A stretch of DNA of 64,000 nt from assembly GCA_017452265.1 (NCBI GenBank), contig JAFTMS010000012.1, forward strand, positions 1 through 64,000. The letters are read 5' to 3'. A model generated the notes under the pieces. It had not been told where the DNA came from. It saw only the letters and a list, made by a program, of their open reading frames with translations, and did not search any database. The position numbers were made by a program, and so were the translations under genes. Source of the stretch: Bacteroidales bacterium. Lineage in GTDB: Bacteria; Bacteroidota; Bacteroidia; Bacteroidales; UBA932. Of this stretch, positions 1-64,000 are shown in pieces (positions within the stretch are counted from its first letter, which is position 1; each line of letters begins with the position of its first letter).

Positions 1-197
1 AGAAACTGTTTAAATTTTTCTCCGAAAAGTCATTAATTGTTGAAACTGAATAAATCTATTTGTCTATTATGCGCCTTTTCGGCATATTTTTCCTCTTTTC
101 CTCGTCAGATAGCACCGCTATCCTCCTCTGAAAGCAGAAAAAATCTACTCGAAAATTCATCATAATATTTCAAATGATAAAATTTTAAACAGTTTCT
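1..197. mobile_element. MITE-like fold-back element with terminal inverted repeats
   Basis: Positions 1-14 (AGAAACTGTTTAAA) and 184-197 (TTTAAACAGTTTCT) are perfect inverted repeats. The similarity continues imperfectly inward for about 30 more bases on each side, and the middle contains a second weaker fold-back around 100-150. The stretch has no coding capacity, is AT-rich, and ends exactly where the neighbouring minus-strand gene stops: its TAG uses bases 196-198. This size and structure fit a non-autonomous miniature inverted-repeat element. The left end lies at the window edge, so a target-site duplication cannot be checked. Confidence 0.55.
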
Positions 198-3100
198 AAA
201 ATGTTACGTTGAATGTAGGTCCGAAATACCATCGGCGTGCCGACACTCCCAGTTCGCTGCCGAGGGTGTTCAGGTCGGCATATGCCCCTGTGCCTCCGTT
301 GTATGTTCCTGTGAATCCTATCTGCACCGGCCATCCCAGCCAGAGGATGCTGTTGAGGTCCAGGGTGAGGTTCGCTCCGGCCGAATAGAGTCCGGCCTTT
401 CCTCCGGCACCTATGAACGTGTAGTCAAAATGAGGGGTCAGAACCAGTCTCTTTATGTAGAAGAAGCCTCCTATGATTCCGATGTCTCCTATATATATGG
501 GGATTGCATAGTCTGCCGTCAGCTTTGTCATGGAGCTGTTCCTGTAAGAAAGGGAGGCGAGCAGAGGTGTGTTGTCGTTCAGTCCGCGCGGAAGTACATT
601 CACGGCCGGCTGTCCGAAATAGGCCTTTGTATGGAGCTTCTGCTGGTGCATGACGGTCAGCTTGATGCCATGGCTGTCGAGCATTCCTGGAATATATCCG
701 TATCCGTAGGCATATCCCATCGGTGAAAGGTATCCGGAATTTTCAAGATTGCCGGAAGCTCCGAACTCTGCACCGATTCCCCATTTCGGGTATACGAGCG
801 AGTTGGGTGTGCTCAATGTCGAATATGCCCTCAATGAACCGGAAAGGCTGTGTCTGAAGCGGTTGCTTCCATCCATGGCTCCGATGAATACTGGATTTCC
901 GTAGAAACTTCCCTTTTCAGGCTCATAGCTCATTACGGCCATGGATGTGTTGAACATGTCGTTTCCTATTCTGTACGAAATCTTTGGGATGACGCCCCTG
1001 TACCATCCTCCGGAAGAGAAGTTGAAAGGAATGTATGCGGAAAGCCTTCCTTCGATATAAGGCGTCGGAAGCTGTCTCGACGTGATTTCAATTCCTGCGA
1101 CACCATCCTTGACATATGCGCTTGTGCTGTACTGTCTTGCGGCTCTGTCGTTGAAGTCCACGGCAAGCTCGAATATCGGATATAGGCCGGAATATGTGAA
1201 CTTCGCATGGGCTGAATGTCTCCACTCCGATGTGTTGTAAGGATCTTTGTGCGCCGAATATCCGAATTCGCCGACACCGGTCGCAAGGCTGTTCTGCATG
1301 ATTCCGGAAACTCCGAGCGAGGCAGCCTGCCATATGTAGTCGAACGACATGTTCATGATGTTGTCGACACTGACATATACGGGTGCCCAGGAGTGGACAT
1401 TGAACATGTGTGAGGCTTTGCTGTATTTCTTTGACGGATAATCCTTTATGTTTATGGATACATCCTTTCCTTCCTGCGCGCGTGCCTCCTGTTCCGCCAG
1501 TTTTTCCGCTATCGGGTACCTGTGTCTCTGCGTGAAGTCTGCGGTTCTGTCCAGAAGCGAATCCGTCGGTATGCGGAATATCCTCATGCCTTTGAGCGTC
1601 TGCGAAGAATAGTAGAGATGCCTTCCGTCGGCACTGTATGTGAAATCTGATGCTCCGTAGCGCATCGACGTCTTCTGCACGAGCCTGCCGTCTGCCGGAT
1701 AGAGGTGGTAAAGCTCGTCTGCACCTGTCTTGTCGCACGTGAACATGAGAAAACCGTCATGGCTTCGGAAATCCTTGACCATGACATGCTGAGGAGCCAG
1801 GACGGACGACCATTCCACGACGGCCGACGTGCCGTTCATGCTGCCGACCCTGTATATTCCATATCCTCCGTCCGAAAGTCCGGTCGCATACAGTCCGTCG
1901 CCGATCCATGCCGTCTCGACCACCTGAATGCTGTCAGGTGCTTCGATGGCAGCGATTTCGCGTCCGGATGCCTCATCTATGATTCCGATTGACGAACCGC
2001 CCTCCGCATGGTAGCCTGTCACTGCCATGTATGCCTCTGATGTGGACGGGGCTGGGTTATACAGCAGATCTATGGTCTTCAGCGTCCTTTTTCTTGAGCT
2101 GCCCTTCTCCATGTACCGTATCTTCGAATGCGTCTGCATGCTCCAGCGTTCGTCCGGGACATTCTCGCTCCAGTACATCCTTTCGAGGCGCGGAGACCAT
2201 TCCGGCTTTCCGATGACGGAGGCGAAGTCCGTGACCTTATGTTCCTTTCCTGCTGAGTCTATCCTCACGAGGACGGGGGCGTCGAGGTATCCCGACTTCA
2301 CTGCGTAGAGATCGTTGCCGATGAACGTATTATGTTTATAATCAGTGTATAGGCGTGGTTCTGCCGTTACCGGTTCTCCCTTCATGAACGGTGCTCTGGC
2401 ATTGGTCTCCTCCTGCCAGATGACCTTCATCGTGTCGGCGATTTCGGCGAAAGTCCTTTGGAGGTTCTTTCCGCTTGTCCTGCGGGTCACTGTCTCGAAG
2501 GCGGTCAGGTCCCATATCTGGCGCGATGCCCTGTCGTATGACTTCTGCATGAAGTACGGCTCATCCCAAAAGCAGCGGATTCCTCCGAGGGTCATGTAGC
2601 CGAGCGCATAGTAATTCGGTGTGTAGTGTCTTTGGGAACCGTACAGCCATCTGTTCCAGTTCCTCATGTCTGATGCATCGAATGCCACACGATAATAGTT
2701 GAGGAAATCCGCTACACGTCCACGTCCTGACCGTGTGAGAGCTGTTTCAGCCACAACCGCATCACCTTCAATGAAATACATTCCAGGATACACGATTGAT
2801 ACGAGGATGTTCCACATTTCTCCGAAAGCCCAGCCGAAAGGTCTTTGAGCCCTCGTCATTCCGAACTGCATCTGGGTGACGTGCCTTCCTTCATGAATGG
2901 ACAGCATCGTGGACCATGGAAGCGGTTCTGGATCGTATGCGGAAGGTATTGTGAACAGGTCCATGCGCTTCGGGGCCCATGCCACGGAACCGTTGGACGT
3001 GTTGTATGCATGCATGACCACCGGCATCCTTCTTCTTCCCTGACCTCCTGCCAGATAGCCTGTCGTCAGCGAGACCGGGACTCTGTATGCCTCCAGTTTC

Positions 3101-3276
3101 GATCCGTAAACATTTGCAAGCGAGTCGGTTCCTTCCGGATAGATCACGCGGAAGTTTTCCGTGTCCTTGTAGCGCCATTTCAGTTTTCCCGGGTCGTCTC
3201 CGGTCACATAGAACTGGGCTGAGGCCAGGGCCGGAAAAAGCATTATGGCTATTGTAAGTATATATTTCATTTTCAT
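196..3276 (-). CDS. secreted HExxH / beta-propeller / beta-barrel protein
   Basis: A 1026-residue protein with an N-terminal signal peptide (residues 1-20, ending ALASA-Q). Residues 128-132 read HEGRH, a zinc-protease HExxH motif, and E170 in IEGDAVVAE is a plausible third ligand of the gluzincin type. About residues 300-620 contain repeated short strands typical of a TolB/WD40-like beta-propeller. The last 370 residues are rich in alternating aromatic strands and end in Phe, as outer-membrane barrels do. The likely layout is a surface or periplasmic metallopeptidase-like domain, a propeller and a membrane barrel in one chain. Substrate is unknown. The start is supported by the signal peptide and by a TAGATTTG box just upstream. 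The stop codon lies at the edge of the left repeat element. Confidence 0.75.
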   Translation of the reverse strand: MKMKYILTIAIMLFPALASAQFYVTGDDPGKLKWRYKDTENFRVIYPEGTDSLANVYGSKLEAYRVPVSLTTGYLAGGQGRRRMPVVMHAYNTSNGSVAWAPKRMDLFTIPSAYDPEPLPWSTMLSIHEGRHVTQMQFGMTRAQRPFGWAFGEMWNILVSIVYPGMYFIEGDAVVAETALTRSGRGRVADFLNYYRVAFDASDMRNWNRWLYGSQRHYTPNYYALGYMTLGGIRCFWDEPYFMQKSYDRASRQIWDLTAFETVTRRTSGKNLQRTFAEIADTMKVIWQEETNARAPFMKGEPVTAEPRLYTDYKHNTFIGNDLYAVKSGYLDAPVLVRIDSAGKEHKVTDFASVIGKPEWSPRLERMYWSENVPDERWSMQTHSKIRYMEKGSSRKRTLKTIDLLYNPAPSTSEAYMAVTGYHAEGGSSIGIIDEASGREIAAIEAPDSIQVVETAWIGDGLYATGLSDGGYGIYRVGSMNGTSAVVEWSSVLAPQHVMVKDFRSHDGFLMFTCDKTGADELYHLYPADGRLVQKTSMRYGASDFTYSADGRHLYYSSQTLKGMRIFRIPTDSLLDRTADFTQRHRYPIAEKLAEQEARAQEGKDVSINIKDYPSKKYSKASHMFNVHSWAPVYVSVDNIMNMSFDYIWQAASLGVSGIMQNSLATGVGEFGYSAHKDPYNTSEWRHSAHAKFTYSGLYPIFELAVDFNDRAARQYSTSAYVKDGVAGIEITSRQLPTPYIEGRLSAYIPFNFSSGGWYRGVIPKISYRIGNDMFNTSMAVMSYEPEKGSFYGNPVFIGAMDGSNRFRHSLSGSLRAYSTLSTPNSLVYPKWGIGAEFGASGNLENSGYLSPMGYAYGYGYIPGMLDSHGIKLTVMHQQKLHTKAYFGQPAVNVLPRGLNDNTPLLASLSYRNSSMTKLTADYAIPIYIGDIGIIGGFFYIKRLVLTPHFDYTFIGAGGKAGLYSAGANLTLDLNSILWLGWPVQIGFTGTYNGGTGAYADLNTLGSELGVSARRWYFGPTFNVTF

Positions 3277-3295
3277 ATTTGCGTCAAGTTGGGGG

Positions 3296-3303
3296 CAAAT
3301 CTA
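3296..3303 (-). promoter_or_regulatory. -7 box TAGATTTG for the 196-3276 gene
   Basis: On the minus strand TAGATTTG matches the Bacteroidetes -7 consensus TAnnTTTG, 19 bases before the start codon. It lies back-to-back with the plus-strand box at 3315, so the two genes share a compact divergent promoter region. Confidence 0.5.
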
Positions 3304-3314
3304 ATATTTTTTTA

Positions 3315-3322
3315 TATTTTTG
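3315..3322 (+). promoter_or_regulatory. -7 box TATTTTTG for the Na/Pi cotransporter
   Basis: TATTTTTG matches TAnnTTTG and lies 41 bases before the ATG at 3364, giving a normal leader. No clear -33 TTTG is visible in the T-rich stretch upstream. Confidence 0.5.
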
Positions 3323-3363
3323 CGACTTATTCGCTTGAATTTATATTAAGTTAACCGAATTAT

Positions 3364-5127
3364 ATGACAACTATCCTAAACGTGCTTTCCGTGCTCGGAG
3401 GTCTCTGCATGTTCCTCTACGGAATGGCGCTCATGAGTGAAGGCCTTCAGAAATCGGCAGGTGACCGCCTCAGGTCATTCATGGCCTCAATGACATCCAA
3501 TGCGTTCAAGCGCGTCCTCACCGGTACAGTGGTGACAGCCCTCGTGCAGTCTTCTTCCGCAACCACCATCATGGTCGTCAGCTTCGTCAATGCAGGTCTT
3601 CTTACTCTCGGAAACGCCATCGGCGTGATCATGGGTGCGAACATCGGAACCACCCTCACCGCGTGGATCACATCTCTCGGATTCTCAGTGAACATCGCCC
3701 TCTTCGCAGTGCCTATGATGGCTCTCGGCTTCCTTCTCCATTCGATGAAGAAGCCTTCTCTCAAGAATGTGGGCCAGTTCCTGATGGGATTCTCGATCAT
3801 GTATGTGGGACTTACGTTCATGAAGGACTGCTCGAATGCGATTCTCGGGGACTACCAGACGGGCATGATGACCTTCTTCGGAAGCATCAACGACTTCGGC
3901 TTCGGCTCCGTGCTTCTCTTCCTTGCGGCCGGTACGATCCTCACCATCGTCCTTCAGGCATCCAGCGCGACAATGGCCATAACCATGCTTCTCGCGGCTT
4001 CGGGACTCATCGACTTCCAGCTCGCTGTGGCAATGGTGCTCGGTGAGAACATCGGAACGACGATCACGGCAAACATGGCGGCGGCAGTGGCCAACACCTC
4101 GGCAAAGAGAGCTGCGCGTGCCCATACGATATTCAACGTCATAGGTGTGATATGGGTGCTCATACTCTTCAAGCCTATAGTCAGCCTCATCTGCATCATA
4201 ATGGAATCCCTCGGATTCTATGACCCTATGGAGGCGAGCCGTCATCTTGCAATGCTTGCGGATACGGGTGCGACTGCCGATGCAGCGGAAATGGAGATGT
4301 ACAAGAACTCCCTCCTTTACGGCATCGCGATGCTCCACACCCTCTTCAATGTTACTAATACATGCATCCTCATATGGTTCGTTCCTGTAATCGAGAAGAT
4401 CGTATGCAAGATGGTCAAGGAGCCTAAGGGCGAGACGGAAGTGTTCAGACTCAAGTACATATCGGGAGGTCCTCTCGCGACTGCGGAACTTTCTATCGCA
4501 GAGGCGGAGCAGGAGATCGTACATTTCGCGGAAATATGCCGCAACGGCTTCGGCTATGTGCGCCAGGCTGTGAACGAGCAGGATCCTGAGAAGTTCGACA
4601 CCTTCAACGAGAAGCTCATCAAGTACGAGGAAATCACCGACAGAATCGAATACGAGATCGCCCAGTACCTCAATGAGGTGTCGAAGAACGAGATCAGCGA
4701 AGAGTCTGCGGACAGGATCAAGGCGATGTACAAGATCATCGGCGAGATGGAGTCCCTCGGAGATTCAGGCGAGTCGATAGGACGTATACTCAAGAGGAAG
4801 AGCATCCACAAGCAGACCTTCGATCCGTACATCCTCGACCGTCTCAACAAGATGATGGATGTCGTGCAGAAGGCATACGACGTGATGGTGGAGAACCTCA
4901 GGACAGAGAACCTCAAGGACATCTCGAATGCACAGAACTGCGAGTACAACATCAACGAGTGCAGAAACAATCTCCGCGAGGAACATATACTCAACATCGA
5001 GAACAACACATACAGCTACCTCACGGGAGTATATTACATGGACGTTCTTGCCGAGCTTGAGAAGCTTGGAGACTTCATGATCAACATCTCGCAGGCTGTA
5101 GTGGGAAAATATGAATATGAGAAATAG
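3364..5127 (+). CDS. Na/Pi cotransporter family protein with PhoU-like C-terminal domain
   Basis: A 587-residue inner-membrane protein. The first ~350 residues are hydrophobic and hold the two family signature repeats: QSSSATT at residue 62 and QASSATM at about residue 198, each after a Gly-rich helix. These duplicated QSSS motifs form the substrate site of type II Na/phosphate cotransporters. From about residue 370 the chain is soluble, helical and charged, like the PhoU domain found fused to bacterial members. The expected role is sodium-driven phosphate uptake or export. It leads a same-strand run that continues to folA, and the next gene overlaps its end by 17 bases. Confidence 0.9.
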   Translation: MTTILNVLSVLGGLCMFLYGMALMSEGLQKSAGDRLRSFMASMTSNAFKRVLTGTVVTALVQSSSATTIMVVSFVNAGLLTLGNAIGVIMGANIGTTLTAWITSLGFSVNIALFAVPMMALGFLLHSMKKPSLKNVGQFLMGFSIMYVGLTFMKDCSNAILGDYQTGMMTFFGSINDFGFGSVLLFLAAGTILTIVLQASSATMAITMLLAASGLIDFQLAVAMVLGENIGTTITANMAAAVANTSAKRAARAHTIFNVIGVIWVLILFKPIVSLICIIMESLGFYDPMEASRHLAMLADTGATADAAEMEMYKNSLLYGIAMLHTLFNVTNTCILIWFVPVIEKIVCKMVKEPKGETEVFRLKYISGGPLATAELSIAEAEQEIVHFAEICRNGFGYVRQAVNEQDPEKFDTFNEKLIKYEEITDRIEYEIAQYLNEVSKNEISEESADRIKAMYKIIGEMESLGDSGESIGRILKRKSIHKQTFDPYILDRLNKMMDVVQKAYDVMVENLRTENLKDISNAQNCEYNINECRNNLREEHILNIENNTYSYLTGVYYMDVLAELEKLGDFMINISQAVVGKYEYEK

Positions 5128-6067
5128 AATTCTCATCATTTCTGCGGCTGTGCTGCTTGCGGCGGGCTGCGGGGAAAGAAAGGCAGAGCGTTTTCAGGCT
5201 CTGCCTTTTCCCGATGTGGCGCTTCCGGGAATGCTTACGGATGCGCAGGACAGGGCTGGATACATGGCTGAACATTACTGGGATGCCTTTGCGGACACTT
5301 CGAGGACATATCCTTGCGATTCGCTTCTGGTGAGCGGAGTCCGGAAGGAAGATGTCGAGCAGAGGTTTGCAGACTGGCTGTCGGTTCTGGATATGGTCGG
5401 CCTGTCTGATGCCCAAAAGGCGGTTGCACGGCTTTTCGACAGGGCGGCGTCTTGCGAAGCGAAGGACACGGCTTCGAATGTGCTCGACACTTTTGCGGAA
5501 TTGGCCGAAAAGTACCTTTACGACCCGAATTCGCCGTTCAGAAATGAAGATGTGTATTTGCCTTTCGTGAGCCGCATGGCCTCATTCAAGGGTATTTCTG
5601 AGCTTCAGAGAGGCAAATATGCCCGTGATGCGAGACTTTGTTCGCTGAATCAGGGCGGAACCGTCGCTGCGGACTTCCGTTTCATGGACGCTTCCGGAAG
5701 GATGCATACCCTGCACGGCATAAAGGCGGAGCAGACTCTTCTCTTCTTCAGCAATCCGGGCTGCGAGGCATGCCTTGAAATCATAAACACGCTGAAGGGA
5801 AATCCGCAGATTTCGTCGATGGTCGCTTCCGGAAGGCTCGCTGTCGTGAATGTGTACATAGACGAAGACATAGCGGCATGGAGGGATTATATGCCGGTAT
5901 ATCCGAAGGAATGGTACAACGGCTTCGATCCGGACATGGTCATAAGGACGGACATGCTGTACAGCGTGCGTGCGATACCGTCGCTGTATCTGCTTGACGC
6001 TCAGAAGCGTGTGATACTGAAGGATGCACCGGAGCAGAAGGTCTTCGCTGCGCTTGAAAGAATGTAG
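5111..6067 (+). CDS. DUF5106-like lipoprotein with thioredoxin-like fold
   Basis: A 318-residue predicted lipoprotein; the signal peptide ends in a lipobox with Cys20 (LLAAGC). The N-terminal half is a helical region resembling DUF5106, which in Bacteroidales precedes a thioredoxin-like domain. Residues from about 190 form that domain, with FFSNPGCEAC containing C218-x-x-C221 in the TlpA/AhpC-type active-site position and a cis-Pro loop later (AIPSLYLLD). A periplasmic thiol-redox role is likely. The start overlaps the transporter stop by 17 bases; Met3 is an alternative start. Translational coupling with the upstream gene is likely. Confidence 0.7.
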   Translation: MNMRNRILIISAAVLLAAGCGERKAERFQALPFPDVALPGMLTDAQDRAGYMAEHYWDAFADTSRTYPCDSLLVSGVRKEDVEQRFADWLSVLDMVGLSDAQKAVARLFDRAASCEAKDTASNVLDTFAELAEKYLYDPNSPFRNEDVYLPFVSRMASFKGISELQRGKYARDARLCSLNQGGTVAADFRFMDASGRMHTLHGIKAEQTLLFFSNPGCEACLEIINTLKGNPQISSMVASGRLAVVNVYIDEDIAAWRDYMPVYPKEWYNGFDPDMVIRTDMLYSVRAIPSLYLLDAQKRVILKDAPEQKVFAALERM

Positions 6068-6096
6068 GACTTGAATTATATAAAAGACAAAACGAT

Positions 6097-7146
6097 ATGA
6101 AAACAGACAAGGAATTATGGGGCAAGACCTCTTGCGGAAAGGAAATTTATCTCTATACGCTTACGAATGAGTCCGGCTCATACGTCAAACTTTCGAACAT
6201 AGGGGCTGCAATCGTCTCTGTGGCCGTTCCTGACAAGGACGGAGTACTGGCGGACGTGGTCCTGGGCTATCCTGAGGCAGAGAGCTATTTCGGTGACGGC
6301 CCATGTGCAGGAAAGGTGCCGGGAAGATATGCAAACCGCATCGCCCTCGGGCGTTTCACCCTCGACGGAAAGGAGTACGGACTGCCGATAAACAACGGCC
6401 CGAACAGCCTTCACGGAGGTCCTCAGGGCTTCCAGAACAAGGTGTGGGAGAGCCGCGAGCATGAAGGCGGTGTGGAGTTCCTGTATTACTCCGAGGATGG
6501 TGAAATGGGCTATCCGGGCGCACTGAAGGCTGTTGCACGTTACGACTGGAGCGAAGAGAACGAGCTTCGTCTCACGCTGACGGCGGAATCGGACGCGCCG
6601 ACCGTGATAAATCTCACCAACCATGCATATTTCAACCTGAACGGCGAGGGCAACGGAAACATCCTCGGACATACGCTCAGGCTCAATGCTTCGGAATATC
6701 TTCCGACCGACGAGACTCAGATTCCGCTCGGAGAGAGCGCTCCGGTGGCAGGAACGCCTATGGATTTCGTGAACGAGAAGCCTATCGGTCAGGATATAAA
6801 CGCCGATTTCCAGGCCCTCAAGATAGGTAAGGGATACGACCACTGCTGGGTTATCGACGGTGCTGAGCCGGGACAGCTCCAGTTCTGCGGCGAACTCTAT
6901 GCTCCGGAAAGCGGAAGGAAGCTTGAGGTGTTTACGACACAGCCGGGAGTGCAGGTCTATACAGGAAACTGGCTTGCAGGCTGCCCAGAGGGTAAGAACG
7001 GACATGTGTACGGAGACTATGACGGTGTGGCGATCGAGTGTCAGAACTATCCTGACGCTCCGAACAAGGCCGACTATCCGTCGCCTGTCCTCCGTCCGGG
7101 AGAGGTCTACGAACAGGCCATCATCTTTGCATTCGGAACACGTTAG
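6097..7146 (+). CDS. galM: aldose 1-epimerase (mutarotase)
   Basis: A 349-residue protein of the GalM family, which interconverts alpha and beta anomers of galactose, glucose and related aldoses. Visible motifs are the substrate Arg in [10 protein letters not shown], the catalytic His in [12 protein letters not shown] (about residue 176) and the catalytic Glu in [13 protein letters not shown] (about residue 314). There is no signal peptide, so it is cytoplasmic. It starts 29 bases after the preceding gene. Its TAG stop is followed at once by ATCCTCACGTCG, the same sequence that begins the repeat at 32998; see findings. Confidence 0.93.
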
Positions 7147-7162
7147 ATCCTCACGTCGAATC

Positions 7163-7957
7163 ATGAAACAGTATTTAGACCTATTGCGCCATATCCGTGA
7201 GAACGGCACGATGAAGTCCGACCGCACGGGTGTCGGCACTCAGAGCGTGTTCGGATACCAGATGCGTTTCAATCTTGCGGACGGATTCCCCCTTCTCACC
7301 ACCAAGAAGGTGCATCTCAAATCGATAATCTACGAGCTCCTGTGGTTCATTGCAGGGGATACTAACGTGAAGTATCTCCAGGATCACGGTGTGACCATAT
7401 GGGACGAGTGGGCCGATGAAAACGGCGACCTCGGACCTGTATACGGCCATCAGTGGCGCAGCTGGCCCACACCGGACGGCGGCACGATAGACCAGCTTTC
7501 GAACGTCATCGAGACCCTGAAGAAGAATCCGGATTCACGCCGTATGATTGTGTCTGCATGGAATGTCGCGGAGGTGGAGAAGATGGCCCTTCCGCCCTGC
7601 CACTCGCTCTTCCAGTTCTATGTGGCTGACGGAAAGCTCTCCTGCCAGCTCTATCAGCGCAGTGCCGACGTATTCCTCGGAGTGCCGTTCAATATAGCCT
7701 CCTATGCGCTTCTGACCATGATGATAGCTCAGGTATGCGGCTACGAACCGGGTGAATTCATCCATACGACAGGCGACACTCATATCTATCAGAACCATTT
7801 CGAGCAGGTCGCCCTCCAGCTCAGCCGCAATCCGCGTCCGCTTCCCAAGATGAAGATGAATCCGGAAGTGAAGAGCATCTTCGACTTCAGATACGAGGAC
7901 TTCCAGCTGACCGACTACGACCCATATCCGCGTATCCCGGCCCCGGTAGCAGTGTGA
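7163..7957 (+). CDS. thyA: thymidylate synthase
   Basis: Converts dUMP and methylene-tetrahydrofolate to dTMP and dihydrofolate. I start it at the ATG at 7163 ([11 protein letters not shown]), which gives 264 residues, the same length as E. coli ThyA, and leaves 16 bases after galM; an upstream extension in frame would overlap galM. The catalytic Cys is residue 146 in [11 protein letters not shown]. The folate-binding N-terminal DRTGVGT and the dUMP motif [12 protein letters not shown] are intact. Its natural partner folA lies 4.9 kb downstream, beyond an inserted type III restriction-modification pair. Confidence 0.97.
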
Positions 7958-7977
7958 TTTGCTTGAAGTGCCTCAGA

Positions 7978-8002
7978 TTGGCACAAGGTTCAGTTATATT
8001 TG
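7978..8002 (+). promoter_or_regulatory. candidate promoter of mod-res
   Basis: TATATTTG at 7995-8002 matches the -7 consensus and lies 16 bases before the mod ATG. A TTG at 7978 is the nearest -33-like triplet, but the 14-base spacing is short, so only the -7 element is convincing. It would let the restriction system be transcribed independently of thyA. Confidence 0.45.
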
Positions 8003-8018
8003 TCCCAAAAACAAGACT

Positions 8019-9923
8019 ATGGTAAGAGATATTATAGATAACAACGAAGCCGTGAAACCCAACGGAAAAGAAATGGAGGTGCTTCACAGGTACTTTCCGC
8101 AATGTTTCAATTCCGAAGGTAGCTTTGATATAGACAGGTTCAAAAATATCATCAGTGATGAAGTCTCTGTCGTGAAAGAAGGATATTCTTTGAATTTCCT
8201 TGGTAAAAGTTATGCTAAACTCTTGTCATCCATTGATACGACGACAGTTATCCGCCCTGACATTGAACATAATTCCAAAGAAGAGAACCGGAACAGCAGA
8301 AATCTGTATATAAGCGGTGACAATATGGACGCCTTGAAGCACCTGTTGAATTCATATTCAGGTAAAATCAAGTGCATATATATAGATCCACCGTATAATA
8401 CAGGTTCGGACGGATTTGTCTATAATGATAATTTCGGCTTTACAGCCGAAGAACTGTCAGCAAGATTGAGTGTCGGTGTGGAGCAGGCTCAGAAACTTAT
8501 GGATATGACTTCACGAGGCTCATCTTCTCATTCTGCATGGCTGACCTTTATGTCATCCCGTCTTCAGCTGGCAAAAGACCTGTTGACTGATGACGGAGTC
8601 ATATTCATTTCCATAGACGACAATGAACAGGCAAATCTGAAACTTTTGTGTGACGGTATTTTCGGCGAGGAGAATTTCGTTGCTTCAATTCCGTGGAGAA
8701 AGCGTACTGCAAAATCTGATGTACCTTTCGGAATATCACAGGATTATGAACATATTCTGGCTTATGCTTCGACTTCTTCATTTCTTGCCGGAATAGAGGG
8801 CAATTCAAGAAAATATTATGAAACGGAAGATTTTCCAGGGAGGCCGTGGCGTATTCACGATTTGACAAAGCAAACAACATCAATAGAAAGACCTAATAGT
8901 TATTTTACTATTATTAATCCTAAAAATGGTGATGAGTTTCCAGCAAACCCAAATGCTACTTGGAGGATAACGGTAGATAGTTTTCAGGAATACTATGATT
9001 CTAATAGAATAATATTTCCAGGGGACTATGTTTTTTTGAAAATATCAAAGCCGGTTCTGCGTTACTGGAAAGAAGATGATATGAAAAAGGCCGGAGAACG
9101 TTTCGGACAGGTCACGGTAAGTACTAAACTGCCTGATTCTGTGGGAATGTCCGAGAGCGGAACAAAGGAAATAACGGCTCTTTTCAATGCCAAGGTATTC
9201 AGTTATCCGAAACCGACATCCCTGATCAAGTATCTTCTGCAGATGACTGTCGATGATGGAGACATTGTCCTCGATTTCTTCTCCGGTTCTGCAACGACCG
9301 CAGATGCCGTGATGCAGCTCAATGCGGAAGACAAGACGAAGGGTTTGAGGTATATTCTGGTGCAACTCCCTGAAGTCATCAACGAAAAGACAACGGCATA
9401 CGATGAAGGATATAGGACCATTGATGAAATAGGGCAGAAAAGAATTGAACTTGCGGCAGAAAAGATCCGTAAGGAAACATCTGCCGACATAGATTACGGT
9501 TTCAGACATTATATCCTCGAAGAACCGTCCGACGATACGCTTGACAGGCTCGACAGCTTCAATCCTGATGTGATGTTTGCAGATGAAGACATCTTGAAAG
9601 AGTTCGGAAAGGAAACGGTTCTCGAGACATGGTGTGTGCGTGACGGATATGGATTTCGAGCCGAGTGCTCAGAAGTGAAGCTGGCATCATATGTTGCATA
9701 TAAATGCGGAAAACATCTGTATTTTGTCGATTCCGGACTGAATGAAGATGATATGGTCGCATTGATTGACAAGTATAATTCCGAACCGGGATTCTGCCCC
9801 GATCAGATAGTCCTGTTCGGCTATAGTTTTACATTTTCCCAGACAGAGATGATCCGCAGGAATCTGGTGATATTAAGGGATGGTGAAAAGAATCTGAAGA
9901 TTAATGTGGATTCGAGATATTAG
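8019..9923 (+). CDS. mod: type III restriction-modification methyltransferase (Mod)
   Basis: A 634-residue DNA adenine N6-methyltransferase that also supplies sequence specificity to the Mod-Res complex. Motif IV (IDPPYNTGSDGF, near residue 125) precedes motif I (LDFFSGSATTADAV, near residue 417), the beta-class order of type III Mods. The segment between them is the target-recognition region; part of it (8881-9060) is only about one third G+C, well below its flanks. I use ATG 8019, which follows a TATATTTG box; a TTG at 7959 would add 20 residues of poor quality. The res gene follows after 3 bases. Confidence 0.92.
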   Translation: MVRDIIDNNEAVKPNGKEMEVLHRYFPQCFNSEGSFDIDRFKNIISDEVSVVKEGYSLNFLGKSYAKLLSSIDTTTVIRPDIEHNSKEENRNSRNLYISGDNMDALKHLLNSYSGKIKCIYIDPPYNTGSDGFVYNDNFGFTAEELSARLSVGVEQAQKLMDMTSRGSSSHSAWLTFMSSRLQLAKDLLTDDGVIFISIDDNEQANLKLLCDGIFGEENFVASIPWRKRTAKSDVPFGISQDYEHILAYASTSSFLAGIEGNSRKYYETEDFPGRPWRIHDLTKQTTSIERPNSYFTIINPKNGDEFPANPNATWRITVDSFQEYYDSNRIIFPGDYVFLKISKPVLRYWKEDDMKKAGERFGQVTVSTKLPDSVGMSESGTKEITALFNAKVFSYPKPTSLIKYLLQMTVDDGDIVLDFFSGSATTADAVMQLNAEDKTKGLRYILVQLPEVINEKTTAYDEGYRTIDEIGQKRIELAAEKIRKETSADIDYGFRHYILEEPSDDTLDRLDSFNPDVMFADEDILKEFGKETVLETWCVRDGYGFRAECSEVKLASYVAYKCGKHLYFVDSGLNEDDMVALIDKYNSEPGFCPDQIVLFGYSFTFSQTEMIRRNLVILRDGEKNLKINVDSRY

Positions 9924-9926
9924 GAT

Positions 9927-12887
9927 ATGGAACTGATACTTCAGACAGGGTTGGAACACCAGCAGAGGCCGGTAGATGCGGTATGTGATGTCTTCAAAGA
10001 GGTCGGCTTTGAGGCCCCTTCCCTATATGTCGAAAATCCGGTCTTCGATCTGTCGCAGCAGCGGATACTTGCCAATATACGTGATGTACATTCGGATCCG
10101 AGGTCTCGTGTTCATTCTGCTTTGCGTGGCGTTTCAGCTCCTGATACCGTACTTAATCTTGACATCAAGATGGAAACCGGAACGGGCAAGACATACGTAT
10201 ATGCAAATACGATTTACGAACTGCACAAGCGGTATGGAATAAACAAATTCATAATCGCTGTTCCTACATTGCCTATAAAGGCAGGAGTAAGGTCTTTTCT
10301 TTCCGATCCGTATGTCCAGCGGCATTTCAGGGAGACCTGCGGCTATGGAACATCTATAGAACTTTGTGAACTCAGTGCATCAAAGCCGAAGAAAGGCAGG
10401 AAGTATTTCCCGTCTGTCGTAAGGACGTTTGTCGAGGGTTCATGCCAGAACAGGAACAAGATATATGTACTGTTGGTCAATATGGCGCTTCTTACTTCGG
10501 GAAAGTTGCTTTCAGACGACACATACGACTATGGAGTTCAAGGCTTTTACAGGCCTTTTGATGCCTTGAGGTCTGTCCGGCCGTTCGTCATTATAGACGA
10601 ACCTCATAGATTTGCCCGTGACCAGAAGGCTTATTCGGTCATACTGAATGAACTCAAGCCCCAATGTGTCATCCGCTACGGTGCGACCTTTCCGAATGTC
10701 ATTTCAGGAAAAGGAAAGAAGAAGGCTGTGAAGAAGGACTACCTGAACCTGCTGTATGATCTTGATGCCTGTGATGCGTTCAATTCCAATCTCATAAAAG
10801 GTGTCGCGAAAGAACATTTCGAGCCGGAAGGTTCACGGAATGAAAAGGTAAGACTTGCGGAAATAACCGGTAGGGAGTCTGTCACATTCATATATAGAAC
10901 CTCTTCTGCCAGCAGATCGTATACATTGAAGACCGGAGAGTCTTTGGGAATGATCAGCGACGATCTGTCCGGACTGTCTGTCACCGGTATAGGAAAGGAT
11001 TATATCGAACTTTCCAACGGGCAGGAAAAACGGAAAGGGGAGGAGTTTGAAGTCGGCATATATTCTTCGTCATATCAGGAGCAGATGATACGTCTTGCCA
11101 TTCAGCGGCATTTCGAGACAGAAAGGCAGAACTTCAATCGAAATATAAAGATAAAGACTCTTGCATTGTTCTTTATCGATAACATAGAATCATTCAGAGG
11201 CAATGATGAGGGCAAGGGTGCCTGGCTCAGGGAAATGTTTGACAGGCTGCTTCTCGAACAGATAGAAAGGGAATTGCAGAAGGACAACACACCGGAATAT
11301 CGGGATTTTCTCGAAGCGACAAGAGCAGATGTCGCATATTGCCGTGCCGGTTATTTCGCTCAGGACAATAACGACAGTGATGAAGCCGTTGCCCGGGAGG
11401 TCAAGGATATTCTTCAGAACAAGAAGGAGTTATTGGCTTTCAGAAAGCCGGACGGTTCGTGGAACACAAGGCGTTTCCTGTTCTCTAAATGGACGCTGAA
11501 GGAAGGGTGGGACAATCCGAATGTCTTTACCATCACCAAACTTCGGTCAAGCGGAAGCGAAAACAGCAAGTTGCAGGAGGTAGGGCGTGGACTCAGATTG
11601 CCGGTGGATGAATATGGCAACAGAATCAGCAACGAAGAATTCCTGCTGAATTACATTGTGGATTTCACTGAAGCTGATTTTGCAGGAAAACTTGTTGCCC
11701 AAATTAACGCAGAGTTGCCGGGTGAGCCGTTGACGGTGGTTACGCCAGAGAATCTGATCCGTGTCGCTGATTTACGAGGTCTTGACCAGATGATGCTGAT
11801 GATGCAGTTGTATCAGAAAGGATATATTCTGGACGTGTCGGGCAGGATCAATTTGGATAAGATTACCGAATTTTATGAAGAGTATCCGGAGTTCAACAAT
11901 GACGGTGTAAGCAAGTCTAAAATCGTAGACCGCAATAAGATAACGAAAAATACAGTCCGGGTGCGTAAAGCCGGCTTTGATGAACTCAGCAGACTTTGGA
12001 CGGAAATCAACAGGAAATATGTCCTGTTCTTTGATTCCAAGGTGGATGAACTCATAGAGCGTGATTTCTATTCGATAGTTTCAGACGGAGTGTTTGCATT
12101 TCAGACTGTTACAAGTGTCCGGGAGCGCATCGATACATCTGGAGGCATGGCTGCTCTGAATGAAGGTGGTGGAGTGCAGTATTCCCTTGTAGGAAGAAAG
12201 ATTCCTTATCGCGAATTTCTTGTGAGGGCTTCCAAGGCCACGTCTGTTCCTGTCAAGGTCATTCATAAGGCGATATGCAGATATGCGAGGGAGAATGATT
12301 TCAAGTCAAGTTTCATCAATGATTCTTCTCTGACGCGCCTGATAAATAATTTCGAACAGTGGAAATGCAAGTCTCTTATGGGCTGTTTCAGATATAAGCA
12401 GGCCAGATATAATAGCGCACAGACTGCCTTGACATATCCGGATGGTTCGCTGAAGGAAGAAATTGTTCAGGGGCTGGTCGGAGTACATATGGAAAAGACT
12501 GAAGTTCCTGAAAAATACCTCTATGACACTCTTGCGTATGATTCTCCTTTGGAGCGGGCAAACATAATGTCCGAAGTGGAAGATGTCGTGGTGTATGGAA
12601 AGATTCCGCGCAGAAGCATATCGATACCTACAATAGCAGACAGTTCTTACAGTCCGGATTTCATGTATGTGGTGAAGCGCAGGAACGGTGAAAAGGAATT
12701 GAATATAGTGGTTGAGACCAAGGACGTGGAAAACAGGAGCATCTTGCGTGAGAATGAACAGGCTAAGATAAGTTGTGCTGAACAGTTTTTCAGACAATTG
12801 GAGATAGACGGATATACGGTTCATTTCAAGACACAGCTGAACAACAGGACAATGCGGACAATCATATCAGAACTGATTGAAAAATAG
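9927..12887 (+). CDS. res: type III restriction endonuclease (Res)
   Basis: A 986-residue ATP-dependent endonuclease subunit. Visible superfamily 2 helicase motifs are Walker A METGTGKTYVYA (about residue 82), motif II IDEPHRF (about 220) and motif VI QEVGRGLRLPVD (about 550). The C-terminal nuclease has the PD-(D/E)xK pattern SPDF ... NIVVETKD (about residues 911-932). Full length and all motifs suggest an active enzyme. The ATG at 9927 lies 3 bases after mod. The stop is only 6 bases before folA, so folA probably depends on read-through from this operon. Confidence 0.93.
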   Translation: MELILQTGLEHQQRPVDAVCDVFKEVGFEAPSLYVENPVFDLSQQRILANIRDVHSDPRSRVHSALRGVSAPDTVLNLDIKMETGTGKTYVYANTIYELHKRYGINKFIIAVPTLPIKAGVRSFLSDPYVQRHFRETCGYGTSIELCELSASKPKKGRKYFPSVVRTFVEGSCQNRNKIYVLLVNMALLTSGKLLSDDTYDYGVQGFYRPFDALRSVRPFVIIDEPHRFARDQKAYSVILNELKPQCVIRYGATFPNVISGKGKKKAVKKDYLNLLYDLDACDAFNSNLIKGVAKEHFEPEGSRNEKVRLAEITGRESVTFIYRTSSASRSYTLKTGESLGMISDDLSGLSVTGIGKDYIELSNGQEKRKGEEFEVGIYSSSYQEQMIRLAIQRHFETERQNFNRNIKIKTLALFFIDNIESFRGNDEGKGAWLREMFDRLLLEQIERELQKDNTPEYRDFLEATRADVAYCRAGYFAQDNNDSDEAVAREVKDILQNKKELLAFRKPDGSWNTRRFLFSKWTLKEGWDNPNVFTITKLRSSGSENSKLQEVGRGLRLPVDEYGNRISNEEFLLNYIVDFTEADFAGKLVAQINAELPGEPLTVVTPENLIRVADLRGLDQMMLMMQLYQKGYILDVSGRINLDKITEFYEEYPEFNNDGVSKSKIVDRNKITKNTVRVRKAGFDELSRLWTEINRKYVLFFDSKVDELIERDFYSIVSDGVFAFQTVTSVRERIDTSGGMAALNEGGGVQYSLVGRKIPYREFLVRASKATSVPVKVIHKAICRYARENDFKSSFINDSSLTRLINNFEQWKCKSLMGCFRYKQARYNSAQTALTYPDGSLKEEIVQGLVGVHMEKTEVPEKYLYDTLAYDSPLERANIMSEVEDVVVYGKIPRRSISIPTIADSSYSPDFMYVVKRRNGEKELNIVVETKDVENRSILRENEQAKISCAEQFFRQLEIDGYTVHFKTQLNNRTMRTIISELIEK

Positions 12888-12893
12888 ACATAT

Positions 12894-13388
12894 ATGGAAA
12901 AATGTATAATAGTAGCTATAGCGGACAATAATGCCATAGGAAAGGACAATGCCCTCCTGTGGCATATTTCCGAAGACCTGAAGTTCTTCAGACGTCAGAC
13001 TTCGGGCTGTCCCGTCATCATGGGACGCAGGACGTTCGAATCCATCGGACGCGCGCTTCCACATCGCATAAACATAGTGATATCAAGGAATTACACCACA
13101 GGCGAAGAAGTGGCCGTGGTCGGTTCGCTTCAGGAGGCCTACAATGTGGCGGAAGAGACTAACCTTGAGAGGTGCTTCGTGATGGGTGGCGGACAGATAT
13201 ATGTCCAGGCTCTTGAAAGTGCCGATTGCCTGATTGTCACGCATGTGCATACAGTGATCGAAGATGCGGACACGTTCTTCCCGGCAATAGATCCGGCAGT
13301 ATGGCAGGTCGCGGAGCGTTCGGAGATGCAGACCGACCCTGAAACGGGCTACACTTTCGAATTCGTGACCTATAGGCGTAAAATATAA
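12894..13388 (+). CDS. folA: dihydrofolate reductase
   Basis: A 164-residue NADPH-dependent enzyme that reduces dihydrofolate to tetrahydrofolate. Family motifs are IVAIADNNAIGKDNALLWHISEDLKFF with the active-site acidic residue, VIMGRRTFESIG for NADPH, and VMGGGQIYVQAL. The length is normal. It closes the same-strand run and would regenerate the folate oxidised by ThyA. The last codons (AGG CGT AAA ATA TAA) overlap the GGCGTAAAAT box of a dispersed repeat element. Confidence 0.96.
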   Translation: MEKCIIVAIADNNAIGKDNALLWHISEDLKFFRRQTSGCPVIMGRRTFESIGRALPHRINIVISRNYTTGEEVAVVGSLQEAYNVAEETNLERCFVMGGGQIYVQALESADCLIVTHVHTVIEDADTFFPAIDPAVWQVAERSEMQTDPETGYTFEFVTYRRKI

Positions 13389-13446
13389 CGCCCTGTCTAT
13401 TAAAGAGTTACGCAAAGTGCGTGCCGCTAAAGGGGAGCACGCACTT
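13375..13446 (+). repeat. dispersed box-plus-hairpin element, copy A
   Basis: Box GGCGTAAAAT (13375-13384) overlaps the end of folA. After exactly 30 bases comes a perfect 10-bp inverted repeat, AAGTGCGTGC (13415-13424) and GCACGCACTT (13437-13446), around the 12-base loop CGCTAAAGGGGA. The bases after it (CATGCAAGTTGTTGA) resemble those after copy D. There is no U-tract, so it is not a classical terminator. Confidence 0.75.
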
Positions 13447-13454
13447 CATGCAAG

Positions 13455-13481
13455 TTGTTGATTTATAATAATTTAAATTTG
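13455..13481 (+). promoter_or_regulatory. candidate promoter of the NSS transporter
   Basis: TTGTTG (13455-13460) and the -7 box TAAATTTG (13474-13481) lie just past repeat copy A. From the first TTG the spacer is 16 bases. The start codon follows 9 bases after the box, so the leader would be only a few bases. Confidence 0.45.
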
Positions 13482-13490
13482 CAGGATTAT

Positions 13491-14840
13491 ATGCAAAGAG
13501 AAAATTTCGGCAGCCGTTTCGGCGCAATCATGGCGATGGCAGGCTCTGCAATCGGACTCGGCAATATGTGGCGCTTTCCATATCTCGTAGGAGAATACGG
13601 CGGAGCAGCCTTCATATTCATATACATACTCTTTTCCTTCCTTCTTTCGCTTCCTATCCTCTACTGCGAGTTCATCATAGGACGCAGAAGCCAGAAGAAC
13701 GCATTCGGAGCATTCAAGGAGCTTGCTCCCGGCACTAAATGGAAATGGGTAGGAGCCCTTTCGGTCATAGCTCCGGTCATAATCACATCGTACTACTGCG
13801 TCATCGGCGGATGGTCTGTGGAATACTTCTTCCGTTCATGTACATTCAGCTTCACGTCGAATTCCGACGGAATGGATCTGACAAACATGTTCGGCAGCTT
13901 CATATCCTCCACATGGGCTCCGCTTTTCGGTCATACGCTCTTTCTGCTGCTGACCGCAGTCGTCGTGGGAAAGGGAATCAAAGGCGGAATCGAAAAGTTC
14001 GGAAAGGTCATGATGCCGGTGCTTTTCATCGTCGTGATTCTTATTGCAGTGCGCTCAATGACCCTTTCGGGTGCTTCAGAAGGCATTTCCTATCTCTTCA
14101 AGCCGGACTTCTCCAAGATTGACGGAAAGGTGTGCGCAGCCGCCCTCGGACAGTCCTTCTTCTCGCTTTCGCTCGGATGCGGAACAATGCTCACATATGC
14201 GTCGTATGTCAGCAGAAAGGAAAACATAGCCTCTTCCGGAGCTTCGACTGCCGTTGCAGACCTCTGTTTCGCAATGATAGCCGGCTGTGCCATAATGCCT
14301 GCCGTCTTCGCCTTCGGCCTCAGCCCTCAGTCCGGCCCCGGACTCGTCTTCGAAACCCTGCCGCTGATTTTCTCGCAGATGCCTGCAGGCGGAATCGTTG
14401 CTATCCTCTTCTTCCTTGCTCTGCTTATAGCAGCCGTAACATCTTCAATATCAATGTTTGAGGTGGGGGTTGCATATTGTGTTGAGGAGCGCGGAATGTC
14501 ACGTAAATGGGCCTGCGTGACCATCTTCATGATAACATGGGTGCTCGGAATACTGTGTTCACTCTCGTTCGGCCCGCTCTCTGACGTGAAGCTCTTCGGC
14601 AACACGATATTCAATTTCTTCGACAAACTCAGTGCAAACTACCTCATGACCATCGGAAGCCTCCTTGTGGTGCTTTTCGTAGGCTGGAAGATGAAGAAGG
14701 CAGATGTGGAGGACGAATTTACAAACGGAGGCACATTCCCGGCCAACCGCCGCCTCTTCAAAGTCCTCTGGCTGATAATCCGCTGGATCGCCCCCCTCGC
14801 CATCCTCGTTATCTTCCTCTCCAACCTTATAGGTCTGTAG
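13491..14840 (+). CDS. sodium-dependent transporter, NSS/SNF family
   Basis: A 449-residue inner-membrane symporter of the neurotransmitter:sodium family, which takes up amino acids or related amines with sodium. The N-terminal family signature is clear: GSAIGLGNMWRFPYL followed by NGGAAF-like GEYGGAAFIF. About 11-12 membrane helices are visible. The ATG at 13491 (MQRENFGSRFGAIMAM) is preferred; an upstream TTG at 13455 lies inside the putative promoter. The gene ends 7 bases from the convergent yfhO-like gene, leaving no space for a separate terminator. Confidence 0.92.
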   Translation: MQRENFGSRFGAIMAMAGSAIGLGNMWRFPYLVGEYGGAAFIFIYILFSFLLSLPILYCEFIIGRRSQKNAFGAFKELAPGTKWKWVGALSVIAPVIITSYYCVIGGWSVEYFFRSCTFSFTSNSDGMDLTNMFGSFISSTWAPLFGHTLFLLLTAVVVGKGIKGGIEKFGKVMMPVLFIVVILIAVRSMTLSGASEGISYLFKPDFSKIDGKVCAAALGQSFFSLSLGCGTMLTYASYVSRKENIASSGASTAVADLCFAMIAGCAIMPAVFAFGLSPQSGPGLVFETLPLIFSQMPAGGIVAILFFLALLIAAVTSSISMFEVGVAYCVEERGMSRKWACVTIFMITWVLGILCSLSFGPLSDVKLFGNTIFNFFDKLSANYLMTIGSLLVVLFVGWKMKKADVEDEFTNGGTFPANRRLFKVLWLIIRWIAPLAILVIFLSNLIGL

Positions 14841-14847
14841 AAGCGTG

Positions 14848-17505
14848 CTATTCCTCTTTGCGGCGGTTTGTTGCGGCCATTCCGGCGGCGGAGGCGAGCA
14901 GCAGGAGGAGCAGTGTTATCGAACTTGCGCGGGAGATGTTTTCACCGAGGCGGTATGAGTCCGGCTCGAAGCGCATTATGAGCTGGCCTTCTCCTTTCGG
15001 GATTATGGCTCCACGGAGCATCCAGTCGGCACGGAAAAGCTCGATTTCACGTGCATCGGCAGTCGGTATGTAGCGTCCGTCCTTCACTTCTCCGTAAGCC
15101 CCTGCAGGCTCGATCCATGCCTTCCAGCCCTTTGGATAATAGATTTCACTGAATATGGCGGCACGGTCGGCATCTGTGCTGTAGGTGTATCGGAGCTCGT
15201 TAGGAGCGTATTTGGTCAGGGATATGCTGCCCGTAGGAGATGTCTCGACTTCGCTTGACATTACGTGGGCAGCTTTGCCTGACATGGCCTCACGTGCCCA
15301 AGCAAAATCATCCCCGATGACAGCCGTAGTGGCAAGGTCGGTTGATGCAAGCAGTGCAATCTCGTCGTCCGGAGTTGCAGCCGGAACCGCTTCCGAAACA
15401 AACCAGCAGCTTCCCATCGCATGATGGTTTTCAACCGGAGGGAAATCATCCCCTAAAATGATATACTTACCGTTTAACAAAGATGTTACTTTAAGGAACG
15501 GCAGGCTGTCGGAAACCTCCTGAACGGTCTCGGCAGAGCTTGCAACATCATATGTTTTCCTTATTTCTGAATTAAGATATTTTTCTATAAGGTCTTGATA
15601 ACGTTGCAATTTAACAGGACTGTAACCTCCGATTGAACGATGGTGGAAGCTTGTCACCGAACTATTGAATGTATTCACGCTTATGTCAAGCACACGATAT
15701 CCGAGAGAAGTGTCCTCATGTATCATGTCATCGACAGGACGCGGGTTGTATTGTGCCGTGAAATCCTTCGGTGTGATGAAGTGGTCTTTGTTGAGGTATC
15801 TCTTGCCCACGCTCACGAGGTCTATCCACACGAGGAATATCATAGCGAATGCGACGAGCGTCATCCTGCCCTTGCGTACAAACGAGCCGTCCTTTCCGAC
15901 CGCATCTGCCTTAGGCGTCCTGTATGCCCAGATTATAAGGAGGAACACGATGGAAATCAGTATAAGCGAGCGTAGGGCATCCTTGGTCATGAGCTTCTGT
16001 CTGTCAGCGGCAAGAGCGTCGATAAGGACATCCGGCTGTCCTGCGTCCACCGCACCTGTGAATGTGCCAGCTATCCCCGGAACAAGCACGCACAGCAGGC
16101 AGAATCCTGCCGTTAGCGCATATGATATGTATCCGGCCTTCATGAATTCCTTCTTCGAATACTGCTCCTTGATGATGCGGTCGAGGGCATAGAATCCCAG
16201 AAGCGGAACCGTCACCTGAAGCACCGTGAGGGCCATGGACACTGTTCTGAACTTGTTATAGAGCGGCGCATATTCAAACCACAGCCTTGTGAACCACATG
16301 AAATGGCTTCCCCATGCGAGAAGGACTGCGACAACCGTGGCCACGATCATCCACCATTTTTCACGTCCCTTGCATAGGAATGCTCCCAGCATGAAAAGGA
16401 ATATGGAAATGGCTCCGAGATACATAGGGCCGGCCGTGAAAGGCTGCGGTCCCCAATAGAGCGGAAGCGCCTTCATCACCTGCTTCAGATTCGGCTGTCC
16501 TGCCCTCTTGAGAAGCTGTCCTGTCTCCGAGTCCATGTCGAGAGCTCCTGCGGAAGAACCTCCGTTGAAGTCAGGAATCAACAGGTTAGGTGTCTCTTCG
16601 ATGCCGTATGACCATGCCGTGGCATATTCAAGGTCGAGACCTTTGGCGTTGTGTCCGTCTCCGCTTCCGGAAAGTTCCGAGCCTCCGCGCATTGTGTATG
16701 GGCTGTATTCATATGTGGGGATGAGCTTGTTGGCGTTCGTTGCTATACCCACGCATCCGATGACCAGCAGAAGCGCCGAAGCAGCAAAGAAGCGGCCGAT
16801 TTCCGCACGTCTTTCCCTGTTGATGCAAAGACTTATGAACAAGGCGATTGCATATATGAATATGACAATGGCAAGGTAGTATGTGATCTGGATGTGGTTC
16901 GCCTTGATCTGCATACTGAGGGCAAAGGCGAAGAGGACGGCTCCCAGGATAGTCTTAGGCAGCCATTCCTTCCAATTTGTCTTTTTACCTCCCAGAGCGG
17001 CCTTGTATGTGAATATGATACCGGCAAGAACCCACGGGAAGAAGGCTATGGCCTGCATCTTCGTGTTGTGGCCCACCTGGATGATCTGCATGTTGTACGA
17101 ACAGAAGGCCACGGCAATGGCTCCTGCAACGGCCACAATGCCGTTTATGCCCATCGAAAGCATGAGAAGGAAGGCTCCCACAAGGGCAATGAAGAGATAC
17201 GTCGCAGGGCGTTTTCCCAGAAGCAGGAACTTGTATATGCCTTTGGTCCAGTCTCCGTCGAAATCATCTATAGTGGCTGTCGTGGGCATACCTCCGAACA
17301 TGGAGTTCGTCCACGCGGTCTGGTCTTCAGGATGGGCAGCATTATGCGTGACGGCCTCGTTCGCCATTCCCTTCCATGCCGATATGTCGCTCTGGTTCAC
17401 TATCTTGCCGCCAAGCACCTGAGGTACGAAGCCGTAAGCTATGACAGCGAAAAACAGGATTATCCCTGCGTAAATGAGAATCTTCTTCAACAGTTCCTTA
17501 TTCAT
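14848..17505 (-). CDS. YfhO family membrane protein
   Basis: An 885-residue polytopic protein of the YfhO (GT-C-like) family. The N-terminal two thirds carry about a dozen hydrophobic segments, including one long helix pair near residues 95-135; a soluble domain follows from about residue 590 and a final TM helix lies near the C-terminus (SITLLLLLLASAAGMAATNRRKEE). In Firmicutes YfhO-type proteins glycosylate cell-envelope polymers using lipid-linked sugars; the role in Bacteroidales is not established. It is the second gene of a pair with a glycosyltransferase 6 bases upstream, which supports a surface-glycan or lipid-linked sugar role. Confidence 0.85.
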   Translation of the reverse strand: MNKELLKKILIYAGIILFFAVIAYGFVPQVLGGKIVNQSDISAWKGMANEAVTHNAAHPEDQTAWTNSMFGGMPTTATIDDFDGDWTKGIYKFLLLGKRPATYLFIALVGAFLLMLSMGINGIVAVAGAIAVAFCSYNMQIIQVGHNTKMQAIAFFPWVLAGIIFTYKAALGGKKTNWKEWLPKTILGAVLFAFALSMQIKANHIQITYYLAIVIFIYAIALFISLCINRERRAEIGRFFAASALLLVIGCVGIATNANKLIPTYEYSPYTMRGGSELSGSGDGHNAKGLDLEYATAWSYGIEETPNLLIPDFNGGSSAGALDMDSETGQLLKRAGQPNLKQVMKALPLYWGPQPFTAGPMYLGAISIFLFMLGAFLCKGREKWWMIVATVVAVLLAWGSHFMWFTRLWFEYAPLYNKFRTVSMALTVLQVTVPLLGFYALDRIIKEQYSKKEFMKAGYISYALTAGFCLLCVLVPGIAGTFTGAVDAGQPDVLIDALAADRQKLMTKDALRSLILISIVFLLIIWAYRTPKADAVGKDGSFVRKGRMTLVAFAMIFLVWIDLVSVGKRYLNKDHFITPKDFTAQYNPRPVDDMIHEDTSLGYRVLDISVNTFNSSVTSFHHRSIGGYSPVKLQRYQDLIEKYLNSEIRKTYDVASSAETVQEVSDSLPFLKVTSLLNGKYIILGDDFPPVENHHAMGSCWFVSEAVPAATPDDEIALLASTDLATTAVIGDDFAWAREAMSGKAAHVMSSEVETSPTGSISLTKYAPNELRYTYSTDADRAAIFSEIYYPKGWKAWIEPAGAYGEVKDGRYIPTADAREIELFRADWMLRGAIIPKGEGQLIMRFEPDSYRLGENISRASSITLLLLLLASAAGMAATNRRKEE

Positions 17506-17511
17506 GTTTCG

Positions 17512-18840
17512 TCAATTTTTCAAAAAGTTGCAACATTTTTCAAAAAGCTGAACCATCCTGTGTGTGAGGTTCTTACGTGTGAACATGGATATGTCCGCAT
17601 CCTCCACCGTCAGGCGGCCTTCAAGGTGGCTTTCCCAGCACAGGTCAATGAATCTTGCAACCGACGCTCTGTCCTCCCAGTCCAGCACTATTCCGGTCTT
17701 TGTCGTGTTCAGTATCATGGACATGGCTCCGTCTGTCTGGCCTATTCCCAGAACCGGTCTCCAGGAAGCGAGATATTCAAAAAGCTTTCCCGGCAGCACG
17801 GCCTTGTATTCCGGCTCCTTCCTCAGCGGCAGAATCAGCAGCGACGCCTTCCTCTGCTCCTCGACTGCCTTTGCATGAGGCTGATATCCCATATCGATGA
17901 GGTTTTCCTCAAGCCCAGCATCCTTAATTGCCTTGATTATCTGTTCGTCGGTCTTTCCTATAAGCTTGATTTTCAGTGCTTTTCTAAAGTCTGCGTCCTT
18001 TCCGGCCTTCGCAGCCAGCACATCCCACAGCACCGTCGGATTGCCGTCTGCCGCAAACAGTCCGGTATGCGTCATGACAAACTCCCTGCCCGGCCCTCCG
18101 TCCGCTTCCCTGCACCTTTCGGATGCGAAGTCACATTCGTCGAAACCATTGGTAATCAGTTCAACAGGCGTCTGCGTCATTGTCTGGAAATCCTGCTGTA
18201 CCAGCGGAGATACGGCGACTACGGCCGAGGCCTCGTCCAGCACCTTCTTCTCCATCCTGTGATGCCATTTTTCAGTGGCGCGCGTCATCGACAAATGCTT
18301 GAAATAGAATATCTTTGTCCACGGGTCTCGGAAATCCGCAATCCACGGCAGGCCGGTCTCGCGGGCCAGTCTGCGCCCTATCAGATGCATGGACTGCGGC
18401 GGCCCTGTGCTTACGATAAGGTCTACAGGATGCTCTGCGAGATATTTTTTCAGAAATTTCGCGGAAGGGCCTATCCACATGCAGCGCGGATCCGGCCGGA
18501 AAAGGTTTCCGCGCACCCACATCGCCGCCTTCTGGAGGAACGACTTGTTCTGCGCATTCACCGGATTCACCTCCACGGCTTCCTTGCTGTGGCCCGATTT
18601 GCGCAGAAATTTCTGATACAGTTCGTAAGGTTCTGTGATTCTGGTCTTTATGATTTCCGCTTCGGCAGGGATTTCCGCCTCGAGAGATGTGTCCACGGCC
18701 AGCTGCTCAGGATTTTCCGGTGTGTATATCACCGGCTGCCAACCCTCCGACGGCAGATACTTGGCGAATTTCACCCATCGCTGCACCCCCGATCCTCCTG
18801 TCGGCGGCCAATAATATGTTATGATCAGAACGCGTTTCAT
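17512..18840 (-). CDS. glycosyltransferase family 4-like protein
   Basis: A 442-residue GT-B-fold glycosyltransferase. The N-terminus RVLIITYYWPPTGGSGVQRW is the typical acceptor-domain start of GT4 enzymes. The C-terminal Rossmann half contains VMTHTGLFAADGNP and LLILPLRKEPEYKAVLPGKLFEYLASWRPVLG, with the E...E-type nucleotide-sugar loop (KLFEYLA). There is no signal peptide, so it works on the cytoplasmic face. The gene starts 6 bases before the YfhO gene and is transcribed from a promoter shared back-to-back with mutS. Donor and acceptor sugars cannot be read from the sequence. Confidence 0.88.
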   Translation of the reverse strand: MKRVLIITYYWPPTGGSGVQRWVKFAKYLPSEGWQPVIYTPENPEQLAVDTSLEAEIPAEAEIIKTRITEPYELYQKFLRKSGHSKEAVEVNPVNAQNKSFLQKAAMWVRGNLFRPDPRCMWIGPSAKFLKKYLAEHPVDLIVSTGPPQSMHLIGRRLARETGLPWIADFRDPWTKIFYFKHLSMTRATEKWHHRMEKKVLDEASAVVAVSPLVQQDFQTMTQTPVELITNGFDECDFASERCREADGGPGREFVMTHTGLFAADGNPTVLWDVLAAKAGKDADFRKALKIKLIGKTDEQIIKAIKDAGLEENLIDMGYQPHAKAVEEQRKASLLILPLRKEPEYKAVLPGKLFEYLASWRPVLGIGQTDGAMSMILNTTKTGIVLDWEDRASVARFIDLCWESHLEGRLTVEDADISMFTRKNLTHRMVQLFEKCCNFLKN

Positions 18841-18880
18841 TCTCGCAGTTTTCGCAAGTGCAAGTCCTCATAAAAACTTA

Positions 18881-18888
18881 CAAATATA
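18881..18888 (-). promoter_or_regulatory. -7 box TATATTTG for the glycosyltransferase-YfhO pair
   Basis: On the minus strand TATATTTG lies 40 bases before the glycosyltransferase ATG and 12 bases from the oppositely oriented mutS box, so polymerase binding at the two promoters should compete. Confidence 0.5.
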
Positions 18889-18900
18889 CATTATTTTTCG

Positions 18901-18908
18901 TATTTTTG
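18901..18908 (+). promoter_or_regulatory. -7 box TATTTTTG for mutS
   Basis: TATTTTTG matches TAnnTTTG and lies 59 bases before the mutS ATG. The leader includes a GC-rich stretch (18916-18940) that may fold. Confidence 0.5.
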
Positions 18909-18967
18909 CCTGATTGTGCGCGGTGGCTGAGTCTGCGCAGTGAATTTGAAAAAGAAAAATCATACAT

Positions 18968-21622
18968 ATGGCAGAAAAAAAACCGACCGAGACACCTATG
19001 ATGAAGCAGTTTTTCGCTGTAAAGGCGGAACATCCTGAGGCGCTGCTGCTTTTCAGGTGCGGCGATTTTTACGAAACATACGGCGATGATGCCCTCACAG
19101 CCAGCAAAGTGCTGGGAATAGTGCTCACAAAGCGTTCAAACGCCGCTCCGGACTCGATTCCGATGGCCGGATTCCCGTACCATTCCCTTGAGGTGTATCT
19201 TCCGCGTCTTGTACGTGCAGGCTATAAGGTGGCAGTTTGCGACCAGCTTGAAGACCCGAAGCTCACGAAGAAGATAGTGAAGCGGGGAATCACCGAGCTC
19301 GTCACCCCGGGCATCGCCTTCAGCGACCAGCTTCTCGAGCAGAAGGAGCACAATTTCCTCGCAGGCCTGACCTTTCACAAAGACCGTTGCGGAGCCGCTT
19401 TTCTGGACGTTTCCACTGGCACATTTCAGGTGGCGGAAGGCTCTCTGGACTATATAGGCACGCTTCTGAGCTCGTTTTCTCCCAAGGAACTGCTTGTTCC
19501 GAGAGGATATGAAAAAGGCGTCCGCGAAAAGTTCGGAGACAGTTTCTACGTTTCCACGCTCGAAGAATGGGCCTTTGTCTACGACAGTTCCGTGGAAAGG
19601 CTCAAAAGGCAGCTCAGGGTGGATTCCCTCAAAGGCTTTGCAATCGACAGCTTTCCGCTCGGAATCACGTCCGCAGGAGCGCTTCTGATATATCTGGAAC
19701 AGACGCAGCATGTGGGCCTGGCCAACATCTGTTCGATTTCGCGTATCGATGAAGGCAGATTCGTCTGGATGGACCGCTTCACGTTCCGCAATCTTGAAAT
19801 CTTCGCTTCGGCTGCAGGAAAGGACGGCGTCGCGCTCGTGGATGTGATGGACCGATGTTCGTCTCCGATGGGCGCGCGAATGCTCCGTACATGGCTTGCG
19901 ATGCCGGTGATGGATCTGAAGGAACTGGAAGACAGATATGCCGTCGTGCAGCATTTTATTGACAATCAGGACGATCTGAGACGCCTGCAGACAATGGTAG
20001 GTGACATCGGAGACCTTGAGCGAATCATTTCAAGGGCAGCGGCAGGCAAGATCATGCCGCGCGAGGTGATGCAGCTCCGCAGGGGACTCGGACAGACGGC
20101 TCCGATCATGAATCTCTGCAAAGGCAGGGGAGCCGATCCGCTCGATGAGATGATGGATACCATGAGTGATTGTGCGGAACTTCTTGATTATCTTGAAAAT
20201 ACGATGCATCCGGAAACAGCCGCAGCAGTAGGCAAGGGAGATGTCATCGCTTCTGGAGTGAATGCCGAACTGGATGAGCTGAGAAATATAGCCCGCCACG
20301 GAAAGGACTATCTCGTGGGCATACAGCAACGCGAGACGGAGCGTACAGGCATAGCGTCGCTCAAGATAGGCTTCAACAATGTCTTCGGATACTATCTTGA
20401 AGTCCGCAACACATATAAGGACCAGGTGCCGCCGGAATGGATCCGAAAGCAGACTCTTGTGAATGCGGAGCGCTACATAACTCAGGAACTGAAGGAATAT
20501 GAGGAGAAGATCCTTGGTGCGGAGGAAAAGATATATGCCCTCGAGTCCCAGATATATGCTGAGCTCGTGGCCAAGATTCAGGCAAACATCGCGTCGATTC
20601 AGAAGAACTGCCGCGTCCTTGCCCGTCTGGACGTCCTTTCGGGCTTCGCGGATCTGGCCATAGCGCGTAACTACTGCCGTCCGCAGATGAACGACGGAAA
20701 GGTCATAGACATACGTCAGGGCCGTCATCCCGTCATCGAGACAATGATGCAGGCCGGCGAGGAATTCGTTCCGAACGACGTGTATCTCGACAACGAAAAG
20801 CAGCAGGTAATCATCCTCACAGGTCCGAACATGGCCGGAAAATCGGCCCTCCTGCGTCAGACGGCCCTGATAATGCTCATGGCACAGGTCGGTTCGTTTG
20901 TCCCTGCATCGGAGGCCCGTCTGGGCTATTGCGACAAGATCTTCACCCGTGTGGGAGCTTCGGACAACATCTCGCGTGGAGAATCGACCTTCATGGTGGA
21001 GATGCTCGAGACATCTATGATCCTGCACAACCTCTCGCCGCGCTCGCTGGTGCTTCTCGACGAGATAGGCCGAGGAACATCCACGTATGACGGAATGTCG
21101 ATAGCGCGGGCCATAGTGGAATACATACATGAATACGGAGGAGGCGCAAAGACTCTGTTTGCGACCCATTATCATGAACTTAACGATCTGGAGAACATAT
21201 ATCCACGGGTAAGGAACTTCCATATTGCCGTGAAGGAGGTGGGCAAGAACGTCATCTTCCTGCGCAAGCTGGTGGAGGGCGGTGTGGCCCACAGCTTCGG
21301 TCTGCATGTGGCCCGTATGGCTGGAATGCCGAAGCAGGTGCTCGAATCGGCGGAAAGGACGCTGGCGGAGCTGGAAGGCGGTGAGCCGCTTTCGGAAGCG
21401 GTGGTGAAGCCGTCTTCGAAGAAACGCCACACCATCAAGCCTCACAACGTGAAGGAGGGCCGCGTGGAAAGCGACGGCTCGCTGCAGCTGTCGTTCTTCC
21501 AGCTCGAAGATCCTCTCCTGTCCTCTCTGAAGGAAGACCTTGAGGCTGCCGATCTCAACAGCATGACGCCTCTTCAGGCTTTTGACCTTCTGAGAAATAT
21601 GAAAGAAAAAATGGGTATATGA
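18968..21622 (+). CDS. mutS: DNA mismatch repair protein MutS
   Basis: An 884-residue mismatch sensor. The N-terminal mismatch-binding motif is present as FRCGDFYETYGDDA, with the Phe-x-Glu of GDFYET. The C-terminal ABC-type ATPase has Walker A GPNMAGKSALLRQ, Walker B SLVLLDEIGRGTSTYDG and the FATHYHEL motif. The GK-S-A variant of Walker A is usual in Bacteroidetes MutS as I recall. Length and domain order fit MutS1, which initiates repair with MutL. It is followed after 80 bases by an ATPase gene. Confidence 0.97.
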   Translation: MAEKKPTETPMMKQFFAVKAEHPEALLLFRCGDFYETYGDDALTASKVLGIVLTKRSNAAPDSIPMAGFPYHSLEVYLPRLVRAGYKVAVCDQLEDPKLTKKIVKRGITELVTPGIAFSDQLLEQKEHNFLAGLTFHKDRCGAAFLDVSTGTFQVAEGSLDYIGTLLSSFSPKELLVPRGYEKGVREKFGDSFYVSTLEEWAFVYDSSVERLKRQLRVDSLKGFAIDSFPLGITSAGALLIYLEQTQHVGLANICSISRIDEGRFVWMDRFTFRNLEIFASAAGKDGVALVDVMDRCSSPMGARMLRTWLAMPVMDLKELEDRYAVVQHFIDNQDDLRRLQTMVGDIGDLERIISRAAAGKIMPREVMQLRRGLGQTAPIMNLCKGRGADPLDEMMDTMSDCAELLDYLENTMHPETAAAVGKGDVIASGVNAELDELRNIARHGKDYLVGIQQRETERTGIASLKIGFNNVFGYYLEVRNTYKDQVPPEWIRKQTLVNAERYITQELKEYEEKILGAEEKIYALESQIYAELVAKIQANIASIQKNCRVLARLDVLSGFADLAIARNYCRPQMNDGKVIDIRQGRHPVIETMMQAGEEFVPNDVYLDNEKQQVIILTGPNMAGKSALLRQTALIMLMAQVGSFVPASEARLGYCDKIFTRVGASDNISRGESTFMVEMLETSMILHNLSPRSLVLLDEIGRGTSTYDGMSIARAIVEYIHEYGGGAKTLFATHYHELNDLENIYPRVRNFHIAVKEVGKNVIFLRKLVEGGVAHSFGLHVARMAGMPKQVLESAERTLAELEGGEPLSEAVVKPSSKKRHTIKPHNVKEGRVESDGSLQLSFFQLEDPLLSSLKEDLEAADLNSMTPLQAFDLLRNMKEKMGI

Positions 21623-21641
21623 CAATGTTTTGCAAAAATTG

Positions 21642-21660
21642 ATTTACAAATATTGTAAAT
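21642..21660. promoter_or_regulatory. 8-bp inverted repeat upstream of the AAA ATPase gene
   Basis: ATTTACAA (21642-21649), ATA, TTGTAAAT (21653-21660) is a perfect dyad in the 80-base gap between mutS and the ATPase. No U-tract follows. It could be an operator for the downstream gene. Confidence 0.4.
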
Positions 21661-21702
21661 ACGAAAAATGTAATACTTATATAGATAAATCTGCTTGTAT
21701 CC

Positions 21703-22839
21703 ATGGAAGCCCCGTTTATATTTCAAAGAACTGCAACAGCTCCTTATTTTGCAGGAAGGAAGAATGAGGTCTCGCACCTTACCACAAATTTCACCCTGCA
21801 GACCAATACTGTCATAATGTCTCCGCAGGGTTGGGGCAAGTCTTCCATAGTGTATGCTGCGGCAGATAAGGCTATGCACAGAGATCCGGCTTTGCGTTTC
21901 TGTCATATGGACATGTCGAACGTAAGAAGCGAGGTGCAGTTCTATATCCTCCTTGCCCAGTGTGTCCTCAGGACTTTTTCTTCGGGTATAGAGGAGGCGG
22001 TGCAGCTTGCGGGAAGACATTTTTCGAAATTGACGCCGAAGATGGTGATGAGTCCGGCTTCGGTTGGAGGATTCACTCTGGATTTCGACCGCGAGTCCTT
22101 GCTGCGTCATCATGAAGAAGTGCTTGACCTGCCTGAAAGAGTGGCTGCCGATACGGGGCTGAAGCCGGTCATCCATATTGATGACTTTCATAATTCGGCT
22201 CTCTTTGACGATTGCGAAGCCTTCATCAACAGGCTGGATGTATGCTGGAGGAAGCAGAAATCTGTTTCATATTGTCTGTGTGCAAGTAGAAACGACTTCA
22301 TGGACAGGTTCCTCCGCGTGTGCAGGCCATTCCTGATATATGGTGACAAGATGTATCCGGAGAAAGTGGACAGGGCTGACATGACGGCATATATAAAGGA
22401 ACGTTTTTCCGATACCGGTAAATATATTGACAACGACTTGAGCGGCCTTGTCATCGACCTTGTCGATGCTCATCCGTATTATGTCCAGCAGCTTGCCGCT
22501 CTTTCGTGGTTCAGGACCGGAGTGGTATGCTCACAGGAAATCATTTCAGCCGCCCATGATTCCATGGTATGCCAGATGGGTATGATATTCACATCCCTGA
22601 TGGCTACCTTCACTACGCAACAGATTTGTTATATGCATGCTGTGCTGGCAGGCGAAAAGGTAATCAGTACCGCGGAAGTGCTTCATAAACATAATATTAC
22701 CTCGGCGACATCAGCATCGCGTTCAAAGGCGGCGCTGCTTGAAAGGAACATCATCAGCAGGCTGGAGGACAACAGCATTGTCTTTACGGATCCGATATTC
22801 GCCCATTGGCTCAGGACACGATATTTCACAATGAATTAA
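21703..22839 (+). CDS. AAA-type ATPase (archaeal-ATPase/STAND-like)
   Basis: A 378-residue cytoplasmic ATPase. The P-loop is SPQGWGKSS (residues 40-48) and the Walker B strand is KPVIHIDDF (about residues 156-163). A conserved-looking HMDMSNVRSE follows the P-loop helix and a sensor-type CLCASRNDF comes later. From about residue 285 the chain looks like a winged-helix domain (QQICYMHAVLAGEKVISTAEVLHKHN). This layout resembles archaeal ATPase-domain proteins, often of unknown role. It sits between mutS and a GH97 gene (10-base gap) and could be cotranscribed with either. No partner or target is evident. Confidence 0.75.
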   Translation: MEAPFIFQRTATAPYFAGRKNEVSHLTTNFTLQTNTVIMSPQGWGKSSIVYAAADKAMHRDPALRFCHMDMSNVRSEVQFYILLAQCVLRTFSSGIEEAVQLAGRHFSKLTPKMVMSPASVGGFTLDFDRESLLRHHEEVLDLPERVAADTGLKPVIHIDDFHNSALFDDCEAFINRLDVCWRKQKSVSYCLCASRNDFMDRFLRVCRPFLIYGDKMYPEKVDRADMTAYIKERFSDTGKYIDNDLSGLVIDLVDAHPYYVQQLAALSWFRTGVVCSQEIISAAHDSMVCQMGMIFTSLMATFTTQQICYMHAVLAGEKVISTAEVLHKHNITSATSASRSKAALLERNIISRLEDNSIVFTDPIFAHWLRTRYFTMN

Positions 22840-22849
22840 TGATACTCAT

Positions 22850-24850
22850 ATGAAGAAGATTCTCACATTTGCGGCAGCGCTTTTCGTTGCCCTCGGTGCT
22901 TCGGCGGCGCCGAAACAGTATGGACTTCAGTCGCCCGACGGCGGACTGGATGTGGAAGTGAAGGTTGGTGAAGGAATTACATATACCCTTTCACATGACG
23001 GAGCACTTCTGCTGTCCGATTCTCCTGTGTCCATGACTCTTGAAGGCGGGGCTGTGTATGGAGCGGACGACAAGGTGATCAAGGCTGTTCGCAGGAGCGT
23101 GGACCAGACGATAAAGACCGTGCTCTACAGGAAGGCGGAGGTGAAGGATGCATATAATGAGCTTGCACTCAAGTTCAGGGAATTCTCCCTTGTGCTGCGT
23201 GCATATGACGACGGATTCGCCTATCGTTTCGTTTCGCATTCCAAGGTTCCGTTCAAGGTGGTTTCCGAGCAGGCGGAATTCGTATTCCCGGAGGATTGGA
23301 ATATGTGGGTGCCTTATGTGTGTCAGCATACTCAAACGCTTGAAAGCCAGTATTATAATTCATTTGAAAACCATTATGAATATGTCCCTCTTTCGGATTG
23401 GAACAGGGACAGGCTCGCCTTCCTTCCGCTTATGGTGGACGGGCCGGACGGCAGGAAGATATGCATTTCAGAGGCCGATCTGCTGAACTATCCGGGAATG
23501 TACCTTTACAACAAGGACAGGAATTCCACACTCGAAGCGCGTTTTGCGCCGTATCCGAAGGAAGTGAAGCAGGGCGGTCACAACATGCTCCAGATGGAGG
23601 TGCAGAGCCGTGAGCCTTATATCGCTGAGTATGATGGAGCGACGGAATTCCCGTGGCGTATTGTCGCTGTGTCCGAAAACGATGTTCAGATGGCCGACAA
23701 CGACATGGTCTACCGTCTTGCCACTCCTGCCGACGAGGATACGGACTGGAGCTGGGTGAAGCCAGGCAAGGTCGCATGGGACTGGTGGAACGCCTGGAAC
23801 CTCTATGGAGTGGACTTCCGCGCGGGCATCAACAATGATACGTATAAATATTATATCGATTTCGCTTCCGAGCATGGAATCGAATATGTGATTCTGGACG
23901 AGGGCTGGGCTGTGAACAAGAAGGCGGACCTCTTTGCCGTAATTCCTGAAATAGACCTTGAAATGCTTGCTGAATATGCCTCACAGCGCAATGTGGGCCT
24001 GATTCTTTGGGCCGGATACTGGGCATTCGACCGCGATATGGAGAAGGTCTGCGAGCATTATTCGAAGATGGGCATCAAGGGCTTCAAGGTGGATTTCATG
24101 GACCGCGACGACCAGGTCATGGTGGATTTCCACCGCAGGGCTGCAGAAACTGCTGCAAGGTACGGCCTTATGCTCGACTTCCACGGCACATACAAGCCGA
24201 CAGGACTCCACAGGACATATCCTAACGTCGTGAACTATGAGGGTGTACATGGTCTTGAACAGATGAAGTGGTCGAAGGAAAACGTGGATCAGGTCACATA
24301 TGACGTCACTGTGCCTTATATCCGCATGATGGCCGGTCCTATGGACTATACCCAAGGTGCGATGCGCAATGCCACCAAGCGCAATTACAGGCCTGTGAAC
24401 AGTGAGGCGATGAGCCAGGGAACACGTTGCCGTCAGCTTGCGGAGTATGTGGTCTTTGACGCTCCGCTCAACATGCTCTGCGACTCTCCGTCCAACTATA
24501 TGCAGGAAAAGGAATGTACGGACTTCATAGCCACGGTTCCTGAAGTGTGGGACGAGACGAAGGGACTTGACGGAAAGGTCGGTGAATACATCGCAATGGC
24601 CCGCAGAAGCGGTTCGGAATGGTATGTCGGTGCGATGACGGACTGGTCTGCACGCGACATCACCCTCGACCTGAGCTTCCTTCCTGAAGGAGAGTACACT
24701 GTAACCCTCTACCGCGACGGAATAAACGCCGACCGCGCCGCACGCGACTACAGAAAGGAGGTTGTCTGTCTGCCTGCTGACCGTAAGATAGCTGTCTCCA
24801 TGGCTCCCGGCGGTGGTTTTGCTGCGCGGATCGTAAAAATAGCGAAGTAA
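22850..24850 (+). CDS. glycoside hydrolase family 97 (probable alpha-galactosidase type)
   Basis: A 666-residue periplasmic enzyme with signal peptide (ending ASAAPKQ). The N-terminal beta-sandwich, the (beta/alpha)8 barrel from about residue 290 (WDWWNAWNLYGVDF) and the C-terminal sandwich are in the GH97 order. The barrel has KVDFMDRDDQ with Asp near 414 and VNYEGVHG with Glu near 464. These positions agree with the nucleophile and acid/base of the retaining alpha-galactosidase branch, not the inverting SusB branch. It lies outside the polysaccharide locus, so its natural glycan is unclear. Confidence 0.9.
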   Translation: MKKILTFAAALFVALGASAAPKQYGLQSPDGGLDVEVKVGEGITYTLSHDGALLLSDSPVSMTLEGGAVYGADDKVIKAVRRSVDQTIKTVLYRKAEVKDAYNELALKFREFSLVLRAYDDGFAYRFVSHSKVPFKVVSEQAEFVFPEDWNMWVPYVCQHTQTLESQYYNSFENHYEYVPLSDWNRDRLAFLPLMVDGPDGRKICISEADLLNYPGMYLYNKDRNSTLEARFAPYPKEVKQGGHNMLQMEVQSREPYIAEYDGATEFPWRIVAVSENDVQMADNDMVYRLATPADEDTDWSWVKPGKVAWDWWNAWNLYGVDFRAGINNDTYKYYIDFASEHGIEYVILDEGWAVNKKADLFAVIPEIDLEMLAEYASQRNVGLILWAGYWAFDRDMEKVCEHYSKMGIKGFKVDFMDRDDQVMVDFHRRAAETAARYGLMLDFHGTYKPTGLHRTYPNVVNYEGVHGLEQMKWSKENVDQVTYDVTVPYIRMMAGPMDYTQGAMRNATKRNYRPVNSEAMSQGTRCRQLAEYVVFDAPLNMLCDSPSNYMQEKECTDFIATVPEVWDETKGLDGKVGEYIAMARRSGSEWYVGAMTDWSARDITLDLSFLPEGEYTVTLYRDGINADRAARDYRKEVVCLPADRKIAVSMAPGGGFAARIVKIAK

Positions 24851-24852
24851 TA

Positions 24853-24885
24853 TTTGGATTTTTCATTAGGGGGGGGGTATATTTG
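24853..24885 (+). promoter_or_regulatory. promoter with G9 tract in the -33/-7 spacer
   Basis: A -33 box TTTG (24853-24856) and a -7 box TATATTTG (24878-24885) are separated by 21 bases. The last nine of these are all G (24869-24877) and abut the -7 box. Slippage in the G tract would change the spacer length one base at a time, a known way to switch promoters on and off. The promoter serves the DUF975-DUF2059 pair, whose first ATG is at 24919. Confidence 0.65.
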
Positions 24886-24918
24886 TAATCAAATCCTAAT
24901 CATTTTAAATTTTATAGT

Positions 24919-25593
24919 ATGAAGACTGCTAAAGAATTAAGGGCTGAGGCCCGTGCCGCGCTTTCAGGAAACTGGGCGAAGGCGGTTGTCTGTTCCATTG
25001 TCATGGTACTCGTAGCCATTGCGGTAGGTGCATTTTATATGTACAGGAATATCTCTGTCGATGAGGCTATGGCTACATCAGACCCGATGGGATATCTCAA
25101 GCTTGTCGGCTGGCCGATGCTTCTGTTCCTGGTCGGAGGCATATTCCTGCTGTATCCTCTCCAGTTCGGCTATTACAATGCCTTCAGGCAGCTTCTCAAG
25201 GAAGGGGATGCCGATCTGACGAACAACATGTTCAGGAATACATTCTCACGTTGGGGCCGCAATGTATGGGGATATTTCCTCATGACCCTTTTCATCTTCC
25301 TTTGGGCTATGCTTCTGTACATACCCGGCATCATCAAGGCCTTTTCCTACGCGATGACCCCGTATATCCTCAAGGACTATCCGGAACTCTCTGCCAATCA
25401 GGCCATCAATCTGAGCATCAAGATGATGAAGGGCCACAAGTTCGACCTCTTCTATCTCTTCCTCACATTCATCGGCTGGGCGATTCTGGCCGTGTTTACC
25501 TGCGGAATAGGATACCTCTGGCTGACGCCGTACATGTCCACTGCAATGGCCGCTTTCTACGAAGATGTAAAATCATCATATGTTGCGCAATAA
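24919..25593 (+). CDS. DUF975 family integral membrane protein
   Basis: A 224-residue membrane protein. The N-terminus MKTAKELRAEARAALSGNWAKAV is the family signature of DUF975, and five or so hydrophobic segments follow (about residues 14-35, 63-85, 118-145, 180-210). Function is unknown in the family. Its promoter carries a G9 tract between the -33 and -7 boxes, suggesting variable expression. The next gene starts 10 bases downstream. Confidence 0.85.
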   Translation: MKTAKELRAEARAALSGNWAKAVVCSIVMVLVAIAVGAFYMYRNISVDEAMATSDPMGYLKLVGWPMLLFLVGGIFLLYPLQFGYYNAFRQLLKEGDADLTNNMFRNTFSRWGRNVWGYFLMTLFIFLWAMLLYIPGIIKAFSYAMTPYILKDYPELSANQAINLSIKMMKGHKFDLFYLFLTFIGWAILAVFTCGIGYLWLTPYMSTAMAAFYEDVKSSYVAQ

Positions 25594-25603
25594 GCTTAGC
25601 GAT

Positions 25604-26083
25604 ATGAAACGTTTTGCGATACTTCTCTTTACCGCAATTGTAACTTTTGCGGCCGGTTTTAACGCTGATGCTCAAACTTCTGGACAAGAAGATCAATATC
25701 GCCAGTCTTTGACAAACATCTTTGTCAAGGGAGATGTCGGTCAGGCGTTTGATGGCGTTCTGGATATGATGGTCGGACTGTTCAAGATGGCAGGAACGGA
25801 ATTGTCTGATTCTCAGGCGGCGGAGTTGAAGACCGGGTTAAAGAACAAACTTGTCGACCTTATGTTGCCTGTGTATATGGAAAACGTCTCGCTGGAGGAT
25901 ATTCAGGCAATGGAGCAGGCCTATAATTCGGATAATCTGGAGAAATCATTGCAAGAATTCAATGCGACGCCAGCCGGCCGCCGTGTGCAGGCTGCGGAAT
26001 CCGAACTGACTGCCGGAATGGAAAGCATCAAGGAGCCTCTGACTGAATGGCTGATCGCTGAAATGGAAAGACTTGCTGAGTAG
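25604..26083 (+). CDS. DUF2059-like secreted protein
   Basis: A 159-residue protein with a signal peptide (MKRFAILLFTAIVTFAAGFNADAQ). The mature part is helical, with a conserved-looking block LPVYMENVSLEDIQAMEQAYNS near the centre, as in DUF2059 proteins. I use the ATG at 25604; an in-frame start 24 bases earlier would precede the signal peptide. It follows the DUF975 gene by 10 bases and ends before a bidirectional terminator hairpin. Function is unknown; the pair may act at the cell envelope. Confidence 0.75.
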   Translation: MKRFAILLFTAIVTFAAGFNADAQTSGQEDQYRQSLTNIFVKGDVGQAFDGVLDMMVGLFKMAGTELSDSQAAELKTGLKNKLVDLMLPVYMENVSLEDIQAMEQAYNSDNLEKSLQEFNATPAGRRVQAAESELTAGMESIKEPLTEWLIAEMERLAE

Positions 26084-26114
26084 CATCCTGATAACCTCAA
26101 AATAATCAGTTTCG

Positions 26115-26144
26115 TAATCCCGACCTCATTGAAGGCCGGGATTA
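26115..26144. terminator. hairpin between convergent genes
   Basis: TAATCCCG (26115-26122) pairs with CGGGATTA (26137-26144), with an inner CCT/AGG pair. It lies between the DUF2059 gene and the convergent DUF5053 gene and includes the latter's stop codon (26142-26144). A short AT-rich stretch on each side could serve transcripts from both directions. Confidence 0.55.
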
Positions 26145-26534
26145 TGATATATGCGTTGTGGCCAGCCGTTGTCCCATGTCCTGCAGGGCGTGGTTCAGAA
26201 TGTCTATTTCCTCTTGTGTGAATTTCGCCGGTTTGCCATTGACGAGAAGTCCGTTCACCCGCTGGTAAAGCCACTGGCGGGATTTCTTGAAATAGGTCTT
26301 GGCAATGTATGCAAGTGAAATGCAAGGAAGTATATCTTCCATCTGTTTACGGATAAGGTAAGCGTCTATTTCGGCATGCGATTCCTTTATCTGGGATATT
26401 GCAATGTCCGCAACGGCTCCGGCGTCTTCATCGCAGGCTTTTCGTATTGCTTCTCTTATCGCATCCCTTTCCTTTTCATTTTTTGCATTTATAAATCTGT
26501 CCTTCAACAGATCCATTTTTTTCTTATCTGCCAT
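26142..26534 (-). CDS. DUF5053-like protein
   Basis: A 130-residue soluble, charged, mainly helical protein. The central part (YIAKTYFKKSRQWLYQRVNGLLVNGKPAKFTQEEIDIL) resembles DUF5053, a Bacteroidales family with a putative helix-turn-helix-like core. No catalytic motif is seen. It is preceded by a 52-codon ORF on the same strand after 32 bases; both lie behind a promoter overlapped by a palindrome. A DNA-binding or regulatory role would fit but is not shown. Confidence 0.65.
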   Translation of the reverse strand: MADKKKMDLLKDRFINAKNEKERDAIREAIRKACDEDAGAVADIAISQIKESHAEIDAYLIRKQMEDILPCISLAYIAKTYFKKSRQWLYQRVNGLLVNGKPAKFTQEEIDILNHALQDMGQRLATTHIS

Positions 26535-26566
26535 AAAGTTACATACTTAAGTTTCGCAAGTGTAAG

Positions 26567-26725
26567 TTACATTCTTTTGATTTTTTCAATCATTTCGTCA
26601 ATCAATGTTTCAAAGTAGGCCAGACTCTGTTCGGTGCCGTAGCGTCCTTTCAATTCAGTATAAATTTCAAGGTAATAGAGCAGTTCCTTTTCTGCCTTTC
26701 TCCTTTCGGGAGTCTTTTTTCTCAT
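26567..26725 (-). CDS. 52-residue hypothetical protein
   Basis: On the minus strand an ATG at 26725 opens 52 codons ending in TAA. The product starts MRKKTPERRKAEKELLYYLE and ends EMIEKIKRM; it is charged and predicted helical. It is supported by a canonical promoter (TTTG-N20-TATATTTG) 27 bases upstream of the ATG and by close spacing to the DUF5053 gene. I do not recognise a family. It may be a small partner of the DUF5053 protein. Confidence 0.5.
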   Translation of the reverse strand: MRKKTPERRKAEKELLYYLEIYTELKGRYGTEQSLAYFETLIDEMIEKIKRM

Positions 26726-26751
26726 ATTCCGTTCCGGATATTATGATGTTG

Positions 26752-26787
26752 CAAATATAATAACCTTTTGGTAATTATCCAAAGGTT
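26752..26787 (-). promoter_or_regulatory. promoter overlapped by a palindromic operator
   Basis: On the minus strand the -33 box TTTG (26783-26780) and -7 box TATATTTG (26759-26752) are 20 bases apart, a canonical Bacteroidetes promoter. The inverted repeat 26762-26787 (AACCTTTTGG ... CCAAAGGTT, one bulged T) covers the -33 box and the spacer, so a bound dimer would block transcription of the 52-codon ORF and DUF5053 gene. Confidence 0.6.
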
Positions 26788-26818
26788 GACTCAATGTCTG
26801 CTGCAAAGTTCCGAAGCG

Positions 26819-26849
26819 TTATCCGTGTAACCAAAAAGTACACGGATAA
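26819..26849. repeat. 11-bp perfect inverted repeat
   Basis: TTATCCGTGTA (26819-26829) and TACACGGATAA (26839-26849) flank a 9-base loop. No U-tract follows. It lies in the 523-base gap between DUF5053 and tnaA. Confidence 0.6.
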
Positions 26850-26897
26850 AATTGAAAATCATCCACTGAACTCAATAAAAGCTGTCTTTTTGTGAAA

Positions 26898-26933
26898 AAT
26901 TTGTTGAAATTTGGCGCCAAATTTCAACAAATT
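26898..26933. repeat. perfect 36-bp palindrome
   Basis: The half-site AATTTGTTGAAATTTGGC (26898-26915) is followed at once by its exact reverse complement (26916-26933), with no loop; GGCGCC is at the centre. It lies about 125 bases upstream of the tnaA start. Apart from this, the 26788-27057 gap holds only the 11-bp repeat at 26819 and a weak TATCTTTA box at 26998. Confidence 0.85.
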
Positions 26934-27057
26934 ATCTGATTGGCGGAAGCTTTTGTTATAAATCGTGATGTAAAACGGAAATTTAAAATAAAATCATTAT
27001 CTTTATCGGTTGAAAAATCATATTTTAAAGAGTAATAACCACAAAAAACTGATAATC

Positions 27058-28431
27058 ATGGAATTACCTTTTGCGGAATCTTGGAAGATCAAGATGGTTG
27101 AGCCGCTGCGCAAAAGCACGCGTGAAGAGCGTGAACAGTGGATCAGGGAAGCAGACTACAATCTTTTCCAGCTCAAGTCGGATCAGGTGTACATCGACTG
27201 CCTCACCGATTCGGGAACAGGAGCGATGAGCGACCGTCAGTGGGCCGCGATGATGACAGGCGACGAAAGCTATGCCGGTTCGGCCTCGTTCTTCCAGCTC
27301 AAGGAGACGATCACACGTATAACCGGATTTGAATACGTCATCCCGACGCATCAGGGCCGTGCAGCAGAGAACGTGCTCTTCAGCCATCTCGTGACTCCGG
27401 GCGCTGTCGTTCCGGGCAATTCGCATTTCGACACCACCAAGGGCCACATCGAGAGCCGTAAGGCCGCTGCTGTGGACTGCACCGTGGACGAGGCCAAGGA
27501 CACACAGCTTGAAGTGCCTTTCAAGGGTAATGTAGACCCTGTAAAACTCGAAAAGGTGCTTGCTGATCATGCCGACAAGGTGCCTTTCATCATCGTCACC
27601 ATAACCAACAACACAGCCGGAGGACAGCCTGTATCAATGCAGAACCTCCGCGAAGTGCGTGCCGTGGCCGACAGATACGGCAAGAGGGTGATCTACGATT
27701 CGGCACGTTTCGTCGAGAACGCATACTTCATCCGCACACGCGAGGAAGGCTATGCCGACAAGACCATCAAGGAAATATGCAGAGAGATGTTCTCATATGC
27801 GGACGGCATGACCATGTCTTCAAAGAAGGACGGTCTTGTGAATATGGGAGGCTTCATCGCGACACGTCACGAGGACTGGTACGAAGGCGCAAAGAAGTTC
27901 TGCATCCCGTTCGAGGGCTTCCTGACTTACGGCGGAATGAACGGCCGCGACATGGCTGCTCTTGCTGTCGGCCTTGATGAGAACACCGAGCTGGAGACCA
28001 TAGAGACACGCATACGTCAGGTACAGTATCTTGCTGCGAAGCTTGACGAGTACGGCATTCCGTACCAGCGTCCTGTCGGCGGACATGCCATCTTTGTGGA
28101 TGCCGACCGCGTTCTGGACCAGATTCCTAAGGAGGAATTCCCGGCACAGACCCTTGCCATCGAGCTGTACATCGAGGCCGGTGTACGTGGCTGCGAAATC
28201 GGATACATCCTTGCAGACCGCGATCCTGTCACTCGTGAGAACCGCTTCGGAGGTCTCGACCTTCTCCGCCTCTGCATCGCCCGCCGTGTATACACCAACA
28301 ATCACATGGATGTCATCGCAGCGGCTCTCAAGAATGTTTACGACCGTCGTCATGAGATCACCCGCGGTGTGAAGATCGTATGGGAGACAGAACTCATGCG
28401 TCACTTCACAGTGAAACTCGAAAGACTCTAA
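27058..28431 (+). CDS. tnaA: tryptophanase
   Basis: A 457-residue PLP enzyme that splits tryptophan to indole, pyruvate and ammonia. Family blocks are DCLTDSGTGAMSD, IPTHQGRAAENVLFS and MTMSSKKDGLVNMGG with the PLP lysine near residue 255. FDTTKGH and the ...CEIGYILADRDP block match tryptophanase; tyrosine phenol-lyase has an Arg in the second block (MERG). I use ATG 27058 (MELPFAESWKIK), which matches Bacteroides TnaA as I recall; a TTG at 27010 would add 16 residues. No tnaC-like leader or tnaB permease is adjacent. Repeat copy B follows the gene. Confidence 0.93.
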   Translation: MELPFAESWKIKMVEPLRKSTREEREQWIREADYNLFQLKSDQVYIDCLTDSGTGAMSDRQWAAMMTGDESYAGSASFFQLKETITRITGFEYVIPTHQGRAAENVLFSHLVTPGAVVPGNSHFDTTKGHIESRKAAAVDCTVDEAKDTQLEVPFKGNVDPVKLEKVLADHADKVPFIIVTITNNTAGGQPVSMQNLREVRAVADRYGKRVIYDSARFVENAYFIRTREEGYADKTIKEICREMFSYADGMTMSSKKDGLVNMGGFIATRHEDWYEGAKKFCIPFEGFLTYGGMNGRDMAALAVGLDENTELETIETRIRQVQYLAAKLDEYGIPYQRPVGGHAIFVDADRVLDQIPKEEFPAQTLAIELYIEAGVRGCEIGYILADRDPVTRENRFGGLDLLRLCIARRVYTNNHMDVIAAALKNVYDRRHEITRGVKIVWETELMRHFTVKLERL

Positions 28432-28476
28432 CCCTAACCTTAAAATGCAAATACCTGGCTATAAGCCATATATAAA

Positions 28477-28548
28477 AAGTGCGTGCTCCCCAATGGCGGC
28501 ACGCACTTTTCGTTATCGACTGATTTCCAGTATTTTGCGTTTTACGCT
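28477..28548 (-). repeat. dispersed box-plus-hairpin element, copy B
   Basis: In minus orientation the box AGCGTAAAAC (28548-28539) is followed after exactly 30 bases by the 10-bp inverted repeat at 28499-28508 and 28477-28486, with a 12-base loop (CGCCATTGGGGA read on this strand). It lies 46 bases after tnaA. The rest of the 28432-28801 gap holds the fimbrillin promoter and a G8 tract. Confidence 0.75.
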
Positions 28549-28591
28549 ATACCAATACTGCCATGAAGCCAAGCTCGAATAATCGTTATAT

Positions 28592-28621
28592 TTTGAAAAA
28601 TGTAAAAAATAGATATATTTG
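28592..28621 (+). promoter_or_regulatory. promoter of the fimbrillin-like operon
   Basis: TTTG (28592-28595), an 18-base spacer and TATATTTG (28614-28621) form a canonical promoter. The leader to the ATG at 28802 is about 170 bases and contains a run of eight G (28676-28683). Confidence 0.65.
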
Positions 28622-28801
28622 CACTCTGTTTTTGCAAATATTCAGATGATTCGTCTGCATCATAATAAAATCTTCGGGGGGGGCGGCTTGTTGGCTGTTC
28701 TATAGAATCCGCATTACAGATATCTGATGTTTTTCCGTATAGGGGTGACCTATGCGGTATTTTGTCATGCCTTATATCAAACACCTAAAATCAATAATTA
28801 G

Positions 28802-28930
28802 ATGAAAATGGAAAGAAACGAGAATCGGGGATATGTCTCCCCACAGATTGAGACAATGGAAATCGCCATGGAACAGCCCCTGTTGAATGGCAGTGTAATA
28901 CCATCCTATGAGTATGACGGTGATTTGTAA
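28802..28930 (+). CDS. 42-residue peptide preceding fimbrillin-like gene
   Basis: ATG 28802 opens 42 codons. The product contains YVSPQIETMEIAMEQPLLNG followed by an acidic, Tyr-containing tail ending DGDL. It has no signal peptide. Short proteins with a Tyr-x-Ser/Thr-Pro start, a Glu-rich middle and a Ser/Gly-rich end are frequent before large surface-protein genes in Bacteroidales in my experience, but I know no assigned function. It lies 18 bases before the fimbrillin-like gene and behind the same promoter. Confidence 0.6.
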   Translation: MKMERNENRGYVSPQIETMEIAMEQPLLNGSVIPSYEYDGDL

Positions 28931-28948
28931 TATTAAACTGCTACGGAA

Positions 28949-30958
28949 ATGAAACGAAAAATCTTTATCATATCAGTATTGGCTGTATTTATTTCATCAT
29001 GCAGCAAACCTGAAATTACAGATAATGATGTAATATCTTCTGAGACAACAGGCGTGAAGGTGGCTGTCACAGCGACCCTCCCGGGCGAAACTCCTGAAAC
29101 GCGTGTTCAGCTGACGGAAGAGAATCCCGATACGGATAACCGTAAAATAAAGGTGGAATGGAAAGAAAGTGGAGAAACCTTCTCGGTGATGACCGCTACT
29201 TCTACGGCTGCACAAACCTTTACCCAAACCGAAGGAAACAACTTTACAGGTACGTTAACTGATGGTTGGACGCAACCTTATTATGCTTTCTACCCGGCGG
29301 TTACTTCTGCAACCAACGCTACCGCTGTGCCTTACGACCTCAGTACGCAAACAGGAGCATTGAGCGAAGCCACCAACTATATGTATGCCGTGAATACCAC
29401 GGACGGAAAGGAATACAACTTCCAGCACCTCACAGCCATTGTGAAGTTCACATTGAATTTGCCCTCCGGCTATATTCCCACCTCTTTGAGTTTGGTGAGC
29501 GACCGCCTCTTGGCAAAGGGAACGGTAAACCTTACGGGTGAGTCCGTGGCATACACCAACGAACTGAGTGCCCACTCTATTACGGTGGAAAATCCTACAG
29601 TGGTGGGCGGAAAGATTACTCTATACCTCCATGTGTCGCCCATGGCTGCATCCGAAGCATCCAAGAACACCCTGCATATCCGCACTCACAGCGGAAGCAA
29701 GGGATATTCGGGAAGCATTTCCACCTCCAAGGAAATCAAGGCCGGTAAGTACTATACGGCTACGGTGGATGTGACTACCCACGATTATGATTATACATAT
29801 GTTTCTATTGTCAATAGCTCATATAAAGTTTATTCACCTTGGGGACTTCGTGCGTGGGGAGAAAATACCAGTATGTTCGCAAAATGTACTCTTGGAGATA
29901 ATGACATTGATATGGGTACACTTCCTAATGACATTGAAATGGTAGGATTTGCAGGTAATTGGACGACTACCAATAAATCGGGAGCTAATCAAATGTTTGA
30001 TGGGAACAATAAAACTATCAGTAATTTGAGGGTTGTTGGTGGCTATCAGTATAGTGATGGGACCTATGTAGGATTTATTGGAATGTTAGGCAACAATTCC
30101 ACTTTTAAAGATGTTACTTTTAAAGGAGCTACCGTAGCTATTGATTGTAGCAATAGTAGCTTATTAAATTGTAATATGGGTGTTGCTGTTGGAAGCACTT
30201 GTAGTCAGACCAAAACAATCAGTGGTGTTATCATCGAACCAAATCCTGATAGTTTGGAACCAATGTTTCGTATATCGGGAAGTAACGATAAAAGGATATT
30301 TATGGGAGCCGTGGTTGGATATGCATCAGGAACAGTAAGTGATACTTACCAAAGTATCATAAAAGATTGCGTCAATAACCAAAAAATAACCGTAACGGAT
30401 ATGAATGGCAATGGAATCTCTTGTCAACAATTCTATTGTGGTGGAATTTCCAGTAAGGCTGGTAATGAAAGAGAAAATTTTATACAGTGTATAAATAATG
30501 GCGATATTGATGTTACAAATGTTACGGTTGCAACTGGCAACAAGATTGTTAGTGGTATTGCAGCGATGGATGGAGGGAATTTTATAGCGTGTGCAAATAC
30601 GGGAACTATATCAGCACCCACCGGTTTCATAATTTGTGGTATTGGTCGGAATGCTGGTATGAATAATAATTATGGCTGTTACACCGTCAAGCATGCTGCT
30701 ACGAAGCTATATGGAAGTTCCGCCACGTTGAACGGCTTCTACGATTCCGTATCAACCGATACAAACGTAGCAACCAAAGTGGAAGACTTCAATACCGATG
30801 ACGTAGTAAACGGTATGAATGCCGCCCTTGTTACATACAATAGTACCGAAGGATTGGCTGATACCAAGAAGTGCGACAAGTATTGGGCGAAAAGCACTGA
30901 TCCTAATTATCTTTATCCGGTGCTGGTAGAGGGTGCTCCATCATCTTCGGCTCAATAG
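28949..30958 (+). CDS. fimbrillin-like surface lipoprotein
   Basis: A 669-residue lipoprotein with lipobox ending at Cys18 (VFISSC). Residues about 30-280 resemble the fimbrillin/Mfa-like N-terminal fold: VTATLPGETPETRVQL, WKESGETFSVMT, FYPAV and KFTLNLPSGYIPTSLSLVS. From about residue 285 a Gly/Asn/Cys-rich repetitive region follows (SNLRVVGGYQ, GFIGMLGNNSTFKDV), similar to GLUG-type repeats. This C-terminal half is markedly AT-rich (about one third G+C at 30061-30120 and 30481-30540) compared with the N-terminal half. It is likely a surface adhesin or pilus-tip-like protein with a variable C-terminus. Confidence 0.75.
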   Translation: MKRKIFIISVLAVFISSCSKPEITDNDVISSETTGVKVAVTATLPGETPETRVQLTEENPDTDNRKIKVEWKESGETFSVMTATSTAAQTFTQTEGNNFTGTLTDGWTQPYYAFYPAVTSATNATAVPYDLSTQTGALSEATNYMYAVNTTDGKEYNFQHLTAIVKFTLNLPSGYIPTSLSLVSDRLLAKGTVNLTGESVAYTNELSAHSITVENPTVVGGKITLYLHVSPMAASEASKNTLHIRTHSGSKGYSGSISTSKEIKAGKYYTATVDVTTHDYDYTYVSIVNSSYKVYSPWGLRAWGENTSMFAKCTLGDNDIDMGTLPNDIEMVGFAGNWTTTNKSGANQMFDGNNKTISNLRVVGGYQYSDGTYVGFIGMLGNNSTFKDVTFKGATVAIDCSNSSLLNCNMGVAVGSTCSQTKTISGVIIEPNPDSLEPMFRISGSNDKRIFMGAVVGYASGTVSDTYQSIIKDCVNNQKITVTDMNGNGISCQQFYCGGISSKAGNERENFIQCINNGDIDVTNVTVATGNKIVSGIAAMDGGNFIACANTGTISAPTGFIICGIGRNAGMNNNYGCYTVKHAATKLYGSSATLNGFYDSVSTDTNVATKVEDFNTDDVVNGMNAALVTYNSTEGLADTKKCDKYWAKSTDPNYLYPVLVEGAPSSSAQ

Positions 30959-31121
30959 TGACTTAACTTTCACTTTTCTGAAGGACTCTGATCCGCTTCC
31001 CTTTACGGCAAAAATGTATAGTACTATTTGTCAAAAGCTGTTTCCAAGGTTTTCTTATCTATTTGCAGAGTCAAAGGGGAATTCGTAGAAGGGATGACAA
31101 CCCTTATCGTCCAGTGGTTCC

Positions 31122-31179
31122 GAGCCCCAAAGTATAGCCACCGCAAAAGCGGTGGTTTTTTATTGCTTTTGGGTGGCTC
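31122..31179 (+). terminator. strong terminator nested in a larger stem
   Basis: CCACCGC (31138-31144), AAAA, GCGGTGG (31149-31155) is followed by TTTTTTATT, a classical intrinsic terminator. An outer stem GAGCC/GGCTC plus CCAAAG/CTTTTGG encloses it. A smaller hairpin AAGGG/CCCTT lies just upstream (31089-31105). The rest of the 30959-31286 gap has no credible gene. It ends the fimbrillin transcript or an unrecognised small RNA. Confidence 0.75.
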
Positions 31180-31274
31180 CGACAGCAGCCATACAGTACT
31201 GTACCTTCTCTTGAGTAGAAAGAGTATTAAGTATGATTAGAAACAGTTACAGGTGCAGTTTTCTGAAAAATGAG

Positions 31275-31282
31275 TATATTTG
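31275..31282 (+). promoter_or_regulatory. -7 box TATATTTG immediately before the gre gene
   Basis: TATATTTG ends only 4 bases before the ATG at 31287. If transcription starts the usual few bases downstream of the box, the mRNA would be leaderless. Confidence 0.45.
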
Positions 31283-31286
31283 AGCC

Positions 31287-31754
31287 ATGGAATACTTATC
31301 AAAGCAACGATACGACGAGATTGCGGCCGAGTTGGATCGCCTTATAAACGTGGTCTATCCTGAGGTGCGGGAGAATGTCGCTGAAACCAGCGCGCAGGGG
31401 GATCGGAGCGAGAATGCAGGTTACCGAGAAGCAAGGCGGAGGCAGGCGAAGACCATCAGCCGGATCCGTTTCCTGCAGAATGTTCTGGAGCATTCACGTG
31501 TGATAGATCCTGATGCCCTTCCCAAAGACAGGGTATGCCTTCTGAGCCGGGTTGAATTCACTAATCTTTCGACAAACACCCGGATGACATTCCAGATAGT
31601 CAGCCCCCACGAAATGAACCTCGAAGCCGGCAAGATTTCGCTGAAATCTCCGATTGGAGCCGCCCTGATGGGTAAGAAGGTGGGTGAAGTAGCTGAGGCT
31701 CAAGTCCCTTCCGGAACGCTTAGTCTGAGAATCGAAAGCATTACGTTCGACTAA
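31287..31754 (+). CDS. GreA/GreB family transcription elongation factor
   Basis: A 155-residue factor that stimulates RNA cleavage by backtracked RNA polymerase. The N-terminal coiled coil carries GDRSENAGYREA at its tip (about residues 38-49), with the acidic Asp and Glu that coordinate the catalytic metal. The C-terminal FKBP-like domain includes VSPHEMNLEAGKISLKSPIGAALMGKKVGE. The SENAGY tip is a variant of SENAEY/SENADY and does not decide between GreA and GreB. The gene stands alone between a terminator and repeat copy C. Confidence 0.9.
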   Translation: MEYLSKQRYDEIAAELDRLINVVYPEVRENVAETSAQGDRSENAGYREARRRQAKTISRIRFLQNVLEHSRVIDPDALPKDRVCLLSRVEFTNLSTNTRMTFQIVSPHEMNLEAGKISLKSPIGAALMGKKVGEVAEAQVPSGTLSLRIESITFD

Positions 31755-31846
31755 AGGTGAAGATATATCCATCTTGTTGTAAGCCCTGCTCCAATCGTAG
31801 CTTATGGCTGTAATCAGTAACCTGCTAGTTATGAGCTATATACACG

Positions 31847-31918
31847 AAGTGCGTGCCGCCAGAGTGGAGCACGCACTTTGCGTTGTCGATTGATTTTCAG
31901 CCTATTATGTTTTACGCT
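31847..31918 (-). repeat. dispersed box-plus-hairpin element, copy C
   Basis: In minus orientation the box AGCGTAAAAC (31918-31909) is followed after exactly 30 bases by the 10-12-10 hairpin (31878-31847). Relative to the box its loop is inverted compared with copies A, B and D (TCCACTCTGGCG on this strand). The box overlaps the TAG stop of the mrp gene (31917-31919). It separates convergent gre and mrp. Confidence 0.75.
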
Positions 31919-32978
31919 ATTTCAGCTTTCCGCCGAGCTTTTCGGCGAGGGCTATAAATGCGAGGCCGTCGGGACGGGATGAGAGTGCGGCAGGTTCGCC
32001 GGAGTCACCGCCTTCTCGGATGCCTTGGACGATCGGAATCTGGCCGAGCAGTTCTATACCGTACTTTTCAGCCATGCGTGAGCCTCCGTCGCGTCCGAAG
32101 ATGTAATATTTCTCGTCCGGATGCTCTGCCGGAGTGAACCACGCCATGTTTTCGATGAGGCCGAAAATAGGCTTGTTTACGCTTTCGTTACGGAACATGT
32201 TTACGCCCTTCTCCACGTCTGCAAGGGCTACGTCCTGTGGGGTGCTTACAATCACTGCACCTTCAAGAGGAATGTCGTGCACGAGGCTGATGTGGATGTC
32301 GCCAGTTCCTGGTGGCATGTCTATGAGCAGAAAGTCCAATTCTCCCCAACGAACCTGCAATATCATCTGCTTCAATGCGTTGCATGCCATTGGACCGCGC
32401 CATATCAGTGCCTGTTCCGGTTTTGCAAAGTAGCCGACGGACATCCATTTCACACCGTATTTCTCCAAAGGCATGATGATTTCCTTCTCGCCTTCCAGCA
32501 TTGCATCCGGCATCTCGCTTTCGGTTCCGGTCATCTTAGGCACGGACGGTCCGTATACGTCGGCGTCTGCGAGTCCGACCTTGTAGCCGAGACGTGCGAG
32601 AGCAACTGCAAGGTTCACGGAGACGGTTGATTTGCCGACTCCGCCCTTTCCGGAAGCTATTCCGATGATATGTTTCACGTTCGTCAGCTCCTCGAGGCCC
32701 AGATCCAGACCGGGCTTCTTCTTGGGTGCCTCGTTTATTATGACAGTCTTCACTTCGACCTGTGTGCCGGCCGGTGCATTTCTGATGATTGCAGACTTCG
32801 TGCTTCCGATCAGATACTCGGCAAGGGGATCGCGGTGCTTGGAGAATGCCAGAGTCACAGTGACGCTGCCTTCGCCTGTCTCGATGGACTCCACCATACC
32901 AAGCTCTACAATATTCCTGTCTCCCTTTGCAGGGTGCTCCACTTCACGGAGCCATTCCTTTATTTCGTTTATATTCAT
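31917..32978 (-). CDS. Mrp/NBP35-family iron-sulfur carrier ATPase
   Basis: A 353-residue P-loop protein that loads or carries Fe-S clusters. The N-terminal MIP18/DUF59-like domain (residues 1-75) is followed by the deviant Walker A IASGKGGVGKSTVSVN near residue 105 and LLIDMPPGTGDIH. The usual CxxC cluster-binding pair near the C-terminus is absent; the segment reads MAWFTPAEHPDEKYYIFG. I start at ATG 32978 (MNINEIKEWL). A longer frame to 33062 would translate an intergenic repeat and is not real. Confidence 0.88.
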   Translation of the reverse strand: MNINEIKEWLREVEHPAKGDRNIVELGMVESIETGEGSVTVTLAFSKHRDPLAEYLIGSTKSAIIRNAPAGTQVEVKTVIINEAPKKKPGLDLGLEELTNVKHIIGIASGKGGVGKSTVSVNLAVALARLGYKVGLADADVYGPSVPKMTGTESEMPDAMLEGEKEIIMPLEKYGVKWMSVGYFAKPEQALIWRGPMACNALKQMILQVRWGELDFLLIDMPPGTGDIHISLVHDIPLEGAVIVSTPQDVALADVEKGVNMFRNESVNKPIFGLIENMAWFTPAEHPDEKYYIFGRDGGSRMAEKYGIELLGQIPIVQGIREGGDSGEPAALSSRPDGLAFIALAEKLGGKLK

Positions 32979-32997
32979 AGTGTTATCTTTATATGAG

Positions 32998-33066
32998 ATC
33001 CTCACGTCGCTGCGCTCCTCAGGATGACGTGCGTCATTGCGAGGAGCGAAGCGACGTGGCAATCTA
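32998..33066. repeat. composite palindromic intergenic repeat
   Basis: GATCCTCACGTCG ... CAGGATGACGT is followed by CGTCATTGCGAGG ... GTGGCAATCTA; the two halves carry inverted blocks (GCGAGGAGCGAAGCGACGT against ACGTCGC ... GCTCCTC). It fills most of the gap between the mrp start and the S46 gene, and its last bases CTA (33064-33066) are the TAG stop of that gene. A similar composite is at 39060-39142. Confidence 0.7.
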
Positions 33067-35220
33067 CTGTACTATAGTCATTTCATCGATGAGCCAGCCT
33101 GCTCCACCGAATTTGTCCACGATGAAGAGGACGTATCTTATGTCTACGTTGATGCACCTCTGCAGCTCTGGCTCGAACATCACATCGCTGCTCATCGATT
33201 CCCAATTGCCGTCAAACGCAAGGCCGATGAGTTCGCCGCGTGAATTCATTATAGGACTGCCGGAATTGCCTCCCGTGATGTCGTTATTGCTGAGGAAGCA
33301 TGTGACCATTTCGCCATCTGCAGTGCCGTAACGTCCGTAGTCCTTTGCCTTCCAGAGCTCCTTAAGCTTTTCTGGCACAACGAATTCCCAATTATCAGGA
33401 TTTTCCTTTTCCATCACTCCGTCCAAAGTCGTGTAGTGCCTGTATGTGACGGCATCCTTAGGGGAATATCCGCCCACTTTGCCGTAAGTCATACGCATCG
33501 TGAAATTGGCATCAGGATATGACGGTTCGCCCTTCTTCCATTCGAGAAGTCCTGCTGTATACGTCTTTCGAGCAGAGGCAAGGTCTGTCTCAGACTTGGA
33601 TGCAAGCATCTGTGCACCAAGGCATTCGTTGTATATTGACATTCCTGTCTTCACAGCCGGATCTTCGAGCACTTCCATGCCCTTTTCCTTGACTGCCGCT
33701 TCAAGACTTTCCGCAGAAGTGAATACACTGTGTTCGAACAGGCAGTCCACGAATGCGTCTATGTCCATTGTCGCGAAATCCTCCGGCAGTCCCTTGAGAT
33801 ATTTCTCCGGCTTCGCATTGTCGCGGTAGAACTTCATCAGTGCCTTCGCTACCTTTCTGTCCGTGTCTACAGAATAGTCGGGATATTGCGCCGCGATTGC
33901 TGCATATGCTTCGTTGAGGGCCGCCAGACTGTCCTTTCCGTTCCTTATGCCTCTCTGGCAGAGAAGGTTCATTGTGAGGGCGAAGTTGGTCAGTTCGATT
34001 CTGTATACGGATTCGAAAGCTGTTGTGAAGGCCTTGTTGGCATCCTTTCCGGATTCTACGGCTGTCGCAAGGTCTTTGACGGCAGTACCATATTCAGCCT
34101 TACGTTTCGCATTGGCATTCACCCATTTGTCGAATTCAGCCTCTTCCTGCTCTGCACGACCGATGATGTCGAGCTTGTCGAAGGCCAGCTTCATTCCCTG
34201 CCACTTCTTCCAGCCGTTCGAAGATCCGGAATACTTGCTTGCATACTGGATCTTCACCTTAGGATCCGCCAGCATGTCCTCCAGCATCACGTCCTGACGC
34301 ACTGTGCGTGCTGCAATGCGGATGTCGTTCAGCTCGATCTGGTTCTTCAGCTCGGGAGATGTCTGAAAGCGTGTCGTGCGTCCGGGGTATCCCATGATCA
34401 TGGTGTAATCGCCCTCCTGCACCCCTGCGAGCGAGATCTTCAGGTGGTTCTTGGCTTTCAAAGGAACATTTTCCGGTGCATATTCTGCAGGAGAACCGTC
34501 CGGTGCGCTGTACACACGGAACATGGAGAAGTCGCCCGTATGGCGTGGCCACATCCAGTTGTCGGTGTCCGCTCCGAACTTTCCGATTGATGAAGGCGGT
34601 GCTCCGACGAAACGGATGTCGCTGTATACCTTATATATAATAAGATAATATACGTTGTCGTTGTAGAACGATGTCACGGTGGCCGTGCAGTAAGGGTGTG
34701 ATTTCAAGGCTTCCTCCTTGAGCCTGTCAGCCGCCTTCTGGACGGCTTTTTCCACGAGATTTTCCATATCCGTGCTGTCCTTGTATGCCTTCATGGCCTT
34801 GCTGCGTGCCTTTTCGAGGGTGGCGGTCACATCTGTCATGGATTCGAGGAAGGTCACTTTAAGCCCCTCGCAAGGAAGTTCCTCGCTGCGGTTCATGGCC
34901 CAGTAGCCGTCCTTCAGATAGTCGTGCTCCACGCTGCTGAGCTTCTGGATGCTTGCGTAGCCGCAGTGATGGTTGGTCACGAGCAGACCTTCCGGGGATA
35001 TGATTTCACCGGTACAGCCTCCGCCGAACTGGACGATGGCGTCCTTCAGAGAAGTGTTGTTGATGTCGTAGATCTGCTTGGGCGTGAGCTCGCAGCCGGC
35101 TTCCTTCAAAGCCTTTCCGTTCATCTTCTGAAGCAGAGGAAGCAGCCACATGCCTTCGTCTGCACGGACGCTGCCGGCGAAAACCGCCAGAGCGGTCAAA
35201 ACACATAAAATCTTTTTCAT
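33064..35220 (-). CDS. S46 family dipeptidyl-peptidase (DPP7-like)
   Basis: A 718-residue periplasmic exopeptidase with signal peptide (ending GSVRA). The catalytic triad is visible: His in LLVTNHHCGYASIQ, Asp in RHTGDFSMFRVY, and Ser in DITGGNSGSPIMNSRGEL. Eighteen residues after the Ser, the specificity position in GLAFDGNWES is Gly; DPP11 (Asp/Glu-specific) has Arg there and DPP7 (hydrophobic) has Gly. The enzyme should release dipeptides for peptide uptake. The stop codon coincides with the end of the adjacent repeat. Confidence 0.92.
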   Translation of the reverse strand: MKKILCVLTALAVFAGSVRADEGMWLLPLLQKMNGKALKEAGCELTPKQIYDINNTSLKDAIVQFGGGCTGEIISPEGLLVTNHHCGYASIQKLSSVEHDYLKDGYWAMNRSEELPCEGLKVTFLESMTDVTATLEKARSKAMKAYKDSTDMENLVEKAVQKAADRLKEEALKSHPYCTATVTSFYNDNVYYLIIYKVYSDIRFVGAPPSSIGKFGADTDNWMWPRHTGDFSMFRVYSAPDGSPAEYAPENVPLKAKNHLKISLAGVQEGDYTMIMGYPGRTTRFQTSPELKNQIELNDIRIAARTVRQDVMLEDMLADPKVKIQYASKYSGSSNGWKKWQGMKLAFDKLDIIGRAEQEEAEFDKWVNANAKRKAEYGTAVKDLATAVESGKDANKAFTTAFESVYRIELTNFALTMNLLCQRGIRNGKDSLAALNEAYAAIAAQYPDYSVDTDRKVAKALMKFYRDNAKPEKYLKGLPEDFATMDIDAFVDCLFEHSVFTSAESLEAAVKEKGMEVLEDPAVKTGMSIYNECLGAQMLASKSETDLASARKTYTAGLLEWKKGEPSYPDANFTMRMTYGKVGGYSPKDAVTYRHYTTLDGVMEKENPDNWEFVVPEKLKELWKAKDYGRYGTADGEMVTCFLSNNDITGGNSGSPIMNSRGELIGLAFDGNWESMSSDVMFEPELQRCINVDIRYVLFIVDKFGGAGWLIDEMTIVQ

Positions 35221-35261
35221 ATATATAAATTTATATTTTCAAACGCATTCTGAGCCTTTCT

Positions 35262-35292
35262 TACGTCATTCTGAGCGCAGCCGAAGAACCTA
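35262..35292. repeat. dispersed intergenic repeat at the rnhB stop
   Basis: ACGTCATTCTGAGCGCAGCC and the following GAAGAACCTA form a short repeat related in its ACGTCATT core to those at 32998 and 39060. Its last bases CTA (35290-35292) are the rnhB TAG stop. Confidence 0.5.
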
Positions 35293-35901
35293 AAACAATG
35301 TAGGTTCCAGTTCCTTCAGGTGAAAGCTTTTGCGGTGGTGCGGCGTGTATCCGTATGTCCTTATTGCCTCCACATGCTCCTTTGTCGGGTATCCCATGTT
35401 CCTTTCCCATCCGTACTGCGGATATTCCTGCGCCAGTTTCCTCATGTATCCGTCCCTGTATGTCTTTGCCAGCACCGAGGCCGCTGCTATGGACGCGAAC
35501 TTGCCGTCCCCCTTCACAACGCACTGGTATTCATATCCGTCGAACGGCTTGAAGCGGTTGCCGTCTATAAGCAGATATTCCGGACGTACCGACAGCCTGC
35601 GCACAGCCCTCTGCATCCCCGTAATCGATGCGTTCAGTATGTTGACGGCATCGATTTCCTCCGCGCTGACTTCCTCCACGGCCCATGCGACGGCCTCCCG
35701 CTCGATTATCGGGCGGAGCTGTTCGCGTGCCTTTTCCGTCATTTTCTTGGAATCGTTCAGCAGCGGATGATGGAAGTCCTTGGGAAGAATCACAGCGGCG
35801 GCGAACACCGGGCCGGCTAAAGGGCCCCTTCCGGCTTCGTCGCAACCAGCTTCGATGAGGTCTGCATGATGATAGCTTAAAAGGTGTGGTTCATTGCGCA
35901 T
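35290..35901 (-). CDS. rnhB: ribonuclease HII
   Basis: A 203-residue enzyme that cuts RNA in RNA-DNA hybrids and at single ribonucleotides. The metal-binding acidic residues lie in IEAGCDEAGRGPLAGPV (Asp-Glu), LLIDGN (Asp) and SVLAKTYRDGYM (Asp), and the KKMTEKAREQL motif is typical. I start at ATG 35901 (MRNEPHLL); the in-frame GTG at 35916 lies within the putative -7 box. The gene follows the XRE regulator closely but has its own promoter-like box. Confidence 0.94.
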   Translation of the reverse strand: MRNEPHLLSYHHADLIEAGCDEAGRGPLAGPVFAAAVILPKDFHHPLLNDSKKMTEKAREQLRPIIEREAVAWAVEEVSAEEIDAVNILNASITGMQRAVRRLSVRPEYLLIDGNRFKPFDGYEYQCVVKGDGKFASIAAASVLAKTYRDGYMRKLAQEYPQYGWERNMGYPTKEHVEAIRTYGYTPHHRKSFHLKELEPTLF

Positions 35902-35905
35902 TCTG

Positions 35906-35913
35906 CAAAAATA
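35906..35913 (-). promoter_or_regulatory. -7 box TATTTTTG immediately before rnhB
   Basis: On the minus strand TATTTTTG ends 4 bases before the rnhB ATG at 35901, the same spacing as at the gre gene. Use of this box would give a leaderless mRNA. Confidence 0.4.
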
Positions 35914-35919
35914 CACAAT

Positions 35920-36306
35920 CTATTTGTCCTTGCCAAGCATTTTCTTGAGCATTGCAATGATTTCGTTCTTTGATTCTACGGTTTCCTCAAGCGTCCTTAT
36001 GAGGCGGTCCTGCTCCTTGACGCGCATCTCCAGTTCGTCGATGCGCTTGGAGTATTCCAACTTCAGCGTCTCCATCTTGCCTTCCTTTGCCTGTTCCGGC
36101 TTGTAACCGAGCAGAAGTTCTTCGGTGGATATGTCGAGCATGGCGGCCACCTTTGTAAATGTCTCGCTAAGGACCGATGTCTTTCCCTTTTCGAAGTCCC
36201 TGTATGCTGTCACCGAGATGCCGAGGCTGTGGGCCATGGCCTCCTGTGTCATCTTCCGGGCCTTCCTTATTTTGCGGATATTGTTCTTTATGGAAATGTT
36301 GTCCAT
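35920..36306 (-). CDS. XRE-family HTH regulator with C-terminal coiled coil
   Basis: A 128-residue protein. Residues 1-65 are a Cro/C1-type helix-turn-helix (IRKIRKARKMTQEAMAHSLGISVTAYRDFEKGKTS). After a short linker, residues 78-124 form a highly charged coiled coil with a regular heptad pattern, suggesting dimers or oligomers. No sensor domain is present. A TAATTTTG box lies at 36338-36331. The target is unknown; the neighbouring small protein and EF-G2-like gene are divergently oriented. Confidence 0.88.
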   Translation of the reverse strand: MDNISIKNNIRKIRKARKMTQEAMAHSLGISVTAYRDFEKGKTSVLSETFTKVAAMLDISTEELLLGYKPEQAKEGKMETLKLEYSKRIDELEMRVKEQDRLIRTLEETVESKNEIIAMLKKMLGKDK

Positions 36307-36330
36307 AATCGTTTTTCATTTGAAGACGGA

Positions 36331-36338
36331 CAAAATTA
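36331..36338 (-). promoter_or_regulatory. -7 box TAATTTTG for the XRE regulator
   Basis: TAATTTTG on the minus strand matches TAnnTTTG and lies 24 bases before the ATG at 36306. A TTG at 36365-36363 is 24 bases further up. Confidence 0.4.
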
Positions 36339-36514
36339 TCGGTATTACGACTGTGCTATAAACAAGAAATTCCGACGAATCGCAAGAAAAACTTGCATAA
36401 AAAAAGAAAAAACCATAAAGAAAAAGAAAAAAGTGACGGATTTTCTGTCAGTATGATAAAAAATCCTTGCTTTTTCCGTTGTTCTCGTGCAGATTTGCAG
36501 AAAAAGTTTGCGAT

Positions 36515-36736
36515 ATGGCTATGATGAACAAGACGGTTGAAAAGAAGTTTGAAGAGCTCTGTACGATTATGACGGACGAGAAATTGAGGTACATGTATGA
36601 TGTGGAGTTTGAAGGCCTGTGCGAAAGGATCGGTGCTTCACCGGAAAGGATGGAGAACATCCTTTATGAAAGGTTCGGAATGTCCGGCGATGAACTGCTT
36701 GAAGCCCTCATAAACGGCAATATGCAGATCAAGTGA
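36515..36736 (+). CDS. small HTH_18-like protein (73 residues)
   Basis: A 73-residue soluble protein starting MAMMNKTVEKKFEELC. Its second half, CERIGASPERMENILYERFGMSGDELL, closely resembles the second helix-turn-helix of AraC-family regulators (pattern: IAxxxGxSxxxLxxxFxxxxGxSPxxYL), yet there is no other domain. I prefer the ATG at 36515; an upstream in-frame start gives an unlikely Cys/Phe-rich extension. It stands alone, 116 bases before the EF-G2-like gene. It may be a free-standing DNA-binding module. Confidence 0.6.
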   Translation: MAMMNKTVEKKFEELCTIMTDEKLRYMYDVEFEGLCERIGASPERMENILYERFGMSGDELLEALINGNMQIK

Positions 36737-36756
36737 TAAAAACATGCGCCGTTCTA

Positions 36757-36787
36757 TTGGTATTGCCGTATAATTTTGTTAGATTTG
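36757..36787 (+). promoter_or_regulatory. promoter of the EF-G2-like gene
   Basis: TTG (36757-36759), a 20-base spacer and TAGATTTG (36780-36787) form a good promoter. In the leader, CTTCAG/CTGAAG (36799-36815) and GTGTC/GACAC (36795-36810) can form two mutually exclusive hairpins. Confidence 0.55.
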
Positions 36788-36852
36788 CGAGGATGTGTCT
36801 TCAGGGACACTGAAGGAAACATAATTATAAACACAATAACACAACAGAACTG

Positions 36853-39006
36853 ATGAAAGCTTATTCCACTCAAAACATCCGCAATGTGGTTCTTCTTGGC
36901 AGCACAAAGTCAGGTAAGACCACGTTATCTGAAGCAATGCTTTATGAAGGTAAGGTAATTGACAGACGTGGAACCGTAGAGGCGAAGAACACCGTCTCTG
37001 ACAACTCTGAGATTGAGCAGCTCAACCAGAGGTCCATCTATGCGACTCCGCTCTATGCAGAGTTCATGGATACAAAGTTCAACATCGTGGACACTCCGGG
37101 TGCCGATGACTTTGTCGGCGGCGCAGTTTCCGCTTTCAAGGTTTGTGACACAGGTGTGCTCGTGGTGAACGCACAGCAGGGTGTCGAGGTAGGAACACAG
37201 ATATATTCACGCTATGCGAGGGATTATGGCATTCCTCTCATTGTGGCGGTGAACCAGCTCGACGGCGAGAAGGCTTCATGGGAAACCACTCTCGAGTCCA
37301 TGAAGGAGGCGTTCGGCAACAAGCCGATAGTGGTGCAGTATCCTGTAAATGTAGGCCCTGGCTTCGATGGTTTCATCGACGTGCTCAAGATGAAGTATTA
37401 CCATTTTGTGGACGACAGTGGAAAGCGTGAGGATCTCGAGATTCCTGCTGACAGAATGGAAGAGGCTGAAGAGCTCCGCAATGCCCTCATCGAGCGTGCC
37501 GCTGAGTATGACGACACCCTCATGGAGACATTCTTCGACAAGGGAGTGCTCACAGAGGACGAGATCAGAAAGGGTCTCGGCATAGGTATACGTCAGGGTG
37601 ATGTGATGCCGATCTTCTGCCTTTCTGCTAAGAAGGACATCGGTGTGAAGCGTCTCATGGAGTTCACCATCCGCACAGCTGCATCTCCGGCTGAGCGCAA
37701 GGGGGTGACAAAGGACGGAAAGGAAATAGAGTGCAAGCAGGAGGCTCCTGTATCGCTCTTCATATATAAGACTGCTGTCGAGCAGCACCTCGGTGAAGTG
37801 GCATACTTCAAGGTGATGTCAGGCGAGCTCACAGAGGGTATGGATCTCGAGAACCCTGAGACAGGAGACAAGGAAAGGATATCGACTATATATGCTGTTG
37901 CCGGCAAGAAGAAGGAGAAGGTTACCGACCTTATGGCCGGTGACATCGGATGTACAGTGAAGCTCCGTGCTGCAAAGACAAACGTAACTCTCTGTGCTCC
38001 GGGTACAGATATTTCTTATGAGGACATCAGATTCCCTCATTACAAGTATCGTTGCGCTGTGAAGGCAAAGGATGCGAAGGACGAGGAGAAGGTGAGCGAT
38101 GCAATGGCAAGGATTGCAGCAGAGGATCCGACATATGTGATCGAGTATCACAAGGAGATGAAGCAGACCATCCTCAAGGCTCAGGGCGAGCAGCATGTGA
38201 ATATCCTCAAGTGGAGGCTCCAGAACGAGAACAAGCTCGAAATCGAATTCTCTGCCCCTAAGATTTCATATCGCGAGACCATTACAAAGGTCGCTTGTGC
38301 GGACTATCGTCACAAGAAGCAGTCCGGTGGTGCAGGCCAGTTCGGTGAAGTGCACCTTCTCATCGCTCCTTATCAGGAGGGTGTGGATCCGGGCAACAAG
38401 TTCAAGGTGGACGGCAAGGAGACTGTCCTCAACATAAAGGGCAAGGAGGAATTCGACCTTCCATGGGGCGGTAAGCTGGAGTTCTACAACTGTATCGTCG
38501 GCGGTGCCATCGATGCACGCTTCATGCCTGCCATCCTCAAGGGTATCAACGAGAAGATGAACGAAGGCCCTCTTACAGGTTCGCTTGCACGTGACATCCG
38601 CGTATATGTATATGACGGTAAGATGCATCCGGTGGATTCAAACGAAATCTCGTTCGTGCTTGCAGCCCGCAATGCATTCAAGGAGGCGTTCCGCAATGCC
38701 GGCCCGAAGATTATGGAGCCTATCTATAATGTCGAGGTGATGACTCCGACCGAGTACATGGGTGCCTGCATGTCAGACTTGCAGAACCGCCGCGCCCTCA
38801 TCGAGGGAATGGGTACTGCGAACGGTTTCGATACCATCAAGGCCCGCGTTCCGCTCGCAGAGCTGTACCGCTATTCGACCACCCTCAGCTCGCTCTCTTC
38901 AGGAAGCGCGACATTCACTATGGACTTCGCTGACTATCAGCCTGTTCCGGGTGATGTGCAGGAGAAGCTGCTGAAGGCATATCTCGAAGAAGAGAAGGAA
39001 GACTGA
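36853..39006 (+). CDS. EF-G2-like elongation factor paralogue
   Basis: A 717-residue translational GTPase with the EF-G domain order I-V. The G1 loop is GSTKSGKTT (residues 16-24) and G4 is NQLD (134-137) in place of NKxD. In switch II the usual DTPGHVDF reads DTPGADDF, so the catalytic His is Ala84. This is expected to abolish or greatly slow GTP hydrolysis. The description fits EF-G2 of Bacteroides, reported to support translation under carbon starvation without GTP hydrolysis. The gene has its own promoter and terminator. Confidence 0.88.
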   Translation: MKAYSTQNIRNVVLLGSTKSGKTTLSEAMLYEGKVIDRRGTVEAKNTVSDNSEIEQLNQRSIYATPLYAEFMDTKFNIVDTPGADDFVGGAVSAFKVCDTGVLVVNAQQGVEVGTQIYSRYARDYGIPLIVAVNQLDGEKASWETTLESMKEAFGNKPIVVQYPVNVGPGFDGFIDVLKMKYYHFVDDSGKREDLEIPADRMEEAEELRNALIERAAEYDDTLMETFFDKGVLTEDEIRKGLGIGIRQGDVMPIFCLSAKKDIGVKRLMEFTIRTAASPAERKGVTKDGKEIECKQEAPVSLFIYKTAVEQHLGEVAYFKVMSGELTEGMDLENPETGDKERISTIYAVAGKKKEKVTDLMAGDIGCTVKLRAAKTNVTLCAPGTDISYEDIRFPHYKYRCAVKAKDAKDEEKVSDAMARIAAEDPTYVIEYHKEMKQTILKAQGEQHVNILKWRLQNENKLEIEFSAPKISYRETITKVACADYRHKKQSGGAGQFGEVHLLIAPYQEGVDPGNKFKVDGKETVLNIKGKEEFDLPWGGKLEFYNCIVGGAIDARFMPAILKGINEKMNEGPLTGSLARDIRVYVYDGKMHPVDSNEISFVLAARNAFKEAFRNAGPKIMEPIYNVEVMTPTEYMGACMSDLQNRRALIEGMGTANGFDTIKARVPLAELYRYSTTLSSLSSGSATFTMDFADYQPVPGDVQEKLLKAYLEEEKED

Positions 39007-39022
39007 TCGATCTGTCATACAG

Positions 39023-39050
39023 AAGAGGCGACCCATTGGGCCGCCTCTTT
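39023..39050 (+). terminator. intrinsic terminator of the EF-G2-like gene
   Basis: AAGAGGCG (39023-39030) pairs with CGCCTCTT (39042-39049), with an inner CCC/GGG, followed by TTATTATT. It lies 17 bases after the stop codon. Confidence 0.85.
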
Positions 39051-39059
39051 TATTATTAC

Positions 39060-39142
39060 GTGGATCCTCACAGCGTTTCACACCCCAGGATGACGTCTGT
39101 GAGCTGTCGACGCACGTCATTGCGAGGCTGTAGCAATATCTA
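39060..39142. repeat. composite palindromic intergenic repeat, second copy
   Basis: GGATCCTCAC ... CAGGATGACGT and CGTCATTGCGAGG ... GCAATATCTA repeat the order seen at 32998-33066 with a different middle. Its last three bases CTA (39140-39142) are the TAG stop of the flavodoxin-like gene. Confidence 0.65.
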
Positions 39143-39784
39143 CCTTATGAAATTGGTCTGGATCGGCTTTTCTTTTTGTGGGGCTTCTATGCCTGCTGCG
39201 CGGCCGGCTTCAATGCATTTGAGGAGCCAGGCCATGTTGCGGCCCAGTTCGCGCATCACCTGCATTCCTTCCTCGTCCTGCACGACCTGCTCCGGATTGC
39301 TTCCGTGCACCATATTCCAGTATTTTGAAGACACGACAGGCATCGACGAGATGGTGAAATACTTGTTCACCTGGTCGAAGGCAGCCGTCGTTCCGCCTCT
39401 GCGTGCGCTTACGATGCCTGCGGCCGGTTTGTAGCGGAATATCTTTCCCTTTCCGTAGAATGCCCTGTCCATGAAGGAAGTGAGCGCTCCTGAAAGTGCG
39501 GCGTAATGCACAGGGCTTCCGAAGATGAATCCGTCGGCCTTCTCCGCCTTGTCCAGAAATTCGTTCACGACGTCATTCATGAAGCATCTCAGGCTTGCCG
39601 GTTCCCCGTTCGGACCTTTCCTGAGGCAGGCGCCGCATCCTATGCAGCCCGATATGGGTTTTACGCCAAGCCAGAAGATTTCAGTCTCGACTCCTGCTGC
39701 ATCAAGTTCCTTTTCCACCTCTTTGAGGGCGGTGTATGTGCAGCCCTCGCGATGCGGACTGCCGTTTACCAATATTACTTTCAT
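39140..39784 (-). CDS. flavodoxin-like NAD(P)H-dependent oxidoreductase / iron-sulfur flavoprotein
   Basis: A 214-residue cytoplasmic protein of the FMN-reductase superfamily. The phosphate-binding loop is VNGSPHREGCTYTAL (residues 6-20) and the flavin loop is FGSPVHYAALSGALTSFMDR. Between them CIGCGACLRKG plus a later Cys resembles the compact Fe-S motif of Isf-type flavoproteins, but only the C-x-x-C-x-x-C spacing is clear. Its electron partner is unknown. It is the last gene of the porin-pot run, 26 bases after the cellobiose phosphorylase. Confidence 0.8.
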   Translation of the reverse strand: MKVILVNGSPHREGCTYTALKEVEKELDAAGVETEIFWLGVKPISGCIGCGACLRKGPNGEPASLRCFMNDVVNEFLDKAEKADGFIFGSPVHYAALSGALTSFMDRAFYGKGKIFRYKPAAGIVSARRGGTTAAFDQVNKYFTISSMPVVSSKYWNMVHGSNPEQVVQDEEGMQVMRELGRNMAWLLKCIEAGRAAGIEAPQKEKPIQTNFIR

Positions 39785-39810
39785 CTTATTATGATTTTAT
39801 TGTTTTCGCA

Positions 39811-42285
39811 TCATCCCAGTACGCAGACGACCTTATGTGAGCCCTCTGCATGTGGAATAAGATTGCCGTTAAGTTCCTTGCCGTCGAGTGTGAGTGACTT
39901 GACGCCTTTGCAGATGCCGTCGGGGTTCAGGACGGTGATTTCGTAGAGCGAGCCACGGAAGCGGCGGCGGACGGTGTATTCCTTCCAGCCGGAGCAGATG
40001 CACGGATCGATTTCAAGGCCGTCGTATGCCGGTCTGATGCCGAGGATATACTGCGTGATGGCGTACCAGTTCCATGCGGCGGTGCCTGTGAGCCAGCTGT
40101 TCTTCGCTTCGCCCGGACGGGCAGCGTCCTTGCCGGCTATCATCTGTGAATATACGTAAGGCTCGACCTTGTGCAGGGTGCTGCGGTCTTCAGTATACGA
40201 AGGGCAGATCTTCCTGAAATATTCCCATGCGCGGTCGCCTCGTCCGAGGACGGTCTCTCCGATGATCACCCACGGGTTGTTGTGGCAGAATATTCCTGCA
40301 TTTTCCTTGTAACCGGCCGGATATGAGGATATTTCTCCGTATTCCACGACGTATTTCGTGAAGGCCGGATTGTTCAGCACGATGCCGTGCTCGCAGTCCA
40401 GACGTTCCTTCACGGAATCGAGGGCCTTGCGCACCATGCCTTCCTCCAGGCCGATTCCCGCCATCGAGCACCAGCCCTGTGATTCGATGAAGATCTGGCC
40501 TTCCTCATTTTCGTGCGAGCCCACCTTGCGGCCGAAATAGTCGTATGCCCTCAGATACCAATCTCCGTCCCAGCCGTGCTTCTTCACAGCATCGACCATG
40601 TCGTCGATGAACTTCTGTGCACGCTCGACCTCTTCGGCCTTTCCGAGATGACGGCACAGCTCCACATAGTCCCTTCCGCACACGACGAAGAGTCCTGCAA
40701 TCATAAGTGACTCGGCCTGCGAGCCTTCCGTCTTGTTTTCAGTGGTCTGGAATGACTCGTTCGGATCCCATGAGAAGCAGTTGAGATTGAGACAGTCGTT
40801 CCAGTCTGCGCGGCCGATGAGAGGCAGCATGTGAGGGCCGAGATTGTTCACCACATGGTCGAACGAGATGCGCAGGTGCTCCATGAGCGTCACTTCCGAG
40901 CCCGGCTCGTTGTCGAACGGCACCATCTCGTCAAGAATGCCGAAGTCGCCCGTCTCCTTTATATATGCCACCGTGCCGAATATCAGCCACATAGGGTCGT
41001 CGTTGAAGCCTCCTCCGATGTCGTTGTTGCCTCGTTTGGTGAGAGGCTGGTACTGGTGGTAGCAGCCGCCGTCCGGGAACTGCGTGGAGGCGATGTCTAT
41101 GATACGTTCACGTGCGCGCTCCGGAATCTGATGGACGAAGCCCACGAGGTCCTGATTCGAGTCCCTGAAGCCCATTCCACGGCCGATTCCGCTTTCGAAA
41201 AACGATGCGGAGCGGGACATGTTGAACGTCACCATGCACTGGTACTGGTTCCATATGTTCACCATTCTGTCCAGCTTTTCCTCCGGACTCTTCAGAGAGA
41301 AGATGTCCAGCAGGCTGTCCCAGTATGTCTTCAGCTGTGCGAAGGCTGCATCCACCTTCTCCGCCGTGTCATAAGCCGAAATCATGGCCTGCGCCTTTGT
41401 CTTGTTGATTATCGGGGAACTGCCGCTGTGGAGAAGTCCTTCCTCCGGTTCCGGCACGAACTTCTCTTCCTGTGCATTCTCCACATATCCCAGCAAAAAC
41501 ACATAGTCCCGGCTTTCTCCCGGAGCCAGCTCCACCTCTATATAATGTGAAGCTATCGGACTCCAGCCGTGGGCGATGCTGTCAGAAGCCTTGCCTGCAA
41601 GGACATTCTGAGGGTCGCGGAACTCGTTGTACAGGCCTACGAACGTCTCCCTGTCGGTGTCGAAACCGTCGATCGGGGCATTCACGCTGTAGAAGGCGTA
41701 ATGGTTGCGGCGCTCCTTGTATTCGGTCTTGTGATATATCACCGAGCCCTCCACCTCCACTTCTCCTGTCGAGAAGTTGCGCTGGAAGTTCTCCATGTCT
41801 GTAGCGGCGTTCCAGAGGCACCATTCGGCCAGCGAGAACAGCTTGAAGCGCCTTGTCTGCTCCGACATGTTGCGCAGCGTCATCTTCTGCACCTCGCCCC
41901 ATGTTCCGAGCGGCACGAAGAAGAGCACGCTGGCCTCGATTCCGTTCTTCGCTCCGGTGATGCGCGTGTAGCTCATTCCGTGGCGGCATTCGTAGAAGTC
42001 CAGCGGCGTCTTGCACGGCTTCCATCCCGGCGACCACACCGTGCCTCCGTCGTTGATGTAGAAATATCTTCCGCCGTTGTCCATCGGGACGTTGTTGTAG
42101 CGGTAGCGTGTGATTCTGCGGAATTTCGCGTCCTTATAGAAGGAATATCCTCCGGCCGTGTTGGAAATCAGCGAAAAGAAGTCCTCGTTGCCCAGATAGT
42201 TGATCCAGGGCCACGGCGTCTGCGGATCCGTAATGACATATTCACGATTGAGGTCATCGAAATGACCGAAGCGAGTCTGCTGCAT
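39811..42285 (-). CDS. cellobiose phosphorylase, GH94
   Basis: An 824-residue enzyme that cleaves cellobiose with phosphate to glucose-1-phosphate and glucose. From memory it is very close to the clostridial cellobiose phosphorylase throughout, for example [53 protein letters not shown] and [12 protein letters not shown]. The catalytic Asp lies in [12 protein letters not shown] (about residue 490). There is no signal peptide, so it is cytoplasmic. It starts only 12 bases after potD. No cellobiose transporter or cellulase is visible near it. Confidence 0.93.
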
Positions 42286-42297
42286 CTTGTATGTTTT

Positions 42298-43596
42298 TTA
42301 TTTCTTTCTGCGTCTGGCGTATTTCTTTTTGCGGCGGGCCTTTCTGGCGTATTTGCAGATTACGGCGGTGATCAGGGCGGCAAAGACGAGGCATATGAGG
42401 GTGTAGGTCCAGGCGGAGGCGCTGTCGCCCTTTACGCGTGACCACATCTTCAGGAGATCTTCAGTGCCGCTGTCGTGCATCATTCCGCAACGGTCTATAA
42501 CCATTTTGTCCGGATACATCACCGGATTCAGACACACGCTGTCTGCCTGCGGGCCGAAGAAGTAGCTGGCATCGACAGGCTCATAGGATTCAGGATCCGA
42601 CATGGCCTCAAGCACTTCAGCGCCGCCGACAGTGCTCACATAGCCGATGTAGTCCATATTGCGGATGGCGTTCTCCGGCATGCAGAGAAAGTTGATGAAA
42701 TAGCTGGCCGCCTTAGGATTCCTTGCATACTTCGGAATCACCCAGCCGTCGAACCACACCGTGCTTCCGGTCTGCGGAATGGCATAGTCCAGTTCCACGC
42801 CGATGGCAGCCGCCTCATCGATGGCCCACTGAGCGTCGCCGCTCCACGAGAAGTTCAGCCATGCAAGCTCCTTTGTCATCTGGTCCTTGCCGAAATCCGC
42901 CTCCCAGCCTGCCACGCCGTCCTTGAACGATCTGATATATTCCTCCACAAGGGCAATCGATTCCTCCGAGACGTCGAATCCTATCTTCTGAAGATCCTTC
43001 TCGCCCCTTTCAATCTCATCCATGCTGAAGGACACAAGAAGAGATGTGTACACGTCCCTGAACGCGTCCTTCACAAGTATCTTTCCCGCATAGTCCGGAT
43101 TACGGAGCACATCCCAGCTCTGTACATGCTCGGGATTCACGTATTTCGGATTGTAAAGCAGTCCTGTCGTGCCCCACATGTAACCGACGGCATAATCATT
43201 GGCATCTACAGAATCCCCGCCGATGCTCGAAAACACGTCCGTGATGTACGGAGCCACATTCCCGATATAGTCCGGAGTGTCCCCGAAATCCCTCTGTATC
43301 GGCAGCAGAAGGTCGTTCTTGAGCATACGTTCGATGATGTAGTCCGAAGGGCAGGCAAGGTCGTAGTCCTCGTGGCCCAGCTCTATCTTCGAAAGCATGG
43401 TCTCGTTGATGTCGAAGGTCTGATAGACGACGGTGACGCTTTCTCCCGTCTGTTCCTCGTACCAGGTCTCGAACTCGCCGATGAGTTCTTCATCTATATA
43501 GTCCGCCCAGTTGTAGACCTTGAGCATATGGCTCCTGTCGTTCGAGCAGCCGAGCAGCATAAGGGCCGCAGCGGCAAGATATAGCAGTCTCTTCAT
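42298..43596 (-). CDS. potD: polyamine ABC transporter substrate-binding protein, PotD-like, with C-terminal anchor
   Basis: A 432-residue type 2 periplasmic binding protein of the spermidine/putrescine group. It has an N-terminal lipobox at Cys17 (ALMLLGC) and the PotD start LKVYNWADYIDEELIGEFE. Typical blocks are YDLACPSDYIIERM and LLYNPKYVNPEHVQSW. Residues about 396-416 form an extra transmembrane helix (WTYTLICLVFAALITAVICKY), followed by a very basic tail (KARRKKKYARRRKK). Such a double anchor is unusual for PotD. It is in operon with potC (1-base gap) and GH94 (12-base gap). Confidence 0.9.
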   Translation of the reverse strand: MKRLLYLAAAALMLLGCSNDRSHMLKVYNWADYIDEELIGEFETWYEEQTGESVTVVYQTFDINETMLSKIELGHEDYDLACPSDYIIERMLKNDLLLPIQRDFGDTPDYIGNVAPYITDVFSSIGGDSVDANDYAVGYMWGTTGLLYNPKYVNPEHVQSWDVLRNPDYAGKILVKDAFRDVYTSLLVSFSMDEIERGEKDLQKIGFDVSEESIALVEEYIRSFKDGVAGWEADFGKDQMTKELAWLNFSWSGDAQWAIDEAAAIGVELDYAIPQTGSTVWFDGWVIPKYARNPKAASYFINFLCMPENAIRNMDYIGYVSTVGGAEVLEAMSDPESYEPVDASYFFGPQADSVCLNPVMYPDKMVIDRCGMMHDSGTEDLLKMWSRVKGDSASAWTYTLICLVFAALITAVICKYARKARRKKKYARRRKK

Positions 43597-43597
43597 C

Positions 43598-44413
43598 TTA
43601 TGCAGCTTGCTGGTTGGAGTTTCGTATCTTTCTGATGTTGATAATGAGCAGCAGGAGCAGGATTCCCACGAACATTATCGTGATCATAGGCCTCAGCTCC
43701 GGCGTAAGACCGCCTTTGCGTGCGTCCGTATAAATATATGTCGAAAGCGTGTCCAGGCCTATGGTGCCGCGTGTGAAGAAGGTCACGGCGAAGTCGTCCA
43801 GAGACATGGTGAACGCGAGGATGAAGCCCGAGATCATACCCGGCTTGAGCATAGGCATAAGCACCTTGCGCAGAGCCTGGAACGGTGTGGCGCCGAGGTC
43901 GAGGGCGGCTTCGTATATGTTCGGGTTCATCTGCGTGAGCTTAGGAAGCACGCTGAGCACGACATACGGCGTACAGAAGGTGATGTGGGCAAGGACGACG
44001 GTCACATATCCCTGGCTTACGTGCAGGAACACGAAAAGCAGGAAGAGCGACACACCCGTGATGATGTCCGGATTCAGCATCGGGATGTTGTTCAGGAAGG
44101 TGATGGCGTGCTTTGCCCTGCCGCGCATGTTGTGTATGCCGATGGCGGCGATGGTGCCGAGAATCGTCGAAACGGTGGCAGCGATGAGGGCTATTATGAG
44201 CGTGTTCTCAATGGCGGACATGAGCGAGCCGGTGCCCTGCATGTTGCCTGTGAAGAGGTTTGCGTAGAGCTTGGTCGAGAAGCCGGTCCAGTTGCCGAGC
44301 ACCTTGCTTTCGGTGAAGGAGAATACGGCAATGAACACTATCGGCGCATAGAGGACTATGAGCAGCAGCCATATATAGCATTGTGCGAAGAATCTTTTCA
44401 TAGGCTTATACAA
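43598..44413 (-). CDS. potC: polyamine ABC transporter permease, PotC-like
   Basis: A 271-residue inner-membrane permease with six hydrophobic helices. The EAA loop that docks the ATPase is present as YEAALDLGATPFQALRKVLMPMLKPG (about residues 165-190). GFILAFTMSLDDFAVTFF follows, as in PotC. It lies 3 bases after potB and 1 base before potD. A short charged C-terminus follows the last helix. Confidence 0.93.
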   Translation of the reverse strand: MYKPMKRFFAQCYIWLLLIVLYAPIVFIAVFSFTESKVLGNWTGFSTKLYANLFTGNMQGTGSLMSAIENTLIIALIAATVSTILGTIAAIGIHNMRGRAKHAITFLNNIPMLNPDIITGVSLFLLFVFLHVSQGYVTVVLAHITFCTPYVVLSVLPKLTQMNPNIYEAALDLGATPFQALRKVLMPMLKPGMISGFILAFTMSLDDFAVTFFTRGTIGLDTLSTYIYTDARKGGLTPELRPMITIMFVGILLLLLIINIRKIRNSNQQAA

Positions 44414-44416
44414 TCA

Positions 44417-45184
44417 CTAAACAATAACTCCACTGTTTTCCTTGTTGTTGTCCTGCAGCAATGTGGTGATGCCTATGATCACGAGCATGATGAGCGAAAG
44501 GGCGGCACCGTAGTTCCACATCGATGAATTTATGTTCTCCTGGATTATGGTACCGAAGAGCTTTATCTTGTTGTTGGTCAGGAACTCGGAGATGGCGAAC
44601 GTGCTCACCGTCGGCATGAACACCATCATTATGCCGCTGACCACTCCCGGCATCGAAAGCGGCACCTGCACCTTCCAGAAGACCTGCCACGGGGTGGCTC
44701 CGAGGTCTGCCGCAGCCTCAGCGTAGGACTTGTCCATCTTGTTGAGGATGTTGTAGATAGGGTATATCATGAACGGCAGATAGTCGTAGACCATACCCAC
44801 CAGCAGGGTGCCTTTGCCGAGCTGTATGCCCACCATGTGGAAAAGTTCCGCCGTGGCGAGCGTCCTCATGAGGGCGTTGATCCACATCGGCATGATGAAG
44901 AGCACGATGGTCACGGCGCTCCGGTTCAGTTTCCTGTTTGCAAGAATCCATGCGGCAGGATAGCCGAGCAGTATGCATATGGCCGTATTCTCTATCGCCA
45001 CCTCAAGCGAGAGGGCGAAGGTGCCGATGGCGTCGGCGTCGGTGAAGAACTTCGTGAAGTTTGCGAACGTAAAGCTGCCGGAGCTGTCCTGAAAGGCGTA
45101 GACCATGATCAGAATCAGCGGCAGGGCGACAAACAGCACGAGGAAAATCGCGTACGGGAGGGCCCAGGAGCTTCTCTTATTCAT
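44417..45184 (-). CDS. potB: polyamine ABC transporter permease, PotB-like
   Basis: A 255-residue inner-membrane permease, partner of PotC. It contains the EAA loop [27 protein letters not shown] and [16 protein letters not shown], typical of PotB. The order A-B-C-D matches enteric potABCD. The start overlaps the potA stop by 8 bases, indicating translational coupling. Confidence 0.93.
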
Positions 45185-46562
45185 GGCGTCTGTTTATCTT
45201 TATGTCCGTCGGGGCTATGTTTATACCTACAAGGTCTCCCTTGTCCCATATGTCGTTGGTGTCCACCCAGATGTGCTCACGGTCGTCCGTTCTGACGGTA
45301 AGGTGGTAATGGTCTCCTTTGTAGAGCAGGAAATATACCTCGCCCTGCAGGACGCCGTCCTCCGGATGGTCTATAAGCTCGACCTTAGAGAAATCCACCT
45401 CCACGGTCACCTTGTCGCCTGCCGAAAGGCCTTCCTGAGGGAGGCACTCGAACTCGCCGTTCATGAACTTCACATGGGTGTCGTCAGTCATCTCGCCTTC
45501 GTAGACGTTGCGCGTCCTCTCCTTGTGCATGACCTGAATGTCCGCCGGCCTTATTATCAGACCGACTTCAGTATCAGGCTCGAAGGCGTTATAGTCCTGG
45601 ATCATAAGCTCGTAGCCCTTGTCCGTATCCACGAACATCTCGTAGTGGACTCCCTTGAACGTGCAGGATTTCACCTTTCCGACAATCTGCGCATTGTCCA
45701 CCTTGTTCATTATGTATATATCCTCCGGGCGTACGACCACATCCACGTCCACATTCTCGCCGAAGCCTTCGTCCACACACTCGAACTCATGACCGGCAAA
45801 TTCCACCAGCCTGTCCTTTATCATCCTGCCGTTCAGGATGTTGGATTCTCCTATGAAGTCGGCCACAAATGAGTTCTGCGGCTCGTTGTAGATGTCTGTC
45901 GGCGTGCCTATCTGCTGGATCACTCCGTCGTCGAGCACCACTATTGTGTCGGAAAGCGTGAGGGCTTCCTCCTGGTCGTGAGTAACGTAAATGAATGTGA
46001 TGCCGAGCTTGCGGTGCATCTCCTTGAGCTCTATCTGCATGTCCTTGCGCATCTTCAGGTCGAGGGCCGAAAGCGGCTCGTCGAGCAGGAGCACCTGCGG
46101 CTGGTTCACGATGGCCCTTGCTATGGCCACGCGCTGCTGCTGGCCTCCCGACAGAGAGTCCACGTCCCTGTCTTCATAGTCGGTCATGCTCACCATCTTG
46201 AGCACCTTGCGCACCCGTCTGTCGATTTCGTCCGTCGGCACCTTCTGAAGCTTCAGACCAAACGCAATGTTCTCATACACATCGAGATGCGGAAAGAGGG
46301 CATAACGCTGGAAGACCGTATTCACAGGCCTTTCGTGCGGCGGCACATTGGTGATGTCCTTTCCGTTGATGAGAATCTCTCCCGAGTCTGCCGAGCCGAA
46401 TCCCGCGAGTATGCGCAGAAGCGTCGTCTTGCCGCAGCCTGAGGGGCCGAGCAGAGTCAGGAATTCACCTTTCTTCACGGATATGCTCACATCTTTCAGA
46501 ATGCACTTATCCCCGAAGCTCTTGGATATATTCTTGATTTCAATGATGTTGTCGTTTGCCAT
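45177..46562 (-). CDS. potA: polyamine ABC transporter ATPase, PotA-like, extended
   Basis: A 461-residue ATPase, about 80-90 longer than E. coli PotA. Walker A is [13 protein letters not shown], the signature is [16 protein letters not shown], Walker B is [12 protein letters not shown] and the switch His is in [10 protein letters not shown]. The C-terminal regulatory part carries three similar pieces ending [18 protein letters not shown] and IAPTDIKIN, so the TOBE-like region seems repeated. It follows the porin gene by 17 bases. Confidence 0.92.
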
Positions 46563-46579
46563 TTCGGTGGGGGTAGGTT

Positions 46580-47638
46580 TTAGTTGTTACGTTTGTCGAG
46601 TATATGCTTCACAGCACCTGTGAGGTCGAATTTCCATGTAAGGCCTATGCTGAGGAAATCACCTCCGATATATTCTTCATTGTGCGACCAGGCCGCGTGC
46701 AGCCGTATGCCCCTGTTTTCCTTGAGAGGGAAGAATTCGACGCCGGCTCCGTAGAAGATGTTTTCATATGAAGACGGACCGCCGCCGAGCATGCCTGTGA
46801 TGCCCTCCCAGCCAAATTTCGCGAAGGCACGGAGCCATTCGTTTTCATATGACGGTGCGGCGAGGAAGGTGAAGTCTCTGCCGAAAAGGTCGGACACTTC
46901 GTCGGCTCGTGTCATGTATTCAAGGTCTATGGTGAAGTCGCCGAGGTAGAAGCGGTTGCCGAAGTTCAGGGCCTTGGTGTAACCTTTCGGGCCCCACTGC
47001 CAGAGGTTTGCCGTCCAGTAGGATTCGTAGAAGTCCCACTCGCCGCGCCACGCAAGGGCATATGCGAACAGATTGGAATCCCCATATGAAAGCGGAGAAT
47101 TTGCTATCTGAAAGGAAAGTTCTTGAGTATCAGTAGCATACCACGCCGCGGAAACGCCCCACTGCCAGCAGTCGAACATATTGTAGAACGTGGAGTTCAT
47201 GCTGTAATACGAGTCCAGGTCGTAGGCGTCGTACTCGAAGCTGCCCACTAAAATGGCGTCCTTGCCGGCTGTAAAGGCAAAGCTTTCGGTTTCGTATGTG
47301 AGCGTGAGCCAATTTGTGCCGTCGAATCCGGAGTTGTCCTCGTAATATGTCGAGGCAATCCTCTGGTTGAGGCTGTACGAGATATGTGGACTTATGTACC
47401 CGTTTATATCTAAATAGAGGCCATCACCACCGAAGCGGCCGGCTCCTTCTGCGAAGTTCTGACCGTATCCGAAGCGCATGTCCAGCGATACATCCGGAAT
47501 GTAATCAGTCACTTCCGCTGTTTTTGCATCCCCCCAGGATGACATCTGCAATGGCGCGGTACTTTCAACTTCCTGCGCTCTGACCGCAGAGCCGATTGTC
47601 GTAAGGACAACCCCCAAAAAGACAAAAAATCTCTTCAT
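46580..47638 (-). CDS. outer-membrane porin-like protein
   Basis: A 352-residue protein with signal peptide (ending GSAVRA-Q). The mature chain alternates hydrophobic and polar residues in aromatic-rich strands (e.g. [22 protein letters not shown]), as in 16-18-strand porins; a charged tail ends it ([11 protein letters not shown]). I cannot assign a substrate. Placement 17 bases upstream of potA suggests it is the first gene of the pot operon and the outer-membrane entry route for the same solute. Confidence 0.75.
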
Positions 47639-47699
47639 CTATTTATTTAACCGACAGTTGAATACATAAGTTGCTTTTGCTTAAGGCATAATTCGCGGA

Positions 47700-47707
47700 C
47701 AAAAATA
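47700..47707 (-). promoter_or_regulatory. -7 box TATTTTTG for the porin-pot operon
   Basis: On the minus strand TATTTTTG lies 61 bases before the porin ATG at 47638. The corresponding -33 region is AT-rich without a clear TTTG. Confidence 0.4.
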
Positions 47708-47791
47708 GAATAAACTTTCCAATTTATGGCCTGTTTTGGAGATTTTTTTGGATGCCGGATGCAAATTATCTGTTTTTTGCTCAAACTTCAG

Positions 47792-47799
47792 TATCTTTG
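47792..47799 (+). promoter_or_regulatory. -7 box TATCTTTG for the SLC13 permease
   Basis: TATCTTTG matches TAnnTTTG, 21 bases before the ATG at 47821. It faces away from the porin-pot promoter. Confidence 0.5.
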
Positions 47800-47820
47800 C
47801 GTCCCTTTAATGGTTAGGAT

Positions 47821-49704
47821 ATGATAGCTACTCTTATAATATTATTGATTTCCGCTGCACTTTTCGTCAGCGGCAAGGTGAGGTCGGACCTTGTGGCCCT
47901 TTGTGCCCTTCTGGCCCTCCTTCTGTGCCAGATTCTCTCCCCGGCCGAGGCACTTGCAGGATTCTCCAACACAACCGTGATAATGATGATCGGCCTCTTC
48001 ATCGTCGGCGGCGGCATATTCCAGACCGGACTTGCCAAGATGATCGGCGGACAGGTGATCAAGTTCGCCGGCACGAGCGAGACCAAGCTTTTCCTGCTTG
48101 TGATGCTTGTGACGGCCTTCATCGGCGCTTTCGTCAGCAACACGGGCACTGTGGCCCTCATGCTTCCTATCGTGGTGAGCATGGCGGCATATGCAGGCAC
48201 TTCGTCGCGCCGTCTGCTCATGCCTCTGGCCTTCGCCAGCAGCATGGGAGGCATGATGACGCTCATCGGTACACCTCCGAACATGATCATCCAGGAGACT
48301 CTTGCCGGCGCGAAGGCAGACGGTCTTGTGGGTGCGGACACTCCTGACATCTCGTTCTTCACCTTCCTTCCGGTGGGCCTGATCACGCTTGCCGTGGGCA
48401 TAATCGTGCTTCTGCCGCTGACAAAGTGGATCCTCACGCCTAAGGACAAGGGCGGCGAGAAGAAGAATACCGGAAAGTCCCTCAAGGAGCTTGTGAATGA
48501 ATACGGTCTTTCAGAGAACCTCTTCAGGGTGCATCTCAAGGGCGCTTCCCCTGCGGTCGGAAAGACAATCATAGACCTGGACATATACAAGAAATACGGC
48601 ATCAATGTGATGGAACTGCGCCGCAGTACCGGACACAACCGCTTCGTACGCACTGTGAATCAGCAGCTTGCGTCTCCGTCACTCACTCTGGAGCAGGGCG
48701 ATGTACTCTACCTTTCGGGAGATTTCGCAAAGGTGCAGGAGTTCGCTTCAGACTATTCATTGAGGATATTGGACAACCACACCGACGAAATCGACGGCAG
48801 CTCGTCAAACGCTTCGCTGGACTTCTACGACATCGGTATTGCGGAGATACTTATAATGCCTTCGTCATCGATGATCAACAGGACGATTGTGGAGGCCGGT
48901 TTCCGCAGCAAGTTCAACATCAACGTGTTGGGTATCAGAAGAAAGAATGATTATCTGCTCCACGACCTCGGCAGCGAGAAGATGCACAGCGGCGACGTGC
49001 TGCTTGTCCAGGGCACATGGAAGGACATTGCGCGTCTGCGTAACGAATCGGACAACTGGGTGGTTCTCGGCGAGCCGCTTCAGGAGGCGGCCAAGGTGAC
49101 GCTGGACTATAAGGCTCCGGTTGCGGCTGCAATCATGATTGCGATGATCGTGATGATGGTCGTGGATTCGATTCCGGTGGCCCCTGTCACGGCAGTGCTC
49201 CTTGCGGCCATACTCATGGTCATAACCGGCTGCGTGCGAAGCGTCGAGGCGGCCTACAAGACCATCAACTGGCAGACGATCGTGCTGTTCGCTGCCATGC
49301 TCCCGATGTCGACGGCTCTCGAAAAGACCGGCGCTTCGGCCATGATTGCGGATTTCATCGTGAACACTTTCGGAACGAGCGGTCCTTATGTAGCCCTTGC
49401 GGCAATATATTTCGCGACATCGATCATGACCATATTCATAAGCAATACGGTGACGGCGGTACTTATGGCTCCGATTGCCCTGCAATGTGCCATAGGCATT
49501 GGTGTAAGCCCGATTCCATTCCTCTTTGCGGTGACCGTCGCTGCTTCGATGTGCTTCGCTTCACCGTTCTCCACACCGCCTAACGCCCTCGTCATGCCGG
49601 CCGGCCAGTATTCCTTCATGGATTTCGTGAAGGTGGGCCTTCCTCTCCAGATTCTGATGGGCATCGTGATGGTCTTCGCCCTCCCGCTGCTGTTCCCGTT
49701 CTAA
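47821..49704 (+). CDS. SLC13/DASS family permease with two RCK_C domains
   Basis: A 627-residue inner-membrane anion:sodium symporter. The transport halves occupy about residues 1-200 and 425-627 and contain FVSNTGTVALMLPI, IGTPPNMIIQE and, in the second half, FISNTVTAVLMAPIAL. Between them lie two TrkA_C/RCK_C-like soluble domains (about residues 222-320 and 335-420; LEQGDVLYLSGD and MHSGDVLLVQGT). Likely substrates are dicarboxylates or sulfate. It is a single gene, followed by repeat copy D. Confidence 0.9.
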   Translation: MIATLIILLISAALFVSGKVRSDLVALCALLALLLCQILSPAEALAGFSNTTVIMMIGLFIVGGGIFQTGLAKMIGGQVIKFAGTSETKLFLLVMLVTAFIGAFVSNTGTVALMLPIVVSMAAYAGTSSRRLLMPLAFASSMGGMMTLIGTPPNMIIQETLAGAKADGLVGADTPDISFFTFLPVGLITLAVGIIVLLPLTKWILTPKDKGGEKKNTGKSLKELVNEYGLSENLFRVHLKGASPAVGKTIIDLDIYKKYGINVMELRRSTGHNRFVRTVNQQLASPSLTLEQGDVLYLSGDFAKVQEFASDYSLRILDNHTDEIDGSSSNASLDFYDIGIAEILIMPSSSMINRTIVEAGFRSKFNINVLGIRRKNDYLLHDLGSEKMHSGDVLLVQGTWKDIARLRNESDNWVVLGEPLQEAAKVTLDYKAPVAAAIMIAMIVMMVVDSIPVAPVTAVLLAAILMVITGCVRSVEAAYKTINWQTIVLFAAMLPMSTALEKTGASAMIADFIVNTFGTSGPYVALAAIYFATSIMTIFISNTVTAVLMAPIALQCAIGIGVSPIPFLFAVTVAASMCFASPFSTPPNALVMPAGQYSFMDFVKVGLPLQILMGIVMVFALPLLFPF

Positions 49705-49705
49705 A

Positions 49706-49788
49706 AGCGTAAAACACAACCAGCTGCATATCAGCCACTTGCTTAAAGTGCGTGCCGTCAAAGGGGAGCACGCACCTCAAGCAAGTGG
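49706..49788 (+). repeat. dispersed box-plus-hairpin element, copy D
   Basis: Box AGCGTAAAAC (49706-49715), exactly 30 bases, then AAGTGCGTGC (49746-49755), the 12-base loop CGTCAAAGGGGA and GCACGCACCT (49768-49777). An outer stem CCACTTGCTT/AAGCAAGTGG (49735-49744, 49779-49788) extends the hairpin. The element lies between the convergent permease and regulator genes, 1 base after the permease stop. Confidence 0.75.
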
Positions 49789-49816
49789 TTGAAAGATAGG
49801 GAGTTATATTTTAGGC

Positions 49817-50974
49817 TTATTCGGACTGCAGGCCGGCGAGGTTGCGGTATTCTATCGGGGAGCAGTTCTTGTGCTTGCGGAATATGCGCGAGTAGTTCGT
49901 ACCGTCCTTGAAGCCGGCTTCATAGGCGATCTCGTACAATGGCTTTTTCGTGGTTACAAGCAGATAGGCGAACTGTTCGATGCGGCACTCTGTAAGGAAC
50001 TGATACAGAGTGTTGTGCATCTCTTTGCGAAAACGTATCTCAAGGGCTCTGCGTGAAAGAGATGCCTGTCTCATCAGGTCTTCGACGGTCACGTCCTCGG
50101 TGTAGTGGTTTTCGATATACTCCACGACCTTTGCCACAGCAGTATCCTTGATGTCGTGGCTTTTGTCAGATCTCCTGCGGATGATTGTCTTCGGGTTTAT
50201 GACTACACTGAAAGGGCTTCTGTCCTTGCCAAGAATCCTTTCGTGCAGCAGCCGGCATGTCGTGTAGCCCCCCTGCTCGACATCCAGTTCGATGGATGAT
50301 ATGGGCGGATCGGAAATCTCGCACAGCAGTTCGTCGTTATCTACTCCCAGCAGGGCTATGTCGTTCGGAATCCGTATGCCGGACATCTTGCAGGTTTCGG
50401 TAATGAAAAGGGCGTGGGCGTCATCGCAGGCAAACATGGCGACCGGCTTCGGCAGGCTCTTCAACCAGCTCCCTACCTGTTCTCTGAGCATGGTGTCTTC
50501 CAGAAAAGGGTCAACCATGAGCGAATGGAAGTCTCCCTGCACTTTTTCAATCTCTTCCTGAAATCCTTCGCGCCTTTCTTCCGACCAGACGACATTCCTT
50601 ACTCCAAAATATGCGAAACGGCGGAATCTCTTCTTTATGAAACTCCGAGCCGCAAGTCTTCCTGTCCCGATGTAATCACCGGTAAGATTTGAATATACGG
50701 CACTTCTGCTCCTATAGTTCTGAAGTACGATCGGGATGTCGAGGCTGTCGAGAAGCTCCACCTTGTTCTCGTCCCATCTTCCTATTACAGCGTCAGCCTT
50801 CCACTGCTTCACCCAGTCCACCACCCACTGCTCTCTGTCTGTGCCGGAACGCAGGCTGGACGGCATGCGGTAGAACTGCCATGAACCGTTTTCCTTCGAA
50901 TATCTCATTATGCCCCGCAGCAGCCTTCGGTCGAATTCGCTGGAACAGTCGAGCATCAGAATTACGCGTATCAT
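49817..50974 (-). CDS. XylR-type regulator: sugar-binding domain plus AraC HTH
   Basis: A 385-residue transcription factor. Residues 1-275 form a LacI/periplasmic-binding-type sensor (DYIGTGRLAARSFIKKRFRRFAYFG and DIALLGVDNDELLCEISDPPISSIE), and the last 100 residues are two AraC helix-turn-helix motifs (LMRQASLSRRALEIRFRKEM and IAYEAGFKDGTNYSRIFRKH). This fusion is the E. coli XylR layout, sensing a sugar in the cytoplasm. It is divergent from the susC operon, with 138 bases between, and is the likely regulator of that locus. The inducer is unknown; an amino sugar would fit the nag genes. Confidence 0.9.
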   Translation of the reverse strand: MIRVILMLDCSSEFDRRLLRGIMRYSKENGSWQFYRMPSSLRSGTDREQWVVDWVKQWKADAVIGRWDENKVELLDSLDIPIVLQNYRSRSAVYSNLTGDYIGTGRLAARSFIKKRFRRFAYFGVRNVVWSEERREGFQEEIEKVQGDFHSLMVDPFLEDTMLREQVGSWLKSLPKPVAMFACDDAHALFITETCKMSGIRIPNDIALLGVDNDELLCEISDPPISSIELDVEQGGYTTCRLLHERILGKDRSPFSVVINPKTIIRRRSDKSHDIKDTAVAKVVEYIENHYTEDVTVEDLMRQASLSRRALEIRFRKEMHNTLYQFLTECRIEQFAYLLVTTKKPLYEIAYEAGFKDGTNYSRIFRKHKNCSPIEYRNLAGLQSE

Positions 50975-51036
50975 TTCACATGTTTTTAAAAATCGGTGAC
51001 AAGATAGCTAAAAATTCGTTAATTGTATCTATCTCT

Positions 51037-51050
51037 GCGCTATTTTGCGC
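51037..51050. promoter_or_regulatory. GCGC-N6-GCGC dyad, candidate operator
   Basis: GCGC (51037-51040), TATTTT, GCGC (51047-51050) is a short dyad overlapping the -33 TTTG of the susC promoter. It is a reasonable site for the divergent XylR-type regulator, but is short. Confidence 0.3.
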
Positions 51051-51079
51051 TAAATGTATCAATAGACTACTTATATTTG
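51044..51079 (+). promoter_or_regulatory. promoter of the susC operon
   Basis: TTTG (51044-51047) and TATATTTG (51072-51079) are 24 bases apart, slightly wide for this class. The ATG at 51113 follows 33 bases after the -7 box. The wide spacer would fit activator-dependent transcription. Confidence 0.55.
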
Positions 51080-51112
51080 CATCATTCATTAACACTATAA
51101 CTATTCAAAACA

Positions 51113-54100
51113 ATGAGATTACTGAAAAACCTTGCGTCAGCATTGCTTCTGACAATTGCAGGAGCAGTGACTCTTTCAGCGCAGAGCAGGACAGTATCAG
51201 GAACGGTCGTCAACACCCAGAACGAGCCGGTCATCGGTGCAGCCGTCATCCAGAACGGTACAGCCAATGGTGCGGTAACGGATGTAGACGGCATATTCAG
51301 GCTGAATGTGCCGTCCGGCGACGTGGTACTTAATGTCTCTTGCATCGGTTATCAGACGGCAGTCGTGAATGTCCCGTCGGGCAGAGCAACTGTAGACATC
51401 GTTCTGGAAGAGGACAGCCAGATGCTGGAGGAAACGGTTGTCGTGGGCTATGGTACACAGAAGAAGGTGAACCTTACAGGCGCCATTTCAACCGTCAGCT
51501 CAAAGGATCTTGCAGACAGGGCGACACCGTCACTGACCACAATGCTTCAGGGTTCCACCCCTGGTCTTAACATCACGGCTTCCAGCGGAGCTGCCGGAAG
51601 CTCTCCTTCAATCAACATCCGAGGCATCACTTCGGTGAACAACACGGACTCGAATCCGCTCATCCTCATAGATGGAGTGGAAGGAGACCTCGACAGGATA
51701 AACCCTAACGATGTGGAGTCCATTTCCATCATCAAGGATGCTGCGGCAGCGGCTGTATACGGTGCCCGTGCAGCCTTCGGCGTAATCCTCGTAACCACGA
51801 AGGAGGGTTCCGGTGACAATGGAAAGGCGGTGGTCCGCTACAGCGGAAGATTCGGCTGGGAGGCTCCGACCACATCGACCGACTACGAGACCACAGGCTA
51901 CTGGTCCGTATACATCAACAACATGTTCTGGAACTCATATGACGGAACGAAGTACTGCAACTACACGGACTATGACATGGCCCAGCTTCTCGCCCGCGTG
52001 AACGACAAGACGGAGAATCCGGCACGTCCATGGGTCGTGAGGGAAATCAGGAACGGAAAGGAAGAGTATGTCTACTATGCCAATACGGACTGGTGGCACG
52101 AGCTTTACAACGACAATCACCCGATGCAGCAGCACAGCATATCCGTGAGCGGCGGAAACAAGGATTTCAAATACTACCTTTCCGGTTCGTACAACAAGCA
52201 GGTCGGCATGATAAAGCTGAATCCGGACACGTATCAGAAGTATAACCTTCGTGCGAAGATGGACTTCAAGATAAACAAGATCATGAGGATGAGCAACAAT
52301 ACCTCATTCTACCAGTCGAACCAGAGCTATCCGGGAGTCACGGACGTGAATGACACATTCCAGTCGTCTTCGCGTCATGCGCTTGCATGTTACCCTCTTC
52401 AGAATCCGGACGGCTCCTGGATATATTCGACTTCATACCAGAGCTACAATGTGGCCGGCGGACGCCACATCATGCTTGGAGAGGACAGCAACGTGAACCA
52501 GGAGAAGAAGACGGAATTCGCAAATACCGTGGAGCTGAAGATAACCCCTGTGAAGCCTCTGACGATTACGGCGAACTATACGTTCAGATACCGCAACAAC
52601 CACGAGATCCACCGCAGGAACGCTGCGACATACTCACAGTATCCTGATGTCATCGAGGTTCTCGACAACGGTGGTGTGTTCAGCAACATGATGACCGAAT
52701 ACGATTACACATGGAACTATAATTCCGCAAACATCTTCCTTACATACGAAGATACTTTCAGAGGGGGGCATCATCTTACGGTCACAGCCGGAGGAAACTA
52801 TGAGAGCCAGTACAGGAAGAACCTTTCGATGAAGGGAGAGAACCTGCTCACGGACGTTCTCAACGACTTCGACCTCATCGGAATGGACGAAGAAGGCAAC
52901 GTGATCACGACGCTCGGCGGAGGCCAGAGCGAATATGCCCTTCTGGGATTCTTCGGGCGCGTGAACTATGATTATAAGGAAAGGTATCTCTTTGAACTGG
53001 CAGGACGTTATGACGGTTCTTCAAGGTTTGCGAAGGGACACCGCTGGGGATTCTTCCCGTCTGCATCTGCCGGCTGGAGGATTTCCAAGGAGAAATGGTT
53101 CGCTCCGGCTCTTGATGTCGTGAGCAACCTCAAGCTGCGTGCTTCCGTAGGTTCTCTCGGCAACCAGAACGTTTCCAATTATGCATATCTGCGTACGATC
53201 AGCGTGAATAATTTCAGCGGTGACGACAAGTACTATTTCGGAGACGGTACGACGCTTCCTAAATACACGGCCATCTCTGCACCGAATGCCGGCAACCTTA
53301 CATGGGAGACGACATATCAGTACAATGCCGGTGTGGATGCGTCATTCTTCGATAACAGGCTCGAACTGACCGCAGAGGCATACATCCGTGACACAAAGGA
53401 CATGCTTGCCCAGGGAGTCGCCCTGCCGTCGGTGTACGGAGCAAGCGAACCTAAGATGAATGTTGCGGATCTCCGCACGAAGGGATACGAGCTTTCGCTG
53501 AGCTGGAGGGATGAGTTCAATCTGGCAGGAAAGCCGTTCTCATACAATCTGCGCGGAAACCTCAGTGACTACAAGTCTGTCATCACCAAGTACGACAATG
53601 AAGAGAAGACTTTCGCAAAGGACTATTATGTGGGAATGGAGTTCGGAGAAATCTGGGGATATGTGATAGACGGCTATTTCGCTACGGATGAAGAAGCTGC
53701 CCGGTATGCTTCCGAAATCGATCTTTCACATGTGGCCGGACGTCTCGCAGGTGGCTGGAAGGCCGGCGACCCTAAATACGTGGACCTTGACGGAGACAAA
53801 GTCATAGGTATAAAGAAGAACACCGTTGACGAACCGGGTGACCGCAAGATTCTCGGAAACGCCCTTGCAAGCCTCCAGTACGGGTTCGGCGGCGGGTTCG
53901 ACTGGATGGGTATCGATTTCAACGTCACTTTCCAGGGAACAGGTAACCACTACTGGTATCCGGATCTCGAGTGCTCTGCTTTCTGGGGCCCTTACGGCCG
54001 TCCGTATGTGACCTATCTTGAAAAGGGCTTCCTCAACAAGGTGTGGTCGGAAGAGAATCCGGATGCGTACTTCCCGCGTCCGCGTGCATATTCGGCAAAC

Positions 54101-54430
54101 AATGCGGGTGCTCATCTCGGCCGCATCAACAACCGCTATCTTCAGAACATCAGGTATCTGCGTCTGAAGAACCTTACGGTAGGATACACACTGCCGCAGA
54201 AGTGGACGAAATTCATCCACATAGACAAGGTAAGGTTCTACTTCACCGGCGAGAACCTCCACTACTGGTCTCCTCTGAAGTCAGCGACCAGCTATATCGA
54301 CCCGGAGAACGCCTACAACAGAGGTACGGGCAAGATTGCCAACAGAAGTACGCTTGTGCGTGACAGCGCAAACAGCGGTTTCTATCCTTGGCAGAAGACA
54401 TATCTCTTCGGAATTGACATTACCTTTTAG
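51113..54430 (+). CDS. susC: SusC/RagA-type TonB-linked outer-membrane transporter
   Basis: A 1105-residue TonB-dependent transporter that imports glycan fragments together with its SusD partner. After the signal peptide (ending LSAQ) comes a carboxypeptidase-regulatory-like domain (about residues 25-100), then the TonB box and plug region (EETVVVGYGTQKKVNLTGAI; SINIRGITSVN; VYGARAAFGVILVTTK) and a large barrel ending in ITF. There is no STN domain, so no direct anti-sigma signalling is expected; control is probably by the adjacent XylR-type protein. susD follows closely. Confidence 0.96.
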   Translation: MRLLKNLASALLLTIAGAVTLSAQSRTVSGTVVNTQNEPVIGAAVIQNGTANGAVTDVDGIFRLNVPSGDVVLNVSCIGYQTAVVNVPSGRATVDIVLEEDSQMLEETVVVGYGTQKKVNLTGAISTVSSKDLADRATPSLTTMLQGSTPGLNITASSGAAGSSPSINIRGITSVNNTDSNPLILIDGVEGDLDRINPNDVESISIIKDAAAAAVYGARAAFGVILVTTKEGSGDNGKAVVRYSGRFGWEAPTTSTDYETTGYWSVYINNMFWNSYDGTKYCNYTDYDMAQLLARVNDKTENPARPWVVREIRNGKEEYVYYANTDWWHELYNDNHPMQQHSISVSGGNKDFKYYLSGSYNKQVGMIKLNPDTYQKYNLRAKMDFKINKIMRMSNNTSFYQSNQSYPGVTDVNDTFQSSSRHALACYPLQNPDGSWIYSTSYQSYNVAGGRHIMLGEDSNVNQEKKTEFANTVELKITPVKPLTITANYTFRYRNNHEIHRRNAATYSQYPDVIEVLDNGGVFSNMMTEYDYTWNYNSANIFLTYEDTFRGGHHLTVTAGGNYESQYRKNLSMKGENLLTDVLNDFDLIGMDEEGNVITTLGGGQSEYALLGFFGRVNYDYKERYLFELAGRYDGSSRFAKGHRWGFFPSASAGWRISKEKWFAPALDVVSNLKLRASVGSLGNQNVSNYAYLRTISVNNFSGDDKYYFGDGTTLPKYTAISAPNAGNLTWETTYQYNAGVDASFFDNRLELTAEAYIRDTKDMLAQGVALPSVYGASEPKMNVADLRTKGYELSLSWRDEFNLAGKPFSYNLRGNLSDYKSVITKYDNEEKTFAKDYYVGMEFGEIWGYVIDGYFATDEEAARYASEIDLSHVAGRLAGGWKAGDPKYVDLDGDKVIGIKKNTVDEPGDRKILGNALASLQYGFGGGFDWMGIDFNVTFQGTGNHYWYPDLECSAFWGPYGRPYVTYLEKGFLNKVWSEENPDAYFPRPRAYSANNAGAHLGRINNRYLQNIRYLRLKNLTVGYTLPQKWTKFIHIDKVRFYFTGENLHYWSPLKSATSYIDPENAYNRGTGKIANRSTLVRDSANSGFYPWQKTYLFGIDITF

Positions 54431-54460
54431 ACCGGTTTGATCTCAAAAACAAAGAAAATC

Positions 54461-56236
54461 ATGAAAAAGACATCAATAATTATCGCTTTCGCTCTTTTGG
54501 GATTGACTGCCTGTGACCTGCTTGACAAGGAACCTCTTTCAGACCTGTCGCCGGATTCATATTTCCGTACCGAGCAGGAGCTGCAGCTGTTTTCAAACAC
54601 ATTCTACAACAGCCTGCTGGACAAGACTCCGTACCGAAATCAGAGCGACCAGTACATCGAATACAACCTTTCCGACCTGCTGCGTGGAGGAACATCCCGC
54701 ACCGTGCCGGCTTCCGGAGGCGGATGGAGCTTCACTGCGCTCCGCAAGATAAATACGATGCTCGGACATCTCGACAATTGCGAAGACGAGGCGGTGCGTG
54801 CGGAATATGAAGGCCTCGGACGCTTCTTCAGGGCATATTTCTATGCTGAGAAGGTGAAGAGGTTCGGCGACGTTCCTTGGATAGAGGAGGAACTCTCTTC
54901 AGACAGCGAGCAGCTTTATGCGTCAAGGGATTCTCGTGAATACGTGATGACCAAGATAATAGAGGACCTGGACTGCGCAATCAGCCAGCTCCCTGCGGAC
55001 AACACTCCTTACCGGGTGGGCAGGTATACGGCTCTGGCCCTCAAATCCAACATCTGCCTTTTTGAGGGAACATACAGGAAGTACCATAATGTGTCGTACG
55101 AAGAGCATGACCATGCATATTATCTCGACCTCGCCGCGAAGGCAGCCAAAGAAGTCATGGACAGCGGAAGATACAGCCTCTATTCTACAGGAAACCCGTC
55201 TTCGGATTATATGATGGGTTTCGTCCAGGAGGCGACCGACAATGACGAGTACATCTTCGCAATCAATTTCGACGAGGCGCTTTCGTTCTATCATAATGCG
55301 ACATGGTACGGCATAGAGAAGTCCAGCGGACGTGTGGGCATGACCAAGAAGATTGTGGACAGCTATCTTATGGCTGACGGAACACGTTTCACGGACAAGG
55401 AAGGCTGGGAGACCATGCTGTTCGCTGAGCAGACGGCCGGCCGTGACCCGCGTCTTGCCCAGTCGATAAGGACTCCGGGCTACAAGCGCATCGGTTCGGC
55501 GGAGGTTGCCCTTCCTGATTTTGCCTGCTCGATAACCGGATACCAGACCATCAAGCATGTGCAGGAATACGGCAGCACGGCCGAAGGCTATGAGAAGTCA
55601 TGGTGCGACCTTCCTGTCTACAGGCTTGCGGAGATGTATCTCAACTATGCGGAGGCGCTTGCCGAGCTGGGGACTCTTGAACAGAGCGACCTCGACATTT
55701 CGGTGAACAAGCTCCGTGACAGGGTCGGAATGGTGCATCTGGACATGGATGAGGCCAATGCTAACCCTTGCTGGTACATGAAGTCCGAGACTTACGGTTA
55801 CCGTAATGTACCTGCCGGAGGCAACGAAGGCGTAATCCTTGAAATCCGTCGTGAAAGGACGATAGAGCTCTGCCAGGAGGGCACACGCCGCTGGTACGAC
55901 CTCATGAGGTGGAAGGAGGGCAAATGTGTCGAGCAGCCGATGCATGGAATGTATTTCCCTGGTCTGGGAGATTATGATCTTGACGGTGACGGGAAAGCGG
56001 ACATCTGCCTTTACGAGGGGGACAAGCCGGCCGATTCGAAGGCTACATTCTTCAAGGCGGTAGGTTCGGACATCATGCTTACGGAAGGGACATCAGGCTA
56101 CGTGAACCCTATTGACGGAACGGGAATCACTCATGTGTTCGACGAGGGAAGGGACTATCTCTACCCGGTTCCGAGCGACGAGCAGTCCCTCAATCCGAAC
56201 CTGACACAAAACCCAGGCTGGCCATCAGTAAATTAA
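54461..56236 (+). CDS. susD: SusD/RagB-type glycan-binding lipoprotein
   Basis: A 591-residue surface lipoprotein that forms the lid of the SusC channel. The lipobox ends at the Cys in LLGLTACDLLDKEP. SusD family blocks are PDSYFRTEQELQLFSN, GRFFRAYFYAEKVKRFGDVP and VILEIRRERTIELCQEGTRRWYDLMRWKEG. I use ATG 54461 (MKKTSIIIAF); an in-frame TTG 24 bases earlier would delay the signal peptide. It lies 30 bases after susC. Confidence 0.95.
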   Translation: MKKTSIIIAFALLGLTACDLLDKEPLSDLSPDSYFRTEQELQLFSNTFYNSLLDKTPYRNQSDQYIEYNLSDLLRGGTSRTVPASGGGWSFTALRKINTMLGHLDNCEDEAVRAEYEGLGRFFRAYFYAEKVKRFGDVPWIEEELSSDSEQLYASRDSREYVMTKIIEDLDCAISQLPADNTPYRVGRYTALALKSNICLFEGTYRKYHNVSYEEHDHAYYLDLAAKAAKEVMDSGRYSLYSTGNPSSDYMMGFVQEATDNDEYIFAINFDEALSFYHNATWYGIEKSSGRVGMTKKIVDSYLMADGTRFTDKEGWETMLFAEQTAGRDPRLAQSIRTPGYKRIGSAEVALPDFACSITGYQTIKHVQEYGSTAEGYEKSWCDLPVYRLAEMYLNYAEALAELGTLEQSDLDISVNKLRDRVGMVHLDMDEANANPCWYMKSETYGYRNVPAGGNEGVILEIRRERTIELCQEGTRRWYDLMRWKEGKCVEQPMHGMYFPGLGDYDLDGDGKADICLYEGDKPADSKATFFKAVGSDIMLTEGTSGYVNPIDGTGITHVFDEGRDYLYPVPSDEQSLNPNLTQNPGWPSVN

Positions 56237-56243
56237 CAGACTT

Positions 56244-59036
56244 ATGAAACATATGGACAAATATATAAAAGGATTATTCATGTGCCTGCTTCCGGCTCTC
56301 TTCTCAGCTGCGGGATGTCAGGAGGAAGTCGCGCCGACGAGCCAGGTCGTTCTGGTCGAGTTTACGACACTGACGCTTCCGGCACAGGACGTGACCGGCG
56401 AGGTGATTCCTCTCAAGGCCGACGGAAAATGGACGGCTGAGGTCTCTGTGGACTGGTTGACCCTGTCCCAGATGTCGGGAGAAGGCAATACGGACATCAT
56501 TGTGACAGCGACCGACAATATGAAGAACGGTGTGATGGCGGCTCCCCGCAAGGGTACGATCCGCTTCAATGCGGCCCAGCCGAACAATTACGGCTATCTC
56601 AACACTTCGTCATTCTCTATAGCCGTCACGCAGAAGGGAGACTCTTATCTCGGAGTCGAGGAGACCACCGTGACAGAAACTCTCTCACTGGAGGACAACT
56701 GTTCGGCCAAGGTGCGTGGCGGCCAGGTGGTCGCGACCGCAAAGAAAGGATTCGTCGTTTCGGACGGGACATCGAACATGTACGTCTCGTCTGAAATCTC
56801 CGTGGGCCTCGGCGACATGATAAGCCTCAACGGAACCAAGACGACGCTCAACGGCCTTTCTTCATTCATCTGCGAGGAGGTGGAAGTGCTTTCCAATGCG
56901 GAGGTGTCCTATCCTGAGCCGAAAGACATCACATCGCAGGTGGATGCCTATGAACCGTCCGCCGTGGAATATGTCACTGTGACAGGTACTGTAGTGGGCA
57001 CGGAACTTCTCAACATAGAAGGCGCTTCTGCGAAGGGAGTCGAGTTCCTTGAGGCTCCGGCAGAGTTGGGAATGGATGAGGTGGCGGTGCACAGGATCGA
57101 CCTCAAGGGCTACTGCATCGGCACATCTGAGGACAATCATGTGATTGTTGCGGCTTCATTCGAGGACAAGGGTGAAGACAAGGATGTCTGCGTCGAATTT
57201 CCGTTCCGCGATGACTTTTCATGGACAGAGGCATACATAGAGGAGGCCAAGACGGTGGTCGCTTCCTCGAAATATCCTATAGATGCGGTGGGAAGCAACA
57301 CGGCGACAGGAACGAATCTCCCGAACATCTACAGCGACATCCCTTCATGTCTGGCCGAACTGCGCGACAGGGGATACGTCGATCTCAATCCTGAATTCAA
57401 GGCAATCTATCTCTGTGACGGTTATCTGAAATACTCGATTTCCAAGAAGCAGTCAGGTATAACCCTCCCTCTCGTCGGCATCACGGGAACACAGGACATC
57501 TATGTCCAGTTCAACTGGTGTGCGGAGAAGAATGGTGCCGGAAAGATCGATGGAGTCGAAATGGTTGTGGAAATCGACGGGCCGGGAGAACTTGAGAATC
57601 CGTCGACCGACAATCCTAAGGTGACTGCCAAGATGGAGACGACTCAGACGGAAGGTGTGCTTGAATGGCAGGAAGCCCTTGTGAAGATCAAGGATGCGAC
57701 TATGGCGACACGCATCACCATACGTCCGAAGAAGTTCGGAACACCGGAAGATCCGGTAAGCGGCTTGTACAGATACTACCTCGACAATGTGGCGGTCCTT
57801 TCGCAGGATGACGTGGCCCCTGCAAACCTCACGGTTGAAGGTCCGGCTGACGATCTCTTCACATTTGAGGGAAAACCGGAAGGGACACAGTCGTTCACGG
57901 TGACTTCTGACAAGGTCTTCTTTGTCTCGACAAGCGCAAACTGGTTCCATGTGGATGTGAATTCAGGCGAGGCATACGAAAGGACCGAGGTGACAGTAAG
58001 CTGTGACGAAAGTACGTTGAGCACTTTGAGACAGGGATATATCACCGTCAAGTCCGGAGCGACCACTTATAGGTTGAGCGTTGTCCAGAGCGCTGCCGGA
58101 ATGGAGCTGGAACCGTTTGTAAGCATTGTCGGCGGCAACTCCGTCGAGGCTGCGGGCAAGGGTGAGGACGTGACCGTCAAGGTGCAGTCCAATGTGGAAT
58201 ATGAGGTTGAGGTGACGGAAGGAGCCGACTGGCTTTCTGCGGAAAAGGCCGTTGCATCCAAGGCGATGGTAGAGGTTTCAGAAATAGTGCTTCATGCCTC
58301 ACGTAACGAAGGATTCTCTGAAAGGTCTGCCAAGGTGCGTGTCTACAATGAGAAGGAAGGTGTAGAGGCGGTCGTCAATGTGTCGCAGGGACTGGCATTT
58401 GAGGATTTCGCAGTCTGGACGCTCAACACCGACACATATGCTGCACATTCCGCGACCTTTGCGACGACAGGTCTGGATGCCGGCGACGGAGATGCATATG
58501 TGGCTTCTGACGCAGGAAACGGAAAGATAACATATGTCCAGGTCGACAAGACAGGTTTCGACGTGAAGGCCGAGAACATAACCCGCAACGTAAATGATGA
58601 GGAATGCGATCTTGTTGCGAAAGGAAACTGGCTTGGTGACTATTGGCTGTTCACCGCCTCACGGGACGGAGGCCAGACCATCCCGGCCGGTTCTACCTTC
58701 GTATTCAGCTTTGCCACGAGGATATCTTCTGCCGGCCTCATGCACTGGCTTGTGGAATACTATGACGGCACAGAGTGGAAGCCGGCATCGGAAGTGTCCA
58801 CGGAAACGGTCGGAGACGCGGAGGTGACGTATAACATCAAGCATGAAACGACAGATGTATATGAATATGAAGCCGTTTTCAACAACTCCGTGGATCTGAA
58901 CGAGCTTCAGCTGCACGTGTCATGCGTTTCCGTGCAGAGACAGAGCAACGGAAAGGTGCAGACGAATCCGACGGGAGGAAACATCCGTGTGAAGGGCGGG
59001 GAGTACAGCCCTGCAATCATGGTCATGTACAACTAA
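56244..59036 (+). CDS. multidomain BACON-containing surface lipoprotein
   Basis: A 930-residue lipoprotein (lipobox SAAGC). It begins with a BACON-like domain (TLPAQDVTGEVIPLKADGKWTAEVSVDWLTLSQ), continues with an OB-fold/DUF5689-like region (about residues 135-300), a jelly-roll-like segment (FPFRDDFSWTEAY ...), two further BACON domains (residues about 540-620 and 625-720; e.g. VFFVSTSANWFHVD) and a C-terminal carbohydrate-binding-like domain. It holds the SusE/F-like position downstream of susD and should bind the target glycan at the cell surface. No catalytic motif is seen. Confidence 0.8.
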   Translation: MKHMDKYIKGLFMCLLPALFSAAGCQEEVAPTSQVVLVEFTTLTLPAQDVTGEVIPLKADGKWTAEVSVDWLTLSQMSGEGNTDIIVTATDNMKNGVMAAPRKGTIRFNAAQPNNYGYLNTSSFSIAVTQKGDSYLGVEETTVTETLSLEDNCSAKVRGGQVVATAKKGFVVSDGTSNMYVSSEISVGLGDMISLNGTKTTLNGLSSFICEEVEVLSNAEVSYPEPKDITSQVDAYEPSAVEYVTVTGTVVGTELLNIEGASAKGVEFLEAPAELGMDEVAVHRIDLKGYCIGTSEDNHVIVAASFEDKGEDKDVCVEFPFRDDFSWTEAYIEEAKTVVASSKYPIDAVGSNTATGTNLPNIYSDIPSCLAELRDRGYVDLNPEFKAIYLCDGYLKYSISKKQSGITLPLVGITGTQDIYVQFNWCAEKNGAGKIDGVEMVVEIDGPGELENPSTDNPKVTAKMETTQTEGVLEWQEALVKIKDATMATRITIRPKKFGTPEDPVSGLYRYYLDNVAVLSQDDVAPANLTVEGPADDLFTFEGKPEGTQSFTVTSDKVFFVSTSANWFHVDVNSGEAYERTEVTVSCDESTLSTLRQGYITVKSGATTYRLSVVQSAAGMELEPFVSIVGGNSVEAAGKGEDVTVKVQSNVEYEVEVTEGADWLSAEKAVASKAMVEVSEIVLHASRNEGFSERSAKVRVYNEKEGVEAVVNVSQGLAFEDFAVWTLNTDTYAAHSATFATTGLDAGDGDAYVASDAGNGKITYVQVDKTGFDVKAENITRNVNDEECDLVAKGNWLGDYWLFTASRDGGQTIPAGSTFVFSFATRISSAGLMHWLVEYYDGTEWKPASEVSTETVGDAEVTYNIKHETTDVYEYEAVFNNSVDLNELQLHVSCVSVQRQSNGKVQTNPTGGNIRVKGGEYSPAIMVMYN

Positions 59037-59048
59037 ATCAAGCCTGAA

Positions 59049-60359
59049 ATGACGGACGAAAAGAAAAGATTCTACACCTCGATGGTGATACTGGCCCTGA
59101 TGTTCTTCATCTTCGGCTTCGTGTCATGGATGAACTCCATTCTGATTCCATATTTCAGAGTGGCGTGCGAACTGACTCACTTCCAGTCCTATCTGGTGAC
59201 GTTTGCCTTCTATATAGCCTACTTTGTTATGGCCGTCCCGAGCGGAAAGCTTCTGGACAAGGTGGGCTTCAAGAGGGGCATCATGTACGGATTCATGTGC
59301 ATGGCCATCGGGGCATTCATCTTCGTGCCGGCGGCTCTGGCCCGTGAGTTCTGGATTTTCCTCATTGGCCTGTTCTCTATAGGGACAGGTCTGGCGATTC
59401 TCCAGACGGCGGCCAATCCGTATGTGACCATAATCGGCCCAATCGACAGCGCGGCAAGGCGCATGAGCATCATGGGCGTGTGCAACAAGTTTGCAGGAAT
59501 CATCTCCCCGCTGGTATTCGCCGCACTTGTCCTGAACAATTCGGGCGACAGCGCGATGTTCGCTCAGATTGATTCGGGACTGCTTGCGCCTGATGTCAAG
59601 GAGGCTATGCTCGACGAACTGATAAGGCGTGTCATCTGGCCTTACACCATTCTCGGCGTCATACTTCTGGCAGCCGGAATATGGATCAGGCATTCTGTAC
59701 TCCCCGAGATAGACACGGCCAAGGACAACGCTTCGGAAGCCGGTACGGAAACAGGTCGCAGGAGCGTGTTCAGCTATCCGTATCTTGTGCTGGGAGCTGT
59801 CGCGATATTCTTCCACGTCGGTTCTCAGGTCGTTGCGATAGACACAATCATCGGCTATGCCGGCGACATGGGGCTTGACATGATCCAGGCGAAGGCTTTC
59901 CCGTCATACACGCTGACATTCACCTTGATAGGATATCTTTGCGGAATCGTGCTTATACCGAAGTTCGTCTCTCAGACGCGGGCATTCCAGTTTTGCGTGA
60001 CATTGGGCCTTGTTCTGTCACTTTGTGTTATCTTTGTAGACGCTCCGATGACGGTAGGGGGACATCAGGTGAATGCCTCGATAATGTTCCTTTCCGCTCT
60101 CGGACTCCCCAACTCGCTGATATATGCGGGAATATGGCCTTTGGCAATTCATAATCTCGGGCGGCATACGAAGACAGGTTCGTCACTGCTGATCATGGGC
60201 TTGTGTGGAAATGCCATAATGCCGCAGCTGTACGGCCTCATTGCGGATCATGTGAATATCAGGGCCGGTTACTGGGTGCTGGTGCCATGTTTCCTTTATC
60301 TGATGTTTTACGCGTTCTTGGGACATAAGATACAGAACTGGAAAAAGACTGAAAAATGA
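59049..60359 (+). CDS. sugar MFS transporter, FucP/NagP-like
   Basis: A 436-residue inner-membrane proton symporter with 12 helices. Features include FFIFGFVSWMNSILIPYF, the loop GKLLDKVGFKRGIM and LQTAANPYVTIIG, which are typical of the FucP/GluP/NagP branch. The coupled nagA and nagB genes make N-acetylglucosamine the best-supported substrate. Its last bases overlap the nagA start by 4 (ATGA). Confidence 0.88.
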   Translation: MTDEKKRFYTSMVILALMFFIFGFVSWMNSILIPYFRVACELTHFQSYLVTFAFYIAYFVMAVPSGKLLDKVGFKRGIMYGFMCMAIGAFIFVPAALAREFWIFLIGLFSIGTGLAILQTAANPYVTIIGPIDSAARRMSIMGVCNKFAGIISPLVFAALVLNNSGDSAMFAQIDSGLLAPDVKEAMLDELIRRVIWPYTILGVILLAAGIWIRHSVLPEIDTAKDNASEAGTETGRRSVFSYPYLVLGAVAIFFHVGSQVVAIDTIIGYAGDMGLDMIQAKAFPSYTLTFTLIGYLCGIVLIPKFVSQTRAFQFCVTLGLVLSLCVIFVDAPMTVGGHQVNASIMFLSALGLPNSLIYAGIWPLAIHNLGRHTKTGSSLLIMGLCGNAIMPQLYGLIADHVNIRAGYWVLVPCFLYLMFYAFLGHKIQNWKKTEK

Positions 60360-61552
60360 AACGTACGGTAATAACAGGCGGCTGCCTTGTCCTTCATGGA
60401 AAAGGCATTGTCAGCGACGGGGTCCTCATATGTTCCGAAGGAAGAATCGAGGCGGTGGTGCCTGTGGAAGAATTTGTCAGCAAGCCGGATGACGAAGTCA
60501 TTGATGCCGGGGGGTGCTATGTCGCCCCCGGCTTCATCGATATGCATGTGCATGGCGGTGGAGGCCATGACTTCATGGATGGTACGGTGGAGGCCTTTCT
60601 GGGAGTGGCCCGGGCACATGCGGAGCATGGGACGACGGCGCTTGTCCCGACGACGCTGACGAGTTCCGATGAGGAGCTTTTCCGCTCGTTCGACACTTTC
60701 CGCAAGGCATCGTCATGCAATACCGATGGCGCTGAAATGCTCGGCATGCATCTGGAAGGCCCATATTTCAATCCCCGTCAGGCAGGAGCGCAGGATCCAC
60801 GCTATCTGACCGTTCCGAAGCCGGAGCACTACAATGCCGTTCTGGAGAAGGGTGACGATGTCATCATCCGCTGGAGCGCCGCTGTGGAACTTGAAGGTGT
60901 GGAGGGTCTGGGACATGCTCTCCGTGAACATGGAATCCTTGCAAGCATAGGCCATACGGATGCCGTCTATGAGGAAGTCGCCGCTGCATTCGGAGCCGGT
61001 TTCACCCATATGACCCATCTTTATTCCGCCATGTCCACCGTTTCCCGCCGGAATGCCTATCGTTATGCCGGAGCGCTTGAGGCCGCCTATCTCATAGATG
61101 ACATGACCGTGGAGGTCATAGCCGACGGAATTCATCTTCCGAAGCCTCTGCTTCAGTTCGTCTATAAGTTCAAAGGCCCGGAAAGGACGGCTCTCTGCAC
61201 GGATGCCATGCGCGGTGCAGGAATGCCGGACGGAGAGTACAGGCTTGGAAGCCTGGAAGACGGTCAGACGGTGCTTGTGGAGGACGGTGTGGCGAAGCTT
61301 ATGGACCGCAGTGCTTTTGCAGGCAGCGTCGCTACGGCAGACAGACTGGTGCGCACCATGGTCCAAGTGGCGGAAGTGCCTCTTGAGGATGCTGTGACCA
61401 TGATGACCTCCACTCCGGCCTCGATTCTCGGCATCAGGAATCGGAAAGGAGCGCTGGAACCTGGAATGGATGCCGATATCGTGATTTTTGACAGGAATAT
61501 TAACATCATAAAAACAATAAAAGCAAGCAATGTTATCTACAGCCAAAACTGA
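60356..61552 (+). CDS. nagA: N-acetylglucosamine-6-phosphate deacetylase
   Basis: A 398-residue amidohydrolase producing glucosamine-6-phosphate and acetate. The metal-binding motif is MHVHGGGGHDFMDG, the Glu in LGMHLEGPYFNP, His residues in SIGHTDAVYEEV and THMTHLYSAM, and the catalytic Asp in LCTDAMRGAG. It overlaps the transporter by 4 bases and nagB by 23 bases, so the three are translationally coupled. GlcNAc must be phosphorylated first; no kinase is in the window. Confidence 0.95.
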   Translation: MKRTVITGGCLVLHGKGIVSDGVLICSEGRIEAVVPVEEFVSKPDDEVIDAGGCYVAPGFIDMHVHGGGGHDFMDGTVEAFLGVARAHAEHGTTALVPTTLTSSDEELFRSFDTFRKASSCNTDGAEMLGMHLEGPYFNPRQAGAQDPRYLTVPKPEHYNAVLEKGDDVIIRWSAAVELEGVEGLGHALREHGILASIGHTDAVYEEVAAAFGAGFTHMTHLYSAMSTVSRRNAYRYAGALEAAYLIDDMTVEVIADGIHLPKPLLQFVYKFKGPERTALCTDAMRGAGMPDGEYRLGSLEDGQTVLVEDGVAKLMDRSAFAGSVATADRLVRTMVQVAEVPLEDAVTMMTSTPASILGIRNRKGALEPGMDADIVIFDRNINIIKTIKASNVIYSQN

Positions 61553-62321
61553 CAGCCGTGGAGCCAGAGTCTTCACAAAGGACATGCTGACCGTCAAGGT
61601 GTATCCGACAATGGAGCAGATGGGGGCGTCTGCGGAAGAAGAAGTTTCCGCAAGGATATGTGAACTTCTCTCGCAGAAAGAGGAAATCAATATGATCTTT
61701 GCCGCAGCCCCGTCTCAGTCTGCCTTTCTGAAGTGTCTGGCGGAGGATTCCCGCATCGACTTCACACGTATCAATGCCTTCCATATGGATGAATACGTAG
61801 GAATCGACAAGTCTGCACCGCAGAGTTTTGCCAATTTTCTTGAAAGGAGCATCTTTTCCCTTGCTCCGTTCAAGTCCGTCCACTATCTTGACGGGGCCGC
61901 AGAGTCTATTGAAGACGAATGCAGGCGTTACGGCAGTCTTCTGGAGCAGTATCCGGTCGATATCGTCTGCCTGGGTATCGGAGAGAACGGACACATCGCA
62001 TTCAACGATCCTCCGGTGGCTGACTTCAATGATCCGGTGCGGGTAAAGCTTGTGGAGCTGGAACATACATGCCGCCAGCAGCAGGTGAACGAGAAGTGTT
62101 TCGACACCCTCGACCAGGTGCCGACCCATGCCATGACCTTGACGGTGCCTTCGCTGATGGCTGCGGACTGGATGTTCTGCATAGTACCTTTCGTCAACAA
62201 GGCGGAAGCGGTACGCAGGACTCTCTGTGATGAGGTCTCGACAGCATGTCCGGCCACAATTCTCCGCACAAGGGAGAACGTGCGCCTGTATCTGAACGAC
62301 GACAGTGCTTCGCTGCTTTGA
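61530..62321 (+). CDS. nagB: glucosamine-6-phosphate deaminase
   Basis: A 263-residue isomerase-deaminase forming fructose-6-phosphate and ammonia. Family motifs are AFHMDEYVGI with the catalytic Asp, and GIGENGHIAFNDPP with the catalytic His. The N-terminal P-loop-like AAAPSQSAFLKCL binds phosphate. It overlaps nagA by 23 bases. The length is that of the short single-domain NagB, without the fused C-terminal domain found in some Bacteroides enzymes. Confidence 0.94.
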   Translation: MLSTAKTDSRGARVFTKDMLTVKVYPTMEQMGASAEEEVSARICELLSQKEEINMIFAAAPSQSAFLKCLAEDSRIDFTRINAFHMDEYVGIDKSAPQSFANFLERSIFSLAPFKSVHYLDGAAESIEDECRRYGSLLEQYPVDIVCLGIGENGHIAFNDPPVADFNDPVRVKLVELEHTCRQQQVNEKCFDTLDQVPTHAMTLTVPSLMAADWMFCIVPFVNKAEAVRRTLCDEVSTACPATILRTRENVRLYLNDDSASLL

Positions 62322-62325
62322 TGAC

Positions 62326-63948
62326 ATGAAGAAGACAGCCGCATTGTTACTGCTGACGCTGCTGACGGCTTACGTCCATGCCCAGACGGTGGTGAAGGGA
62401 GTCGTTATGTGCGACGGCCTCCCGCTCGAAGGGGTGCAGGTGTCCGACGGAAGGAACATGACCGTTACTGATGCACATGGAAGATATGAACTGACGGCAG
62501 ATGCTGCGGCGGAGCATGTCTTCATGACCACGCCGTCCGGCTGCGTCCCGGTGTCTCGCGACGGGCTCGCTCCTGCCTTCTTTGAACGTATAGCAGAAGG
62601 GGAGTCTGTCCAGAAGCACGATTTTCTGCTGCAGAAGGAGGATCAGAGCACATATTCCGTGATATTTGTGACCGACCTGCATCTTACAGGGGCCGATTTC
62701 AAGCCCGATCTGGAGAGTTTCCGCAGCATAGCCATGCCGAATATAAGGAAGCAGGCGAAGAAGGCGCGCCGTCATGGCCCGGTATACACGTTCAATCTCG
62801 GGGATCTGTCCCATGAAAGATACTGGTATCAGTTCGGTTACAATCTCGAAGATGCATATGGAACGCTTATGGAGGCGGATTATCCGACTCTCATGTACAG
62901 CGTGCCGGGCAATCACGACAACGATTCCGCAGTGAGCACGGAAAACACCGACCGGGATGCAGGGCATCTGTACCGCAAGGTACTCGGCCCGGAGTACTAT
63001 TCCGTCAATATCGGCGGTGACCACTGGCTGTTCATGGACGACATCATCTTCGAGAACGGCCCATTCAAGCCGGGAAAGGTGCGTGCTGTAGGAGCTGCCG
63101 GTTCGTTGAGCTATTCGAAGGGATTCACAAGGGCCCAGATGGAGTGGCTGGAGAAGGATCTCTCATATGTTCCGGATGATGCAAGGGTGTTCATATGCAC
63201 CCACTCCCCGATCATTTCGGACAACAGGAGGCAGACGACTTTCCGTGAGGGGCAGATGGACACCCTTGCGACCATGTTTTCGCGTTTCGGAAAGGTCATG
63301 ATATGGTGCGGACACATGCACAGGACGGATTTTGTCGAAAGCGACAGGTATCCCGGATTCGAGAGCATGATTCTGACCGCCACCTCAGGCGACATGTGGG
63401 AATCCGAACCCGACAGGATCCTCGGAATCGAGGGAGAGGACGGAGGAGTCTGTGTCGCGCAATTTTCCGGGAACGGATATGCATACGACTGGTATACACA
63501 TCATTATGGGCGGAAGGCCATGCGCGTGTATGACATGAACTCGGTCCGCGACTATTATCTCGGGGACGAAGACATAAGGGCTCAGATGGAAGCCTACCCT
63601 TTGCGGACGGATTTCGCGGACGGTAAGTTCACCGATATGGTGATGGTGAATTACTGGATGTATCGGGAAGGAGAAACCGTACAGATTATTGAAAAAGGTG
63701 TATCTTTAGAGGTTGAAAAGGTGGATTATGAGGATCCGCTTTTCAATATAAGCTACTATCTTGACGCTTTCCTTGGGAAGCATCCTGTGGCGCCGTCGCA
63801 GAAGACGGTGACAAACCGTCACTGCTTTGCCGCAAAGGCTTCGACTTCAGATGCCGACGTGCTCGTCAGAGTGCTTGACAAGGACGGGAATGTGATCCGT
63901 CAGGAAAAGATGAAAAGGCCGAAAGCCTTCGGACACAAAATGAAATGA
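62326..63948 (+). CDS. calcineurin-like metallophosphoesterase with N- and C-terminal extra domains
   Basis: A 540-residue secreted protein (signal peptide ending YVHAQ). A small carboxypeptidase-regulatory-like N-terminal domain (KGVVMCDGLPLEGVQVSDG) precedes the phosphoesterase core with VTDLHL, NLGDLSHERY, VPGNHDND, FICTHSPI and WCGHMHR, all metal ligands intact. A C-terminal domain follows from about residue 390. I use ATG 62326; the in-frame start at 62305 overlaps nagB. Such proteins are common in polysaccharide loci and may remove phosphate from glycans. Confidence 0.88.
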   Translation: MKKTAALLLLTLLTAYVHAQTVVKGVVMCDGLPLEGVQVSDGRNMTVTDAHGRYELTADAAAEHVFMTTPSGCVPVSRDGLAPAFFERIAEGESVQKHDFLLQKEDQSTYSVIFVTDLHLTGADFKPDLESFRSIAMPNIRKQAKKARRHGPVYTFNLGDLSHERYWYQFGYNLEDAYGTLMEADYPTLMYSVPGNHDNDSAVSTENTDRDAGHLYRKVLGPEYYSVNIGGDHWLFMDDIIFENGPFKPGKVRAVGAAGSLSYSKGFTRAQMEWLEKDLSYVPDDARVFICTHSPIISDNRRQTTFREGQMDTLATMFSRFGKVMIWCGHMHRTDFVESDRYPGFESMILTATSGDMWESEPDRILGIEGEDGGVCVAQFSGNGYAYDWYTHHYGRKAMRVYDMNSVRDYYLGDEDIRAQMEAYPLRTDFADGKFTDMVMVNYWMYREGETVQIIEKGVSLEVEKVDYEDPLFNISYYLDAFLGKHPVAPSQKTVTNRHCFAAKASTSDADVLVRVLDKDGNVIRQEKMKRPKAFGHKMK

Positions 63949-63953
63949 TTGAA

Positions 63954-64000
63954 ATGAAACGTATATTCTTATTTTCTGCCTTATGCTGCATGATGCTTGC
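63954..64000 (+). CDS. partial gene with signal peptide start, cut by window edge
   Basis: ATG 63954, 5 bases after the phosphoesterase stop, opens MKRIFLFSALCCMMLA, the beginning of a signal peptide. The rest lies beyond the window. By position it is the next gene of the glycan utilisation operon, probably secreted; its identity cannot be told. Confidence 0.7.
   Translation, partial: MKRIFLFSALCCMML

Follow-up and report, generated by a model that had tools for sequence, protein, structure and literature searches.

A run of nine G stands in the spacer between the two boxes of a putative promoter in the window, that is, in the whole stretch of 64,000 nucleotides analysed here, ahead of a gene for a DUF975 membrane protein. 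This G9 is, with fair probability, a slippage tract in a promoter of the sigma-ABfr type, which would tune how strongly the DUF975 gene and its neighbour are transcribed. The focal promoter is best read, from sequence comparison, as one of a genus class of tract promoters. Moreover, we lean slightly towards the view that the genus runs a set of slippage-tuned G/C-tract promoters of the housekeeping type, which would serve genes of TonB-receptor-like proteins and lipoproteins, further envelope genes and also at least one candidate small RNA, in addition to coding G tracts.

The focal promoter and its locus

The elements concerned are the following:

18968..21622, + strand: mutS, a neighbour outside the proposed switch
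22850..24850, + strand: gene for a glycoside hydrolase 97 (GH97), upstream, possible source of read-through
24853..24856, + strand: -33 box TTTG
24857..24877, + strand: 21-nt spacer between TTTG and TATATTTG
24869..24877, + strand: G9 tract, the proposed slippage tract, abutting the -7 box
24878..24885, + strand: -7 box TATATTTG
24919..25593, + strand: gene for the DUF975 membrane protein, 224 aa (DUF975 match, E 1.9e-29)
25580..26083, + strand: gene for a probable secreted protein, DUF2059-like, overlapping the end of the DUF975 gene

The boxes follow the consensus TTTG/TANNTTTG given in the available parts of two published accounts (PMC6847099, PMC7366714). An earlier sequence-only reading had placed a G9 inside the spacer of a Bacteroidales -33/-7 promoter, and reading of the sequence confirmed the positions of TTTG, G9 and -7 box, as well as the 21-nt spacing. 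The promoter thus combines a TANNTTTG box preceded by TTTG, as in sigma-ABfr promoters, with a homopolymer between core promoter elements, as in slippage promoters of the porA type. Transcription would start at about 24890, judging from the distance of 4-5 nt between -7 box and start in Flavobacterium johnsoniae, as found in the accessible text of PMC6847099.

The distinctive feature is the placement of the tract, the number of G8+ tracts in the window being within the range of shuffled sequence. The G9 and a G8 together give three G8 matches, where dinucleotide shuffles have 1.39 on average, and the focal tract is not significant by itself, since 18 of 100 shuffles of the window give three or more. 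The G9 is an outlier against the window's own run lengths on the + strand (60 G4, 9 G5, 2 G6, 0 G7, 1 G8, 1 G9). The second long G tract, a G8 at 28676-28683, lies outside any promoter spacer; a TATATTTG box precedes it by about 55 nt, and a lipoprotein-like ORF (28949-30958) follows after 265 nt.

Two other structures were considered at the locus and set aside. A DNA hairpin at the G9 was rejected, as single-strand folding was matched by 27 of 200 shuffles on either strand. An invertible promoter is likewise unsupported: between 24500 and 25300 there are no near-perfect inverted repeats flanking the promoter, and the two pairs which span it are weak (15 nt at 80% and 11 nt at 91%), with arms 418 and 490 nt apart lying in the coding sequence of the neighbouring genes.

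As regards the genes served, they had been described as an envelope pair. The DUF975 protein fits this description, with four hydrophobic segments; the DUF2059 label is weak, its match reaching 19.8 bits against a curated cut-off of 23.6, and the translation of that protein probably begins with a signal-peptide-like stretch.

A DNA search of 61 genomes (its own and 60 others of the genus) gave no match across the promoter, and the five of the 60 other genomes that matched the locus did so entirely inside the end of the GH97 gene. A DUF975 match is present in 141 of 300 genus genomes, own included, and 51 relatives were compared, namely 22 from a named collection and the best 29 others from the genus, 28-56% identical by tblastn. 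In none of the 51 do the 200 nt upstream contain a run of six or more G or C, seven have TANNTTTG in the same interval, and comparison of the surrounding DNA gave no match to the GH97, DUF2059-like, MutS or ATPase neighbours. The source records of 15 of the 22 named relatives mention ruminant or horse. The genus may be Cryptobacteroides, which is a tentative assignment. A switch at the focal locus is deduced from the class to which the promoter appears to belong.

Tract promoters in the genus and beyond

A tract of G8 or longer, followed after 0-12 nt by TANNTTTG, is present in 41 of the 300 genomes of the genus, with 59 distinct tracts in all (54 of them in 40 genomes other than this one), compared with 13 matches for the reversed motif in the same 300 genomes. 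The C8 version of the motif is found at 28 sites in 21 of the 300 genomes, none of them this one, the control giving 7 matches; among the 28 are three tracts of the G set seen from the other strand. TTTG stands 18 to 22 nt before the box (N18-22) at 29 of the 59 tract sites, far above the 4.2 expected from N24-59, which argues that the tract occupies the spacer of a promoter, so that at least half of the set are promoters of this kind. Their common form is AAATTTGGAAAAGTC-G8..10-TATATTTG, and the arrangement in the window, TATTTGGATTTTTCATTA-G9-TATATTTG, resembles those of genomes G142 (L054), G146 (L079) and G209 (L102).

The reverse order, with the tract downstream of the box, was found at 12 sites in 151 genomes, with 5 control matches, and three of the 12 have the appearance of a -33 box with a spacer tract behind it. 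Across these 151 genomes the promoter order accounts for 30 sites versus 12 (p 0.008), or 25 versus 12 without this genome (p 0.047), a modest asymmetry between the upstream and downstream sides of the -7 box.

The source assembly itself (2.56 Mb, 45 contigs, 84% complete) contains 15 distinct G9+ tracts (18 matches), four of them 0-12 nt upstream of a TANNTTTG box. With 28 TANNTTTG in the window, both strands counted, the chance of such a box within 12 nt downstream is about 0.003 per tract, and about 0.04 of the 15 would be expected beside one (P ~9e-8); even if the box is assumed to be ten times commoner near tracts, P = 7e-4. The promoter-placed tracts of this genome, with a fifth of G8, are:

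focal window: G9+ tract, the focal promoter
contig C15: G9+ tract before a lipoprotein-like ORF
contig C20: G9+ tract before a 129-aa ORF
contig C40: G9+ tract
contig C44: G8 tract before a probable exported protein

Two further G9 tracts of this genome are candidate coding slippage tracts. One (L019, C29:195189) falls where a SusC-like frame encodes its signal-peptide region; at the other (L024, C45:47862) a frame of 353 codons continues only 31 codons beyond the G9. Each leaves its frame in a different phase from the long frame that comes next. At the coding G9+ tracts on C4, C14 and C31 the frame runs through.

Differences in tract length have been found between homologous promoters of the class. 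G186 and G265, classed as two species, share a stretch with 3183 of 3217 positions identical, 32 substitutions and two gaps, and the gaps fall in the two promoter tracts (G8/G9 and G10/G9), the first seen in the long alignment and the second deduced from the single gap in the segment with the second tract. Homologous tract promoters in four species have G9, G10, G11 and G12 (L094, L106, L105 and L190), before a gene whose product reads at its start like a CarboxypepD_reg/TonB-receptor protein; when the promoter of L105 was used as query against the 300 genus genomes, only three short matches were obtained beyond G103, G029 and its own genome. Moreover, a pair of C-tract promoters (L176/L177), 97% identical over 78 nt, has C8 in one member and C9 in the other, and in another genus of the family homologous lipoprotein promoters have G8 and G9 (G692/G682), an adjacent T run differing too. 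Several other sets show no difference: two C8 promoters keep this length in every copy, one of them in four copies and the other in two, and the pairs L068/L085 and L087/L088 have G8 in both members. Length variation between homologous promoters, as in the porA type, is thus found in part of the class, and homopolymer errors are possible among the differences because all the assemblies are drafts.

The genes downstream have been characterized as well. A signal-peptide-like start was scored in 40 of 50 proteins after tract promoters versus 12 of 26 after tract-free ones (p 0.004), by a home-made score with a small control set; the score also flags three ribosomal proteins of that set, which we take to be S16. 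Nine of the 59 sites, lacking an ORF within 250 nt, are left out of this count. Lipoboxes alone (18 of 50 versus 5 of 26) did not differ significantly (p 0.19). A Pfam scan of 48 of these 50 proteins, two near-duplicates in L082 being omitted, gave CarboxypepD_reg in 9, Plug in 8, DUF3575 in 4 and OmpA in 2. Tract promoters thus often precede genes of probable exported proteins, and some of their targets are not surface genes.

Among the sites, a conserved unit follows the G-tract promoter at L023 (C40, about 29770, minus strand), L058, L061, L073 and L096, that is, in this genome and in four other species. It comprises a paired GTTCCTGTGAAGGAAC-like stretch, TTAACACACACAATT, a terminator-like hairpin and T-rich sequence, and it looks like a small RNA; eight loci searched against Rfam gave no match at the gathering threshold. 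Furthermore, L051 and the C-tract loci L171-L177 precede short lipoprotein-like or exported ORFs of MKRIL type in several species, possibly a gene family with shared tract promoters; at L171 there is no ORF within 260 nt of the tract.

Outside the genus the picture changes, the strong signal being confined to it. Among 138 genomes of the family from outside the genus, the motif turns up in 13, with G623 contributing six of the 18 sites; the control gave 14 matches over 149 genomes, seven in one genome. An order-wide scan of 294 other genomes found 42 distinct sites versus 33 control matches (p 0.36), and the idea of an order-wide system of tract promoters was dropped because the excess was not clear. 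Seven sites of G623 and G606 (L182-L188), genomes from another genus of the family, have G8-G11 followed directly by TAATTTTGCGGA, with differing upstream sequence. None of the six in G623 shows a TTG at N16-25, and the start of a contig is no more than about 100 nt away from three of the G623 tracts; the seven look like a dispersed element or promoter family. A site in a further genome from another genus (L189, G703) has G9-ATTGCTATATTTG before a lipoprotein-like gene, a string common to L062 and L082, and blastn of its wider locus against those two loci gave no match.

Proposed mechanism and alternatives

In the proposed mechanism, replication slippage would add or remove G in the focal tract, thereby altering the distance and the helical phase between TTTG at -33 and TATATTTG at -7, and the altered geometry of the boxes would change the transcription rate of the DUF975 gene and its neighbour. 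The tract would act as a graded tuner and not as a frame switch. That its length varies and sets expression is what we infer from the class, and the idea of a slippage switch is upheld in its spacer placement, its recurrence in the genus and the length differences at sister promoters. The same cannot be said of the part assigned to mutS: the gene does end 3.2 kb upstream, at 21622, and looks intact, with all five MutS domains, which gives no support to a role for it.

The spacing preference of ordinary promoters was taken from pairs of TTTG and TANNTTTG without G7 or C7 between them, in 382 kb of the window and collected loci. Such tract-free pairs number 3, 20, 11 and 4 at 18, 19, 20 and 21 nt (n=38), counts that are not all independent because the loci are partly homologous; there are none at 17 or 22, one at 23, and 0 to 9 per distance at 10-16 and 24-32. 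Thus, N19-N20 is found in 31 of the 38 and N21 in four, for which reason the focal G9, at N21, looks long. The tract promoters with TTTG (30 of the 59 sites) are distributed as 1, 7, 8, 11, 2 and 1 over N18-N23, and 14 of these 30, versus 4 of the 38 tract-free pairs, have N21 or more (p 0.002). From these preferences G7-G8 (N19-N20) may be stronger than G9, and longer tracts weaker. This direction is the least certain step, because twist and rise may differ in G-rich DNA and could shift the optimum spacing.

Several alternatives have to be weighed against tuning by slippage. The promoter might be an ordinary one in which a G run arose by chance, slipping at a low rate with hardly any effect on expression and under no selection. 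The window's G8+ count within the shuffle range agrees with this, as do the natural variation of spacers in the phylum (reported in the available part of PMC7366714), the want of the tract in all 51 relatives and the equal lengths of some sister promoters; the genus excess of spacer tracts over controls, with no clear excess in the order, and the skew of the targets to genes of exported proteins speak against it, and we regard it as rather unlikely. It is also unlikely, somewhat more so, that the DUF975 gene is mainly transcribed from the upstream GH97 gene, with the focal promoter in a minor role. Only 68 nt separate the two genes, and in 42 of the 51 relatives the DUF975 gene lies within 34 nt of the preceding open frame or overlaps it. 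Against read-through, both consensus boxes fill that gap and leave about 30 nt for a leader, close to the average of 33 nt given for F. johnsoniae in the accessible portion of PMC6847099.

Even less probable is that the tract acts by way of DNA structure or of a protein bound to it, the spacing being a by-product. The distance from tract to -7 box does vary, between 0 and 12 nt, and the spacers of the set are variable, but 26 of the 30 tract sites having TTTG at N18-N23 have it at N19-N21, and folding of the single strands is no better than that of shuffles. It seems equally doubtful that the length differences are merely errors of draft assembly: the indels between G186 and G265 are solely in homopolymers, with just one other run of six or more in the stretch (a T7) as control, but such errors would not put tracts in promoter spacers or yield the enrichment. 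Slippage tuning by way of box spacing is hence retained as the preferred reading.

Relation to known systems

If the reading is correct, uncultured gut bacteria would vary surface genes through promoter slippage and not only through DNA inversion, by a recombinase-free route of phase variation in an order known for inversion, and metagenome surveys of inversion would miss it. Moreover, the tracts would provide a natural series of spacer lengths from which to work out how the housekeeping sigma factor of Bacteroidetes depends on spacing. The claim is testable at tens of loci at once, because existing reads allow tract lengths to be counted.

The sigma-ABfr promoter of Bacteroides has the TTTG and TANNTTTG boxes seen here. 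Its published spacer is AT-rich and of variable length, according to the part of PMC7366714 that is available, whereas the focal spacer contains nine G and exceeds the most frequent spacing of the tract-free set by 1-2 nt. In Bacteroides, phase variation is treated as inversion in the available text of a 2025 review (PMC11868660), and no slippage promoter of Bacteroidales was found among the matches listed in the open-licence literature. For a polysaccharide locus of Bacteroides fragilis, a frameshift in a C run was described in 2010 and slippage suggested (PMC3090145, as excerpted); that case is a suggestion about a coding run of four C, with no promoter involved, whereas the focal tract is a G9 in a promoter.

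The closest parallel is the porA promoter of Neisseria meningitidis, in which a poly-G likewise lies between core promoter elements and its length grades expression: compared with 11G, a tract of 10G lowers surface PorA about 2-fold and one of 9G 13-fold (PMC3639595, from the portion available). The present case belongs to another phylum, with another sigma factor and other boxes (TTTG/TANNTTTG), and is a candidate for such grading. With the invertible promoters of Bacteroides it would share the order and the variation of surface genes at the promoter level; unlike them, it has no near-perfect flanking repeats, and the slippage proposed for it needs no recombinase.
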